From Tricholoma matsutake (lineage: Eukaryota > Basidiomycota > Agaricomycetes > Agaricales > Tricholomataceae), in the NCBI GenBank assembly GCA_026075535.2, contig AP026545.1:6820001-6884000 (forward strand): a stretch of DNA of 64,000 nucleotides, given 5' to 3'. Of the stretch, positions 1 through 64,000 are shown in pieces (positions within the stretch are counted from its first letter, which is position 1; each line of letters starts with the position of its first letter). A program made the translations under genes and the position numbers. The notes under the pieces are model-generated. The model saw nothing but the letters and a program-made list of their open reading frames with translations, was not told where the DNA came from and did not search any database.

Positions 1-447
1 TGATGAATGATGCCACTTACTGCTAATCTGTTATGTGCCAAAGGAGTGCCTGTAGGGGACACATCTCCAGCAGAAAACTGGAGCTGAAGTCATGTGATAG
101 TGGTTTCTAAAAATATGCCCGAAGATCAGGGATAGCTCCGAAATGCTGGTTTCCTTAAAAGGTATGTGATGTTGAAATCTTGGGATGCAGGGCATAACAG
201 GATTGCCCAAAAATTCTGAAAATATTTGGGGAAGATATGTCAATTAGGGTCAAAATATATAGAATTGTGTTAGTAACTACTTGGTAAAACCCTTGGTGGC
301 CCACTTCATGGTCATCTCCAAATTCGTGGCCCACGTGGCAAATCATCCACCTAACCCGATCAAGTTGCTTTTTATCTATTTTTGCTGTTTACACAACATC
401 TCAGGACATTTGTCTACCCATCGAAACACCCAAGCAAGTGGCAGGGG

Positions 448-1000
448 TCACACATTCTCGCTCAAAGACCCTTTACCCTTAGGTGGCCCATTTCCTGCCC
501 TTTGACAGTAGATGAATAGTGCGTGTAGCATTTTTGTCATTGTGAATAGCTTCATTAGGTTCACATCTCTCCCTCCTGTGCTATTTTGCAGCCTCTGCCT
601 GGCTGTGTGGTGTGCTTGGCAATACAGCATGAAGTGTTGTACCGTTTCCTCGTGCTGTTGGCATGCCAGGCATATTGGTGAGTTGACTTTGCCAATGCGG
701 TGTAAGTGCTTAGCTAAGGGTGCATTCTCAGTTGTGATAGTATGCTTGCTAGTTTCCTTGGGAGCATCGTGATGAGGTCGATGTATTTGGCTGTTGGTGC
801 TGCTGGGTTGGTCTTCTTCATCCTGTCGTAGCATTTTGATGACTTCCATAGCTTCTGTGCTCTCTTTTTCAGCCTTTCTCTATGTGCCTGTATTAGCACC
901 AATTTGCTGTGTGGGAGGCACTTCCTTAGAAGTCTCAGTAGTCAGACCCACCTCTGATGCTTATATGGGCAGGATACGGCACTTGGCAGGCAGGCTAAGT
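448..1000 (-). pseudogene. LINE retrotransposon relic: C-terminal end of the reverse-transcriptase polyprotein
   Basis: Two minus-strand frames together give the tail typical of fungal Tad-like LINE polyproteins. The upstream frame (902-714) reads W-K-S-S-K-C-Y-D-R-M followed by a Y-I-D-L-I..L-P-R-K-L-A-S-I-L-S-Q-L-R segment. The second frame (849-448) continues with L-A-K-H-L-H-R-I, then S-P-I-C-L-A-C and E-T-V-Q-H-F-M-L-Y-C. That is the Cys/His cluster found after the RNase H region of these elements. At least one frameshift lies near 730-740 and stops lie upstream of 900. RT, endonuclease and most of RNase H are missing, so this is a 5'-truncated, dead copy, as is common for target-primed insertions. 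The family is recognised from motif order only. Confidence 0.7.
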
Positions 1001-1282
1001 TACTTGCATGTGTGTTTGTGCTGGAGAATAAACTTGACACTATTCGGTCAGCTGCTCCACCATATCAGCTGTCTGATGAGTTGAAGGTGCAGATAATAGT
1101 GATATCATTATATTCAGCACCCTCTCTAATATTCCTATAGACCAATGTCAATAACTATGGTGTAGTCATCATGCTTTCCATTAACATCAGTGCTTACAAA
1201 GGAGATCATGATGTGCCTCACAATCATGTGTTGGTTTGTATTCTGTCTATCATATGCATATATATAGCTAATCTTCTTGCAG

Positions 1283-1700
1283 AATATTCTCAAATGGTAT
1301 CAGTTTGATTTGCCAGCTGGAATTGAACATGATTATGCCAATTGGGAGAAAATATCTACTTTTGTCGGTTATTCACTCACTCAGTCTTGTGCAAGAGTCA
1401 AGAAATTGGTATGCATATATTTGGTTGTTCATACTCACATAGTGTTACACTCATTTCTGCAATAGATTAAGGACAGCAGACTCCAATATATTCACCCTTG
1501 CCCAAGAGATTGTCCATTCCACACCTTGTTGTGTGACAGCTCAGCTTTGTAGCTGTGTTGCGCTCATGGTATGTTGCAACTTTTCCCTGACCACAAACTC
1601 TTCTGATCTATTTTAGTGAGTGGTTCATGTTGAATGCAACGGCAATGAGAAGTATCCAAATTTAATTGATAAGCACCTCAAGTTCATTCGTTCGATGGCA
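1283..1700 (+). pseudogene. Decayed multi-exon gene of an unnamed mushroom protein family
   Basis: A TTGCAG acceptor opens a 42-codon exon at 1283-1408 that includes L-P-A-G-I-E-H-D-Y-A-N-W-E-K-I and T-Q-S-C-A-R-V-K-K-L. It ends at GTATGC. A 57-nt intron (1409-1465, ending AATAG) leads to a second exon beginning I-K-D-S-R-L-Q-Y. A one-base frameshift near 1490 moves the frame to T-L-A-Q-E-I-V and L-C-S-C-V-A-L-M. A second intron (1569-1617, GTATGT, CTGAC, TTTTAG) follows. I associate this layout with repetitive hypothetical proteins of Agaricomycetes, from memory and without a name. Function is unknown. The exon structure is better supported than the family. Confidence 0.5.
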
Positions 1701-1786
1701 GGGTCCTCTGCCTCAAAAACTGTGAAGTAGGTCCTCTTGTCATATAAGACACAAAGACATACATGAGAGTCAGCTTTTCAGCAGAA

Positions 1787-2062
1787 TCAGCATCCATAGT
1801 ATGAGTTTTGATCTGTGCCTACCTCTTCCAGTGATTCCAGATCCAACTCAGAACATTCAACATTCAGGAGCTTTGGGTTGACATGACTACAGGCATGGAA
1901 TCCAGTGCATTCAAGACGGCTATGGCAGCATGGAATAGGTTGTCCAGTGAAGATGTCGAAGGTAGGCTTGGAGTTGCCAGCACCTGTCGTACCTGTCCAT
2001 GAGTCCTGATCCTGTGAAATCACAATGGTAGTGGCATAACACTGTGGCCATGCAGGCAGCAT
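1787..2062 (-). other. Possible fragment of a Cys/His-rich coding sequence
   Basis: A 91-codon minus-strand open frame contains I-P-C-C-H-S-R-L-E-C-T-G-F-H-A-C-S-H followed by P-K-L-L-N. The spaced cysteines recall Cys-cluster segments of transposon-linked fungal proteins. No other domain, start or splice structure is evident, so it may be chance. The stretches 2063-3580 and 1-447 show nothing I can assign. Confidence 0.2.
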
Positions 2063-3738
2063 TTAGACTGTACTTTGTTTTTGATTAATGTGTCCGCAGA
2101 TAGCATTCCTCCCTTATCATTGTAAACATCGAATTTTGGGTCATGATATAGGCGGTACATTGACGTGGCGCAGGCCAGTAGGTAGGAATGTGTGAGAGGT
2201 ATTCAATGTGCTTGACCAGAAGCTGCCAATTGAGGCGATGAGGCTGATTAAAAACCTGAGATTTAACCTCAGGATCAAGCCATCACGTAGTTGAAACCTT
2301 GAGGTCTGGCTCTGGGTCAGAATATCTGATGTGGTCCCACAGGAGAGATCATCTTCATCCGAAGACTCATAGAGTCTTTGTCACTGTATATAGATCCAGA
2401 GTCTGCAGCCAGAGTGTCACTGCTCACATCCATATCCTAGTCAGCCAATCCATCCATAGCCTTGTCATCCTCAAAATCTGACAAGGCCTGAATAGTTTCT
2501 GTACCATTCTTGATGATAGTACATGTTTGAACTTGGGGAACTGAATTGTCTGAAGTGCCTGGGCATCTCTGGGCATCTCTGTTTAATTATCGGTGATTGC
2601 ATGGCATCATTGTCAGGTTCAATTTTGACAGGCTGTCAGCTGATAATCCTTACCTAGGCCCCAATCCAGACAGGTTTTGATCGGCTAGATCACAGCTTGG
2701 TGGTGTCCGGACAAAACTCCAATGGGGCTTAGGTCCAGAATCTTAGTCTGGACAAGATATGAAGACCCAGAAACTTGAAATCCACAAAATACAACAACAT
2801 CAGCTGAAAATTTCCTTTTTAAGAAGATGTGGTGGAAAACTGGTCCATGCAGACAGAAATTGAAGAAGAGCATCTGGACAAAATTCCAACTTCTGGCATC
2901 TTAGCCTACTATACATAGGCAATTATCAAAGGCCCAGGTCCTCAGACGGGTTCCAAGGGTAACAATATATTAATGCTGAGCGTTGTTGGGACGCACCTTG
3001 CCAAATGATCTTTCAAACCAGATATATCAAACCAGTCCATATTACTATCAATGAACTTGAGTGGGTTACACTGTATGTAAAGTGTGGTATACTGGAGTGT
3101 TAATGATTATTCACTGTGAATGAGTCATGGAATGCTTCTAGAAGCCCTTGGGATATGCTGCAGTGTATCACCGCCCTGTCGACATGACTGAGTGGTGGTA
3201 CTAGGTGGGCTCCAGTATTCTATCTAGATACATTACATAAGGTTGGCTTATTGATCCATACTAAGGTAGAAGATGAACTGGTCAAAAACATTTGACCGAG
3301 GTCTATGCAAGCAATCAATTCTTATCTGGTCTTTATCTTCCCCATATATCTCTTTCATGGTCCCTCTCGATACATCTCTTTCATGATATGCATATTTAGA
3401 TTCCTCCCCATGTCTTGTTTCCATGTCCTGCTTCTTTCCCCATTACTCACGTAGAGCTCATTAGTCCTTTGGACTCGAGATTTCTTCTTTCTGCAGGAAC
3501 CATTCCTTTGTCTTTGAAGATGAGTCTACCACGCGGCTCTGATGGTTGTTTCCTATCTCGGTGTGCCGCCCTTCTGCCATAGTGACGCGCCGAACTTCAT
3601 GCCCAATTGGTCCCTAGACCTTCTGCCCCCTCACCACCACTGTCGCCATCGCCCCTTTCATCCCCTTTGTCGCCCTCTTTGTCACCATCTTCCATTTCAT
3701 CCCTCTTAAGCTCCTCTTGCCCACCTACACTATTATCC

Positions 3739-4617
3739 ATGTCAGACGACATCAGTAGCTCTTTTCCCAACCTGCCAAACCCTCCAAACCTGCCAAACCC
3801 TCCCCTGGCTGATAGTGCAGCCTCCATGGCTTCCATCTTGTTGCTTTTCATGGCCATGGCTCAACAAAACCAGCAACTCATTACGCAAGCCCAGAACAAC
3901 CCACCTGCACCTGTTGCTCCTGCACTGCCATCTTTCCTGGCATTCATCTCCACAGATGTCTCCCCTGCCGGTAAGTCACTCCCTAGCCTGTTCCCTGCTA
4001 TCGAGACAAGCGTGCTTCTGGAAATTGCCCAGCACGAGTTCTGCCCAATCAATCTCTGCAAGCTGGATTCGCGCTTCAGGAATAAAGTGGATGTCGAGCA
4101 TTTGGAAAGCACCACATCCTGTGTCGGCATGCTTAAGGAGCACCCATCCCTCCATTCCCTTCTTGTCCCCCTTTCCACTTATTTCACTGTCCTTCAAGCC
4201 TTTTCCACCTCTGCTGGCAATGCACACACTACTTTCCTCATTGGTCACAGTGCAGCTTGCTATATGGCTCACCTTTTAGACCTTCACCAGAACTACAAGT
4301 GGATGGCTGTGGTTCAGTATCATATGCAATTCCATCTCCACTGCTGCCAAGAGATGCTCAATGGGTCTTACTCTGGCTGGGCCCAGCCTGACCAGCTTCT
4401 GATGTCTCAATACCTTTTCAGTCACATGCATGCTACTGGCGGCACCTCCTCATTGTGCTCTGGGTCTGGGAAGTCCAAGTGCGATGTCAGCAGTGAGACA
4501 CATTTTGCTTTCAACAAAGGATCCTGCTTGACATCCCCCTGCCTGGATGGACACATTCACAAGTGTCACAAATGCAGCGCTACTGATCATGGTGAGAAGA
4601 CATGCAAGAAGACCTAG
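3739..4617 (+). CDS. Gag-like protein of the YR retroelement
   Basis: The frame is open from 3586, but the first in-frame ATG is at 3739, giving about 292 residues. The N-terminus is low-complexity (N-L-P-N-P-P repeats). A middle part includes H-T-T-F-L-I-G-H-S-A-A-C-Y-M-A-H and Y-K-W-M-A-V-V-Q-Y. The C-terminus has a cysteine/histidine run: F-N-K-G-S-C, S-P-C-L-D-G-H, then C-H-K-C-S-A-T-D-H-G-E-K-T-C. This resembles the zinc-binding tail of Gag-like proteins in fungal YR elements and would bind element RNA. It lies directly upstream of the RT of the same element; the LTR insertion begins 30 nt after its TAG. The ORF is intact although the rest of the element is broken. Confidence 0.6.
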   Translation: MSDDISSSFPNLPNPPNLPNPPLADSAASMASILLLFMAMAQQNQQLITQAQNNPPAPVAPALPSFLAFISTDVSPAGKSLPSLFPAIETSVLLEIAQHEFCPINLCKLDSRFRNKVDVEHLESTTSCVGMLKEHPSLHSLLVPLSTYFTVLQAFSTSAGNAHTTFLIGHSAACYMAHLLDLHQNYKWMAVVQYHMQFHLHCCQEMLNGSYSGWAQPDQLLMSQYLFSHMHATGGTSSLCSGSGKSKCDVSSETHFAFNKGSCLTSPCLDGHIHKCHKCSATDHGEKTCKKT

Positions 4618-4646
4618 GGGCCCAGCTCGGCAGGCCTACAGCCTGC

Positions 4647-5980
4647 TGATAGGTCCACCTTGTCATTCAAGCTTGGAAAACACATCTATGATCATTGTCA
4701 AAGCTCTACGAACCCATCTGAAGCCCTATGAACCTCTACAAAGTCATGAGAATGCTTCGAAATTCTTCACAATGCTTCAAAACTCTTTGCGACACCTCGA
4801 AATTCTTTGTATGCCTTTGGCTGCCATAATACAATTCCCCCGACCTTCGGACAGCTCAGGATATACAATTGGAACATTGTCGATGGGTTCCAAACCAGTA
4901 TTGAGCAATATTGCAGCAATATTGGCCAAGTCCAATATTTCCTTGACTGACTTCGAAAATCATCAAACATCAAAAATTGACATCGGACGCTATATCGCTA
5001 TCCAAATAATCATCGCACACATGCCAGATGTATCCCCTACCATTGTCGAACAAAGTCGCACCGATATTGGGCCACGAACGAAGTCTGAAGAATCTTCGAA
5101 AATCTTCGAAAAATATTGAACCTCGAAAAACATCATCAGACACAGTATTTCCTGTTCGAACAATCTTCGGATGCATGCTGGACACATGGGACACTATATC
5201 GAGTATATCGAACACATTTTGACCGCATGTGCATGCATACAATCTGCTCGAAGCAGTTTCCGATCTTTTATTCAATTTATAACAAGGACAGTCCGCTTTT
5301 AGCTATTCTTTCTCATTATTTCTTCATCATGTGTTATATTCACCCTTTCTAGGCTCGCTTTATTGTTCTGATATACTTATATTGTCTTTTGCCTTGAGTT
5401 TTCCACATGTTTTGCCTCATGTTCTCTAGCCTTTTTAGGTACTTTCTTTATTTTATATAAAAAGATGTACTAGATATAAAGAAAAACAAGAAAGTCGTGG
5501 TCTTCCTCCCAGAACACAGTGATTTGAGAGTTCAGTTTAGTCTTATTCAGTCTGAAGTTTGGTGTTTTATGCTAAACTTCCTCGAAATTTCTCGCATTGC
5601 GCTATTTTCACTCTTGTTTCCCTTGATTTGCCTTTGCTTTGCTTCTACTACTCATCTAGTCCCCCGATCTTGCATCCGTACATATTTGCACACTCGAAAT
5701 TCCTTGAGACTTCTTTGAAAAAACCTCGAAAAATATCGCAACACCTCGAAAATCATCGTGACTTCTTGCAAATCATTGCAACGTCTCAAAAATCATTGCA
5801 AGTCCTCAAAACACATTCTTTTAGCTTCGAACTGCTTCGACAAGTAGTTGTTTTATGACTATTTGATGGTCAGTTTGACAGGTGACATCTGGAGGGCCTC
5901 ACATCCTTCCTCTGACCTGTGTTATACCATCTGAAGCCTTTTTGTGGGTTTTGTTTGGGTTTCTGGGTTGAGCATCATCA
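4647..5980 (+). repeat. Solo LTR of gypsy family A inserted in the YR retroelement
   Basis: It starts TGATAGGTCCACC and ends GAGCATCATCA, so it has the TG...CA ends of an LTR. It is about 1334 bp. Related ends recur at 40662, 42512-43562 (full), 53286 (reverse) and possibly 63965. The flanks are CTGC on both sides, a likely 4-bp target duplication. No internal retrotransposon sequence is present, so it is a solo LTR left by LTR-LTR recombination. It is rich in CTTCGAAA-like repeats. Confidence 0.8.
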
Positions 5981-7650
5981 CTGCTTCATGCACTGCCACC
6001 CACTGGTGCCAATGTATACACTCTGGTTCCTCATCAGTCTTGGTTCCCTCATCAACCATCTCCACCTTGCCTTTCACATCTAACCTCCCTCATACTGTTT
6101 TATTCCCGCCTGGTCCGCCACCACCATTGCACCCTAATTCCAATCCATGCTGTAATACCTATAATTCTTGTGTATCCCTTTCCCCTCCCATCTCCACTCC
6201 CCTCATACTCGCTGACTATCTTACTGACTACCCTGACCCCATATTTGTAAAGTCTATTCTCAATATAATTCAGTTTGGTGCCAACATTGGCTTTTTGGGT
6301 GAAGAGTCCAGGCAAGCTTGCAGGAATCTTAAGTCTGCTCTGGAGCATAAGGATTTTGTTGATGTCTCTGTCCAATCCCTTCTGGATAATGAGCATGCTG
6401 CCAGCCCTTTCACCTCCCCCCCCCTTCCCAAATTTTGTTGCTCCCCACTGGGTGTGGTTGGTCGCAAATGTAACCCAGGGAAGCTTTGCATTATTAACCA
6501 CCTTTCATGGCCACATGGGTGATGGCATTCCTGATGACAAAGCCCATATTGTCTATGACATGTTCAAGCGTGCAGTCCACAATCTGAGGTGTTTTGGCCA
6601 CGGCGCTTTGATGGCAAAGCTCAATCTGAAAGAAGCATTTCGCCACATTCCTATTTGGGCTGCTAATTGGCATCTCCTTGGCGTTGACTGGGGCTCCAGG
6701 TTTTATTACCTGCTTGTGCTGGCATTTGGGCTTAAGTCTGCGCCATACATTTTTAACCTCTTTGCTGAGGCTCTTCATTGGATCATCCAGCGACACATCC
6801 CATCAGCACTTCGCCATTATCTGGATGACTTCCTCCTCATGTTCCATCCCTCCTCCAATCCCTCAGTATGCCATGCTGCGATTGAATGGGTTTTGGCTTT
6901 AGGAAATGAACTGGGGCTTCATTTCCAAGACTCTAAAACAGTCTGGCCATGTACTCAGCTTGAGTTCCTTGGACTCAAGCTAGATTCTATTGTGATGGAA
7001 GCTGATAAGCTTGCTTACTTGACAGATCTATTGGACACTTGGACCCTGAAGACTAAATGTACTTTGCATGAGCTCCAGGAACTTATGGGGTTTCTCCAGT
7101 TTGCATTGCAAGTCATTCCAAAGTCAAGGACATTCATCCGCCATCTCTTTGATTTCTCATCGACATTCACATCCCCCTTTGCCACCTGCTTCATTCCTAA
7201 ATCTGCTGCATCTGATATTCATTGGTAGCAGACTTTCAGTGCACAATGGAATGGTGTGATGGTCCTTACGCCCTCACTTCCCTCCATCTCTGTCTACATG
7301 GATGCTAGCAGGCAAAAGGGCTTGGATGGTGTGATGAGTGACCAATGGTTCTCTGCTCAGATGCTGCACCACTATTGCTGCCGTGACATTCAATTTAAGG
7401 AGATCTTTGCTATCTTACATGTGATTCTTTGCTGGGGTGACTCATGGGCAGGGCTTCATGTTACTTTTTTCTGCAACAATTCAGCAGTCATCGTGTGGAT
7501 GAACTCTGGGACTGCCAAGTCCCCTCACCTGATGCCAGTGCTCTGGGCAATTACCATGCTGGCTGCTTGTCTCAAATTTTCTTATTCTTCTGTTTGGATT
7601 TCTACTGAGGAGAACTTGCTCGCTGATGCTGCATCTCATTTCCAGTATAC
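5981..7650 (+). pseudogene. Reverse transcriptase-RNase H of the YR retroelement
   Basis: The RT N-terminus (L-T-D-Y-P-D-P-I-F-V, N-I-G-F-L-G-E, S-P-L-G-V-V) lies in the frame ending at 6522. A frameshift near 6515 joins D-K-A-H-I-V-Y-D-M. The palm follows: M-A-K-L-N-L-K-E-A-F-R-H-I-P, F-G-L-K-S-A-P-Y-I-F, and the catalytic Y-L-D-D-F-L-L near 6820. A TAG at 7226-7228 interrupts the same frame. RNase H follows with V-Y-M-D-A-S, F-K-E-I-F-A-I, C-N-N-S-A-V-I-V-W and N-L-L-A-D-A-A-S-H. The motif set (F-R-x-I-P, L-K-S-A-P-Y-I-F) is that of DIRS-group RTs rather than gypsy. The YxDD box is intact, but the two breaks should abolish function. Confidence 0.8.
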
Positions 7651-7695
7651 CAGGCTTTTCTGGCTCGCCCCAGGCCTCCCCCTCAAACACTCGTC

Positions 7696-8665
7696 GTGGA
7701 AATCCCACCTCATTGGTATGAAGTGCACTCTAACATGTCACCCCGTGCTGCCTTCTACCTCTGGCATGGCCTCGCCTCTAGCACCCGCAAAACTTACTCT
7801 ACAGGTCAAAAGTCCTACCTCGACTTTGTCCGCCTTGAACCCAGTCTCCTTGACCAGCCTGGCAGATTCCTGCCAGCCACAGATAGGTCCATTGTCGAGT
7901 GGGTGTGCTCCCTTGGTGATCATGGGCTGCAGCCCAAAACTATCAAGGGCTACCTCTCCACTGTTTGTTCCCTCCATGTCAACGAAGGCTTACCTTTCAC
8001 AGCTTGTGAGTCCGAGTCAGTGCACCGGGTCATTTGTGGCATCAAGCGCTTCCATGGAGAGCGTGAGCATAATCCCAAGCAACCCATCACTCTCCCCATC
8101 CTCCAACAGCTTGCATCAGTTGCCGGCAATCTCTCCATCATTTTCAATGCATCTTTTGATGCTGCCACCAAACTTGCATGGGCTGGTTTCCTGCGTTGCA
8201 GTGAATTCACCCTCAGCCATGGTGAGAAGTTCAATGCAGCCTCGAACCTCACACGCAGATGTGTGACATTTGTTCCCTCCATTGAGGATCCCACACACAT
8301 GAGGCTTGATCTTTCTGCTTCAAAGACTGACCCGTTTTGCAAAGACGTGTCAGTTTTGATTGCCAAGGCACCTGTGCTAGTGGGTTCTACAACATGTGCC
8401 ATTTCCGCACTTCAACCATCAATCCCCAGCCACTTGATGCTCCTCTCTCAAACAATGTTTTACATCACTTGGCATCGATGCATCGCAGTTTGCTGGTCAC
8501 AGCTTCCACTGGGGGGCTGCTTCCACTGCCACTGCTGTGGGGTATGCAGATCATGAGATTCAGCTTCTCAGCTGCTGGCACAGCGATGCATACAAACTCT
8601 ACATTGATGTTCCACGTGAATGCATTCTGGGTCTCTCTGCATGTCTCCATTTGGCTGCTCCTCAT
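7696..8665 (+). pseudogene. Tyrosine recombinase of the YR retroelement, with catalytic residues lost
   Basis: The frame is open through S-T-R-K-T-Y-S-T-G, the core-binding domain (S-I-V-E-W-V-C-S-L-G, T-I-K-G-Y-L-S-T-V) and the first catalytic arginine in G-F-L-R-C-S-E-F-T near 8190. After a frameshift near 8390 the distal box is read as A-G-H-S-F-H-W-G-A-A-S, then E-I-Q-L-L-S-C-W-H-S-D-A-Y-K-L-Y-I. The expected box is H-x-x-R, so the second arginine is now His. The usual G-R-W of the later box is S-C-W. The putative nucleophile tyrosine (A-Y-K-L-Y) remains. The substitutions fit CGN arginine codons changing by C to T or G to A. The enzyme would be inactive. Confidence 0.75.
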
Positions 8666-8820
8666 GCTTAGCCTTTCATTCCTCCAGCCCTTCCCTTTGC
8701 TCCTGCCTTTGTGGCTTGAGTTCAGCCTCCCATCACAGAGTCCGTGCAAAAGAGCTTGGGCAACCAAATACATTTATTTGCTTGCAAACCTCACAGACTT
8801 GTGCCTTTAAGACCTGAGCC

Positions 8821-10874
8821 CCGTGATCTCTCCTAGCATCTCTCCCTCCTCTCCCCTCCTTGTCTCATCTTGGGAGCCAGGCATAGACATCCATAACCCG
8901 CCAACGTCACGTGTCATTACTTTTGTGATGGTAACACACCAAAAAAGACGAAATTTCTTCAAAACAGCTCTAGAACATGTTGAGACAAGATTCTTCCAGT
9001 TTTGTTCAATACGAACCCTTTGGATACATGTAGAGGCCTTGTATTCCAAACCACATCATGTAGGAATAAGTATTGAGTGAGGAATTCAACAATAAATGAT
9101 TATAACTATGTACTGATTGATCAACTGTCAATACACCTACGACGATCATCTAAACTATGTACTATAATGTGTGAAATTTGATAGCTGTGCTAAGCTGCCT
9201 TTGTGCTTTGTCCCCATGCGGCCAGTGCATGCAGGAGGTGTCACGCAGGTGGAATTGCCAAATATGACATGTTATCTATAAACTTTTGAATTCCAATTTG
9301 GGTACATCATTTTACATAAAATTGACTTTCTGGGAACCTTCTAGTACATATTTAGACCAATTCCTATTGACTATATTTTGTATAAACTGCATATGTGAAG
9401 TTCTGAGGGGTTTTCCGATCACACCTGGGTATAAATAGATGCAAATATCGGAAAAAGAACAAAAAATCAAAAGAATTGCTGGCTCCTTCCACAAAAGTCT
9501 GCAGCCATTTTCTACTAATCAAAAAAACTGCAACTGGACTTAGGATTCTTCACAACTACTATTAATCCTTTTCAAAATGTCTTTTGGTGCTGTTGGTAGT
9601 GAATAAGCAAACAACAGGTATTTTTGCTAAACAAATGGACCAGGTCCTCATAGAATAATATGAGTATAATTGAAATCTACAGTACATGGACATGTGAAGT
9701 ACCTGAGTCTAACCTTTTCATGTGTATTTAGCCAACAGCTGAGAATCTGAAATCTGGGGATGTGACAACTGCCTAGAAGGTCACTGACTGCTGGGTATAC
9801 TGCACTACAAGTTGCTTGAAACCTCCCTGATACCTGTGGAATATCTTCCAGTAGTTTGATAGTAGATTCATAGCAAAATATAGGTGTGCAGATTAATATT
9901 GAGGAGTGACCAAGAAAGACATGATCCTAAGCAAAGTCTTGTCTCATTTTTAAATTACAGCAGGGGATATTAAATGGAAGACATCTGAAATGAACTAAGA
10001 GTGCTTGTTTGGAAGATACAGCTGTGGATCCAGAGTGGAAACCAATAATATTGGGTGGATGGCTAATAACTGACCCCTATGGCAGATAACTTGTGGCAGT
10101 GCCACTGTCAGGCTAATAACAGCAGATCAATTTCCTCGGCCCATAGAAGCCCAAATAATTTTTTGAAAAGACAGAAACACCATATTATTGTTGTACTATT
10201 TGCATGTAAAACAAGGTAGTATGACAAGCAGAAGTACAACCCAGAGAGACAAATGTTGTCGTGAGCACGGCAATTGCCGTGGCTAATAACGTTATTAGAC
10301 AGTGATCGGTAAGCCTTCTGAGGAGCATTTTTCCCGTTTTGGTGCGAAATTTACCAATTTGGCAGTTGTCACACTGTCCACGTGATGTTGGCGGGTTATG
10401 GATGTCTTCTACCTTAGGAAGATGTCAGTGGACTACTGGCTACTATTGGGTGTGTCGGCACTGTAAATGAGTGTGGTCGACGGTTAGTGTGGTTGGCAGT
10501 GCCCGTGTGGCCGGCCCAGATGAGTGTGGGGGTTTGAGTGGTCAGGCACGAGAGTGACAATCTCACCTATCCTCCACCGATCGACCTCGGTTAATGCATG
10601 CAAAATTGGTTTGACATCGGATCTGAAGCAAATTTGCATTCATGTGCCAACGCGTCAAATGAAAATCTTGGGTGCTGAAACGCTGAAGCGATGTCGACGG
10701 CCGTCGACAACCTTGACTTCTAAGGTACTCCAGGACAGTGGTGGAGTACTATGACGATAGCTTTGGTGGTGCACGTCATACGAGTCTCACTCCTCTCGTC
10801 ATCGTCGTCATCGTCGTCATCATCCGATTTTCCATAAGTACTGCGAGTAATGCCAGATATTGAATTCCAAAAAC
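8821..10874. other. Stretch with no recognised gene
   Basis: I see no convincing ORF, splice pattern or repeat. It is AT-rich to about 10250 and more GC-rich from 10260, which probably marks the upstream flank of the LEA-like gene. Confidence 0.5.
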
Positions 10875-11840
10875 ATGTCTTACAGTCAAAACAACGATTA
10901 CAACACCACTCAAGGGTCTACGAACTCCGGTGGTGGACGCGATGGTACGTTCCAACACGATTCATTCATTTCAACCCCCCTTAACCGAGTCTAGACGAGC
11001 GTGGTCTCAATGTCGGGCGTGGCGAATTGGGCTCAGAGAGCCGCGACACTGAGCCCCTCCGCGAAACTTCTAGCTTTGGCCAGACTGGGCGTGAAGTTGG
11101 GGACGAAGGCCATGGGCGGCCCATCCCTGGAGGGTATTTCGGCCAACGTGAGACTCCAGCCCACAAGCCCGAGAAACTCAAAGGTTCGCTCATCCCCCCT
11201 ATTTCGACCTTATCAAACTTATTTCAACAGAGCAAACTGAGAATCTCGGTGGATATAAGGGCGAACGACAGGGTACTCAACCTGGAGGTTACGGAGCATA
11301 TGACAAAACCGAGACTGCTGATGTTCCACGTCATGAACCTAGCATGATGGAAAAAATTAAAGGTTCATTGATTTACATATTCCCGTCGTTCGAGTTCTGA
11401 TAACATTTTTGTCATACGTGCAGGTGAAGCTGAGAGGATGACTGGGAGGAAAGGGCGGGCCGAACAAGACACTGAAGGTGAATACGGTCGAGACGGATAT
11501 GGTGAAGGTGAATATGGCCAGTCTGGGACCAGAGAGCAGCATGGCCAATCCACCAGAGGGGAGTATGGTCAATCTGCAGTTGAGCCCAGCGAGCATCAAC
11601 CCAGCATGATGGACAAAATCAAAGGCACGTGCGATCACTTTTCAGTCACTCAGGTTTTTGGTATTGACGTTCAGAGCATACAGGTGGTGCTGAGAAGTTG
11701 TCCGGGAAGATTACAAGAGATCCTGGACGTGTCCAGGCTGGGAAGGCTAGGCAGGTTAGTTCTACTTTGTCTTTCGTGAGAGTGAACTCGTGACCTTGCG
11801 TTTCTAGGAGGGTATGTATGAAGAAGGCAAGGGATATTGA
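10875..11840 (+). CDS. Six-exon gene for a small, very hydrophilic LEA/hydrophilin-like protein
   Basis: Exons by reading splice sites are 10875-10944, 10995-11183, 11231-11362, 11424-11624, 11684-11754 and 11808-11840. Joined, they give 231 codons with no stop, with phases 1,1,1,1,0. The product is rich in Gly, Glu, Arg and Gln, with repeated G-E-Y-G-Q/G-E-Y-G-R motifs. The motif E-P-S-M-M-E-K-I-K-G-E-A-E occurs once, and a second copy reads Q-P-S-M-M-D-K-I-K-G-G-A-E-K-L-S-G-K-I, then P-G-R-V-Q-A-G-K. That tail resembles small stress-protective fungal hydrophilins, intrinsically disordered proteins that shield others during drying or heat. No signal peptide or membrane segment is seen. Four introns are GT-AG; intron 4 (11625-11683) begins GC. 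The start is the first ATG and fits all later phases. Function is inferred; the splice model is fairly strong. Confidence 0.75.
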
Positions 11841-11988
11841 ACACAAATCTAGTCTTGTATATGTATTATTCTTCTTTCCAACTGCCGACTAATTTTTGGA
11901 TATTTCCTTGTTCGTGAATAGAGCGAATCTACTAGGCTCGTGACCATCCGGCAACCCGTAGAACTCGTGCGATAGTGCACACTGTAGT

Positions 11989-12766
11989 CTATGACGGTTC
12001 CTTTGTACAAATATTATTTTCCGCGCGCGAAGGGATTTCCCGCGCGCGCACAATTGTTGTTATCTATTTATCTCCACGCCCCGTCCTAGTGTGCCCTCCG
12101 ACCTCGTTCCTCTCAGGCTGCAATGTACCTCTAATGTAACTGAGTACTGACAATGGCATCAGCCAGTTCGGGTGGAGGGCAAGATTGAGTGAGCAGAAAG
12201 CTGGCAGTACTTAAGGCCATAGTGGAATCAACAAAGAAACCGTGGGATGCAAATTCTTGTTGCTTCTCAGGCATCGATCATCGATCATTTCAGCCCACGT
12301 GCACGGTTAACGTTGATCGAACGATGCTTCGTGGCATGCCTTTCCACTGCAAATTATCTTTGCTTTTTTAATAAGTATCTAATAGTTATATGCTGTACTA
12401 CTTAGTATTATGAAAATTGAAAATGTATATTTATTATCAGTTGGAATGGCATAATCCATCTTTTCAAGCAGGTAAGGTAATAATTCAGTTGGAAATTATG
12501 TAGGATTATGTGAAAAAAGCGAACGGAAATGATTCGTACTTCATTGAATAGTTTGCTCGTCGTCGCACACGATGAGCGGGATGCTGTGGCGCATGGTGAT
12601 GGACCATGGGAGACGGTCAGCAGATGAATGATCGATGATGATGGGAAACAGGCACATGGGGCTGATCTGACATGATGTTGGATGAGGACAACACCGTTGC
12701 GCGGCGCGCGCGCGGGAAATGCCTTCGCGCGCGGAAAATAATATTTGTACAAAGGAACCGTCATAG
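11989..12766. mobile_element. Non-autonomous terminal-inverted-repeat element (MITE-like), 778 bp
   Basis: The left end CTATGACGGTTCCTTTGTAC is repeated in inverted form at the right end. The match runs about 60 bp with about one mismatch, through TATTATTTTCCGCGCGCGAA and a second CGCGCGCG block. TAGT flanks both sides (11985-11988 and 12767-12770) as a candidate 4-bp target duplication. There is no transposase ORF. It lies between the LEA-like and NACHT genes. The superfamily is unclear. Confidence 0.8.
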
Positions 12767-12794
12767 TAGTCAACAAGTCACTTACTGGAAGAGC

Positions 12795-13640
12795 TGGAAG
12801 GGGACTGACTTTCCGTAACGCTAACTTGATTGTCCAACTCCAAATGCTATGTTGTCCGAAAATCACACGTCCCATCATTTCAAGAAATCTCCAAACCTTA
12901 CTAAACTTTCAAACCTTTTGGGTCCGTTCGGGAACAGAATGTGGCGAGAATATGATATTTTGATGCTATATTATTTCCAAAGGCGAAGTTCATCACAATT
13001 TAGGTCAGCTTGTGACTTGATGTGACACATCGATCTGCATCAATTTTCACATCAGTCGAGATTGGTGGGTTGACTGTCGGCGGACGACTTCCGACGTTCT
13101 CATCAACAGCAATGACTGCTGGTCATCATTTCAAACAGCGAACAGACTGCGTCAAAAGTGAAAATTTCAATGTAGGGAGGTTACAGCACATTCTGAGCTC
13201 AAGACAAACTTATTTTGTTCACATTGAAGTATCCAGGTTTTAGTAGCCAACTGTGAACAACCTCATGCTCGTCGTTGGTAACAATGAGGAAAGTCATCAG
13301 TGGCGTTCAGAATGTTTCTTAAAAGTTGATCAAGTTCGGACGAGGAGCGGCCCTGACCAGCCTGACCTGTTGCGGATTGTCACATACTTAGTCAGTTGAT
13401 GGTTACCTAACAGTAATATGGATCAATAATATCATATTCTCGCCATATTCTGTTCCCGAACGGACCCTTTTAAAGTTGGAAGCAGGGTCCGGACCCCTTG
13501 TCAAACTCCGCGAATGCGAAAAAGGCAGTCCGATCGCCCCATCCTGGAAGGTTTGGAGATAGAATATCAAGTTAACGTTACGGAAAGTCGTCCACAACAA
13601 ATGTTGATTGATAGTGGACGACATCTGATTCAGGTCGTCC
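12795..13640. repeat. Degenerate inverted repeat flanking about 450 bp
   Basis: A plus-strand arm (12805-12960) holds GACTTTCCGTAACG, then CTCCAAACCTT, then GGTCCGTTCGGGAACAGAAT, then GGCGAGAATATGATATT. The same blocks occur in order on the other strand at 13640-13425. Between the blocks the arms differ in length and sequence. It may be an old inverted element or an inverted duplication beside the NACHT gene. No target duplication was found. Confidence 0.5.
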
Positions 13641-13910
13641 ATTGACACATCAATGGAAGCACTGCAGTCAAACCGATAAAGGCTAATCGGCCACGGAGCC
13701 CACAGCTCACGATTGTTTCCTACAACCTGGACACATTCGCCGTACTCGACCATCGAACAAGTCCTTGTTATCATGAACCCACCAGTTGCAGACGATTCAC
13801 GGTATGGACGCACAACCCCCCTCGTTTGCCCGCCTCAATTGTCCTCACCCTGTTGACCAGGATTGGTATTAAAGGCCCTGTTCATGGTCATTATGTAATC
13901 GGCCAAGTTT

Positions 13911-15491
13911 TTGGCCCCTCAACAGGTCGGCCGTCATATCCACCTTTCATTTGGTAACTCAACTATCATCTCTGTAGAGCTGCCTCGTTCAGTCTTTGAC
14001 GTCTTGAAACCCCATGTCGTATTGGATGCCCTCTACGGTTCCAGACAGAGAAGCGAAGAGCACGCTGTCACATGCTCACCCGAGACAGGAATCAAAATCT
14101 TAGAAGAGGTTCGATCTTGGGCTGATAGCATGACGACCCCAATTTGCTGGTTGAGTGGCCCTGCAGGTACTGGTAAAACCACCGTCGCGCATACCATCGC
14201 AAAGGAATACGACAAAGACGGAAAGCTTGCGGCTTCATTCTTTTTCTGGAGGAAGACGGGAGACCGCGATGACATCAACAAGCTTGTCCCTACCTTAGCA
14301 TGGCAAATAGCGAAGATCCCGTCAGCGAAGGAACGAATGGAGGAAGCTCTGGAGTTGAAGAATGAGGCTCGCATTCCACTCTCAAAACTCTCCCTCCAAG
14401 ATCAGCTCTCGAAACTTCTCGTCCACGCACCCGTCGCAGATACCAACCACGCTGGCCCCCATCTTATCGTTATCGACGGGCTCGACGAATGCGCTTCGCA
14501 AGAAAGGATTCGTCGGCTGATTGACTGGCTTCGCAAGAACACAACTCCCTTCCGATTCCTTCTTACGAGTCGTCCCGAGCTCTACATCAAAGATCGTTTT
14601 GTATCCGGCCTGGGTGACGGGCGCGTCGACGTTCAGGCGCTGTCTCTTACAGAATCGAAAGACGACATTCGAACATTCTTCATCGAAGAGCTTAAGAAGA
14701 TTAAACAAGAGCGCCTTGGGTCTCGTGGGCCGTCAGATTGGCCACCGAAATCATCCATTGACAACCTCGTGGAGAAATCGGAAGGCTTGTTCGTGTACGC
14801 AGCTACGGCTGTCCGATATATCGGCGGGAAAGGCTCTCCGCAGACACTGCTGACCAATGTCCTGAACTGCCACGTCGGTTTGGATGGCCTTTACTCTCAG
14901 GTCATTATGGAGGCCAAGGAGTGGAACTATTTTCACATAGTCATGGGAAATCTAATGCATGTTCGATATTCACCTGCTATTAGCGAGTTCTCCCGGCTTC
15001 TACTCGCCGTCAATAAGTCCCTCGAGGCTCATGACATTCGCTCGGCATTAGATGGGTGCCACTCTATCCTGGCCATCCCTCAGGATGATACGCATGCGAT
15101 CGAATCCTATCACGCCTCGCTACGAGATTTTCTGACTGACAAGTCCCGGTCACAGGACCTCTGTTATGCTCCTGCTACGTTTCATGCACAGCTTATGGTT
15201 GGATGTCTCAGAGTGATTACGAAGGCTTTCAGCGATGGCAGTCGTGCGCCAGAATATGCCCTTATATCATGGCTTTATCATGCTTGTTTGTTCTTGTCTG
15301 CACCCAGCGCGAGCGAAGGATTAGGGGGGCTGAAAGATGAGGCTGAGGGGTTGGTGAAGAAAATTGATGTGAAATGGATAAAGTTGTGGATGATAGAAGC
15401 ATTGGGTTGGGCAAGTGTACCATATTTGAGAGTACAGTTAACCCAAGAAAAGGTGAGAGAGTGGTATATGAATCCCAAGATTCATTATTGA
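13911..15491 (+). CDS. NACHT-type NTPase (NLR-like), no repeat sensor domain; 5' exon not resolved
   Basis: This is a long, GC-rich open frame. Residues about 83-91 are G-P-A-G-T-G-K-T-T (Walker A) and about 185-194 are L-I-V-I-D-G-L-D-E-C (Walker B). Between them lie F-F-F-W-R-K-T-G-D and T-L-A-W-Q-I-A; afterwards F-L-L-T-S-R-P-E and E-G-L-F-V-Y-A-A-T-A. A winged-helix-like part ends with Y-H-A-S-L-R-D-F-L. Such STAND NTPases act in fungal non-self recognition and cell death, usually with an N-terminal effector and C-terminal WD40, ankyrin or TPR repeats. Here the frame stops soon after the NACHT region, so no sensor is visible. Position 13911 is TTG and an in-frame TAA lies at 13896. The first in-frame ATG is inside the domain, so a 5' exon is likely, perhaps joined at the CAACAG before 13928. 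The effector is therefore unknown. It could be a truncated gene. Confidence 0.8.
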   Translation: MAPQQVGRHIHLSFGNSTIISVELPRSVFDVLKPHVVLDALYGSRQRSEEHAVTCSPETGIKILEEVRSWADSMTTPICWLSGPAGTGKTTVAHTIAKEYDKDGKLAASFFFWRKTGDRDDINKLVPTLAWQIAKIPSAKERMEEALELKNEARIPLSKLSLQDQLSKLLVHAPVADTNHAGPHLIVIDGLDECASQERIRRLIDWLRKNTTPFRFLLTSRPELYIKDRFVSGLGDGRVDVQALSLTESKDDIRTFFIEELKKIKQERLGSRGPSDWPPKSSIDNLVEKSEGLFVYAATAVRYIGGKGSPQTLLTNVLNCHVGLDGLYSQVIMEAKEWNYFHIVMGNLMHVRYSPAISEFSRLLLAVNKSLEAHDIRSALDGCHSILAIPQDDTHAIESYHASLRDFLTDKSRSQDLCYAPATFHAQLMVGCLRVITKAFSDGSRAPEYALISWLYHACLFLSAPSASEGLGGLKDEAEGLVKKIDVKWIKLWMIEALGWASVPYLRVQLTQEKVREWYMNPKIHY

Positions 15492-15547
15492 GGACACTAG
15501 CCTCGGGGTCTAGCCAGGGGAGATTGGATTCAACTCTTGCAGCGGAA

Positions 15548-18530
15548 ATTGAGAAGTATTTCTAGAATTCTGGAGGTAGGACTTTGCTGTTTCACAATTG
15601 AAGGTTACAGACTGAATTCTTTTCTATAGAAAGTAAGTCTGAGCTGTGATCTTTTTTTTAAACACAATTGTTAATGGCAAATTTGATCTATCTACACAAG
15701 TTTGTGAGTGTTCAAATGATATTTGTTTCAACTGTGAAATAGACTTGTGGACAGATGGTATGTATGTCTGCTGCTGGAGAAACCATGCTAACCAATGATT
15801 ATGACACTTGTTTGATAAATATGGAATCCAAAGGTGAGCTTGCATATTGTATCATGCTGACCTCTATTTCATTGACATATGCCACTGGTAGGAAGTGTGT
15901 GATCATTCTCAATGCTTGTGTGAAGTCACTCTGACCATTTTGTGATGTCTGTGCATCCTCAGTATGTGCGTGATCATTCTCAATGCTTGTGTGAAGTCAC
16001 TCTGACCATTTTGTGATGTCTGTGTCCTCAGCGAGTGTGTGATCATTCTCAATCCTTGTGTGAAGTCACTCTGACCATTTTGTGATGTCTGTGCATCCTC
16101 AGGGAGTGCGTGATCATTCTCAATGCTTGTGTGAAGTCACTCTGACCATTTTGTGATGTCTGTGCATCCTCAGGAAGTATGTGATCATTCTCAATGCTTG
16201 TGTGAAGTCACTCTGACCATTTTGTGATGTCTGTGCATCCTCAGGGAGTGTGTGATCATTCTCAATCCTTGTGTGAAGTCACTCTGACTATTTTGTGATG
16301 TCTGTGCATCCTCAGGAAGTGTGTGATCATTCTCAATGCTTGTGTGAATTCACTCTGACCATTTTGTGATGTCTGTGCATCCTCAGGGAGTGTGTGATCA
16401 TTCTCAATCCTTGTGTGAAGTCACTCTGACCATTGTGTGATGTCTGTGCATCCTCAGTATGTGCGTGATCCTTCTCAATGCTTGTGTGAAGTCACTCTGA
16501 CCATTTTGTGATGTCTGTGCATCCTCAGGGAGTGCGTGATCCTTCTCAATGCTTGTGTGAAGTCACTCTGATCATTTTGTGATGTCTGTGCATCCTTAGC
16601 GAGTGCGTGATCATTTTCAATCCTTGTGTGAAGTCACTCTGACCATTTTGTGATGTCTGTGCATCCTCAGGATGTGCGTGATCATTCTCAATGCTTGTGT
16701 GAAGTCACTCTGCCCATTTTGTGATGTCTGTGCATCCTCAGGGAGTGCGTGATCATTCTCAATGCTTGTGTGAAGTCACTCTGACCATTTTGTGATGTCT
16801 GTGCATCCTTAGCGAGTGTGTGATCATTCTCAATGCTTGTGTGAAGTCACTCTGACCATTTTGTGATGTCTGTGCATCCTCAGCGAGTGTGTGATCATTC
16901 TCAATCCTTGTGTGAAGTCACTCTGACCATTTTGTGATGTCTGTGCATCCTCAGATTGTGTGTGATCATTCTCAATCCTTGTGTGAAGTCACTCTGACCA
17001 TTTTGTGATGTCTGTGCATCCTCAGGGAGTGCGTGATCATTCTCAATGCTTGTGTGAAGTCACTCTGACCATTTTGTGATGTCTGTGCATCCTCAGGTTG
17101 TGCGTGATCCTTCTCAATGCTTGTGTGAAGTCACTCTGACCATTTTGTGATGTCTGTGCATCCTCAGCTTGTGTGTGATCATTCTCAATGCTTGTGTGAA
17201 GTCACTCTGACCATTTTGTGATGTCTGTGCATCCTCAGCGAGTGCGTGATCTTTCTCAATGCTTGTGTGAAGTCACTCTGACCATTTTGTGATGTCTGTG
17301 CATCCTCAGCAAGTGTGTGATCATTCTCAATGCTTGTGTGAAGTCACTCTGACCATTTTGTGATGTCTGTGCATCCTCAGTATGTGTGTGATCATTCTCA
17401 ATGCTTGTGTGAAGTCACTTGTGATGTCTGTGCATCCTCAGGTTGTGTGTGATCATTCTCAATGCTTGTGTGAAGTCACTCTGACCATTTTGTGATGTCT
17501 GTGCATCCTCAGGATGTGCGTGATCCTTCTCAATGCTTGTGTGAAGTCACTCTGACCATTTTGTGATGTCTGTGCATCCTCAGCGAGTGCGTGATCATTC
17601 TCAATCCTTGTGTGAAGTCACTCTGACCATTTTGTGATGTCTGTGCATCCTCAGGGAGTGCGTGATCATTCTCAATGCTTGTGTGAAGTCACTCTGACCA
17701 TTTTGTGATGTCTGTGCATGCTCAGCGAGTGCGTGATCATTCTCAATGCTTGTGTGAAGTCACTCTGACCATTTTGTGATGTCTGTGCATCCTCAGGTTG
17801 TGTGTGATCCTTCTCAATGCTTGTGTGAAGTCACTCTGACCATTTTGTGATGTCTGTGCATCCTCAGATTGTGTGTGATCATTCTCAATGCTTGTGTGAA
17901 GTCACTCTGACCATTTTGTGATGTCTGTGCATCCTCAGATTGTGTGTGATTTTTTTAATGCCTGTGTAGAGTCACCTTGCTCACTTTGCAATGCCTGTGC
18001 ACACTTAGCAAGTGTGTAATCTTTCTTCAGCTGCCCTGACTATCTGTTCATTTCTCTCCATTCTCAGAATGTCAGTGATGCTCTCAAAAACTCTTCTGGA
18101 ATTCACCTCTTTATCCTATAATTTTCCTTTCCAGGATGTGAGTATGGATTTAAAGTGCCGGTATACTATTCAACTGATATTTTATTTCATGTGCTCAGGT
18201 TGTATGCAATTCTTTTGTATTCTGGCATGCTAATGATTGTTGCTGGGTCTCAACAATTCTAGGATGTGTGTTACTATTTTGCATAAACCTTGATGGCTTG
18301 TACTCATGATTCATCATGTTCCTTCAGACTGTTTGTTCTGTCAATTTATTCATGTCATTTTTTAAAAATCACTATCTTTGCAGTTTGTATGTTGTCAATC
18401 TTAATTTTTGGAGTTAATGTCTGACATATTGCTTTGTCTTTAGTTTAAAAAGCAAAAGTTCAAACTCTTGCCTGATATGATATCCTTAGAAGGGTCAATA
18501 ATATTGGGATTTAAACACATTTGTTTGTGG
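15548..18530 (+). other. Candidate gene made of single-codon micro-exons between short introns
   Basis: A 33-nt exon candidate follows CTTGCAG (about 15548-15580: R-K-L-R-S-I-S-R-I-L-E) and ends at GTAGGA. After it, 3' and 5' splice-like signals repeatedly sit exactly 3 nt apart. TATAG-AAA-GTAAGT is at 15630, ACAAG-TTT-GTGAGT at 15701, ACAG-ATG-GTATGT at 15755, and TAG-GAA-GTGTGT at 15892. The 71-bp tandem array follows. After it come CAA (18009), AAT (18068), GAT (18135), GTT (18199), GAT (18263), ACT (18328) and TTT (18384). The last intron ends TTTAG at 18443, before an open stretch beginning F-K-K-Q-K-F-K-L-L-P-D-M-I. The seven downstream intron candidates are 53-64 nt and unlike each other; several have CTRAY branch sites. 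No triplet is a stop. No similarity is recognised. This is an inference that needs transcript data. Confidence 0.4.
15892..18011 (+). repeat. 71-bp tandem array, about 30 intron-like units with a variable triplet
   Basis: The period is 71 bp (for example GATCAT at 16254 and 16325). Each unit runs GTGTGT or GTGCGT, GATCATTCTCAATGC, then TCACTCTGACCATTTTGTG, then TGTGCATCCTCAG, and finally three variable bases. The 68-bp body differs at only a few positions between units. The triplet changes almost every unit: GGA 7, CGA 7, GAA 3, TAT 3, ATT 3, GTT 3, GAT 2, CAA 2, CTT 1 by my count of 31. One unit near 17420 lacks about 11 bp and one near 16020 lacks 4 bp. The last unit (from 17942) is diverged. 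Confidence 0.95.
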
Positions 18531-19465
18531 TGTTCACTGTGTTTTATCCTCAACAGTACTGATCATCCATTTTAGTCCAGTAATATGGTACTCCTATGAG
18601 AAATATTTCTTGAATGTCTCAAATATATGTACCAATGATATACAATCCCATGGCTGTAGGCACCAAACCAGTAAAGTTGTGATGATACCATGGATGACTT
18701 TTATGAGTGTAGACAGATGGGAATAGGGAAGGGGGGAGCAAGCGGCTGAAGGTTGCAAGCAGCATAAACAATGAAGAGCAGAGGACAAACCTGGCAACAG
18801 GCTTGATGGGGATCCAACAGCCAACCTGTTTCGCTTTAAAAGTTCTTCAGGCCAGATTCTGTGACTCAGAGTAGATCAGTACAAGTGAAATGATGTGCCA
18901 GGAGCTCAATGTGGATCACTTTTCAAGGAGGCATCCACCTGGAAGTATGCACCCTCCACAAGAGATGCTGTGACTCTGAGGGGTACTGTGTGAAATGCAA
19001 ATGCAGCAAACCTGCATGGTTCAACAACCAATGTCATAGTGCATCAGTTGGTAAAATGGCCAACATTGACCACCAAAATAAATTGCAAATAATTATTGGA
19101 ATAGATAGAAAATATGAATAGGACCCCATCCATCCCAAAATCATGAATTTTGGTGGACTACTTCCTGAGATATAGAGGAAATACTGAAAATACAGTCTTT
19201 GGGAGTTGTTGTAAAAGTGGGGTGTTAAAAAAATAGGTTTCTTGTCATGGCTCATCCCTAAATATGTCATAGTAAGTACTCTGACAGGTTTGGTGATTTT
19301 TAGTATCTTATGTAAGTTTGAAAGCAGGTGATTATAAAATTATGAGACTTGAATGTTATAACTTGATATGTATACATCTAAAATTCATGATTTCAACTGT
19401 TCCTGAGTCCTTCAGGCCCACAGACATTGGGAACATAATTATATCCCACCTTTCACTTGCCCCAG
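18531..19465. other. Stretch with no recognised gene
   Basis: No coherent coding frame or repeat was recognised here. Short ORFs are present but show no domain or splice pattern. Confidence 0.4.
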
Positions 19466-19631
19466 TGCAAACGTCTGTATTCTTCATTGCCAAATATGCA
19501 CACGACAGTTCAAAACCGTCACATGCATATTTGGCACTAATTTGTCACATGCATATTCATTGCCAAGTATGCACATGATGGTTCCAAACAATTACATGCA
19601 TATTTGGCAATGAAGAATGCAGACCTTTGCA
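19466..19631. repeat. Short foldback element, 166 bp
   Basis: The left arm TGCAAACGTCTGTATTCTTC and CATTGCCAAATATGCA is repeated in inverted form, ending GAATGCAGACCTTTGCA. The centre holds further CACATGCATATTTGGCA copies. It can form a long hairpin and is probably a miniature inverted-repeat element. No clear target duplication was seen. Confidence 0.65.
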
Positions 19632-19672
19632 AAGGTTGGCAGGGTAACTGTGTTTGTGGTCTCAATAGCCAG

Positions 19673-20508
19673 TAGTGTTTAAAGGTCCAGTCCAGCCCAG
19701 TTTTTGACTTCCCAATGGGGCAACTGGCAACTGCAACCGGTCTAGGACTGACCCAGATATTGGAGGACCACAACTGGACCCTTTAGGACCAGTCCTAATT
19801 GGTCCATGGACCAAAAAAAGACTGGTTTGGACTGGTCTTTTGTCATAAACTTTATTGTGCCAAATACCCCATATGTATCTCAACAAATGTGACCATTATC
19901 TCACATATATTAGATCTATGGATAGAGATTGTAATTCTCCGTAGACCGATCCAACATTTAAGCAATTGTGTCAAGATTTGACTGAGATATGACCAAAACT
20001 GAAAGGACATGCATTCAAGTTGCAGTTTGCAGTTTGTAATTTGTAGTTTGTAGTCACACTCATTTGGGCTGTTATATGAATAAAATCACATGGTACAGAT
20101 GATTAGGTGTGTTGTTGTTATTCTTATGATGTCATATAGCTGTACAAAAAAAAATCATAGCTCAGGTAATAAGCAATGCAATCAAAGTTGTTCTGATACA
20201 ACAAAATACTTGTACAAAAATGTTTTTGGTCATATCTCAACCAATTCTTGACTGTTTTTGATGATCCAGGGACCGAAAATGAAGTAAATATGTGTGGGAG
20301 TAAGGTCCAACATACGTTGAAATGAAAAACCAGTCACAACCGGTTTTAACTGGCTTTTCATTGGTCCTACTATATTTTTCAAAATGAAAGACCAGCAACT
20401 GGACTGAAAAAGACTGGTCCATAAATAGACCACTGGTCCGGTCCTAATTGGTCCAGTTCAGTTCAGTTTCGGTCTTTTTTTCGGTCCTACAGACTGGACC
20501 TTTAAACA
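19673..20508. mobile_element. Non-autonomous hAT-type element (TAGTGTTTAAAGGTCC family), copy 1
   Basis: The left end is TAGTGTTTAAAGGTCCAG; the right end GACTGGACCTTTAAACA is its inverse, lacking the last three bases. The octamer ATAGCCAG flanks both sides (19665-19672, 20509-20516), as expected for hAT transposition. Both ends are crowded with ACCAG/CTGGT and ACCGGT words. There is no transposase. A close relative lies at 26254-27063. Confidence 0.85.
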
Positions 20509-20516
20509 ATAGCCAG

Positions 20517-21570
20517 TATTGATAACCCACACCCATAATGAGGCTGCATTCAGCCTCATTATCATACTACTAGTGTACTCTTTTGGGTCTGCCACCATGG
20601 AAGATGATTTAAATATGCTTGCTCAGTTGCAAATGTTGTACTGCACTAGGGCCTTTGTGATACCTCACATTTTGTGTTGCATTCCATTTTGATGTCAATG
20701 TCTCAGTGTCTTACTGCTCTCTCTCTGTATTCCTGGGGCTATACCACTTCTGGATTTTCATCCCTGCACTCTGGACACCTGATATTCAAACTCTCGAGCA
20801 GCTGCAATTCTTCAGGTCTCCACGCGACTTCACATTCTCATGTGCACAGCCACTGGCTCAATGAAAATCTTCGGACTACAATATCTCCTCTGCCCTCAGC
20901 TCATTTCCTATAGTCTTTTTTGCTTTCTAATTTGCATATACAATGGTTTATTTCTCTGCAATCATTGGTCCCCATCTGTGATCCTTCTTTTCAGGAGTTA
21001 CATGCAACTTGTCCCTCAGATTTTCCTGTTCCAACCACAAGGACACCATGGTTTATCTAGTTCTTCCTGGTACTGGATGTGCTATAATAAGCTTATGCAG
21101 TGTACATAGTCTTGAGATTTTAGCTGCTCTCCTCATTTTAATGTCATACTTTCCTGTTTTCTTGGATTTTTGACTTGCCTGTTAATCACCCATCTTTTGA
21201 TTATTACTCTTACATCTAGACCCAAGGAGTGATACTGCAGAGAGCTTCTCAATCCCTATCCTTATTGCCATTCTAATCCTTGAAGAATTAGGGTGATATC
21301 AGGGTGATATCAAGGTGATGTGTGTCTTTTGCTTGTTTCTAGGATATTTCTGCACTATTTTTTGAGGTGAACCTAATCAGGGTGTCCTTGACTGTTCCTG
21401 GCTCAGTGGCTGAAAGGCCACATTAAGGTTCTGTTAGTGTTTCTCATTAGCTGCTTAGGGTCACAGAATGATCTCCCTTGGGGGGTTGGGGGGGGGGGTC
21501 TGCTGTTTTGTTTCAGCTGTATCTTTGTTTTCTGCTGGTTTGTTTGTCTGGAACAAATATTTAAAAAATC
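20517..21570. other. Stretch with no recognised gene; G-run at 21481-21497
   Basis: The region has pyrimidine-rich runs ending in CAG/TAG but no continuous frame that I recognise. A GGGGTTGGGGGGGGGG run lies at about 21481-21497. It may be a decayed intron-rich gene. Confidence 0.3.
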
Positions 21571-21755
21571 ATCTCTTGGGATTATGGAATGGAGTAGAAG
21601 TTCTTAGGGATTTAATGATGGGTGTTCAGGATAAGGTCGAATGTCTCGTATTCTCCTATACTATGATGTACCTATGTTATGATCTATAAATACATCATGT
21701 TCTATTATTAAGTGTGATGTGCTAATGTGATGTGCTAGGATTGACTATCCCAACA
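21571..21755 (-). repeat. 3' LTR of a minus-strand copia element (partial limits)
   Basis: Read on the minus strand it begins TGTTGGGATAGTCAATCC and is preceded by a polypurine tract (GAGGGGGAG) just inside the element. The same LTR start occurs at 51892 (plus) and 23820 (minus). The far end is not fixed; the sequence shared with the 51892 copy ends near 21571. Confidence 0.7.
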
Positions 21756-23702
21756 CTCCCCCTCAAGCCTAGTGCGGTTGAGTTCATAGGAATGGTTAAA
21801 TATACAATTGAAAATTTAAATTTCTTGCCTTTCAGATGTGTTAAAACCTCTATGTGGTGGAAAACCCCATGGGAAAAACCAACTCACATGCGAGGAAAGC
21901 TACTGAGTTCATGCAGCAACTGAATTCCCATCTCTGCCCTATGTCATATATATTTAGGCCTTGGTAATGCCTTTGTTAACACGTCTGCTGTTTGTTCTGG
22001 GTCACAACAGTTTTTTGTATATCAAGTATTTTGTCAGTTACTAGACTTCAGACCCAATGATGGCAAATAGCGATATGTTTTGATCACTGGTGAAATTGAG
22101 GGTTGTGCATCAATTTTATGGATCCTTCATTATTGCCTTTGATTTCTGTCAGTGAATTTTGTGGGAATCTGAGTTCACTGTACAAATTTCTCAGCCATGT
22201 CGCCTCGCATCCAGCTTCGGATAGTGCTACATATTCTGCCTCTGTAGAGGACAATGCTATCATGGTTTGTTTCTTTGATTTCCATGTGATCGCTCCCCCT
22301 GCTGCTAGAAAAATGTAGTCAGTCATGGATTTGAGGTCATCGGCATTTGCATATGCAGCATCTGCATATCCGTGGAAGAGGTTTTTGGTTTCAGTTTCAT
22401 CTTGGGATTTTCTGTATGTGATCCCTAGAGTTTTCATACCCGCCAAATATCTGAGTATTCACTTTATTGCACCATGGTGTTTTAAACCTGGGTTAACAGT
22501 GTAGGTGGCCAGCTTATTAACTGCATAACTTATATCCGGTCTTGTGGAATTTGCCAAAAATTGCAGACTCCCCAATAATTGTGCATATGAATTGCTTCAA
22601 TTAGGTTCACTATCATCCAGATTAGGTCCAAGCTTTATATTGGGGTCCATGGGTATAGCAGTAGGATTTGCATCAGCTATTCCTTTGTTATGGAGAATAT
22701 TTTCAATATATCTCTGCTGAGATATAGTTATTGCATCCTCAGTTTGTGTAACTTCAATGCCAACAATTTTACTCGGTTCTCCAAGATCTGTTACTTCCCA
22801 TTCTGAGCAAAGTGTTTCTTTCATATGATCCATCATTTTATCAGATGAAGCAAAAAGTAGTGAGTCATCCACCCAGATAGCCATTATTCCAAAGTCATCA
22901 CCATCACATCGTATATACACGCATGGATCAGAAAGTAAGTGCACATAGTCATGGACTTTGAGTTTGTCATCAAGTTCAATATTCCACTCTCGGCCTGCCT
23001 GCTTTAAACCATAAAGCGATTTGACTAACCTACATACTCGACCCATTCCGTCTTCACATCTTTTGGGCTGTTGCATATATATTGACTCTTGCAAAGTGCC
23101 ATTTAGATATGTGCCCTTTACATCCATTTGTTGCAACTTGAGTCCTTTTTCTGGTATGAGAACTAGTGTTGCATGTGATGTATCCATCCTGACAACTGGT
23201 GAAAATGTTTCCCTATAATCAAATCTGGGTTGTGGTGCATATCCCTTCGCCACTAATCTTGCTTGATACCTTACTACTTCCCCTTCTTTACTACGCTTCT
23301 TGACAAAGATCCATTTATTTTTGATTGGTACTGCATCATGAGGTTTCTGGATGAGTTCCCAAGTCCCCTTCTCTGACAATAAATCCAATTCAGTCTTCAT
23401 GGCCTTTTGCCATTCAGGCCAATCTGGGGAGTTCTTTGCATCTTCTAGACTTGTAAGTTCATCTCCAGCAACAATTGTGTAGACTTCTTCAATTGATAAG
23501 AGATTGTCATCTTCCTCATATGCAAAAGGATTGTGAAGGTGCTTATAATTGGTATGAATTCCACGCATCTTCCGCAGTTCGTCAATATCTATATCTTCCT
23601 CTGTTTCATTCCATTTTTGCTTCTTGGGCACAAGGTTCTGAGTTGTATCATCAGAATCTGTTACACCCATTGGCGGCATGCTGTCTGCAGACTCCCCCTC
23701 AA
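21756..23702 (-). pseudogene. Ty1/copia reverse transcriptase-RNase H, with stops
   Basis: Reading the minus strand from 23679, the linker E-D-D-N-L-L-S-I-E-E-V leads to the RT. Motifs are W-I-F-V-K-K-R, R-L-V-A-K-G-Y, M-D-V-K-G-T-Y-L-N-G, L-Y-G-L-K-Q-A-G-R-E-W-N and the catalytic I-W-V-D-D-S-L-L-F. RNase H follows with Y-A-D-A-A-Y-A, K-S-K-K-Q-T-M-I-A-L-S-S-T-E-A-E-Y and A-T-W-L-R-N-L. Stops lie near 22595 and 22447. The catalytic aspartates look intact, but the ORF is broken and gag, protease and integrase are missing. The right side is truncated directly against an LTR fragment. The fragments at 32943 and 39441 belong to a close relative. Confidence 0.85.
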
Positions 23703-23820
23703 TGTTATGATCTATAAATGTTATGATCTGATGTACCTATGTTATGATCTATAAATACATCATGTTCTATTATTAAGTGTGATGCGCTAACATGATGCAC
23801 AAGGATTGACTATCCCAACA
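23703..23820 (-). repeat. Truncated copia LTR fragment (5' side of the minus-strand element)
   Basis: It shares about 115 bp with the 3' LTR, including AATACATCATGTTCTATTAT and the end GACTATCCCAACA. A local repeat of ATGTTATGATCTATAAA marks the broken junction with pol. The deletion removed the 5' half of the element. Confidence 0.7.
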
Positions 23821-24332
23821 TCATCACATCTCACATCTGTGGGCTTGTGCATGCTCATACAGGGCTGTGACTATCATCATTGCAATCAGCTGGACAAAGG
23901 CTTTCTGATGGTGGTATCCATGCTTGGTTGCATAGCTGTATCTCCATATTCTATATAGATTTACAGCAGCACCTCATGGCTTAGCCTTAGGAATTCTTAG
24001 GTTTGTCTTGAATCCTGCCACATGTTTTGATGGTACACAATATTATTTGGTAGTCTACTGGAGGAGACTGTGAGTTGAAATTGTCTGAGTGGCAGCATTT
24101 GATGGTGTACTGTTAACAATTCTATATGATCTATGATACAGGGGTAAGGGTATGGGCATGGTCTGGGCATGAGAGATAGCCAAAAAAGTGTGCCATACAA
24201 ACAGGGCATGATTATTGCCAACTGATGTGTCAAGGAATTCCACCATTCTGTTTTGTGTTACACATTGCATGGATGCTCCATGTGAATGTGGTCGAATGGG
24301 ACACAATTGTTCACACACATTGCAACAGTGCA
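23821..24332. other. Stretch with no recognised gene
   Basis: No supported feature was seen. Short ORFs on both strands lack recognisable motifs. Confidence 0.4.
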
Positions 24333-24870
24333 ATTACTGTGGAGATGGTTCAGTTTGCGCTATTTGAACATGTTCAAACACCCATTCACTGGATCTCCAG
24401 TAATTTGTGCCATCTGAACGCATCCGAATGGTGCAATGGCTTGCCCTTGGTCAATGGAATCATCATGTTGGTTCTGTTCACTGTGCTGATTGAGCAGTGT
24501 CAACCTGCGTGCTTCCACTGTGATGAGCTGATGTCTTCATCATTTTCATTTCATCACCAATTACTGTGGAGATGGTTCACTCTGCACCATTTGAACCTGT
24601 TCAAACAGTGCACACCCATTCACTGGCCCTCCAGTAATTTGCACCATTTGAATGCATGCAAATGGCACCATGGCTTGCCCAAGATATTCAACAGAATTTA
24701 TGTTGGTTCCATTCACTGCACCGATCAAACAGTGTTGACCTGTGTGCTTCCACTGCAATGAGCTGATATCTTCATCATTTTCATTTCATCACCAATTACT
24801 GTGGAGATGGTTCAGTCTGCACCATTCAAACATGTTTGAACAGCACTCACCCATTCACTGGCCCTGATTA
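24333..24870. repeat. Tandem repeat, about 230-bp unit, 2.3 copies
   Basis: The marker ATTACTGTGGAGATGGTTCA begins near 24333, 24560 and 24794, giving periods of about 227 and 234 bp. Shared blocks include CCCATTCACTGG, CCAGTAATTTG and GATGAGCTGAT. It reads as a diverged tandem duplication. I see no coding role. Confidence 0.75.
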
Positions 24871-25432
24871 TTGTTTCTCCAGACCCTGGTCCCTGGAGAT
24901 GCAGTATGTTACATTTCCTTGCTTCCACTTTTTCATTGTTCATCTCTTTTTGTCAAAGTACCAGTGCCAAGCCCTAACCCTGGCAAATGAGGGGAGCCAC
25001 AACATGGTCATTCTCCAGGTAAATCTCCTTGTTCATAATCATATTGGCATCAGTCACAGAGCATCATCATTTTAAATCTCGTTCCAAGGCTCTTAGTGCT
25101 GACCCTCAGCCCAGCTTGCTGGATGAGCCTGAACAGATTTGCCCATGCCTTCTCCGCCTCCAGTGCAAATGATTGATGTTTGCTGAATATCAGGTCATGA
25201 TTTTTCTGAACTATATTTTAATGAATCAATCATTTCTTGTGTCTCATTTATCTGTACATATTGATTATGTACAAAATACATGTCCATCTATGCACATAAA
25301 ATTAAATGCAGTATTTGAACATTACTTCATGCTAACCTCCCTGACTGCTTACAGTTTTGTTCTGTCACATTTTTCCAGGTCACACACACAACACTGTTTC
25401 TGCCAACCGCCTTCAGACTCACCACTTCTGCA

Positions 25433-26011
25433 ATGATGTACTCAGACATGGAATATAGTGACATGGAGTTTCAAGATCTCCTTGTACCCTTTGACATCAT
25501 GCTCACTCCTGATCACCTGATGTCTGATGATGCGCCCTCACAAGACCAGGTCTTCCAGGGTGCCATGTTCAATGTTGACCTTGATCAGGATGAAGAGGAC
25601 AGTTTTGATTCTCAACCAAAGAGGGGGAGGAGTCTTGACTACTACCAACAGCTCTATGACAGTCAAAACTCTGCTCAGGCAATGCTGTCCTTAGACCAAA
25701 AAACAGAAATCAGTTTCTGCAACTCATCTCTAGTCACTCACAGGTCAAGCGTGGACATGTCATGGATGCCACAAGATCACTTCCTCGACCTCATGATTTG
25801 TGTCAGAGATGGGTTAGGGCTTGGAGTGCTGTTGCCTAACCTGTGCATGCATCACAATTATGAGATGACCATGGATTTATTGCAGCCATACCAGACTTTC
25901 AGTGTGAAATTTGCAAAGCTAAGATTTGATCCTGCACAAAGTATGCAATTCATCAGACATTCTCCAGCATCAGAGGATGTATGGCTTGCATGGATTCCTT
26001 ATATTCAATGA
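25433..26011 (+). CDS. Unrecognised acidic ORF, possibly one exon of a decayed gene
   Basis: The 192-codon frame starts at or beside an ATG (A-T-G-A-T-G-T-A-C at 25435). The start is rich in Met, Asp and Glu (Y-S-D-M-E-Y-S-D-M-E-F), followed by D-L-D-Q-D-E-E-D-S-F and a basic K-R-G-R-S. The C-terminal half is more globular (W-M-P-Q-D-H-F-L-D-L, V-W-L-A-W-I-P-Y-I). I recognise no domain. Downstream frames to 26250 have short plausible stretches but stops, and a hAT element lies at 26254. It could be a remnant of a nuclear or transposon-associated protein. Confidence that it is expressed is low. Confidence 0.3.
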   Translation: MMYSDMEYSDMEFQDLLVPFDIMLTPDHLMSDDAPSQDQVFQGAMFNVDLDQDEEDSFDSQPKRGRSLDYYQQLYDSQNSAQAMLSLDQKTEISFCNSSLVTHRSSVDMSWMPQDHFLDLMICVRDGLGLGVLLPNLCMHHNYEMTMDLLQPYQTFSVKFAKLRFDPAQSMQFIRHSPASEDVWLAWIPYIQ

Positions 26012-26253
26012 GAGGATGATCACAAGTCAGTCGTGGAATGCTCTGGAATGATGGCTATGCCCACTTACTGAACCAGGATGGCCTTTATGTTTTTGGCAAG
26101 TATGTTGCAGCAGATTGGAGCACAAGATGTCTTGGTGCTGTCAGAGTACCCAAATGTGGAGGATGACAATGAGTTTGCAGGTGCAGTCCGCATCCCATGA
26201 GTGAAATATGTCTTTGAAACATGTGCCTGTCAATTGTATCCAAGTGGGACAAG

Positions 26254-27063
26254 TAGTGTTTAAAGGTCCAGTTCAGTCCGGTTTTTGACTTCCAAATGGG
26301 GCAACCAGCAACCACAACCGGTCTAGGACCAACCCAAATATTGGAGGACCACAACTGGACCCTTTAGGACCAGTCCTAATCAGTCCATGGACTGAAAAAA
26401 GACTGGTTCAGACCGGTCTTTTGTCGTAAAATTTATTGTGCCAAATAACCCATATGTATCTCAACAAATATGACCATTACCTCAGATACATTATATTCAT
26501 GGATAGAGATTGTAATACTACATAGACTGATCCAACATTTAAGCAATTGTGTCGTCAAGATTTGACTGAGATATGGCCAAAACTGAAAGGACATGCATTC
26601 AAGTTGTGGTTTTTAGTTTGTAATTTGTAGTTTGTAGTCACACTCATTTGGGCTGTCATATGAATAGAATCACATGGTAAAGATAATTAGGTGTGCTGTT
26701 GTTACTTTTATGATGTCATATAGCTGTACAAAAAAAATTATAGCTCAGGTAATAAGCAAAACAATCAAAGTTGTTCTGATACAACAAAATACCCATACAA
26801 AAATGTTTTTGATGATCCAGAGACTGAAAATAAAGTAAATATGTGTGGGAGTAAGGTCCAACATACGTTGAGACAAAAAACCGGGTTGCAACTGGTTTAA
26901 ACTGGTTTTTCATCGGTCCTACTATATTTTTCAAAACAAAAGACCAGCAACTGGACTGAAAAAGACCAGTCCATAAATAGACCACTGGTCCAGTCCTAAT
27001 TGGTCCAGTTCAGTTCAGTTTTGGTCTTTTTTTCCATCTTACAGACTGCACCTTTAAACACTA
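26254..27063. mobile_element. Non-autonomous hAT-type element (TAGTGTTTAAAGGTCC family), copy 2
   Basis: The ends are TAGTGTTTAAAGGTCCAG and CACCTTTAAACACTA. The flanks are GGGACAAG and GGCACAAG, an 8-bp target duplication with one mismatch. It is collinear with copy 1 over most of its length and has the same ACCAG/CTGGT-rich ends. No transposase ORF. Confidence 0.85.
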
Positions 27064-27413
27064 GGCACAAGGTAGTGCACCATTCGAACAAGAGCGAGCG
27101 GCCCATTGTTTTATCTCGCATAAGAAGTGTGCCATCCAAACAAGAGTGAACAGCGTATTGTTTCTTACATCTCATCTAATAGAACTATGCTGTCGATTGA
27201 ATGCTAAATGTGTTTTTGATAACAGTGAGAGGAGCAAGATCCATCTGTCCCTCCATCAATTGAGAAACCTGGATAATGCAGGGGTATGCAACATGGGTTC
27301 ATGATTCTCTGTCACAGTACAGACATGATGGGTTCTTCCTCAAACAACAACCTGTTGCCATCACATCAAGATATGGTCAGAATCAACAACTTGCTCCTCT
27401 GGGCAGTGATCAT
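27064..27413. other. Stretch with no recognised gene
   Basis: Nothing is supported here beyond a repeated word (CATTCGAACAAGAG / CATCCAAACAAGAG, about 27080 and 27133). Confidence 0.4.
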
Positions 27414-28146
27414 TGTTAGGGTGACACCCACTATCTGCTAGCTAAGACTGTGCGGGTTCTCTCTACAAGAAGGGGGTGTGATGCATGCGCATGATGGGGG
27501 AATTGATGGTTTTGATGCAAGGGGTTATTAATAGATAGTGTTGCCATGGCTCGAGCCACATTTTTTGCTATCTTGGGAAATAAATTATGTAAAATCACTA
27601 AAATATTTGAGGAGCTAGATCCCATCAAAAGCTGAGGGGTCTCCTGCCAACTCTAAGCAATCGGAGAAGCGGTTCCTGAGATATTCAGGTGGCTTTGAAA
27701 TGGCTCAAAGCCACCTGAATATCTCAGGAACCGCTTCTCCGATTGCTTAGAGTTGGCAGGAGACCCCTCAGCTTTTGATGGGATCTAGCTCCTCAGATAT
27801 TTTAGTGATTTTACATAATTTATTTCCCAAGATAGCAAAAAATGCGGCTCAAGCCATGGCAACACTATTAATAGATGAGTTTGTTGAGAAAGGGGTTTCA
27901 CACCACAAGTGTAGGTGGAATACCCCTAAGAGAACACAACTGGGGTCCTCTAGGTGTATATTTAGGGTTTATATACTATGTTACATATATTGTACATTGT
28001 TGTTACCGATGTGCTCGTACATGCACGTACATATTGATGCATGTGAAATAAAATTCTCATGCTATCAAAATGTAGCATCATTCAGCCTAATGTAGCATAA
28101 TTCGACATAATGAAATTTTATTAGGTAATGGGGCTGTTTCCTAACA
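27414..28146 (-). repeat. 3' LTR of gypsy family C, interrupted by a foldback element
   Basis: The ends are TGTTAGG and CCTAACA. Its sense is minus, matching the adjacent pol. About 400 bp is LTR proper; the rest is the insertion at 27536-27867. The same LTR in plus sense occurs at 59295-61676. Confidence 0.8.
27536..27867. mobile_element. 332-bp near-perfect palindromic hAT-type foldback element
   Basis: The arms of about 160 bp run from TAGTGTTGCCATGGCT inward to GGTGGCTTTGAAATGG and back to AGCCATGGCAACACTA, with only a few mismatches. The octamer TTAATAGA flanks both ends (27528-27535, 27868-27875) and is part of the host LTR. No coding sequence. It would extrude as a very stable cruciform or hairpin. 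Confidence 0.9.
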
Positions 28147-29978
28147 TTACCCCCCTTTTATGCCTCGACTTCCAGGTGAGAAAATATTGTATCTGTCCTC
28201 TCTGTGAAATTTTGGTAAGGCCGGAATTATATACCATTCTCGCAATGCAACACAGAGCATTTGGATTATGTTTAAAGAATTGGGCAATTGCATTATGTGC
28301 TCGCTTACAATTCTCTTCAGGTTCCCACAAATTATTTTTGTTGGTATAGTTCTTCCACTTTATTAAGAACTCCAATTTATTCTATTGAAGACATGAGTCT
28401 AGAATTTCTTCAACTATATATTCTGGAACACTTTCTACTATTATTGGAGGTTGTGGAGTGGTTTGTTGGCCAGGAACAGTGGGCAGGCGATAGGGGCATA
28501 GGTGGGAAACATTAATCTCAGGATCAATTTTGAATGATCGGGGTAATTTTAGCACTACTGCATTAGGCAAAATTACTTTAGAGATACATATGGGCCAACT
28601 TGTCTCTCCGTAAGTTTCCTAGAAGGTTGTGGAATATTTAGGTCCTTGGTACTTAGCCATACCAAGTCACCAACATTGTACTCTGGAGCGGGAGCTCGAG
28701 TACGATCTGTGTGTTGCATCATGTCATCACATGCTTTCTTCAATGCTGCCTCCACTTCTTCTTGTACCTTTCGCATCCTAGATACAAAGTCTTCTACTGA
28801 TTGTACCTTAACTTCCCTTTGGGGTTCTATTCTCATGCGGGGATGATACCTGTAATTAGTGAAGAAGGGTGACATGCAAGTAGCTGAATGGAATTTATTA
28901 TTGTGGGAAAATTTGGCACCAACCATTTGGGCCAGTCAGTTTGTTGGTAGTTGACAAACATATGTAGGTACTGCTCCAACTCCTGGTTCATTCTCTCTGT
29001 CTGCCCATCAGTTTGCGGGTGATATGCTGTAGATAATTTAGTTTGAATCCCCAATACATTGTTTAGTTCTTGCATAAATGCGGAAGCAAATTGTGGTCTG
29101 TGATCAGAGATAATGGTATCTGGTAATCCATGTAACTGCCATACCTGATTTAGATAGAGGCACACCAAGCCCAATGATGAGGTTTCTGTAGTAGTAGGAA
29201 TAATATGGACCTTCTTCATGAAGTGGTCACATACTATGAGTATTGCATCATACCTTTGAGTCTCAGGTAATCCAGTAATAAAATCCACAGATGTGTCTCG
29301 CCATGGTGCTTTAGGTATAGGATTCAGCATTAATTTCCCTGCAGGTTTCTCTGGGAATTTCTTCCCCCTCATGCATGTATCGCATCCATCCACATACCCC
29401 AACACATATTTAGAAATTCCGGGCCACCAATAATTTCTCATTACTAATTCCAACATCTTCCATCTTCCTGGGTGTCTGGCAGTTGGCATATTATGATGTA
29501 AGTGGACAATCTCCCTTTGCAAATCCTCATCCTTCAGTACATACACCTTTCCTTGGAATAACACCAACCCTTGTTCCTCAGCCCATTCATCTCCTTTAAT
29601 ATTACCTTTCTTCTCTCCCTTCAGAGCTTTCATGGCTTCCACTACTTCATTGTCCATTTCTGAACATTGTCTAATTTTAGACAACATTTCCATTTCCGAG
29701 CTATTTATTAATAGATGCCCTTGATGCATAGTGCAAATGCAAAAGTCTTCAGGTTTGAGTAAGGTAACATTCTTATTGTCCTCCTCCACCCCCCTTTTGT
29801 GATCAATACGTCTGGATAGTGCATCTGCTTTCCTCATTAAGCTTCCCACTTTGTGGACCAAGTGAAAATTGAAATGTGATAGGAATAATGCCCAATGTGC
29901 TTGCCGGTGGTTAAGTTTTTTAGCGGACATGAAGTATTGCAGATTTTGATGATCTGTCCAGATCTCAATCTGATGCAT
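28147..29978 (-). pseudogene. Family C integrase and chromodomain
   Basis: From 29978 the frame begins with the end of RNase H (W-T-D-H-Q-N-L-Q-Y-F). The zinc-binding H-H...C-x2-C follows (H-H-N-M-P-T-A-R-H, C-D-T-C-M-R-G-K). The core has V-D-F-I-T-G-L-P, S-D-H-R-P-Q-F and H-P-Q-T-D-G-Q-T-E-R-M-N-Q-E-L, so D, D and E are present. Frames then change near 28830 and 28570. The C-terminal part shows G-D-L-V-W-L-S-T-K-D and a chromodomain-like F-L-I-K-W-K-N-Y-T-N-K-N-N-L-W-E-P. In chromoviruses this domain directs insertion to heterochromatin. Frame breaks make it a pseudogene. Confidence 0.8.
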
Positions 29979-31972
29979 AGCATCCCTCCAAATAATGTCT
30001 CCATGCCTCCAACGCTCGCATTATTCCCAACATCTCTTTGTCATGCACATCATAATTTCTTTCCACATCATTCAACCCTTGGGACAAATATGCACAAGGA
30101 TGCCATTTGTCATCTTTGCACAGCATTGATAATACTGCTCCAGTAGCAAAGTTGGATGCATCTGATTCCACTCGTAAGGGATGCGTGAAATCTACTGGGG
30201 CTAATATTGGTCCCTCCACAAACTTCCTCTTCAACTCCTCAAACACTGTCTGCTGCTGTTCCCCCCACCTCCACACTACTCCCTTTTGCATAAGGTTATG
30301 TAAGGGTGCGGCAATTTTGGAAAAATTATGCACAAAGTGACAATAGTAATTTGCGAGTCCCAAGAAGGCCTGAACCTCCTTGACACGGGTGGGCACAGGC
30401 CAATCAGTGATTGCTTGTACCTTGATTGGATCCATTTTGATCCTGTCAGGGCTGATCAATAATCCTAGGAACTCAATCTCGCTTGCCCTGAACACACACT
30501 TCTCCAGTTTCAAAAATAGATCATTCTCTGCTAACCTCCATAGCACCTCCTGCACTATCGCTTCATGATTTTCTTCATCCTCTGTGAATATCAGAATGTT
30601 GTCAATAAATATCATTTCCATGCCTTTGTCTATTACATCCTTGAAAATGTCATTCATCATATTTTGGAAAGTTGGGGAACTATTGGTCATCCCGAAAAAC
30701 ATGACAAGTGGCTTGAAGGATCCTCAATGCATGGCAAATGCAGCCTTCCACTTATCTCCTTTCCTTATTCATACATTATTGTATCCCCATTGTAAATCCA
30801 ATTTTGTAAAGACCTTGGCTTTTCCCACCTTGTCAATTATTTCTGAGATTAATGGCAGGGGGTGCGTGTTCTTCACTGTCCACTCATTCAGATACCTATA
30901 ATCTGTACACATCCTCTTCCTCTGATTGTTCTTTGGCACAAAGAATATTGGTGACATCTGCATTGATTTTGAAGGTTGTATGTATCCTTTGCGCAATTGC
31001 TCATTTAGGAACACATTGACTTCTTCTTGTTCCATTGGAGATAATGGATATACCTTTGACTTCTTTGGCACAAACCCTGGCTTCATCTTGATTGCATGAT
31101 CCCATGGCTTCTGCACCAGCATTTGCTCAGACTCCTTCTTCTGAAAGACTGACAGATATTCATGATATGCTTTTGGTACCCACTCCTCCACTGGCTTCTC
31201 CACCTTCACAATATTCTTGTCCCATGACTGTCCTCCATGAATTGCTCTAAAGGTTTGGTTCTGCTCTTCCTTTTCAATCATGATTGGAACTTCCCCATTT
31301 GGCATTTCCTCATCCTCCACTTCCTCCATCGTAACAGAATACTTCCTTGGACATTCTTTCTCTTTCTTTTTCTTCTTCTCCTTCTTCATCTTCCTCCCAT
31401 ACACATTACATTCTTTAGGGCAATGAGTCATTTGTACTTTCCCAGTCTTCCAATCAATTTTGTGATTACACTTCCATAACCATGGACATCCTATTATTAG
31501 ATTGGTTTTCCCAAGATTGCACACTTCGAATAAATATGGCTCATTCCTGATGCTCCTGATACTTTAGTACCATGGTCACCTCCTCCTTGATAGTTCCTCC
31601 ATGATTAACAGTTCCATCAATATTATACACCATTATAGGTTGCAACAGCTTGCACGTGGTAATACCATTTCTGGTAATTAAGGATTGATTAATAAATAAT
31701 CCTGTAGCACCGCTATCGAGCAACACCTCCACATCAATCACTGCATGCATGTCCACTGTCTTCAATCCCACAGTCAAGGTGATTTCGGGTTCTATTTGTG
31801 CAGAGCAAATAAAGAATTTAGGGGTTTTCGGAAATAGTGCTAGGCAATTTTCTTTGTCATGTGATTCACAACAGTTGTACTCATCCTCAATTTTCTTTTC
31901 TGGTTTGCTCTGGGTTTCCTTGGATACTAATACATTATAACAATTTTGGGTCACCAATGGGGAAACCTTCAC
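29965..31972 (-). pseudogene. Family C protease, reverse transcriptase and RNase H
   Basis: The protease frame (31972-31541) has L-L-D-S-G-A-T-G-L-F-I-N. The RT N-terminal half (31524-30769) has K-V-Y-P-L-S-P-M-E-Q, F-F-V-P-K-N-N, D-Y-R-Y-L-N and F-T-K-L-D-L-Q-W-G-Y-N-N-V. A frame break near 30730 precedes the palm (30702 on): F-G-M-T-N-S-S-P-T-F-Q, then F-I-D-N-I-L-I-F in place of the usual Y-x-D-D. RNase H follows (V-E-S-D-A-S-N-F-A-T-G-A-V-L). The second catalytic Asp of the RT is Asn (GAC AAC), so the RT would be dead even without the frame breaks. Confidence 0.8.
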
Positions 31973-31978
31973 TGGGAC

Positions 31979-32220
31979 TAGTGTTTAAAGGTCCAGTCTA
32001 TAGGACCAGAAAAAGACTGAAGACCGAACCAAACCAACACACAGTCTGGTCCATTTTTTGGTTGCGGTTGCTTACTTTCAAGCTCAGTCCAGTTGCTGGT
32101 TGCCTTGTTATGAAAATATTCAAAAACTGTTACAAAACCAGTTGCAATTGGTTGCAACCGGTCTTCTCACAGTATATACAATGTACTACATACATGCTTA
32201 AAAGTAAGAAAATATAACTA
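31979..32220. mobile_element. Truncated hAT-type element (TAGTGTTTAAAGGTCC family)
   Basis: The left end TAGTGTTTAAAGGTCCAG is followed by ACCAG-, GGTTGC- and CCAGTTGC-rich sequence. No matching right end was found, so it is truncated; the right limit is approximate. It abuts the broken 5' side of the family C pol. Confidence 0.6.
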
Positions 32221-32280
32221 ACATAAGTACTAATCATAACTATTTATCATACAGTTACACTACATTACACTACAATTACA

Positions 32281-32496
32281 CACAGCTGGGGCTGGCCTGT
32301 ATTTCCCATGAAAACACAGGCCTCAGAAACGTGTTTTGTGACTTTGATGTGTGTTTCCTTGAGAAATACCTTATGTAAGCACTGCCAAAAAAGGTGATTA
32401 CATAATGGTTATCCCAAGGAAACATGGATTAGAAGTCACAAAACATGTTTCCGAGACCTGTGTTTCACATGGAAACACAGGTCAGCCCCAGCTGTG
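32281..32496. repeat. Inverted-repeat element, 216 bp
   Basis: The ends are CACAGCTGGGGCTGGCCTGT and its inverse ACAGGTCAGCCCCAGCTGTG. Arms continue through GAAACGTGTTTTGTGACTT versus AAGTCACAAAACATGTTTCC, about 70 bp each. No coding content or clear target duplication. Confidence 0.75.
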
Positions 32497-32942
32497 ACAT
32501 GCAGTGGGACAAGTTGGGGTAGAAAGGGAGTCATTTGGCAGGTACTTATATACACTGTGGCCATGCACAGACCATGTGGTCATGTGCTCCTGAAAAAAAG
32601 AAAGTGGCACCATTGCCAGATGACTCCCATGACAACAAACAACTCCCACAACTCCCATCCCATGCATCCACCACCACCATCAACACATGCACACCACCTG
32701 CCCAAAAGCACCACCAATGAATGAATGCAAAGCAGATGGCCCAAATGACAACCAGCATTGTTTGGGCCATTGAGTATGATTTTTTTGTTTAATCTTATTT
32801 CTTTTACTAATAATTCTTTTTGTAGTTTCTATCTTTTGCAAATGACATCGCCTAGCCATGATGCAATGCACCTGGGCCCTCACCATACCCCACCCATGCC
32901 CTATGTCACTGGTGCAAGCCTCTGCTCACAGGGTGGCAATGG
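32497..32942. other. Stretch with no recognised gene
   Basis: Nothing is supported except a GGCCCAAATGAC...TTGTTTGGGCC inverted word near 32737-32767. It resembles GGGCCCAAATGACG...TTGTTTGGGCC near 60566-60598. Confidence 0.35.
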
Positions 32943-33396
32943 GTCATCACATTGTATATACGCACATGGATCAGAAAGTAAGTGCGCATAGTCATGGACT
33001 TTGAGTTTGCCATCAAGTTCAATATTCCACTCTTGGCCTGCCTGCTTTAAACCATAAAGCGATTTGACTAACCTGCATACTCGACCCATTCCATCTTCAC
33101 ATCCTTCAGGCTGTTGCATATATATTGCCTCTTGCAAAGTGCCATTTAGATACGTGCCCTTTACGTCCATTTGTTGTGACTTGAGTCCCTTTTCCAGTAT
33201 GAGAGCTAGTATCATACATAATGTATCCATCCTGAAAATGTTTCCCTATAATCAAATCTGGGTTGTTGTGCATATCCCTTGGCCACTAATCTTGCTCAAT
33301 ACCTTACTACTTCCCCTTCTTTATTGCGCTTCCTGACAAAGATCCATTTATTTTTGATTGGTACTGCATTGTGAGGTTTCTGGATGAGTTCCCAAG
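32943..33396 (-). pseudogene. Copia reverse transcriptase fragment, left part of a split element
   Basis: The minus strand reads M-D-V-K-G-T-Y-L-N-G, R-L-V-K-S-L-Y-G-L-K-Q-A-G-Q-E-W-N and L-S-D-P-C-A-Y-I. It is nearly identical to the RT at 22900-23230, with small deletions. It continues at 39441 beyond the inserted family B element; CCAAG is repeated at the two junctions. Confidence 0.85.
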
Positions 33397-33822
33397 TGTA
33401 AGGGGACTAGGGGGGTGCCCTGTGTGTTTTTCCTATTTTTTATGTTCATCCCATATTTTTCCCCACCTCATTTCCTTCTATTCTTCATTTTCTATGATTT
33501 TTCCGGATTTTATTACTAATTTTCCCTTGCTATCATGTTTGTATATGTTGACACTTTTATATTTAGAGGCGGAGTACCCCTTCCGACACATACCCCTTGG
33601 TATGATGTCATTCGGCGGCCTTGATCCGCCTATCTCCGCCTTTTTCTATTTTTAGGTTATATTTGATTTTTGTCGTCTTCACATATACTGGGCATCAGCA
33701 AGGGGATCCTTAGAGTTTTCTCTTCGGATTTCCCTTTGCTAGGTGCGCCCCCAATCCCTGTATTATGTAGCATAATTTTAACTTTGGATTTCCCTTTGCT
33801 AGAGGCTTAGGTTGCCCTTATA
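33397..33822 (+). repeat. Family B 5' LTR
   Basis: It starts TGTAAGGGGACTAGG and ends GTTGCCCTTATA, with short inverted ends TGTAAGGG/CCCTTATA. The predicted transcript start (see 33712) lies in its last quarter. CATATAC near 33681-33687 is a possible TATA-like element about 30 bp upstream of that. Confidence 0.95.
33712..33721 (+). promoter_or_regulatory. Predicted R-region start that pairs with the primer-binding site
   Basis: AGAGTTTTCT here is the exact reverse complement of AGAAAACTCT at 33825-33834. In Tf1-type self-priming elements the first bases of the transcript pair with the binding site and act as primer, so the transcript is inferred to start here. Confidence 0.45.
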
Positions 33823-33824
33823 GT

Positions 33825-33834
33825 AGAAAACTCT
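33825..33834 (+). promoter_or_regulatory. Predicted self-priming primer-binding site
   Basis: AGAAAACTCT begins 3 nt after the 5' LTR, where a primer-binding site belongs. I see no clear match to a common tRNA 3' end, but it pairs over 10 nt with the LTR segment at 33712-33721. Confidence 0.45.
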
Positions 33835-33988
33835 CCCTTAAGGCCCGAAAATCGCGAACGCGCTGCCCAAGATAGGCAGGTACGGACTGGACGACACTTC
33901 CCAAAGCTCCACAGAGTCCCTACACACCGTTCCAGATACTCTCGCCTTTATTACGCCGCCATTTTCGCCAAACGCGCTCCCTAGCGAC

Positions 33989-35106
33989 ATGGACGCATCA
34001 GAACGCTTCGACGCGCTTGAAAGCGACGTTTCCGGAATGCGCGCGCAAATCGACTCGCTTAAATCTACGATTGAAAACTTCGTTAGGACCCTCCAGGCTA
34101 ACCCTACGACCAATAGTTCCCCCTTTATGACTCCAAGCGCACCCAACAACGACGTTTTGCCAAACGCGTCCACTAAGGAACGTGCCCAGATCAAACCGTC
34201 CCCCCCGCCGAATTTAATGGTGCACGTGCGCAGGGATGTGCATTCCTTAATTCCTGTGAGTTATACATTAGTCTCCAGTCGCATCAATTTGTCGATGAGG
34301 CTGCAAAAATTTATTGGGCCTTCACATACATGAAATCTGAATGCGCCTATCTCTATGTGGACCGTATCCTACGTCAAACTAAAGAACTCGGTTCTCTACC
34401 TTTCTCCACTTGGGGTGACTTTCGAGCTGAGTTCATACGCCACTTCTGCCCCCTCAATGAACGCCACCGAGCAGTGACATGACTTGAGTCATCCGCTTAC
34501 CACCAGGGACGTCGATCCATGGACGACTATATCGATGAGTTCAAGGATTTGGTGGACATGGCAGGATATGGGAGTGGGTTACCAGTGGTGGTGAAGTTCC
34601 GACGGGGGCTCAACCGAGAAATTCAGGACCAGATTGCACAGATGTTGGAAGGGCGCCCAGCAGATGATGATATCCTTGCTTGGTATGAAGCTGCTTCACT
34701 CTGTGACGAGAACCGACTCACAAATGTGGCATTTAATGCTGCATTCCATGCTCCAACTACCACTCATACACCCTACACCTTCAATCGAAGCCTTCCCCGC
34801 CCTAACCCCATTCCTGTTCATCAAACTCCCACACCAGCCGTCAATGTCCCGGTACCAATGGATGTTGATACAGCCCGCAGCCATGCACATAAGTTGGATC
34901 TCTGCTACCATTGTGGGGAACCTGGACACAGGGCTGGAGCATGTCCCCATCGTCAGGATATCCGCATGCTCACCCCCGAGGGACGAGATGAACTCCTGCA
35001 AGATTTGTTGGCGCTTGTAGATGTTGAGGAAGCGAAGGATCAAGTTGCAGAGGAGGTTAAGCTGGAAGTTGTAGAGGAGCAGGATTTTCCTATTTGCAGT
35101 GAGTGA
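33989..35106 (+). pseudogene. Family B gag, with one frameshift and one nonsense codon
   Basis: The ATG at 33989 opens M-D-A-S-E-R-F-D-A-L-E with a coiled-coil-like start. After K-P-S-P-P-P the frame is lost in a run of C (about 34199-34206). The other frame continues N-S-C-E-L-Y-I-S-L-Q-S-H-Q-F, A-A-K-I-Y-W-A-F-T-Y-M, T-W-G-D-F-R-A-E-F. A TGA at 34480-34482 interrupts before L-E-S-S-A-Y-H-Q-G-R-R-S-M-D-D-Y-I. The CCHC knuckle is C-Y-H-C-G-E-P-G-H-R-A-G-A-C near 34902. The frame ends at TGA 35104-35106. Gag forms the capsid and packages RNA; this copy would need another element's Gag. A sequencing error in the C-run is possible. Confidence 0.8.
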
Positions 35107-38100
35107 ATCGTACGCCCTCACTGCCTGTCCATAACTGCTTTGAAGTCTTGTCAGTTGAATCCCCGGAGAATGAATCCATTTCTGTGACTGCTCCCCTCTC
35201 TGACCCTTCGAAGTTGGCTAAAGACATACCTGCTCTCCCCATCTCTCCTTCTACTCCACGTCCCAAAATTAAATCATGGGAGCATAAACTACCACGCAAG
35301 TATATTGTGGCATCCACTCCCTCTGCACATTCCTTAAACCTAGCCATCGAACTGCAGACGACCGACACTGGACAGATACTCAGTGTCTCTGCGCTCCTGG
35401 ACTCTGGTGCGACTGGTCTCTTCATCGATTCCCATCTGGTACAACAACATCGTCTAAATACTCGCTCACTCTCACGTCTGATACCTGTATATAACATGGA
35501 TGGATCCCCAAATGAAGCTGGTGCCATCCGAGAGGTTGCAGACCTGGTTCTCCGTTACAAAGATCATAGTGAGCATGCCCTTTTTGCTGTCACTCAATTA
35601 GGAAAGCAAAAGGCAATTTTGGGATATCCATGGCTTCGAGACCATAACCCGGAGGTCGACTGGCGCACCGGGGAGGTTACCATGAGCCGATGTCCATCCC
35701 GCTGTCGGACGTGTTTCACAGAAGCCAGGCAAGAACGTCGTGGACAGAAGGCGGCAATACGACGAACTCAGAAGTGTCGTGCTGGACTCCTGCCTATACC
35801 TGAAGTGGAATTGGAAGGGGTTCCTGATCTAATGCCGGACTCGGATGATGATGATGAGGACCCAGAGGAAGTGGAGGAGGGTGATCAGATCTTCTACACT
35901 GCAATTCGCTCATCGCATGAGGTGTGTGCCACATTGAACATATCCCAACACCTCGCTGAGGCCTTCCACAAAAACAATGCTGCTAAATCCTCTACTAACT
36001 CCTTACTCCCTCATCTCCATGAGTTTGAAGATGTGTTCTCCAAGGAGTCATTCGACTCTCTTCCTGCGCGTAAGCCATGGGATCACGCGATTGAACTCAC
36101 CCCCAGCGCAACCCCTTCATCCTGCAAGGTCTATCCTCTCTCTCTGGAAGAACAACGGCAGCTTGACCAGTTCATCGACGAGCACCTGGCCTCTGGACGT
36201 ATTCAACCATCGAAGTCACCCATGGCCTCTCCCTTTTTCTTTGTCAAGAAGAAGGATGGCTCACTTCGACCGGTTCAAGACTACAGAAGACTCAACAACA
36301 TCACGGTCAAAAATCGCTACCCACTACCCCTCATCTCCGAACTCGTAAACCAGCTCCATGGAGCCCGATACTTCACCAAGCTCAATGTCCGTTGGGGCTA
36401 TAATAATGTGAGGATAAAGGAGGGAGATGAGTGGAAGGCAGCCTTTCGTACCAACCATGGTCTTTTTGAACCGCTTGTCATGTTCTTTGGCCTTACTAAT
36501 AGCCCTGCCACCTTTCAGACCATGATGAACGACATCTTCCATGACCTCATCCTCGAAGGCATTGTCTGCATCTATCTCGACGACATCCTCATCTTCACTC
36601 GCACGGTTGAAGAGCACCATCGCATCACGTGCCTCGTCCTAGAGCGACTTCGATGGTACAAACTCTACCTTCGTCAGGACAAATGCGAGTTTGAAAGGAC
36701 CAAGATCGAGTACCTCGGCCTGATTATCTCGGAGGGTCAAGTGGAGATGGATCCTATCAAGGTAAACGGGGTCACAGCTTGGCCGACACCCACAAACAAG
36801 AAGGAGGTGCAGTCTTTCCTGGGCTTCATCAATTTTTATCAGCATTTTATCAAGGATTTCTCACATCATGCACGACCGCTTTTTGACTTGACAGGAAAGG
36901 AGGCATGGAGGTGGGATAATGCACAACAGGAGGCATTCGAAAAGCTTAAGGAGATGGTCACTTCCACTCCGATCCTTACCTTTGCTGACGATTTGCGTCC
37001 TTTTTGTGTAGAAGCCGACAGTTCTGACTTTGTGATGGGCGCTGTGTTGTCTCAGCAGTCTCTGGAGGACCAGAAGTGGCATCCTGTTGCATTCTACTCC
37101 AAAAGCCTTAGTGCTGTAGAGAGAAACTATGAGATCCATGACAAGGAGATGTTGGTGATAATGCGTGCGCTTGAGGAGTGGCGACACTTCCTCGAGGGTG
37201 CCCAACACAAGGTGGAAATTTGGACGGATCACAAGAACCTCGAGTACTTCATGATGGCCAAGAAATTGAACCGTCGTCAAGCTCGTTGGTCCCTGTATCT
37301 ATCTAGATTTGACTTCTCCTTGCACCACCGTCCGGGTCGCAGCATGGGGAAGACCGATGCCCTATCCCGACGTGCAGACCATGGGGATGGCAGCGGTGAC
37401 AACCAAAACATTGTGCTGTTGCAGCCAGACCTGTTCACCATTCGGGCACTGGAAGGCATCGTACCCCAGGGTGAGGAGGGGGACATTCTACGTGACATTC
37501 GTCGTGCAAACCGTAGCGGTTTACATGAGGATGTTGTCGCCCGAGCTGTTAAAGAACTGAGGAAGGGATTGACCCTTTCCTTACGTGCGGCAGAGTGGGC
37601 TGAAAAGGAGGACTTGTTGTATTTCAGGGATCGCATCTATGTTCCCAATGACCCAGACCTTTGCCGGTGCATCATATCCCAACACCATGACTCACAGATT
37701 GCTGGCCACCCTGGACGCTGGAAGACCTTGGAGCTCACCTCATGGAACTATTGGTGGCCACAAATGTCACGGCTCATTGGTCAGTATTGTTGCACTTGTG
37801 ACCTTTGCTTACGCACCAAGGTCCCATGTCGCAAGCCTATTGGTGAGCTACACCCTCTTCCTGTTCCAGAGAGTCGTTGGGATGTCGTCAGCGTCGACTT
37901 TGTGGTGGAATTGCCAGAGTCAAACGGGTTTGATGCAGTGATGTGCACAGTTGACTCAGTGGGAAAATGCGCTCACTTCATTCCCACTCACACCACTGTC
38001 AGTGCCCTAGGTGCCGCTCGACTCTACCTCCACCACATGTGGAAATTACATGGACTTCCTGGTGCCTTCCTCTCGGATTGTGGCCCTCAGTTCATGGCGG

Positions 38101-39005
38101 AGTTCACTCGTGAGCTGTACCGACTCCTGGGGATCAAACTCCTCACTTCGACTGCTTATCACCCACAAACTGATGGCCAGACAGAGCGAGTCAACCAGGA
38201 ACTGGAGCAGTACATCCGCCTCTTTGTCAATGAATGCCAGGACGATTGGGATGATCTCCTTCCTTTGGCCGAGTTCAGGTACAACAACCATGTCCATGCT
38301 TCCACTCAACAGACCCCTTTCCTCTTAGACACTGGACGACATCCACGCATGGGATTTGAACCTCGCCAAACTCCCTCACACATCGAGACAGTGAATGAGT
38401 TCACAGAACGCATGAGGGATAGCTTGGAGGAGGCAAGGGCAGCCTTAGCAAAGGCGAAGGACAACATGGCGCGATTTTACAACCAACGCCACTCCCCAAC
38501 CCCTCAGTACAAGGTTGGTGATCGAGTTTATCTTGACTCCAGTGACATCTCCACTACACGTCCATCCAAGAAACTTGCTCATCGCTTCTTGGGACCTTTC
38601 CCCATTGTCAAGTGCATTGGAACACATGCCTATCGTCTACGCCTCCCAGCCTCCATGTCCAGACTCCATCCCGTCTTCCATGTCGTCAAATTGCTTCCAG
38701 CTCCCCCAGATCTGTTCCCGGGACGCCATTCACACCCACCACCACCACCTACAGTGATCGAGGGAGAACCCCAATATGAAGTCGAGTCAATCTTGGACAG
38801 CCGTTTGCATCGAGGGAAACTCCAGTATTTGGTACATTGGAAGGGTTATGGGTATGAGGAGAACTCATGGGTCGAAGAGTCTGACGTAAATGCCCCTTGG
38901 TTAATCAAGGAATTCCACCGACGGCACACTGCTGCACCGCGTTGCATTCAAGTCACGGACTTTGGTCGTATACGATTTCGAATGCATCGGGGCGATGCAT
39001 CTTAA
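35103..39005 (+). CDS. pol: Family B Pol: protease, RT, RNase H, integrase, chromodomain; intact
   Basis: This is a 1300-codon open frame. The protease D-S-G is at residues 100-102 (L-L-D-S-G-A-T-G-L-F-I-D). The RT has F-F-F-V-K-K-K-D-G-S-L-R-P, V-Q-D-Y-R-R-L-N and Y-L-D-D-I-L-I-F near residue 491. RNase H has V-E-A-D-S-S-D-F near 637 and W-T-D-H-K-N-L-E-Y-F. The integrase has an H-H-C-C finger at about 861-906 and a core with D932, D992 and E1028 (D-x35-E). The chromodomain is at about 1226-1263 (Y-L-V-H-W-K-G-Y). All catalytic residues I can check are present. A TGA at 35100 precedes the frame and the first codon shown is GTG, so Pol is probably made as a Gag-Pol fusion by a shift of -1. 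The overlap with gag is only 4 nt. Stop TAA at 39003-39005 is just before the 3' LTR. Confidence 0.93.
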   Translation: MNRTPSLPVHNCFEVLSVESPENESISVTAPLSDPSKLAKDIPALPISPSTPRPKIKSWEHKLPRKYIVASTPSAHSLNLAIELQTTDTGQILSVSALLDSGATGLFIDSHLVQQHRLNTRSLSRLIPVYNMDGSPNEAGAIREVADLVLRYKDHSEHALFAVTQLGKQKAILGYPWLRDHNPEVDWRTGEVTMSRCPSRCRTCFTEARQERRGQKAAIRRTQKCRAGLLPIPEVELEGVPDLMPDSDDDDEDPEEVEEGDQIFYTAIRSSHEVCATLNISQHLAEAFHKNNAAKSSTNSLLPHLHEFEDVFSKESFDSLPARKPWDHAIELTPSATPSSCKVYPLSLEEQRQLDQFIDEHLASGRIQPSKSPMASPFFFVKKKDGSLRPVQDYRRLNNITVKNRYPLPLISELVNQLHGARYFTKLNVRWGYNNVRIKEGDEWKAAFRTNHGLFEPLVMFFGLTNSPATFQTMMNDIFHDLILEGIVCIYLDDILIFTRTVEEHHRITCLVLERLRWYKLYLRQDKCEFERTKIEYLGLIISEGQVEMDPIKVNGVTAWPTPTNKKEVQSFLGFINFYQHFIKDFSHHARPLFDLTGKEAWRWDNAQQEAFEKLKEMVTSTPILTFADDLRPFCVEADSSDFVMGAVLSQQSLEDQKWHPVAFYSKSLSAVERNYEIHDKEMLVIMRALEEWRHFLEGAQHKVEIWTDHKNLEYFMMAKKLNRRQARWSLYLSRFDFSLHHRPGRSMGKTDALSRRADHGDGSGDNQNIVLLQPDLFTIRALEGIVPQGEEGDILRDIRRANRSGLHEDVVARAVKELRKGLTLSLRAAEWAEKEDLLYFRDRIYVPNDPDLCRCIISQHHDSQIAGHPGRWKTLELTSWNYWWPQMSRLIGQYCCTCDLCLRTKVPCRKPIGELHPLPVPESRWDVVSVDFVVELPESNGFDAVMCTVDSVGKCAHFIPTHTTVSALGAARLYLHHMWKLHGLPGAFLSDCGPQFMAEFTRELYRLLGIKLLTSTAYHPQTDGQTERVNQELEQYIRLFVNECQDDWDDLLPLAEFRYNNHVHASTQQTPFLLDTGRHPRMGFEPRQTPSHIETVNEFTERMRDSLEEARAALAKAKDNMARFYNQRHSPTPQYKVGDRVYLDSSDISTTRPSKKLAHRFLGPFPIVKCIGTHAYRLRLPASMSRLHPVFHVVKLLPAPPDLFPGRHSHPPPPPTVIEGEPQYEVESILDSRLHRGKLQYLVHWKGYGYEENSWVEESDVNAPWLIKEFHRRHTAAPRCIQVTDFGRIRFRMHRGDAS

Positions 39006-39012
39006 GAGGGGG
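39004..39012 (+). promoter_or_regulatory. Family B polypurine tract
   Basis: AAGAGGGGG lies 3 nt before the 3' LTR, the normal place for the plus-strand DNA primer. The chimeric element has a related GGGAGGGGG before its LTR at 47554. Confidence 0.75.
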
Positions 39013-39015
39013 TGA

Positions 39016-39440
39016 TGTAAGGGGACTAGGGGGGTGCCCTGTGTGTTTTTCCTATTTTTTATGTTCGTCCCATATTTTTCCCCACCTCATTTCCTTCTAT
39101 TCTTCATTTTCTATGATTTTCCGGATTTTATTACTAATTTTCCCTTGCTATCATGTTTGTATATGTTGACACTTTTATATTTAGAGGCGGAGTACCCCTT
39201 CCGACACATACCCCTTGGTATGATGTCATTCGGCGGCCTTGATCCGCCTATCTCCGCCTTTTTCTATTTTTAGGTTATATTTGATTTTTGTCGTCTTCAC
39301 ATATACTGGGCATCAGCAAGGGGATCCTTAGAGTTTTCTCTTCGGATTTCCCTTTGCTAGGTGCGCCCCCAATCCCTGTATTATGTAGCATAATTTTAAC
39401 TTTGGATTTCCCTTTGCTAGAGGCTTAGGTTGCCCTTATA
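39016..39440 (+). repeat. Family B 3' LTR
   Basis: It is collinear with the 5' LTR over its whole length, with one substitution and one single-base deletion by eye. It is followed by the CCAAG target duplication. Confidence 0.95.
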
Positions 39441-40661
39441 CCAAGTCCCCTTCTCTGACAATAAATCCAATTCAGTCTTCATGGCCTTTTGCCATTCAGG
39501 CCAATTTGGGGAGTTCTTTGCATCTTCTAGACTTGTAAGTTCATCTCCAGCAACAATTGTGTAGACTTCTTCAATTGATAAGAAATTGTCATCTTCCTCA
39601 TATGCAAAAGGATTGTGAAGGTGATTATAATTGGTATGAATTCCACGCGTCTTCCACAGTTTGTCAATATCTATATCTTCCTGTGTTTCATTCCATTTTC
39701 ACTTCTTGGGTGCAAGGTTCCGAGTTGTATCATCAGAATTTGTTACACCCATTGGTGGTGTGCTACCTGCAGACTCCCCCTCATGTGACAAATTGGGTGT
39801 ATTTTCAATATGGTCAGGAGTTTTAGGTGTAATATTCCAGAAGTTGTGAGAGGTAAGTACTTTGTGAGTTTCCACATTGTAATATTTTACTGCCCCAGCG
39901 CCATCATTGTAGCCATCATATGCTTGGCATTTTGATTTTGGTAGCATTTTTTGGGGTTTCTTTTGACCTTGTAGTAATATCCATATGTGGCTTCCAAATT
40001 CTCGTAAATGCAATATGTTGGGTTCTATTTTATACCATCCTTTGTAAGGTGTTGATTTTGTGAGATGTTTCATAAATGGTCGGTTACAAAGATAAGCCAT
40101 GTGCAACACTGCATATTCCCAAAGAAACTTGGGAAGTTGGTTGGCAGTTATCATGGCGCATGATAGTTCAACAAGAGTCCTATTCATCTGCTCCACAATG
40201 CCATTCTGTGAAGGTGAGTATGGTACAGTTAGTCTTACTTCTATACTGCGTTCATTACACCATTTTTCCAACTTCTCATTTACAAATTCCTTTCTGCAAT
40301 CAATTTGGATCCCCTTCAGTTTTCGGCCTTGAGTTAATCAGATGTGCCAAATAATTTATTACTGCTTGCATTGAGTCCAATTTCTCTTTCAAACACTGGA
40401 CAGTTATGTAGCATTTAGTGTTGTCCACAAATAGCAAGTAGTATTGATTTCCATTTATAGATTTGATCATGTATTTTCCCCATAAGTCAATATGCATCAA
40501 TTCTCCACATTCCATTTGTCACGTGGACAATTTAGGAAAGGGTTCTATGTGCTGCTTTGCTTTGGTACATGCGATACAGTCTGGTTTAGGACTGTGTTTA
40601 TTGACATTGAATCCGTCGACCAAATTTCTATCCAATAATTTTTGTAGGCCAGAATACCCGA
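39441..40661 (-). pseudogene. Copia integrase and start of reverse transcriptase, right part of the split element
   Basis: Reading from 40661 on the minus strand: a C-x-A-C-T-K-A-K-Q zinc-finger end, H-I-D-L-W-G-K-Y-M, L-L-F-V-D-N-T-K-C-Y. A frame break near 40310 precedes K-E-F-V-N-E-K-L-E-K-W-C, then P-Y-S-P-S-Q-N-G-I-V-E-Q-M-N-R-T-L. The C-terminal linker leads to the RT start (E-W-Q-K-A-M-K-T-E-L), which continues at 33396. A stop lies near 39700. Copia integrase inserts element DNA into chromosomes; this copy is dead. Its 5' part is cut by an LTR A fragment at 40662. Confidence 0.85.
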
Positions 40662-41083
40662 TGATAGGTCCACCTTGTCATTCAAGCTCAGAAAACACAT
40701 CTACGATCATCGTCGAAGCTCTACAAATGCATACGAACCCCTCCAAAGCTCTATGATGCTCTATGAAGCTCTACAAAGTCACAAGAATGCTTCGAAATCC
40801 TTTGCAACACTTCAAAATTCTTTGCGCCTCGAAATTCTTCATATGCCTTTGGCCGCCATAATACAATTCCCCCGACCTTTGTACAGCTCAGGATATACAC
40901 TTGGAACATTGTCGATGGGTTCCGAACCAGTATCGAGCAATATCGCAGCGATATAAGCCTTCGAACAAGTCCAATATTTCCTCGACCGACTTCGAAAATC
41001 ATCAAACATCGTAAATCAACATCGGACACTATATCGCCATCCGAATAATCATCGCACACATGCCAGACGTATTCCCTACCATT
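40662..41083 (+). repeat. Truncated LTR of gypsy family A
   Basis: It starts TGATAGGTCCACCTTGTCAT and follows the 4647 copy closely for about 420 bp, then stops at CCCTACCATTG. The rest of the LTR is missing. Confidence 0.75.
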
Positions 41084-41089
41084 GGTAAG

Positions 41090-42411
41090 GAGGATGATCA
41101 GAGGTCCGGAGATTTTCCATAGAGGAAGAGTTAAGTTTGAGATAGACTTAAGAGGATGTTTTTGGAGTGTAACAGGATTGGAATTAAGTGGGTAACTTGG
41201 TTGATTTACAAACTGCTGCAGCATGAGCTTTGGCCGCTTAGACCTTCTGACAATTTCTGGCTCCATGTCCTTTCTCACCGCAGTAGAGGCAAAGTCCTTC
41301 TTTCATGTGGCATTCACACTCATCTCCAGTTAGTTTACTGTCTTTCCCCAACTTGTGAGAAATAGAATTCTTTGGCTTCTCCCTCTGGAGGTTATTCTTT
41401 GACTCAGAGGAGCTGCCAGATGAGGATTGGTTTGTGTGATTAGAGCTGGATGAGGACTGAGGTTTGGACTGAGTGTTAGAGTTGGAATTGGGACTAGGAG
41501 AACCTTTTGAATCCTTTTTCCCAGGGTGTGCGGGATTTCCGGGGGTCTTTGTTTCTAAGCAGGTTTCTTCCTGCATCCAATAGATGTTGTCAACATCCTG
41601 AGCTTTAAGACATAGGGATGCTAAAGTTTTGGGTTGTCCCCCCTGCAATACTTCTATGCAAAGTTGGAGTGGAAGGCCTTGGAAGTACCAGTCACAAAGA
41701 GCGGCCTCATTCCAGTTGACCCAGGACACCAGTTCCCAGAAGTCCACATTGTACTTCACAATTTGTCCACCTTTCTTCATGGTGAGTTCTGACAGGGCTT
41801 TCTCTGTGTACTCAAGTGGAGTCATATTCTGAGGGGTCTCTGGAGGCTGAGACATGAGGTTTGCACTGATGGAGGGTGCTCCAGAACCGATTTGCCTGAA
41901 GATGTTGGATGGTCTGGTGGATGTGCCAAAAGTCAACACATGCCTAGGGGATTTGGAGGGGTGGATGAAGCCTGAGTGGACGTTCTCTTTGATGAACATT
42001 TGGAGAGCCTCCAGTTCAGAGGGCAAGAGGGAGTACATGCGACCCAGAGGTGGGGGAGCATTATCCTCCATCTCTATCTTGAGGTCATAGGAATGGTGTG
42101 GGCCTTTTGCTTGTTGAAGACATCTGCAAATTTGTGATATTCCTCTGGAACATCTGAAAGGTCCGGGGAACTTCCAGATGTTACAGAAGATTTGCCTGTC
42201 AGTCCTTCTGGGGAGAATGTCATCTGAAAGGCTACAGCCCCAGGGAGTTGGCTCGCATGCATATAAGTGGCAGCATTGATGAAGGAGATTTCAGGAGATA
42301 CAAGTTTTGAGGATTTAGAGACCACAGGGTCTTCATGGGTACAAACTCTCACTTCTCTCATCAAATCCATCCCATCTTCTATCTTCAAAAAACCTCCTAT
42401 GACTCCCACTG
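41090..42411 (-). pseudogene. Rearranged family A fragment: RT leader joined to gag
   Basis: On the minus strand, 42409-42074 is the protease-RT linker (I-S-F-I-N-A-A-T-Y-M-H-A-S-Q-L-P-G). The next frame begins M-E-D-N-A-P-P-P-L-G-R-M-Y-S-L-L and then turns into gag (T-R-P-S-N-I-F-R-Q-I-G-S-G-A). Gag continues with W-V-N-W-N-E-A-A-L-C-D-W-Y-F-Q-G-L, a Ser/Asn-rich stretch and a CCHC knuckle, C-L-Y-C-G-E-K-G-H-G-A-R-N-C. RT leader before gag is not a natural order, so the segment is a join of two pieces. It is inverted relative to the chimeric element at 42512. Confidence 0.75.
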
Positions 42412-42511
42412 AATCACAGACTCAACAAACTACAACAAATTCCCACTGTGCAGGTGTGGTGCCAGGTTTATCAACAATCCGCCGATCTATACTTCCTTCC
42501 CCTAGGCATGC

Positions 42512-43562
42512 TGATAGGTTCACTTCACAAATTCAGCTTGGAAAACATTACACATTACAGTCAACTCCAACAATACTTCGAACACTCATGAACTTCATGA
42601 ACATTTCTCAAAGTTTTTTTGTGACACTTAGAACAACTTTGAACAACTTTGCAACACTTTGAACAAGTTCAAATGACTTCGCAGCACCTCAAATACCTTT
42701 GGCCACTGTATGCCTATCACACTGCCCTTCAGACACCTTGCACAAGTTAGTGCATCGCATATTGAGCACCACCGGACACAAGGAGATACGACAATGTGCT
42801 TTTAGGATGTGATTGTGGTGTTTTGACATTTTGATGATATATTGGATCAATAGGACAAGTACCTTTGATATATTGTGACTCTGCACATTTCCCTTCTCAT
42901 CATTTTTCATTTATTTTCTGATTTGGAAAGTTCTTTATTGTTTTATATCTTGCCTCATGTAGTCCTCATGTTCTATTTCCTTTTTAGTACTATCTCTCAA
43001 AGCTTATATAACCTTGTACTAGCTACCTAAAAGGATAGAATGGATCGTTCTCTCATCTCTATCATCTGATTTAAGAGTAATTCTCTTGAGTCCAAGCCCC
43101 TTGTCTTAGTCCTGAAGTTTAGCGGGTTACCGTGAACTTCTTCGAAAATTCCATACTAACTTCTTGAAACTATTGTCCATCGTCTATCCCATCTCGAGAC
43201 CCTTTCACATCACTATCATCTATCTTCATCATCTTTCAAAACTATCCTCATTCTCTACAAAACCCTTGAACTTCCTCAAACTCTTTCTGAACTTCCTTGA
43301 ACTCTCTCAAACTCCTTCAAACTTTCTCAAACATCTTCAAACCTTTCTCAAACCTCTTCGATCTTTTATTGAAGCACTTCACAGAACTTTGTACCCCTTC
43401 AAACTTTGGGAAATCTCGTTGAACCTCTTCAAACTTTGGTCCCCCACTCTTGGTTTACAGCAGTGATATTTAGTACCACCTCACACCCTTCCTCTAACTT
43501 GTGTTATACCATTCAAGACCTGTTAGTGAGTTTTGTTTGGGTTTCCAGGTCGAGTATTATCA
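42512..43562 (+). repeat. Family A LTR, 1051 bp, 5' end of the chimera
   Basis: It starts TGATAGGTTCACTTC and ends CGAGTATTATCA. The ends match the 4647-5980 LTR, while the middle differs in length and sequence, so it is an older or distinct subfamily. A run of CTTCAAAC repeats lies at 43260-43440. Confidence 0.8.
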
Positions 43563-43564
43563 AC

Positions 43565-43714
43565 ATGTCAACTTTTGGCGCATCCACCAGACCATCTAAC
43601 ATCTTCAGGCAAATCGGTTCTGGAGCTGGAAATTGTCAGAAGTCCAAAGCAGCCAAAGCTCATGCTGCAGCAGTCACTGCATCCAAGCCAGACTCTGCAG
43701 ACCCAAAAAAATAG
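43565..43714 (+). pseudogene. Family A gag with a large internal deletion
   Basis: The ATG lies 3 nt after the LTR. The frame reads M-S-T-F-G-A-S-T-R-P-S-N-I-F-R-Q-I-G-S-G-A and jumps directly to G-N-C-Q-K-S-K-A-A-K. In the inverted copy (41238-41950) these two parts are separated by the whole gag body. The word TGGAGC occurs at both edges of the missing segment there and once at the junction here. No functional Gag can be made. Confidence 0.8.
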
Positions 43715-43769
43715 TCTGCAACCCTTGGGAACATGCCATTGGGGCTGAGGGTTGCATTGACCTTTCCCA

Positions 43770-45300
43770 AGCATTCCCTAAAAATCTGAACTCTTATCGA
43801 CTCTGGTTCCTCACATTGTTTCTTAGATTCATCATTTGTGCAGGACAACCAACTTAGTACCGAAACCATTCCTCTGGTCAGACTCCAACTATTTGATGGA
43901 ACCTGCAACTCCACCATAACCCAGGTCATGAAACTTCCGGCTACTTTTCTGTCTGGTGAAGTGTTTGATCTGACATTTTATGTAACCTCGCTGGACTCTT
44001 CCTGTTCCACAGTACTTGGTCATAACTGGCTGAAGCAATACAATCTGTTGATTGACTGGTCTTCAGGCCAAATAAATTTCTGCTCTGCAGCTCATAGAGG
44101 TCGTGCCCCCTTAACGTCTCTTGACTCTCCTAGCTTGTGTGAGTCACCTATACCTCTGAACCTTCCAGTGGAAACCCATGAAGACCATGTGGTCTCTAAA
44201 TCCTCGAGACTCATACCTCCTGAAATCTCCTTCATCAATGCTGCCACTTATATGCATGCGAGCCAACTCCCTGGGGCTGTAGCCTTTCAGATGACATTCT
44301 CCCCAGAAGGACTGACAGGCAAATCTTCTGTAACATCCGGAAGTTCGCCAGACCTTTCAGATGTTCCAGAGGAATATCACAAATTTGCAGATGTCTTCAA
44401 CAAGCAAAAGGCCCACACCATTCCTATGACCTCAAGATAGAGATGGAGGATAATGCTCCTCCACCTCTGGGTCGCATGTACTCCCTCTTGCCCTCTGAAC
44501 TGGAGGCTCTCAAGATATTCATCGAAGAGAATGTCTACTTGGGCTGCATCCACCCCTCCAAATCTTCTCATGGTGCTCCTATACTCTTTGTCAAGAAAAA
44601 GGATGGAAGTATCCAATTGGGTGTCGACTACTGGGGACTCAACTCCATCTCAAAGAAGGACTGCTACCCACTTCCTCTAATCTTGGATCTCCTGGACTCT
44701 CTTGGTAAAGCTCGCATGTTCACCAAAATCAACCTATGGCATGCCTATCACTTAGTTTGCATCACTGAGGGAGATGAGTGGAAAACCACTTTCCACATGC
44801 GTTACAGCTTGTTCAAATGGCTGGTGGTCCCGTTTGGGCTCACCAATGCACCTGCAGCTTTCCAGTGCCTCATGAATGACATCTCCAGTGACCTTCTCGA
44901 TGTTAGTGTCATTGTCTACCTCGACAATATCCTAATCTACTCCAGTGACCTTCTTGATGTTAGTGTCATTGTCTACCTCGACAATATCCTAATCTACTCC
45001 AATGACATGAGTCAACATAAGGCTCATGTCAAGGAAGTTCTTTGGAGACTCCAGAAAAATGGGCTCTATGCTGCTCCACAGAAATGCGAGTTCCACAAAG
45101 ACAGCGTGGAATACTTAGGGTTCATCCTCTCTCCTGATGGACTCTGGATGTCTGAAGACAAAGTCAAAACCATCCTTGACTGGCCTGAACCTCGAAAGAT
45201 TAAGGATATTCAATCCTTCCTTGGATTCTGCAACTTCTACTGATGCTTTATCCATGGATACTCTGACATTGTCATCCCTCTCACCAGACTTACTTGGAAA
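43770..45300 (+). pseudogene. Family A protease and reverse transcriptase with a duplicated active site
   Basis: The protease motif L-I-D-S-G-S-S-H-C-F-L-D is near 43795 in a frame joining V-Q-D-N-Q-L-S-T-E. The RT starts M-E-D-N-A-P-P-P-L-G-R after a TAG at 44438-44440. It has L-F-V-K-K-K-D-G-S, T-K-I-N-L-W-H-A-Y, F-G-L-T-N-A-P-A-A-F-Q, then V-Y-L-D-N-I-L-I-Y twice, because 57 bp are tandemly duplicated (44887-45000). Both copies carry Asn for the second catalytic Asp (GAC AAT). A TGA at 45241-45243 ends the frame. Both the duplication and the Asn change should abolish polymerase activity. Confidence 0.85.
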
Positions 45301-46950
45301 CATGCACCATGGGACTTTGGCAAGAAATGTCAAGAAGCCTTCAACAAATTAAAAGAAGAATTCACCCATGCCCCAGTACTCACTCAATGGCTACCAGACT
45401 CCCGCATTTCCTGGAGACAGATGCTTCAGACTATGCGCTGGCAGCTATCCTGTCCATCTATACTCTGGATGGAGAAATCCACCCGGTTGTGTTCCACTCC
45501 CACTCCTTCAACCCAGCTGAACTGAATTATGACACCTATGACAAGGAACTCTTGGCTATCTTTGAAGCCTTCAAACACTGGTGACAGTACCTTGAAGGTT
45601 CCAGAAATCTGGTAGATGTGGTCACAGATCACAAAAATCTGGAAGACTTCAGCACAACAAAACTCCTTACCCATCAACAAGCTTGGTGGTAAGAATACCT
45701 TTCACAGTTCAACCGTGCTATTCACTTCCACCCCGGAAAGCTAGGGGCTAAACCCGATGCACTCACTAGATGCTGGGATGTCTACCACAAAGGGGGAAAT
45801 AGCGACTTTGCCTTGGTAAACCCGAGCAATTTCTGTCCAGTCTTTACTCAAGAACAACTCACATCCTCCCTCCGAGCCACTTTCCTTGCTACTCCTATCA
45901 TCCAATAAGCTGTTCTCATGGATATTGAGAAACTCCACAATGATATCTGATCCTCACTCCCTCTTGATCCCATTTCCTCCTTGCACCTTCCATCACCATC
46001 TGCCCCAAATTGGTCTCTAGACAATGATGGACTTCTCTGCCACTTTGACTGGATTTATGTCTGGGATGTCACAGATCTCCATCTTAAAGTCTTACAATAC
46101 AAGCATGACCATATTCTCTCAGGTCACTACAGACAAAACAAGACCCTTCAGCTTATCCGACACAATTACATTTGGCCCAACCTCTGCACCTTTGTGCAGG
46201 ACTTTTGCAAGTCTTGTACTACATGCAAACACTCCAAATCACCCCGACACAAGCCTTATGGATTTTTGAAACAACTTCCAGTTCTGGAAAGGCCTTGGAA
46301 CTCAATCTCAATGGACTTCATTGAACAGTTACCAGATCCAATGGGCACACTGCCATTCTAGTCATCATAGACTGACTCTCCAAACAGGGCATCTTCATTC
46401 CCACAGTAAACAAAATTACAGCACAAGAATATTTGTCATACATGTCTTCTCCAAGCACGGTGTTCCATCTCATGTCACCTGCAACTGGGGTTCCCAGTTC
46501 ATTTCCCATTTCTTCCACTCTCTTGGACAAGCCCTGGACATGAAAATCCACTTCACTTTGGGTTACCATTCAGAAGACAACAGACAGATGGAACACCTCA
46601 ACCAGACCCTCAAACAGTACTTGCGCATTTTCTGCAACTACCAACAGGATAACTGGTCCCAGCTTTTACCTTTGAGGGAATTCGCTTACAACAATGCTCC
46701 CTCAGCTTCCACTGGAGTTTCACCCTTCTTTGCCAACAAGGGTTACCACCCAAACATCATGTTTTTCCCAGAGTGCGAACTAGCCTTGCAACATGGGCAC
46801 TATTTTGTGGTCAACCTTGATGACCTCCACCAGGAACTCTGGAAGCAACTCACAGAGGCACAGAAGTGCTATCAAGGTCCTGCGGACAAATGCTGGGCTC
46901 CTGCTCCTGACTTCAATATTGGTGACTATGCTTTTGTCAAAGGTGAATGA
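45301..46950 (+). pseudogene. Family A RNase H and integrase, multiply broken
   Basis: RNase H motifs are L-E-T-D-A-S-D-Y-A-L-A-A-I-L, Y-D-K-E-L-L-A-I-F-E-A-F-K-H-W (then a stop) and V-T-D-H-K-N-L. Stops lie near 45582, 45690, 45906 and 45948. The integrase finger (H-I-L-S-G-H-Y, C-K-S-C-T-T-C-K) is at 46100-46240, followed by S-M-D-F-I-E-Q-L-P. After a break near 46360 the frame 46321-46950 has N-W-G-S-Q-F-I-S-H-F, R-Q-M-E-H-L-N-Q-T-L-K and P-A-P-D-F-N-I-G-D-Y-A-F-V-K. The second catalytic Asp position (usually S-D-R-G-S-Q-F) is N-W-G-S-Q-F, so it is lost. Family A ends at about 46942. Confidence 0.8.
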
Positions 46951-47512
46951 GTTCACAGAACGCATGCGGGATAGCTTGGAGGAGGCAAAGGCGAAGGACA
47001 ACATGGCACACTTTTACAACCAACACCATTCTCCGACCCCTCAGTACAAGGTTGGTGATCGAGTTTATCTTGACTCCAGTGACATCTCCACTATGCATCC
47101 ATCCAAGAAACTTGCTCATCACTTCCTGGGACCTTTCCCCATCATCAAGTGTGTTGGAACGCATGCCTATTGTCTATGCCTTCCAACCTCCATGTCCAGA
47201 CTCCACCCAGTCTTCCATGTTGTCAAACTCCTTCCAGCTCCCCCAGATCCATTCCTGGGACGCCATTCACACCCACCACCACTGCCTACAGTGATCGAGG
47301 GAGAACCCCAATATGAAGTCAAGTCAATCTTGGACAGCCAGTTGCGTCAAGGAAAACTCCAGTATTTGGTGCATTGGAAGGGTTATGGGTATGAGGAGAA
47401 CTCATGGGTCGAAGAGTCTGACATGAATGCCCCTCGGTTAGTCAAGGAATTCCACCGATGGCACACTGCTGCACCGCATTGCATTCAAGTCACAGACTTT
47501 GGTCGTATGTGA
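46946..47512 (+). pseudogene. Family B integrase tail and chromodomain on the chimeric element
   Basis: From V-N-E-F-T-E-R-M-R-D-S-L the sequence follows Pol of the intact family B element to its end. It has a short deletion (E-A-K-A-K-D-N-M) and scattered changes, many of them C to T or G to A. The chromodomain Y-L-V-H-W-K-G-Y-G-Y-E-E-N-S-W is kept. The frame ends at TGA 47510-47512. Confidence 0.85.
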
Positions 47513-47553
47513 TTTCGAATGCATCAGGGTGATGCATCTTAGGGAGGGGGTGA

Positions 47554-47987
47554 TGTAAGGGGACTAGGGGGACTAGGGGGGTGCCCTGTGTGTTTCTCCT
47601 ATTTTTTATGTTCATTCTATATTTTTCCTCACTTCATTTCCTTCTATTCTTCATTTTCTATGATTTTTCTGGATTTTATTACTAATCTCCCTTTCTATCA
47701 TGTTTGTGCATGCTGACAGTTTTATATTTAGAGGCGGAGCACCCCTTCCGACATCTACCCCTTGGTACGATGTCATTTGGCAGCCTTGATCTGCCTATCT
47801 CCGCCTTTTCTATTTTTAGGTTATTATTTGATTTTTGTCATCTTCACATATACTGGGCATCAGCAAAGGGGTCCTTAAAGTTTTCTCTTCGGATTTCCCT
47901 TTGCTAGGTGCGTCCCCAATCCCTGTAATATGTAGTATAATTTTAACTTTGGATTTCCCTTTGCTAGAGGCTGAGGTTGCCCTTATA
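47554..47987 (+). repeat. Family B LTR at the 3' end of the chimera
   Basis: It matches the 33397 and 39016 LTRs throughout but with many substitutions and a GGGGACTAG duplication at the start, so it is clearly older. It ends GCCCTTATA. Confidence 0.9.
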
Positions 47988-48040
47988 GTCTGTGCCTTTG
48001 GTTGCAAGTAGGCAGTTTTGGTCACATAATTGCAAATAAT

Positions 48041-48407
48041 TTACAAACTCGCTAAATAGTGGCCATCCTGGATGCCCACTCTGTGCAAGGGCCTGACTGC
48101 AGCCAAATATGCATCCCCATTCATCCAATCATAATAGAAATCTGGTATTTTATGGTGTGGGTGCCTGTGCTCACACATTGAACCCAAATCACCTCTAGAA
48201 CAAAGTTGTATAACATACCTGGTAGGTGCCTGCAGTCAATGCAAACCTAAGCAAGTGGATAAAATATGCAGGTACCAAATTTTCTATCATGATCAGATGA
48301 GTGGATAAGGTGGAGAGAGTACTTACTGGAACATGGATGCGATAGCTTCAGTCAGACCCATGTGAGTGGTGGGCATCCAGGGCAGCCACCATTTAGTGAG
48401 CTTGTAA
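48041..48407. repeat. Inverted-repeat element, about 367 bp
   Basis: TTACAAACTCGCTAAATAGT and GGCCATCCTGGATGCCCACTC at the left are mirrored by GGTGGGCATCCAGGGCAGCC and ACCATTTAGTGAGCTTGTAA at the right, with several mismatches. No ORF or sure target duplication. Confidence 0.7.
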
Positions 48408-49036
48408 ATCATTTCCGCATCCCTTCATTCACCACTTTTTCAGTTAAACCTTGGTATATCACTTATTCCTTGCCTTTCTTGGGTCATCCATATAAGAAAT
48501 TGGATGGATGGACATGACCCACCCTAGGGCTTTGTCCTTTATATTACTACACACTACTATCTACTGACATTTTGTATCTACTTGGCCCTCCTGCTCATCC
48601 AGAGCACTCAGACACCACAGAATAAGGTGAGCACATGCAGGAATGCGGTGCTCCACAATATCCATAGTTGTTGTCATGATAGAAGGCATTGCAAGGCAAG
48701 GAGGGGAAAAAACAGATTTCAAACTCCGAAGAAATTCAACCATAGTTCATGTGATCACAACATCTGTTCCTCCTTATTAAATGGAACACCTCCATAGCTC
48801 TACCAGGAACACAAACCAGTTATGCTATGGAGAAGGATTGACACCAGGATATCCTGATCAACTGCAAGAAAACACATTTGAAGAATGCATTGCTTTTCTG
48901 AACAACCAAGCATTCAATTCTTGTTCAATTCTTCATCTTTCTCTATTGTTGATGATGTGCTTATATATTCCCTTTTCTCTTTGAAAAGATAAACAAGTGG
49001 ATACAGAACAATGAAGCTGGATCATGCTTTCAGAGA
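48408..49036. other. Stretch with no recognised gene
   Basis: Nothing is supported here; short ORFs lack motifs. Confidence 0.4.
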
Positions 49037-49044
49037 GGAGGATC

Positions 49045-49786
49045 TAGGGTGTAGCACAGGTGACACCATGGGTTTCACTGGCAACACCACACCTGTCACC
49101 TGTCACACCATACCTGTACAAACACCATACCTGCAGGTACAGGTTATAAGCACAGGTTTTGTATGGTGTTTTCAAACTACAGTAGCACTTGGGTAACATG
49201 GCATAAACTATGTGTGGCTAAAACAAAGGTAAGAGGTAGCTATACTAGAAAGTTATCCAACTTTTCTATACTGCTTCAACACTTGAATCCACATATAAAT
49301 TATGATATAATGTTCACTTCTTTCACAAATCATCTGTCAACCTTTTTTATCCATCATGAAGAACACAAAGAAACTAGTAATTTGCTGCATTCTATCTGGG
49401 CAGAGTAGTTTTGGCATAAGAGGAGCAATTTTTGGAAGGAACACTCAAGGTCACCATGCAAAACAACATCAACTTGACTGAATTAGATCATTGTATGTCA
49501 TAAGATCCCACAGTACCAGGCAGATACATGTCTTAACAGAGTGTAACAACAATTAATTCTCATAAACTTGATAAAAATTCTTTTAACTCAAAGCAAAGAG
49601 CTCAGAAGAATTTTGGAACCACAAAACCTGATATGAAATATATCACAACTCAAACCTGTGACAACCTGCAACACCATGAGTACAGGTGTGGTGTTGCCAC
49701 AGGTACAGATATACAAACCCATACCTGCACCTGTGCTACCTGCAGGCAGAATACCACAGGTTCACCTGTACCTGTGCTACACCCTA
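49045..49786. mobile_element. Non-autonomous hAT-type element (TAGGGTGTAGCAC ends), 742 bp
   Basis: The ends are TAGGGTGTAGCACAGG and CCTGTGCTACACCCTA, perfectly inverted. The octamer GGAGGATC flanks both sides (49037-49044, 49787-49794). The subterminal regions are packed with ACCTGT/ACAGGT words. No transposase. It is directly followed by a second hAT-type element. Confidence 0.9.
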
Positions 49787-49794
49787 GGAGGATC

Positions 49795-50419
49795 TAGTGT
49801 TTAAAGGTCCAGTTAATGCAACTGAAAAAATGACCACAACTGAACTGAACTGGACTGAATGCAACCGGACCATCGGTTGTGGTTGCCCACATTTGGGGTC
49901 GTTCCGGTTGCCAGTTGCCTCATTTTGCAAATATTTGAAAACCATTGAAAGACCGGTTGCCATACCGTGCATAAAAGATGTGTACATTGCAGGAAAAAAC
50001 CCGCGAGTCAGGTTGCCATGAGGTGCAGGTTCCTTTCCCACGAGGACATACCCCGCAAGTCATGTCACCATGAGACATGGGTTGCTCATATCTGTAATAA
50101 TTTGCTGAAAAGATATGAAATTATTACAGAAATGAGAAACCCACACCTCATGGTGACCTGACTCATGGGTTATATCATCGTGGGAAAGGAACCTGCACCT
50201 CATGGCGACCTGACTCGCTGGGTATATCATCACAGGAAAGGAACCCACCCCTCATGGTGACTAAGACTGGTCTTAACCATTTTTTTGGGGACAACTGAAC
50301 CAATGTGGACCGGTTCAGTTGCAATTGCCCCATATCTGGGTCGGTCCGGTTACAGTTGTGGTTGCCAGTTGCCCCTCTTGGGGGTCAAAAACTGGACTGA
50401 ACTGGACCTTTAAACACTA
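49795..50419. mobile_element. Non-autonomous hAT-type element (TAGTGTTTAAAGGTCC family), 625 bp
   Basis: The ends are TAGTGTTTAAAGGTCCAGT and ACTGGACCTTTAAACACTA. GGAGGATC flanks it at 49787-49794 and 50420-50427. The ends carry CAACCGG/GGTTGC-rich repeats; the centre holds repeated CACCTCATGG-GACCTGACTC blocks. No transposase. Confidence 0.9.
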
Positions 50420-50427
50420 GGAGGATC

Positions 50428-51891
50428 TGCTGATCACCAAGGACAAAGGAATCTTGATACATCACATATACAAAGAGCATATCGGAGAGCAGGGTAAAGG
50501 GGATCAGGAAGGGATAAGAGGAGCTTGTCATGCTGTGAGGGTAGCATTACCCAATGTGTTTACCAGGAATTATATAGGCTTTCTGAATGATGGTTCTGGG
50601 TTAGAGGGCCAACCAGGCTAGCCTGAGGCCCATTCACATAGGAAAGTTAAGGGAGAAAAGGCTAGGAAAGACTTGGATAGTGAAGGAATAAAGGGGTCAT
50701 AGGCAAGAGAAGGCTAGCTTCAGGTTAGAATAACAGTAATAATGATTGATGTAAGTGCGGCGGTGACACCAAATTACTTGACATATCCATGCCTCAGAGC
50801 ATCATGAGATGTGTATTACGATCATTGTATGTCACTACATACATGTAAAGCCACACCTCAAGTTGACATGACTCGTGGTTGATACATGTAAAGCTGCACC
50901 TAAGTCGACATGACTTGCAGTCAATACATGTAAAGCTGCTACTCATGCTGACATGACATGCAGTTTTGTGATTAGTCATTGCGAGTCAGGGTAATAGTAA
51001 TGGTCAAACATGACGATCACTTGACATGTTGACCTGCCAACTTGAATTGCCAGAGGACTCAACAGTGTGAATCAACATGAATCTTGGAGAATGTTGAATT
51101 GTTTGTGAGTCATTCACTGAAGATTTAAGACATTTATTTAGATTACATTGAGAGTATCAACATAGTATAAAGTAATGTACCAATGGTCATCTCGAGACGT
51201 GGGTTGAACTGAGTCATGGGTGTATGCTACTTGAACCCACGTCTCATGGTGACATGGGGCATGGGCTTAAGTAGGATGGACCCACTGCTGACTTGACATT
51301 GAGGAGGAAGGGGTTAGGACATTTGCATTGAGGGAGGTGAGGGGGTGAAATAAATGGGTTGATGGTGTTGTTGAAGAGAGAATTGTGAATGCACCTTATC
51401 AACAGGCCTTGAGGTGTAAGAATGGAGGGATCAATTCATCATTCAGCAGGTCAGGTCACCATGAGACGCAGGTCTTATGCTATGTCAGCCCGAGTCTCAT
51501 GGTGGCCTGAGGCAGAAACAGAAGTGAACATAAGATTGTGTATGCACTTAATACAGAGGCCTTCAGGTGTAGGAGTTGTGCTATCAATTAATCATTTAGC
51601 AGGCACACATACGGACAGCGGATGGGTGTAACTCATGCAAAATGGGACATTCATATATTACTTCTGACTTTTGAATGGATCCTCTGAATTGTCAATATGC
51701 AATACAAATTTTGATCTATCTGTAGTGATTGAGGTTAGATGGTACAATCTAGGATAATAAATGAAATGATACTTACCTACCAAAAAGTCTCCGTATCTCT
51801 TGCAAGTTGTACATGGCCTGCTCCCCATTGTTGTCAAACTTGATGAGGCCTCTGATACACACTTGTCTCCACTAGCAGAACAGTAAGAAAA
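50428..51891. other. Stretch with no gene; short tandem repeat at 50826-50960
   Basis: About three units of TACATGTAAAGC..CACCT..GACATGACT (about 43 bp) lie at 50826-50960. The word TGAGACG with GTCACCAT or CTCATGGTGAC recurs at 51190-51260 and 51450-51500, and also inside the preceding hAT-type element. No convincing ORF. Confidence 0.45.
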
Positions 51892-52080
51892 TGTTGGGAT
51901 AGTCAATCCTAGCGCATCACATATAAAAATAGAACACAATGTATTTATAGATCATAACATAGGTACATCATAGTATAGGGGAATACGAGATGTTCTACCT
52001 TGTCCTGAACACCCATCATTAAATCCCTACAAACTACTACTCCACACCATAATCCCAATAGGTTATGGGCCCTGTTTCTG
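51892..52080 (+). repeat. Copia LTR, plus sense
   Basis: It starts TGTTGGGATAGTCAATCC and matches the 21571-21755 LTR to CATAATCCCAA. GGTTATGGGCCCTG follows and may include the primer-binding region. The right limit is approximate. Confidence 0.7.
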
Positions 52081-52315
52081 GCCTTTCAGATGTGTTAAAA
52101 CCTCTATGTGGTGGAAAACCCCATGGGAAAAACCAACTCACATGTGAGGAAAGCTACTGAGTTCGCGTGTCGACTGAATTCCCATTTCTGCCCTATGTCG
52201 TGTATATTTAGGCCTTGGTAATGCCTTCATTAACATGTCCACTATTTGTTCTGGGTCACAACAGTTTTGTATATCGAGTATTTTGTCAGTTACTAGAGTT
52301 CGGACCCAGTGATGG
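52081..52315. repeat. Copy of the copia 3' untranslated segment, in the wrong orientation
   Basis: From CTTTCAGATGTGTTAAAACC on, it matches 21830-22060 in plus orientation. There it lies on the antisense strand between RNase H and the 3' LTR. Next to a plus-sense LTR it is inverted, showing a rearranged element. Confidence 0.7.
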
Positions 52316-53285
52316 TGAATGCCAATGATCCCAATGATCTGGACCCCAAAAGGAGAATGTCCTCAGATTCCTTTATTGGCTTATTATGGGAGGAATATAA
52401 AATTTGTATGATGTGCTCTCATAACAAGTATTCTAATGGTTCTAGCACAAACCTGGTTAATACCCAGAAGAATAGCGGAACTAACAAAACTTTGGAAGAG
52501 TGCATCATGGATCATAAATCCTCCAACAAACCTTATTGCAAACATTGTAAATGACCAGAACATTGGTCAAGTAAATGTCGCAAATATGCCGGTAACAAAT
52601 GTTGGAACTGTGGAAAAATAGGACATAAGGAAAGAGATTGTTGGAAGAAAAAGAAGGGTAAAGAGAAGCAAAAAGAGGGATCAAAGAAAGGTACCAAGGA
52701 TTCGAATGTGGGGGAGGAATTGATCACATTTCCAGTAAATGACGAACTTTACAATTTTGACACATATGAAGCCTGTAACCTTGATGGAAATGATGAGTGA
52801 TTGATCTGGTATGACTGGTTAGCCAATTCAGCAACAACTTCACATGTTATGCATCAAAGAGAAGCCTTTATTGCATACACACCTGTGGAAAAATGTTCCA
52901 TAACAGGTGTAGGTGGTAAAGAAGTGAAAATTGAGGGCCATGGAACTGTTGAACTAATTTTGACATGTAACAGTCACGATTATATTTTGCACTTGGAGGA
53001 CGTACTCCACATACCTGGAACACAGAATAATTCAATTTTGTTGGGGCGATGGGATGCAGCTGGCAGAAGATATACAGGTGGAAAGGGAAGAATTACCTTT
53101 ATCACTAAGGAGGGGAAGAAAATAGCACAAGGGAACAAGGTTAACAACCACTTATACAAGATGGAATTAACTGTACACAACTAACACTCGACGCTTACAA
53201 TAGAAGCTGCTGATCACTGATCATTCATCAATAATGATGCAGCACTCAATTGGGAAACCTGGCACAAACACTTTGGTCATGTCGG
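52316..53285 (+). pseudogene. Copia gag end and protease
   Basis: The gag part has two zinc knuckles: C-K-H-C-K (then a TGA) P-E-H-W, and the intact C-W-N-C-G-K-I-G-H-K-E-R-D-C near 52602. A lysine-rich tail and an acidic segment follow. After a stop at 52798 the protease reads W-L-A-N-S-A-T-T-S-H-V, where copia proteases have D-S-G-A-T-S-H, so the catalytic Asp is Asn and Gly is Ala. H-I-P-G-T-Q-N-N-S-I-L-L-G-R follows, then the pre-integrase H-K-H-F-G-H-V. The copy is cut by a reversed family A LTR at 53286. Confidence 0.8.
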
Positions 53286-54175
53286 TGATGATGCTCAACC
53301 CGGAAACCCAAACAAAACCCACAAAATGGCTTCGGATGGTATAACACAAGTCAGAGGAAGGATGCGAGGCCCTCTAGATGTCACCTGTCAGATCGACCGT
53401 CAAATAGCCCTAGAAGGACTGCTTGTTGAAGTGGTTCGAAGCTAAAAGAATGTGTTTTGAGGACTTGCAATGATTTTCGAGACGTTGTGATGATTTTCGA
53501 GATGTTGCAATATTTTTCGAAGAAGTTTCGAGGAATTTCGAGTGCGCAAATATGATCGGACGCAAGATCAGGGGACTAGACGAGTAGTAGAAGCAAAGCA
53601 AAGGCAAATCGAGGGAAACGAAAGCAAAAATAGCATAATGTGAGGAATTTCAAGGAATTTCGAGGAAGTTTAGCGTAAAACACCAAACTTCAGACTGAAT
53701 AAGACTAAACCAAACTCTCAAATCACTGTGATCTGGGAGGAAGACTATGACTTTCTTGTTTTTCTTTGTATCCTGTACATCTTTTTATATAAAATAAAGA
53801 AAGTACCTAAAAAGGCTAGAGAACATGAGGCAAACATGTGGAAAACTCGAGGCCAAAGACAATATAAGTATATCAGAACAATAAAGCGAGCCTAGAAGGG
53901 GTGAATATAACACATGATGAAGAAATAATAAGAAAGAATAGCTAAAACTGGACTGTCCTTGTTATAAATTGAATAAAAGATCGGAAACTGCTTCGAGCAG
54001 ATTGTATGTGTGCACATGCGGTCGAAATGTGTTCAATATACTCGATATGGTGTCCCATGTGTCCAGCATGCGTCCGAAGATCGTTCAAACAGGAAATACT
54101 GTGTCCGACGATGTTTTTCGAGGTTCGATGTTTTTCGAAGATTTTCGAAGATTCTTCGGACTTCATTCGTGGCCC
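53286..54175 (-). repeat. Truncated family A LTR, reversed
   Basis: On the minus strand it ends GGGTTGAGCATCATCA, as in the 4647-5980 LTR, and is collinear with it for about 890 bp. It lacks the first 400 bp or so (break at GGCC, about 54175). It interrupts the copia fragment. Confidence 0.85.
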
Positions 54176-55745
54176 TTGTCTTGAAATTAGGACACTTGAT
54201 GAGGAGAAGGGTGCAACTTCTTATAAGTTGAAGCCAAGTCCTTTCTGTCCCCCCACTTGGTATGACACATCAAGTGAACCTTGCCCCAGATTCCCTGCCT
54301 TGCTCAATCCACCCTTGTCAACTTCTAATGTCTGGGACCAACTCTGGGTATGACTGGAAATCTGACAAGTTCCTTCCTCCAGCTCAGTACTTAACAGTAT
54401 TTACAAACTCCTGATACAAGACAAAAGTAGCAAGCTTAAATACTAAAGGCCAGAGGCAATTGGAGTCTCCAAGGCTGTGATAATTGCAAACTGGCCTCTG
54501 AGACAAATATCCTGAAACTGTTTCATCAAATTGGAAATGAGGGAATTTCACCTCTAGGCAGTGCTGCTGATAGGAGGTGGGCTGTGATGCAAGGTGGCTG
54601 GGAAGGGTGGTGGAAAACGATTGGAAATCCAGTCAAGAGAATTGGTCTTGACAAAATCTCACAAAAGCATATTGATTGTAAACCACCCCTCTATGATATG
54701 CAGCATTATACACAGACTGAGTTGAGTAGTTACCTAGTAATATATGTCCATCTGTTATTTACTGTACTATATATAGTTTGAGTAGCAGTAACTGGCATAT
54801 TCTTGAGGCATCAGGAAATCCACAGGCAACATTGTGTGACATTGGATTCAGTAACATTTTGATGGCAATAATGTCATGCCAAGCCGAAATGTTGCCATGT
54901 CAATTTTGGCAAGTTTGCCATTGGAATGTTGGAACAACATCAGTCCATGTCTCCCTTAATGTCTCCCAAGCCATCTGCCACCGATGGCTAATGTTTATGA
55001 TGTCAAATGTATCTCAAGTCCTCAAGTTTAGATAGGGATGATAGCTATCTATATGTTCACTCACAGGTATTGAAGCCTTTGTCTTATCCTGCTGTTAACA
55101 CTCATGATTTCCAAAAGATGAGGAAACATGGTGACATTCTGGTTCTGCTCCATTGTTCAGGTATGACACCAGCAATGAGCAAGATCAAAGATGTCAGTAT
55201 GACACACAAACCTGCAACACCCAGAGTCAAGCCCTCAAGCCCAGAAAGTGGGAGAGTTCACTCTCCCTTCCTTTGCCATTGTCATCACCATGTCCTGTAC
55301 CACATCAACTTGTTGCTTTTTCCAAAGACCCTACAGTTCACTTGACCCAAAGATGACAAGCCAGAGCTTAAGTTAGGTGCTGACACATGGCATCAGGACT
55401 CAGAGACTTTCAAGTTGTTGAAAATTTGAAGTGCATAGTTTACTTACAACCAAGCCACAACCTCATGGAACATGTGGTGAGGAGTGTGCAAAAAGTAACT
55501 TTCTTGGCTAGCTTATTAACTTTTTCTTGAGGTGTCATGAAGCTGTCTTCATGGCCTGGTGGAAGTTACAGGTGAGAGTGGGTAGTGAATAACCATATGT
55601 TCCTCATATCAAGGCAGATGGTATTGAGGGAGAAAGAGTAGTGTGGAAGCAGCTGAGTATCAAGGGTACTGGAAAACCAGGACAGGGCATAGAGAGGGAG
55701 ATGATCAAAAGTTATATTTGTAAGCACTCATTTTTGCAATAAGTA
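54176..55745. other. Decayed or non-coding stretch with possible exon pieces
   Basis: Short frames with exon-like edges occur, for example TCACAG at about 55068 followed by V-L-K-P-L-S-Y-P-A-V-N-T-H-D-F and GTATGA at about 55160. Stops are frequent and no family is recognised. Confidence 0.3.
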
Positions 55746-56039
55746 TTGGTGTTTGATTACTGGCAAAACAACCGAGCAGAAGGCTGTTTGACAAATCCAG
55801 CAAATGGTTTTAAGAAAGAAGCCTGGAAGGATTGGTGTGCCATTCCAAAAGAAAGGCCAAGATCATTTTCCCCACAATTGTACCTGAAGAAAATAATTTA
55901 CAAAGGGGACATCAATGATTGTGACAAATACTTACCCAAGTGTTCTGATCTTGCTGCCATTGATTGGTTCTGGGCCTCCAGCCAGGATGGTGAATATCCA
56001 CCTGGTGCTGAGAGCCAGTTATTGGATAAAATTGTCTAA
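55746..56039 (+). other. Unrecognised 97-codon ORF
   Basis: It includes F-K-K-E-A-W-K-D-W-C-A-I-P-K-E and W-A-S-S-Q-D-G-E-Y-P-P-G-A-E-S. The composition is protein-like and globular, but no domain is known to me. The first codon is TTG, so it would be an internal exon. It could be a relic of a transposon-linked gene. Confidence 0.3.
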
Positions 56040-56099
56040 CACATTTGGTAAAGCTGTAATGGTGCTGTAAGTATTCATACATCATTGTGATATGTAAGT

Positions 56100-56750
56100 T
56101 AATATGCATGTATGCAGCATAGCTTTCTGGTGTGTGCACTTCCTCTGATTCGGAATCGTCAGTTCTAGCAATCTTTGCAGTGGCCACTTTGGCATATATC
56201 ACCTCCTTCAACTCTTTTGAACACTTCCACAGTGAGCTGTTTTATCATGCTAAGGATTTGCTTCTGGGTAAGTCCCTTGTCCTTGATTTCAGCCTTAACC
56301 TTGTTGCATACACACTCATTGTAATACTGGCAGGAGTAGATTTCCAGGTGTTGGGGTCGATGTTGTGGTTTCATTTGGATTTGGAATTGTTTAACCCCAT
56401 TTTGCAACTGCTTACTGATCTTATGATTATTGAACCAGATGACTTGAGGTGCTGAGAAACTTCTATTCCAGATGGGCTTAGTGTGACAGATGTCAACCTA
56501 CCTTTTTTTGTTTGGTAATGAGAGCCCATTCCCCTTCCTGATAGGAATCAACCAGCATATTGGGGTCATGAGCTTCTAATGGCCAATGAGAGAACCATTC
56601 ATGGTGTAGAGCAGGCCAAAAGAGTGCCAGTTTTTTCTGTTTTTGCTTTTCTAGAAATTTGTGCAGCTCACTCTGGAGGAACACAAGTTGTTCTTTGTTT
56701 GCCCAGCAGTGCAGCACCATTATCACTGTGAGATGTGAGACATTAGACAT
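56100..56750 (-). pseudogene. Fragment of a repetitive mushroom hypothetical protein
   Basis: The frame 56750-56493 has N-K-E-Q-L-V-F-L-Q-S-E-L-H-K-F-L-E and A-L-F-W-P-A-L-H-H-E-W-F-S-H-W-P. A second frame (56407-56165) has Y-S-C-Q-Y-Y-N-E-C-V-C-N-K-V-K-A-E-I and I-K-Q-L-T-V-E-V-F. A third overlapping frame continues E-V-I-Y-A-K-V-A. The pattern (a site with K-x-Q-x-x-F-L-x-S, then F-W-P-x-L-x-x-E-W-F-x-x-W-P, then a Y-x-x-x-Y-Y segment) resembles a family repeated in many mushroom genomes, recalled from memory. Function is unknown. Frame changes make it a pseudogene. Confidence 0.4.
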
Positions 56751-57027
56751 TAGAAACCTGCTATGAGTAGTTATCCCGACATAACTTATAGTTACTTACC
56801 TTGAATCTGATGATAATATCACCGATCAACATAGCCAGATCACATGGAAAGCTTGTAAAACTTTTGGCCAGATTGTGGCATGGGTAGCCACTGTACAGTT
56901 CCCCCGCTGTATATAGGACAAGTTCACAAGCACCACACTGATAACTTAACCAGATTACTGATCAGTAGTTTTTTGCTAAATAAAATCCCCACACATCCTC
57001 ATTGCCCACATGGTCCACTCAGCCACT

Positions 57028-58469
57028 TAGTGCTTAAAAGTCCAGTCCAGTTCTTATATTTTACATATTCTACAAAAACCAGACCAGACCCTACAGGACC
57101 GGTCTGCATTGGTTACATGTCAGTTCAAAACCAGTCCTGACTGGTTTTTGACCAGACCAGCAGTCCAACCAATATTTTACCAACTAACGACATAGACTAA
57201 TTTAGAAACAACAAAAAAAAAGAAAGCAAAGAAGTCCACCCCGCGAGCAGTGGCTCACAAGGCTGGACATCGGTGCTCAGAAAAGAAAAAAGAAAAAAAG
57301 AAGTCCCCTCCATCTTGCGTTTCGAGCAAGGGAGGGGTAGTGGTAGGTGTCAGCAACATGGGTGTTGTGTTGTGGGCCCAGGCCTTGTCATTGTCATGGG
57401 TGCTGTCATTGGCATTGGTGTTGATGGTGGTGCTGGCCATGGTGGTAGCATTGGTGTTGGTGTTGTCAGTGGTGTTGGTGTTGTCAGTGGTGTTGGTGTT
57501 GTTGGTGGTGTTGGTGTTGTCAGTGGCATTGGCATTGTTGTCTCCATCTCTGTGCATTGTCGTGCATCATGGTGTGGGGACCCATTGTTCATTGTTGTAA
57601 ACAGTTAGCACCTGCAATCCACTCCACAAGCAGTGGCTCGTGAGGCTGGGGTGGGTGCTGGGTTGTTGGTCATCATTAGCTTTTAAAGGGGGGGGGTGAG
57701 GTCGTTAGTGACTTGGCAGCACTGGAGTGACATGGCATGTACCTGGCATCACCCATTCCCACCTGTCATTTCCCTGCCTTTGCCTGCATTTGTCATCCCT
57801 GTCTGTCATGTGCCATCCTGTCCAATTTGTTGCCCTCATCAGCTACCAAGCACCTGCAATCCACCCATGAGCAGTCGCTTGTGAGGCTGGATGCAGGTGG
57901 GTCATTGTTACAAAGTTAAAACCTAAAAAAGATATAAAATATTAGTTGTAAAGAAAGAATGAAAAAAGATAATTACCTGGGGCATAAACATGCCCCAGTT
58001 GTGTGCAAGGAAGTCATTGCAAAGTGTTGGGAGCGATGTTGATGAAGTGAGACCATGAGAACTTAGTAAACAATGCCAAAAAAGTGGCACCACTTTGCAT
58101 TTGCACTTGCATTGAAAGGCGCAAACAACAGCAAATGGACCATGCCCTCTCTGGAGTATTTAACCTTCTCACTTTTCACCCATTCTCGCCTGGGTGTCCC
58201 CCACTATGTAGTATTTCATCCTTATGTTTATATATTTTATAGTCATAATATATATATCTAATCAGACCACAGGTAGGACTGTAGGTTCGGTCCTCCACCA
58301 GTTTGAACTGGTCTTTAACAGTTCTGGTAAATGTAGGTGATAAGCAGAACCATGGACTGAACCACTTTGTTAAGGTGTGAAACTGGGACCGATAGTCCTG
58401 CAGGACCGGTTCTGGTTCAGTCTGGTCCTGGTCTTTTTTTGGTTCAATGAACCAGACCTTTAAGCACTG
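57028..58469. mobile_element. Non-autonomous hAT-type element, 1442 bp
   Basis: The ends TAGTGCTTAAAAGTCC and GACCTTTAAGCACTG are inverted and resemble the TAGTGTTTAAAGGTCC family. The octamer CAGCCACT flanks both sides (57020-57027, 58470-58477), a perfect duplication. ACCAG/CTGGT words crowd both ends. The interior has a GGTGTTGGTGTTGTCAGT microsatellite at about 57415-57540. No transposase found. Confidence 0.9.
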
Positions 58470-58624
58470 CAGCCACTCAAGTCCCTGCCACTAAAGCCAC
58501 TACAGATGTGGCCAACTCCCCTGATGCCCAACAATCAATATTGTGACTGCATAAGATTGGAGTGAAGGTTGTGCCTGGCAGTGAGTTTACCTTATCTTCT
58601 TGTTTGTGATATATACTTAGCCTC

Positions 58625-58999
58625 TTGCTTTTATCAGTTCTGCACCCTCTCTCAACTACCTCTGCCAATGGTAACCTTACCACTGCGCATGTCAGTGCAT
58701 CTCCTAACAAAGATGGCACCATGTCATTCGCATGTGGGCCTGTTCAGAGTTCAATACCATCAATGTTGCATGAGAGACATTTTACATCGTCACTGTGGGG
58801 ACCAGTGTTGGCATATTCTGCAACTCTTATTCCCAATGACAGACTCATGAACAGTTCACTTTTCCAGGCACTGGCGGACTCATTCCTTATGAGTGTCAAG
58901 TGTTCTGTGTGGAAGAAATGCTCAACCCTTGAGGTGGCACTTGGAGTGTTCCAGGTAGCACTAGGCTTCAATACTGTCAAGTTGTTATTGAAGGACTGA
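58625..58999 (+). other. Unrecognised 124-codon ORF
   Basis: It contains F-A-C-G-P-V-Q-S-S-I-P-S-M-L, W-G-P-V-L-A-Y-S-A-T-L and V-A-L-G-V-F-Q-V-A-L-G-F. There is no ATG at the stated start and no domain is recognised. It may be chance. Confidence 0.2.
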
Positions 59000-59007
59000 T
59001 ATGGTGA

Positions 59008-59294
59008 CCCCCCCCCCTCTCTCTCGCTCCACATGTGAGCAGGGGGGGGGGGTTCTTGTTCTTTCCTACATGAGCTACCCCCTCTCTCTCAAGCAGGGGG
59101 TGTTCTTAATATTTTCTTATTAGTTTTATTAGTATATAATATTATATTGCAAATTACAGTACAAACTAATGGTTGTGACTGGTTGCAACCAGTTGCAACC
59201 AGTCAGTTGCAGTTGCGGTTGGTGAGATTTTGTAAGCAAGGCAACCAGTCGTGGTTGTGGTTGCAGCCAAAAGGGGCTGCAACTGCAACCCAAC
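59008..59294. repeat. C-run/G-run hairpin and a hAT-like GGTTGCAACC-rich stretch
   Basis: A run of about 10 C at 59008 and a run of about 10 G at 59042 can pair; both neighbour CTCTCTC tracts. At 59165-59290 the words GGTTGCAACCAGTTGC and GGTTGTGGTTGC resemble the ends of the 49795 hAT-type element. No clear ends. Confidence 0.4.
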
Positions 59295-59584
59295 TGTTAG
59301 GAAACAGGTAAACTTTGCACTCCCCCCCCGTATTCCTATCAGAGTCCTAGGAGTCCGAGTTTTCCAATAAGAGTCCGATTGGAATCCAATAGGAGTCCTA
59401 CTAGTCTGACACTAGTCCTAGTAGTCCGATAGGAATCCAATCGGAATGTATCTTGATGACCATGTACTGTTGTTTCCAAGAAATTCCTAGTAAATTCCTA
59501 GTAAATTCCAAGATGAAGTCAGACTACCACATTTATAACTTGGTGAAAATTTCCCCCAAGTGCTTACAAGATAAATGGGTAAAG

Positions 59585-59660
59585 CAGGGATTGAACCATG
59601 GACCATGGGATGTAAGTCACACAATGACTAAACAAGCACTCAACCAGTTGAGCCACAGGA
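59585..59660 (-). ncRNA. tRNA-like / SINE-head sequence
   Basis: On the minus strand TGGCTCAACTGG (59655-59644) fits an RNA polymerase III A box and GGTTCAATCCC (59598-59588) a B box, about 58 nt apart. That is longer than in most tRNAs. It could be a tRNA-derived SINE head or a relic of a tRNA gene. Confidence 0.35.
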
Positions 59661-60942
59661 GAATTATTAAATATGTAATACAAAGTCCATTTAATGCACT
59701 TAGGGATAGTTCACATATTTTTAACCTCCCTCACGAGAGTTCGAAAAAAAATTGATGAGCCCTTGCGAAGACGTGAGGAACTAATATAACTAATATAGAT
59801 TAAAAAAATACCCCCCAATGCAAACACAGGGGGGAGACAATTAATTATACTATTTAAAATTCTACAAAAACAAAAAACCACCCCCCCATTTTGCAGGGGG
59901 GGAGGGGGTGGTGGTGCATTGCATTTTGGTGTGGAGGTGGTGACATGGCCATTAGCACCCATTCCACCCTACAAGCAAAGCTCACAGCAGTGGGGTTTGG
60001 GTGCTGGGGTGCCATCTCCTTCTCATAGACCCCATGATCCACCCCATGAGCAGATGCTCATGGCAGTGGTGTGGTGTCCCCCCTGCATCCCTCGTCTCCT
60101 CCTCCCTCATCTCCCCCTCCTCATCATCATTCCACCCACTGTCCACCCCACGAGCAGTTTCTCGCGAGGCTGGTGGTAAGTGGTGTGTTGTTTGGGGTGC
60201 CATCTCATCATCCCCACCCCCTTGTCATCCCCCCCTCATCATCCCTTGCTGCCCTCGTCTCATCTGGTGCTGGTGCCCATTGCCTTCCCCTTGTCTCTCC
60301 CTCCCCCATCTCGTCTCCCCCTCCACCCTCTCGTCTCCCCCTCCACCCTCTCATCTCCCCCTCCCTGTCATTGTTGTTGTTGTTGTCACTTCCTTGTCTC
60401 CCTCCCCATCCCTCTTTGTCTCCGTGGGTGTTCGTGGTGGGGTGGCGGCATCGTCGGGGTCATCTCGCGTCCCTCCGCTGTTACCAACAGCTTAGAACCT
60501 AGAAGATGAAAGAAAAACAGTTAGTGTAAACTCAAAGTCAAAGGGAAAAAAAAAACTTGCCTAGGGCCCAAATGACGCAGATTGCGTTGTTTGGGCCAGT
60601 CTGTCCGTCCGTCCATCGTTAACCTGTAGTTTAGGACCTAAAAAACAAAAGAAAGATGTTAGTTAGTTTAGAAAACAAGAAACAAATGAAAAAAAAACTT
60701 GCTGCTTGTATCCATTGATGGCCATTGGCCCCTCTTGACGGCACGGGAGTGGGAGTGGGAGTGGGAGTGGGAATGGTGGTGGTGGTGGTGGTTGAGGTGG
60801 GAGGTGGCCATGGTCATCATCATTGGTGGTGGTGGTGGTGGTGGGAGAATGATGAGCTGGCAGGTGTGGTGACGCAGCTATGTGCTTTGTCATCACATCT
60901 GCGGGAACGGTATGTAGTGCAGTACGAGCATGTACCTTCAAT

Positions 60943-61025
60943 GACTGCTTAGTGTAGTGGTCTTGTTGTTACTGTAAGTTTATGAGAGCTCTGGGGTTCA
61001 ATTCTGCCATGCATGTCTACTTTTT
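60943..61025 (+). ncRNA. tRNA-like sequence with a T-run
   Basis: TAGTGTAGTGG at 60950 fits an A box and GGTTCAATTCT at 60995 a B box, 45 nt apart as in a tRNA. TTTTT follows at 61021. The T-stem pairs poorly, so it is probably a decayed or SINE-like copy. Confidence 0.35.
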
Positions 61026-61501
61026 CTATTATTACTAAGCAATGCTGCTATCATTCCTATCAGAATCCTATGTTGTCCAATGTCTCTGCATAACCTCGGA
61101 ATATTCCTATGTGATTCCTATGATCAGAAATTCCTAGGAAATTCTGATGGTCTGATCAGATTCTGATCAGACTGCATCAGACTGGACTAGGACTGAACCT
61201 GCCATTTCATGTCAATTTGGCTGGTGAAAATGACATTGGAATATGGTCAGATTCCAATCAGAGTCCGATTGGAATCATCGGAATCATCAGATTCCTATAG
61301 GAATACGGGGGAGTGTAAAGACCTCGGAAACAGCCCCATTACCTAATAATATTTTATTTTATTTTATTATGTCGAATTACACTACATTATGCTGAATGAC
61401 GCTACACTTTGATAGCATGAGAATTTTATTTTGCATGCATCAATATGTATGCGCATGTATGAGCATGTCAGCAACAACAATGTACAATATATGTAACATA
61501 G

Positions 61502-61546
61502 TATATAAACCTTAAATATACACCTAGGGGACCCCAGTTGTGTTCT
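61502..61546 (+). promoter_or_regulatory. Family C promoter: TATA box and predicted transcript start
   Basis: TATATAAAC at about 61502-61510 lies about 30 bp before AGTTGTGTTCT (61536-61546). That segment is the exact reverse complement of AGAACACAACT at 61679-61689, so transcription is inferred to begin at 61536. Confidence 0.5.
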
Positions 61547-61678
61547 CTTAGGTATTCCACCTACACTTGTGGTGTGAAACACCTTTCTCAACAAACTCAT
61601 CTATTAATAACCCCTTGCATCAAAACCATCAACTCCCCCATCACTTAGCTAGCAGATAGTGGGTGTCGCCATAACAGA

Positions 61679-61689
61679 AGAACACAACT
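61679..61689 (+). promoter_or_regulatory. Family C predicted self-priming primer-binding site
   Basis: AGAACACAACT begins 2 nt after the LTR and pairs over 11 nt with 61536-61546 in the LTR. This is the arrangement of self-primed (Tf1-type) elements. Confidence 0.5.
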
Positions 61690-61917
61690 CTCCATATCAG
61701 TGCACCTTCTCTTACTTGTGCATACATCATTGTTTCACTGTGCCACATCCAATTACTCATCCTTTTGGCAAGAGCCAGAAGTACTTGTATATATGTAATC
61801 TACCTTTTCTTTTGTAAGCCGACACCAGCCCTCACCTTACATTGTGACTGCCAGTGATCAAGAGGCAGCGCTTGTCATTAGGACAGCTGCAACCAGACAA
61901 CTGATTGGATCTGGTTG

Positions 61918-62453
61918 ACACAAGAGGCAGAGCAATATATTACCCTGGAGAAAATGTTGGGAATAATGGGAGAAAAAGACACTTTTTCACTGGGGAAAAA
62001 TAAAAGGAACCATCAGTAAAAATATGTTATTTTCCCACACTTTGTCCTTTTGGTTGCTGCAGGAAAACAACTAATCTGCTTCCAGGAGAAAAACTTGTGA
62101 ACATTAGGGGGAAAAAGGTCATTTTCCCACATATTCCCACTTTTTTCTCTGTGGAAAAATAACTAATCTGTTTCTAGCTGAAAAAAATTGTGGAAGTCAG
62201 GAGAAAAAATGTTATTTTCACCAGATATAGAGAAAATGTGGAAAAAAAGATATATTTCCCCTCCATCTTCACCTGATTTTCTCCCAGGAATGGATGAGTT
62301 ATTTTTGCTGAGCAAGAGCAAAGAGAAAAGTGTGGGAAAAACAACATTTCTTTACTGGTGGTTCCTTTTATTTTTCCCCAGGGAAAAAGTGTCTTTTTTC
62401 CCTATTATTCCCAACATATTCTCCAGGGTAATATATTGCTCTGCCTCTTGTGT
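61918..62453. mobile_element. Inverted-repeat (MITE-like) element in the family C leader, 536 bp
   Basis: The ends are ACACAAGAGGCAGAGCAATA and TATTGCTCTGCCTCTTGTGT. The arms extend about 110 bp through CCTGGAGAAAATGTTGGGAA and AAATAAAAGGAACCA. The interior repeats GGGAAAA/TTTTCCC words. No ORF. The target duplication is unclear. Confidence 0.8.
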
Positions 62454-62714
62454 GAGTTGCAATTTACATTACTCTAATCGGATGACTATTTTAGTTACAA
62501 GCTGAATTCAGTATTATCCCCAAGATCAGGCACTGTTGGAAGGGATATTGATCCAAAGTGCTTGACAAACAAACAAACAAACAAACAATTAATGAACAAA
62601 TGGGTTTTGCTGAGTTTGGTACCCGAGTTACCGAATCACGTGACCCATAGACATTTGGAGAGGTCCTGAAGACCAAGTTTTGAGTCTGTCGAAGAAGTGA
62701 TTCATCACAGATCT

Positions 62715-63835
62715 AACAATTATTTCTGAACCCTCAACTTCTAATCCTGGCCCTAATCCTGTTCCCACACCAGCGCTAGAGGCAAAAATTGATGCGCTTA
62801 TGGTGCAAATGTCACAATTAGTGTCAGTGTTGGCAGCATCACAGCCCAGACCAGCAGAAGTACAGCCAGAGATGACAGGAGATAGAGATGATGAGATGGA
62901 GGAGATGGTGGAGTGGATGTCACAGGATGATGTGCAGGCAGCAGAGAAATCTGGAAATGGAAAAGTGCGCTTACCTAAGTACATGCCCCTGCAAATCTTT
63001 GACAGTACCATGGAGAATACAAAATCTTTTATCAGCTCTATAGTATTGTACATCCATGGGAGGAAGCCAGAGTTTCATACAGCCAAGTCTAGGATTATGT
63101 TTGCTCTCTCATACATTCAGGGGGGAAGCACAGTTCTGGAGAAATGAGGCTATTAATCAAATTGCCATGGGAAATAAACCATTTAGCCTTCAAGGAATTT
63201 CTGGAGAGATTGGAGGCACAGTTTGGGGACCCTAATCCAAAGGTGACAGCCAATGCCAAATTAAAAACCATGAACCAAGGTTCCCTAATGGTGGATGAAT
63301 TTATTTTGCAGTTCAAAGCAGAAGCTTTGCAGATGGATATGGGAGAAGCAGCATTGGTAGAATTTTTGAAAGCAGAATTAAATCCCTCTTTATTCAAGTC
63401 TATCTACTGATGACCTTCTATGCCAGAGAAGTTGGACAAGTGGTATAATTGGGAGATGCACCTTGATTGGCAATATCGGCAGGAACAGGTGGAATCGAAG
63501 TTGATGTACAGAAGTAGTAAATTTGGAAAGCCATCAGGAGGGAAGTCCAAGAAAGGAAAGGCACCTCAGGTGCAAACTCTGAGGGCACCACCATTGGCCA
63601 TGGCAGTGACACCTATAGTTATGGAGTCAGCAGCACCAGCAGATGCAATGGAGGTTGATCAAGTGGGGAGACGAGCACCACTTAAATGTTTTAACTGTGG
63701 GCAGTTAGGACACATTGCTAGGAATTGTAGGCAGAAAAGAAAGATTAGGGAAGCTACAATTGAGGAAGTGAAGCCAGAGGAAGGCAGGCACAAGAATTCT
63801 GTGGAAGAGTCCCAGTGAAGGTTTCCCCATTGGTG
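62715..63835 (+). pseudogene. Family C gag, frameshifted
   Basis: A proline-rich start (S-N-P-G-P-N-P-V-P) leads to A-K-I-D-A-L-M-V-Q-M, an acidic linker, then K-Y-M-P-L-Q-I-F-D. Near 63130-63180 the capsid frame moves twice (F-W-R-N-E-A-I-N-Q, then H-L-A-F-K-E-F-L-E-R-L). A TGA at 63408-63410 precedes P-E-K-L-D-K-W-Y-N-W. The knuckle C-F-N-C-G-Q-L-G-H-I-A-R-N-C is near 63690. TGA at 63816-63818 ends the frame. Gag packages element RNA; this copy is broken. Confidence 0.8.
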
Positions 63836-63964
63836 ACCCAGAATTGTTACAATGTATTAGTATCTGAGAACCCAGAGCAAATCAGAAAAGAAAATTCAGG
63901 AGCAGTACAACCATTGTGAATTATGTGACAAAGAAAATTGTCAAGTGCTGATTATATCAGCGGC
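63819..63964 (+). pseudogene. Start of family C protease region
   Basis: F-P-H-W and, in another frame, K-V-S-P-L-V-T-Q-N-C-Y-N-V-L-V-S match the first residues of the minus-strand protease ORF at 31972. It has stops and ends at 63964, where a different repeat begins. Confidence 0.7.
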
Positions 63965-64000
63965 TGATAGGTCCACCTAGGGACTACTGTGGATGGACCC
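63965..64000 (+). repeat. Possible start of a family A LTR at the window edge
   Basis: TGATAGGTCCACCT matches the first 14 bases of the family A LTRs; the following bases differ. It may be a variant LTR or chance. The window ends here. Confidence 0.35.

Follow-up and report, generated by a model that had tools for sequence, protein, structure and literature searches.

A hypervariable array of predicted single-codon exons in a NACHT-domain NLR gene of Tricholoma matsutake

What might be encoded by a tandem array in which near-identical, intron-like units are set apart by a single variable triplet? The question is posed by a locus of Tricholoma matsutake lying within a 64,000-nucleotide stretch of contig AP026545.1, which is referred to here as the window. 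Repeat finding and alignment locate the array on the forward strand where the original prediction had placed it: between 15892 and 17941, variable triplets, each a predicted codon, separate 29 near-identical units, with ATT at 17939, and diverged units follow. The bodies are exactly 68 nt long in 27 of the 29 units (66 nt in one and 58 nt in one), and each begins with GTGYGT, has CTGAC about 30 nt from its end, and finishes with TCCTCAG. Tandem Repeats Finder reports 29.6 copies at 15890-17975, with a period of 71 and 93% matches. A recount of the chain in the window, which comprises 31 triplets (those of the 29 units plus ATT and CAA), agrees with the nine types, absence of stops, and uniformly A- or T-ending triplets described originally. 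The extent needed revision, as seven more single codons are predicted downstream, to 18386, and three upstream (15630, 15701, and 15755), so that the whole predicted run, about 40 exons from 15630 to 18386, reaches beyond the near-identical units at both sides.

The original prediction also held that the triplets change while the bodies do not, and comparison position by position bears this out. In the units of exactly 68 nt, the three triplet positions have site diversities of 0.60, 0.64, and 0.46, whereas body sites average 0.030; only one of the 68 body sites is at least as diverse as the least diverse triplet site, and per-site variation is about 19 times greater in the triplets. Entropies at the triplet positions are 1.62, 1.50, and 0.96 bits. 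Body position 4 (the T/C of GTGYGT) has 1.0 bit, equal to the third triplet base, and is followed by positions 11 (0.91) and 20 (0.83), with the remaining sites at 0.38 bits or less. Chains of AG-NNN-GT junctions are not due to chance: none with three or more junctions is present on either strand of the other 60.7 kb of the window, and 20 Markov shuffles of that sequence, one strand each, yielded one three-junction chain and none longer.

The array lies downstream of a NACHT (STAND/NLR) exon of 514 open codons (13911 to 15452, forward strand), identified from its open frame (13911-15491), Pfam matches, and homologues. Matches to NPHP3_N (1e-28) and NACHT (1.1e-11) both exceed the Pfam cut-off, and the exon carries the nucleotide-binding NACHT/STAND domain of fungal NLRs. 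The same scan of this exon alone found no WD40, ANK, or TPR repeat, and the single-codon array would stand where other fungal NLRs have these C-terminal repeats. Homologues (120 listed of 338) include Amanita, Pisolithus, Tephrocybe, and Tricholoma, and dN/dS is 0.31-0.36 for the three copies of the gene with an intact frame (that in the window and the paralogues L009 and L018). A 48-nt intron (GTGAGA...CTAG, 15453 to 15500, forward strand) follows, as judged by comparing the T. matsutake gene model P0057 (L208DRAFT_1406822) with L009; residues 1-359 of the model match at 359 of 375 aligned positions, and the remaining 16 positions correspond to the 48 nt spliced out in the model.

The next exon, exon B (15501 to 15575, forward strand), is in phase 0 and ends ...ISRILE. 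Its frame was established from homologue models carrying the motif ...I(S/N/C)xIL(E/Q), which occurs in 9 of the 120 listed homologues and is near the C-terminus in eight, the ones used here; P0087 was set aside as a false match to it. We rejected the +1 frame of exon B (EIEKYFWNS), in which several paralogues have a TGA at the end, as the homologue models give IL(E/Q) in frame 0. From exon B, five gene models (P0057, P0071, P0080, and P0082 of T. matsutake, and P0049 of Amanita phalloides) splice to a predicted single-codon exon, AAA (K, 15630 to 15632, forward strand), and then into the next intron, with translations of the form ...IL(E/Q)-K-VSL, such as ...ISGILE-K-VSLSCD... and ...ISMILE-K-VSLAAN; the models P0003 and P0012 (Amanita brunnescens) and P0055 read directly past ILE or ILQ. 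These gene models thus end just where the single-codon exons would start, including in a second genus, Amanita.

Two further candidate codons precede the array on the forward strand. For a putative TTT exon (F, 15701 to 15703), the majority of eight aligned copies have AAG just before the triplet and GTGAGT just after it. A putative ATG exon (M, 15755 to 15757) is suggested by paralogue alignment, in which the triplet between CAG and GT is ATG, GTG, GCA, AGG, or GTA; GCA and GTA belong to the splice-conflicting types described below. A 15-nt exon using an acceptor ending at 15742 is an alternative to the ATG exon that would also keep the frame, and a 94-nt exon from 15743, open in the window, was discarded since the paralogues have stops and indels there. 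The intron predicted between the ATG and the array is 134 nt long (15758 to 15891, forward strand) and contains AG|GTGAGC at 15833/15834, possibly a zero-length exon acting as a recursive splice site.

Downstream of the array, eight diverged introns are predicted from 17942 to 18443 (forward strand), with GT...AG ends and single codons between them: CAA at 18009, AAT at 18068, GAT at 18135, GTT at 18199, GAT at 18263, ACT at 18328, and TTT at 18384. Nearly all copies of the gene retain GT...AG and the exact 3-nt spacing here despite divergence of the bodies; L011 has lost one of these triplets through a deletion. The run is then followed by a predicted C-terminal coding exon of 43 codons in phase 0 (18444-18575, forward strand; FKKQKFKLLPDMISLEGSIILGFKH...HPF stop), for which 14 copies (the window and L009-L021) give the phase 0 consensus FxxQKFxLxPxMIxLExSIIL. 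In six copy pairs, which are non-independent, have few differences, and involve two copies with broken NACHT frames (L013 and L016), dN/dS over the 28 codons up to the earliest stop is 0.14-0.61 in phase 0 versus 0.64-3.87 in the other two frames, and phase 0 is the lowest in all six, by little for L009/L013 (0.61 vs 0.82 and 0.67). Over 33 codons, a length that overruns an earlier stop of L009, L018, and L016, the ranges are 0.11-0.38 in phase 0 and 0.44-2.13 in the other frames. A protein search with the C-terminal 108 residues returned 49 candidates, none at E<=10, and no homologous protein was found. The coding exons at both ends of the array show signs of purifying selection, and the run joins the NACHT side and the 18444-18575 exon in one reading phase; the predicted spliced product is 622 residues long and free of internal stops, and the roughly 40 exons of exactly one codon in this NACHT gene are predicted from splice signals and phase.

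We think it likely, on the strength of sequence comparisons, that the window gene is a T. matsutake NLR whose hypervariable sensor segment is coded by single-codon exons. The agreement in phase would be served equally by one 2.9-kb jump between the flanking exons, and it is conceivable that a single long intron, from the first donor to the last acceptor, takes in the entire array, or that other long-range splicing skips it, with the triplets absent from mature RNA and the units no more than a homogenized tandem repeat within an intron; that the paralogues differ in copy number sits comfortably with such an arrangement. Triplets removed in this way are expected to be neutral and to vary like the bodies, in conflict with their roughly 19-fold greater variation per site. 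The gene models, moreover, get to AAA via a short splice, and the triplets obey rules specific to the donor. We consider removal of the entire array unlikely on these grounds.

These rules follow from the splice sites themselves. For a triplet xyz between AG and GT, yz of CA or TA together with the next G creates a competing YAG acceptor, and yz of GT ahead of a GTGYGT donor creates a competing donor, GTGTGY. In the first family of arrays (the window gene and its paralogues), a strict pattern defines 134 array junctions at 15 loci, and 132 of these avoid NGT, NTA, NCA, NNC, and NNG; the two that do not have CAG (L013) and CCA (L016), and each of these copies has a broken frame in its NACHT exon. 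The A- or T-ending triplets use 16 of 20 permitted types versus 1 of 12 conflicting ones (Fisher P 1.3e-4). A single codon is used for 13 of the 15 amino acids that occur (GGA never GGT, CGA never CGT, and ATT never ATA), with Q and P having two codons each, which is beyond what amino-acid choice alone explains. A looser count that includes diverged units, and that undercounts L011, finds 253 of 274 junctions free of conflict; the exceptions are 16 NNG, 3 NCA, 1 NTA, and 1 NNC, with no NGT, and one of the NCA triplets (ACA) is in the intact copy L018. The dependence on the donor is evident from a separate array, L026, where the donor is GTAYGT and NGT would generate GTGTAY, a poor donor, and hence no conflict: NGT is present in 7 of 36 junctions there versus none of the 134 with GTGYGT donors (P 1.2e-5). 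The near-absence of NNC and NNG from the first family's array falls outside what this grammar explains, and L025, an array of another family, breaks the grammar in 4 of 29 junctions (3 NCA and 1 NTA).

If units were copied whole, identical bodies should bear identical triplets, and we asked if pairs of units with identical bodies share an adjacent triplet more often than expected from shuffling. In the window, the preceding triplet is shared by 2 of 24 such pairs (3.4 expected, P 0.88) and the following triplet by 3 of 12 (1.8 expected, P 0.22), in keeping with the earlier claim that triplets are not copied with the bodies. The results are similar for L009, with 2 of 22 preceding (3.2 expected) and 4 of 16 following (2.1 expected), and for L026, with 1 of 5 (0.4 expected) and 0 of 3 (0.2 expected); L025 has zero identical-body pairs. 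In the first family, then, triplets have changed with bodies unchanged. L023, a second-family array, is coupled, with sharing in 7 of 11 pairs for the preceding triplet (2.3 expected, P 0.01) and in 11 of 11 for the following one (2.5 expected), so duplication copies triplets in that family. Decoupling fits diversifying selection and triplet-directed change alike, and these data do not separate the two. It is also what a noncoding satellite, unrelated to splicing and with the triplet as a mutational hot spot, might produce: tandem arrays do homogenize, and in both the window and L009 the triplets are decoupled from the bodies. A satellite of this kind is highly unlikely, however, given that the diverged units keep GT...AG and 3-nt spacing in nearly all copies, that triplet usage depends on the type of donor, and that coding exons flank the array on both sides. 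One-codon exons, as first proposed, are well supported though not proven by the phase at both ends, the grammar, the decoupling, and the paralogues.

Searching the genome (161,040,721 bases in 13 contigs) with the array gave at least 19 matches at 16 places, of which 15 are copies of this gene (the window and L009-L022) and one is a related array (L023). The longest triplet chains have 36 triplets in L009, 31 in the window, 28 in L010, 15 in L012, 14 in L011, 11 in L016, 10 in L015, 9 in L017 and L018, and 7 in L014 and L019, with chains of 4 to 6 in L013, L020, L021, and L022. Unbroken chains start alike (AAA TAT or GAA) and end alike (ATT, then GAA, CAA, AAA, or GAG); their interiors differ between copies. 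L017 and L018 are 99.8% identical over 2,393 bp upstream, yet three of four interior triplets differ and one unit of L018 is rearranged, and L015 and L017, 99% identical upstream, differ in unit number and in triplets (ten vs nine triplets). Such near-identical copies with differing triplets point to change within the array. On contig C12, a pre-array part without an array (L027) is about 7 kb from array L012, and this copy looks split.

Stop codons are present among the triplets of some copies. Five TGA triplets were found, one each in L010, L012, L015, L016, and L020, and the NACHT frame of all five copies is frameshifted, split, or absent. The three copies in which it is open throughout (the window, L009, and L018) have no stops in 61 counted triplets versus 5 in 73 for the others (P 0.06), a difference that is no more than suggestive.

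Two further families of arrays are present in the genome, one linked to HET domains and the other consisting of L026. The HET-linked arrays L023 (contig C1), L024 (C5), and L025 (C4) have 67-nt units with GTATGT or GTAAGT donors, and a HET-domain exon lies 3' of each. A 10-nt exon, CACCGCTTGT in L023 and L024 and GCACACTTGT in L025, with GTGAGT next in each case, would link array to HET exon in frame. Between L024 and L025, dN/dS of the HET exon is 0.47 in frame versus 0.65 and 1.2 out of frame, a modest difference, and the HET exons of L023 and L024 carry interrupting stops. Seven of 45 listed homologous HET proteins start at the exon edge (VDN, VDG, or VDD), the others mostly at a later or nearby Met, and these start positions lend weak backing to the predicted edge. 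Three of 14 HET matches in the genome adjoin arrays; 4 kb at each of 8 others contained no chain of three or more junctions. L026 (contig C9) has 43 triplets, mostly 69-nt bodies with a 72-nt period, and GTAYGT donors, with ATG CCA a possible reading of its first exon. Among the matches listed for a search with L026 were L026 and three short stretches of second-family arrays.

To compare the families we aligned unit consensus sequences, trimmed of six bases at each end, against 500 dinucleotide shuffles. The window and L023 are alike (z 3.95, 0 of 500 shuffles as alike), as are L023 and L026 (z 3.26, 1 of 500); the window and L026 show no excess likeness (z 0.74). With the first ten bases removed, z is 3.16 (window/L023), 2.16 (L023/L026), and 0.17 (window/L026), and comparisons of L023 and L026 with 12 further introns from the window gene give z of 1.92 or less. 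We therefore dropped the view that the families are unrelated inventions, as two of the pairs are alike beyond their splice signals, against mononucleotide as well as dinucleotide shuffles; these single consensus sequences suggest that the NACHT and HET gene arrays may share an ancestral unit.

This likeness bears on introner-like elements inserted between codons, which the original prediction had offered as an alternative. The codons might once have formed an uninterrupted long exon, or a unit might have spread between genes as an array. The bodies are near-identical with unrelated codons intervening, as insertion would leave them, and the consensus likenesses of the window to L023 and of L023 to L026 persist without splice signals. 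Against this, the 19 listed genome matches are all at arrays or array remnants, with no dispersed single copy or near-identical copies in unrelated genes among them; spacing is 3 nt throughout; and the L015/L017 and L017/L018 differences point to change inside the array. The introner explanation is thus unsupported in its usual form, and the distant NACHT/HET similarity would allow a slow spread of the unit between genes; we judge introner-like insertion or spread very improbable as an account of the array. The least credible reading is a structured-RNA array or small-RNA precursor, which the regular repeat of about 70 nt might recall, and which we rejected because three units fold no better than their shuffles (199 of 200 shuffles at least as good, z +2.1).

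The preferred interpretation is thus a gene with a NACHT STAND domain, about 40 one-codon exons, and a short conserved C-terminal exon, in that order. Each 68-nt body would be a spliceosomal intron with a GTGYGT donor, a CTGAC branch site, and a YAG acceptor, and the introns would be excised singly, leaving the codons in frame. Since splice sites 3 nt apart could hardly be bound simultaneously, intron removal is probably ordered and takes place during transcription. Unequal exchange may grow, shrink, and homogenize the array, with selection diversifying each codon, and the single-codon stretch would serve as the sensor region, replacing the WD40, ANK, or TPR repeats of other fungal NLRs. Because all of these exons are 3 nt long with interchangeable splice sites, skipping any of the codons preserves the frame; any donor might join any later acceptor, codon skipping is predicted, and one gene could give rise to many isoforms, as cited for the truffle nank genes.

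A broader proposal, speculative and in our estimation rather doubtful as a whole, is that the matsutake NLR and HET-linked genes form a receptor repertoire built codon by codon, in which change is targeted to the triplets and spares the bodies, combinatorial splicing yields a large set of variants per gene, codons are limited to splice-safe ones, and NACHT and HET units have one ancestry, the module having moved between recognition genes. If true, fungi would have in it a counterpart to combinatorial receptor diversity. More immediately, the sequences suggest that a single-codon-exon design, cited so far from truffle in the literature covered here, is present in three gene families of one basidiomycete genome. 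Two of these families adjoin recognition domains (NACHT and HET), and the grammar of the triplets is concrete enough to be tested by RNA sequencing. Surveys of fungal NLRs based on gene models like those compared here would miss the array, as these models end just ahead of the most variable part.

Among known systems, the schistosome micro-exon genes (MEGs) are similar in having many tiny symmetric exons that permit combinatorial splicing. The exons of MEGs exceed a single codon in length and are not known to lie in a homogenized tandem array.

A closer parallel is found in a fungus, and the original prediction, which knew of nothing like the array, has to be amended on this point: in Tuber melanosporum, NACHT-ANK genes are described, in accounts citing Iotti et al. 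2012, as having codon-sized, alternatively spliced microexons (PMC4986451, PMC10197012, PMC3689799). According to these accounts, the truffle nank genes, too, are fungal NLRs with NACHT domains and tens of exons of 3 nt, and their sensor part is reported to gain diversity through alternative splicing. They differ in belonging to an ascomycete and having ankyrin repeats, whereas the T. matsutake gene is from a basidiomycete and its NACHT exon has no ANK match, for which reason we do not file it as a nank gene. The homogenized bodies, the hypervariable codons, and the second family upstream of HET also set the present arrays apart from the truffle genes as known from these descriptions. In titles and abstract openings, mostly from outside subscription journals, we found no single-codon exons in Tricholoma or another basidiomycete, and the matsutake genome paper (PMC10211490) has no occurrence of exon, NACHT, or NLR in its main text. 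The single-codon exon is thus already known in kind; its basidiomycete, HET-linked, and hypervariable form seems new.

The NWD genes of Podospora anserina (het-d, het-e, and het-r), as described in PMC4986451, have hypervariable WD40 repeats and share with the window gene a NACHT STAND architecture with internal repeats under concerted evolution. Diversifying selection is reported there at four amino-acid positions per WD40 repeat (PMC4986451). The NWD repeat as described is wholly protein-coding, whereas in T. matsutake the conserved part of the repeat would be intron, with one predicted codon per repeat coding.

In the array of predicted single-codon exons in the NACHT gene of the window (15892-17941), the consensus of the intron units is similar, beyond the splice signals, to that of an array linked to a HET domain (locus L023), and the latter consensus is likewise similar beyond the splice signals to that of a third array (L026). 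From these sequence comparisons, it is as if the array unit had a single origin.

The HET-linked family, the second array family, comprises arrays of 67-nt units at L023:3830-5375, L024:5042-5850, and L025:5187-7120, each with a downstream HET-domain exon (PF06985) with which it apparently shares frame. The L025 triplet set is unlike that of the other arrays; YNR triplets predominate (CAA, TGG, CTG, TCA, TTG, CGG), and four triplets break the splice grammar, the avoidance of triplets creating competing YAG acceptors or GTGTGY donors.

Within the NACHT-linked NLR family, the public T. matsutake gene models (P0057, which matches paralogue L009, and P0071, P0080, and P0082) terminate within the intron following the first single-codon exon, and therefore lack the variable part of the NLR. 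Paralogous loci L012 (C12:3302740) and L027 (C12:3310052), ∼7 kb apart, carry an array and a 5' part, respectively, and apparently represent a single gene copy in which the two have become separated. In the window gene, GTGAGC directly follows AG at 15833-15834 within a 134-nt intron; this internal AG|GTGAGC is present in most of eight aligned copies, and is possibly a zero-length exon (a recursive splice site).

The third array (L026:2918-5905) contains 43 predicted single codons with a period of 72 nt. It begins close to an ATG, and NGT codons occur within it. Because this period is divisible by three, ORFs as long as 330 aa cross its units in the unspliced sequence. Upstream, at L026:1-1450, are ORFs that, judged by eye, look like portions of a DIRS-like element, namely its RNase H and its tyrosine recombinase.
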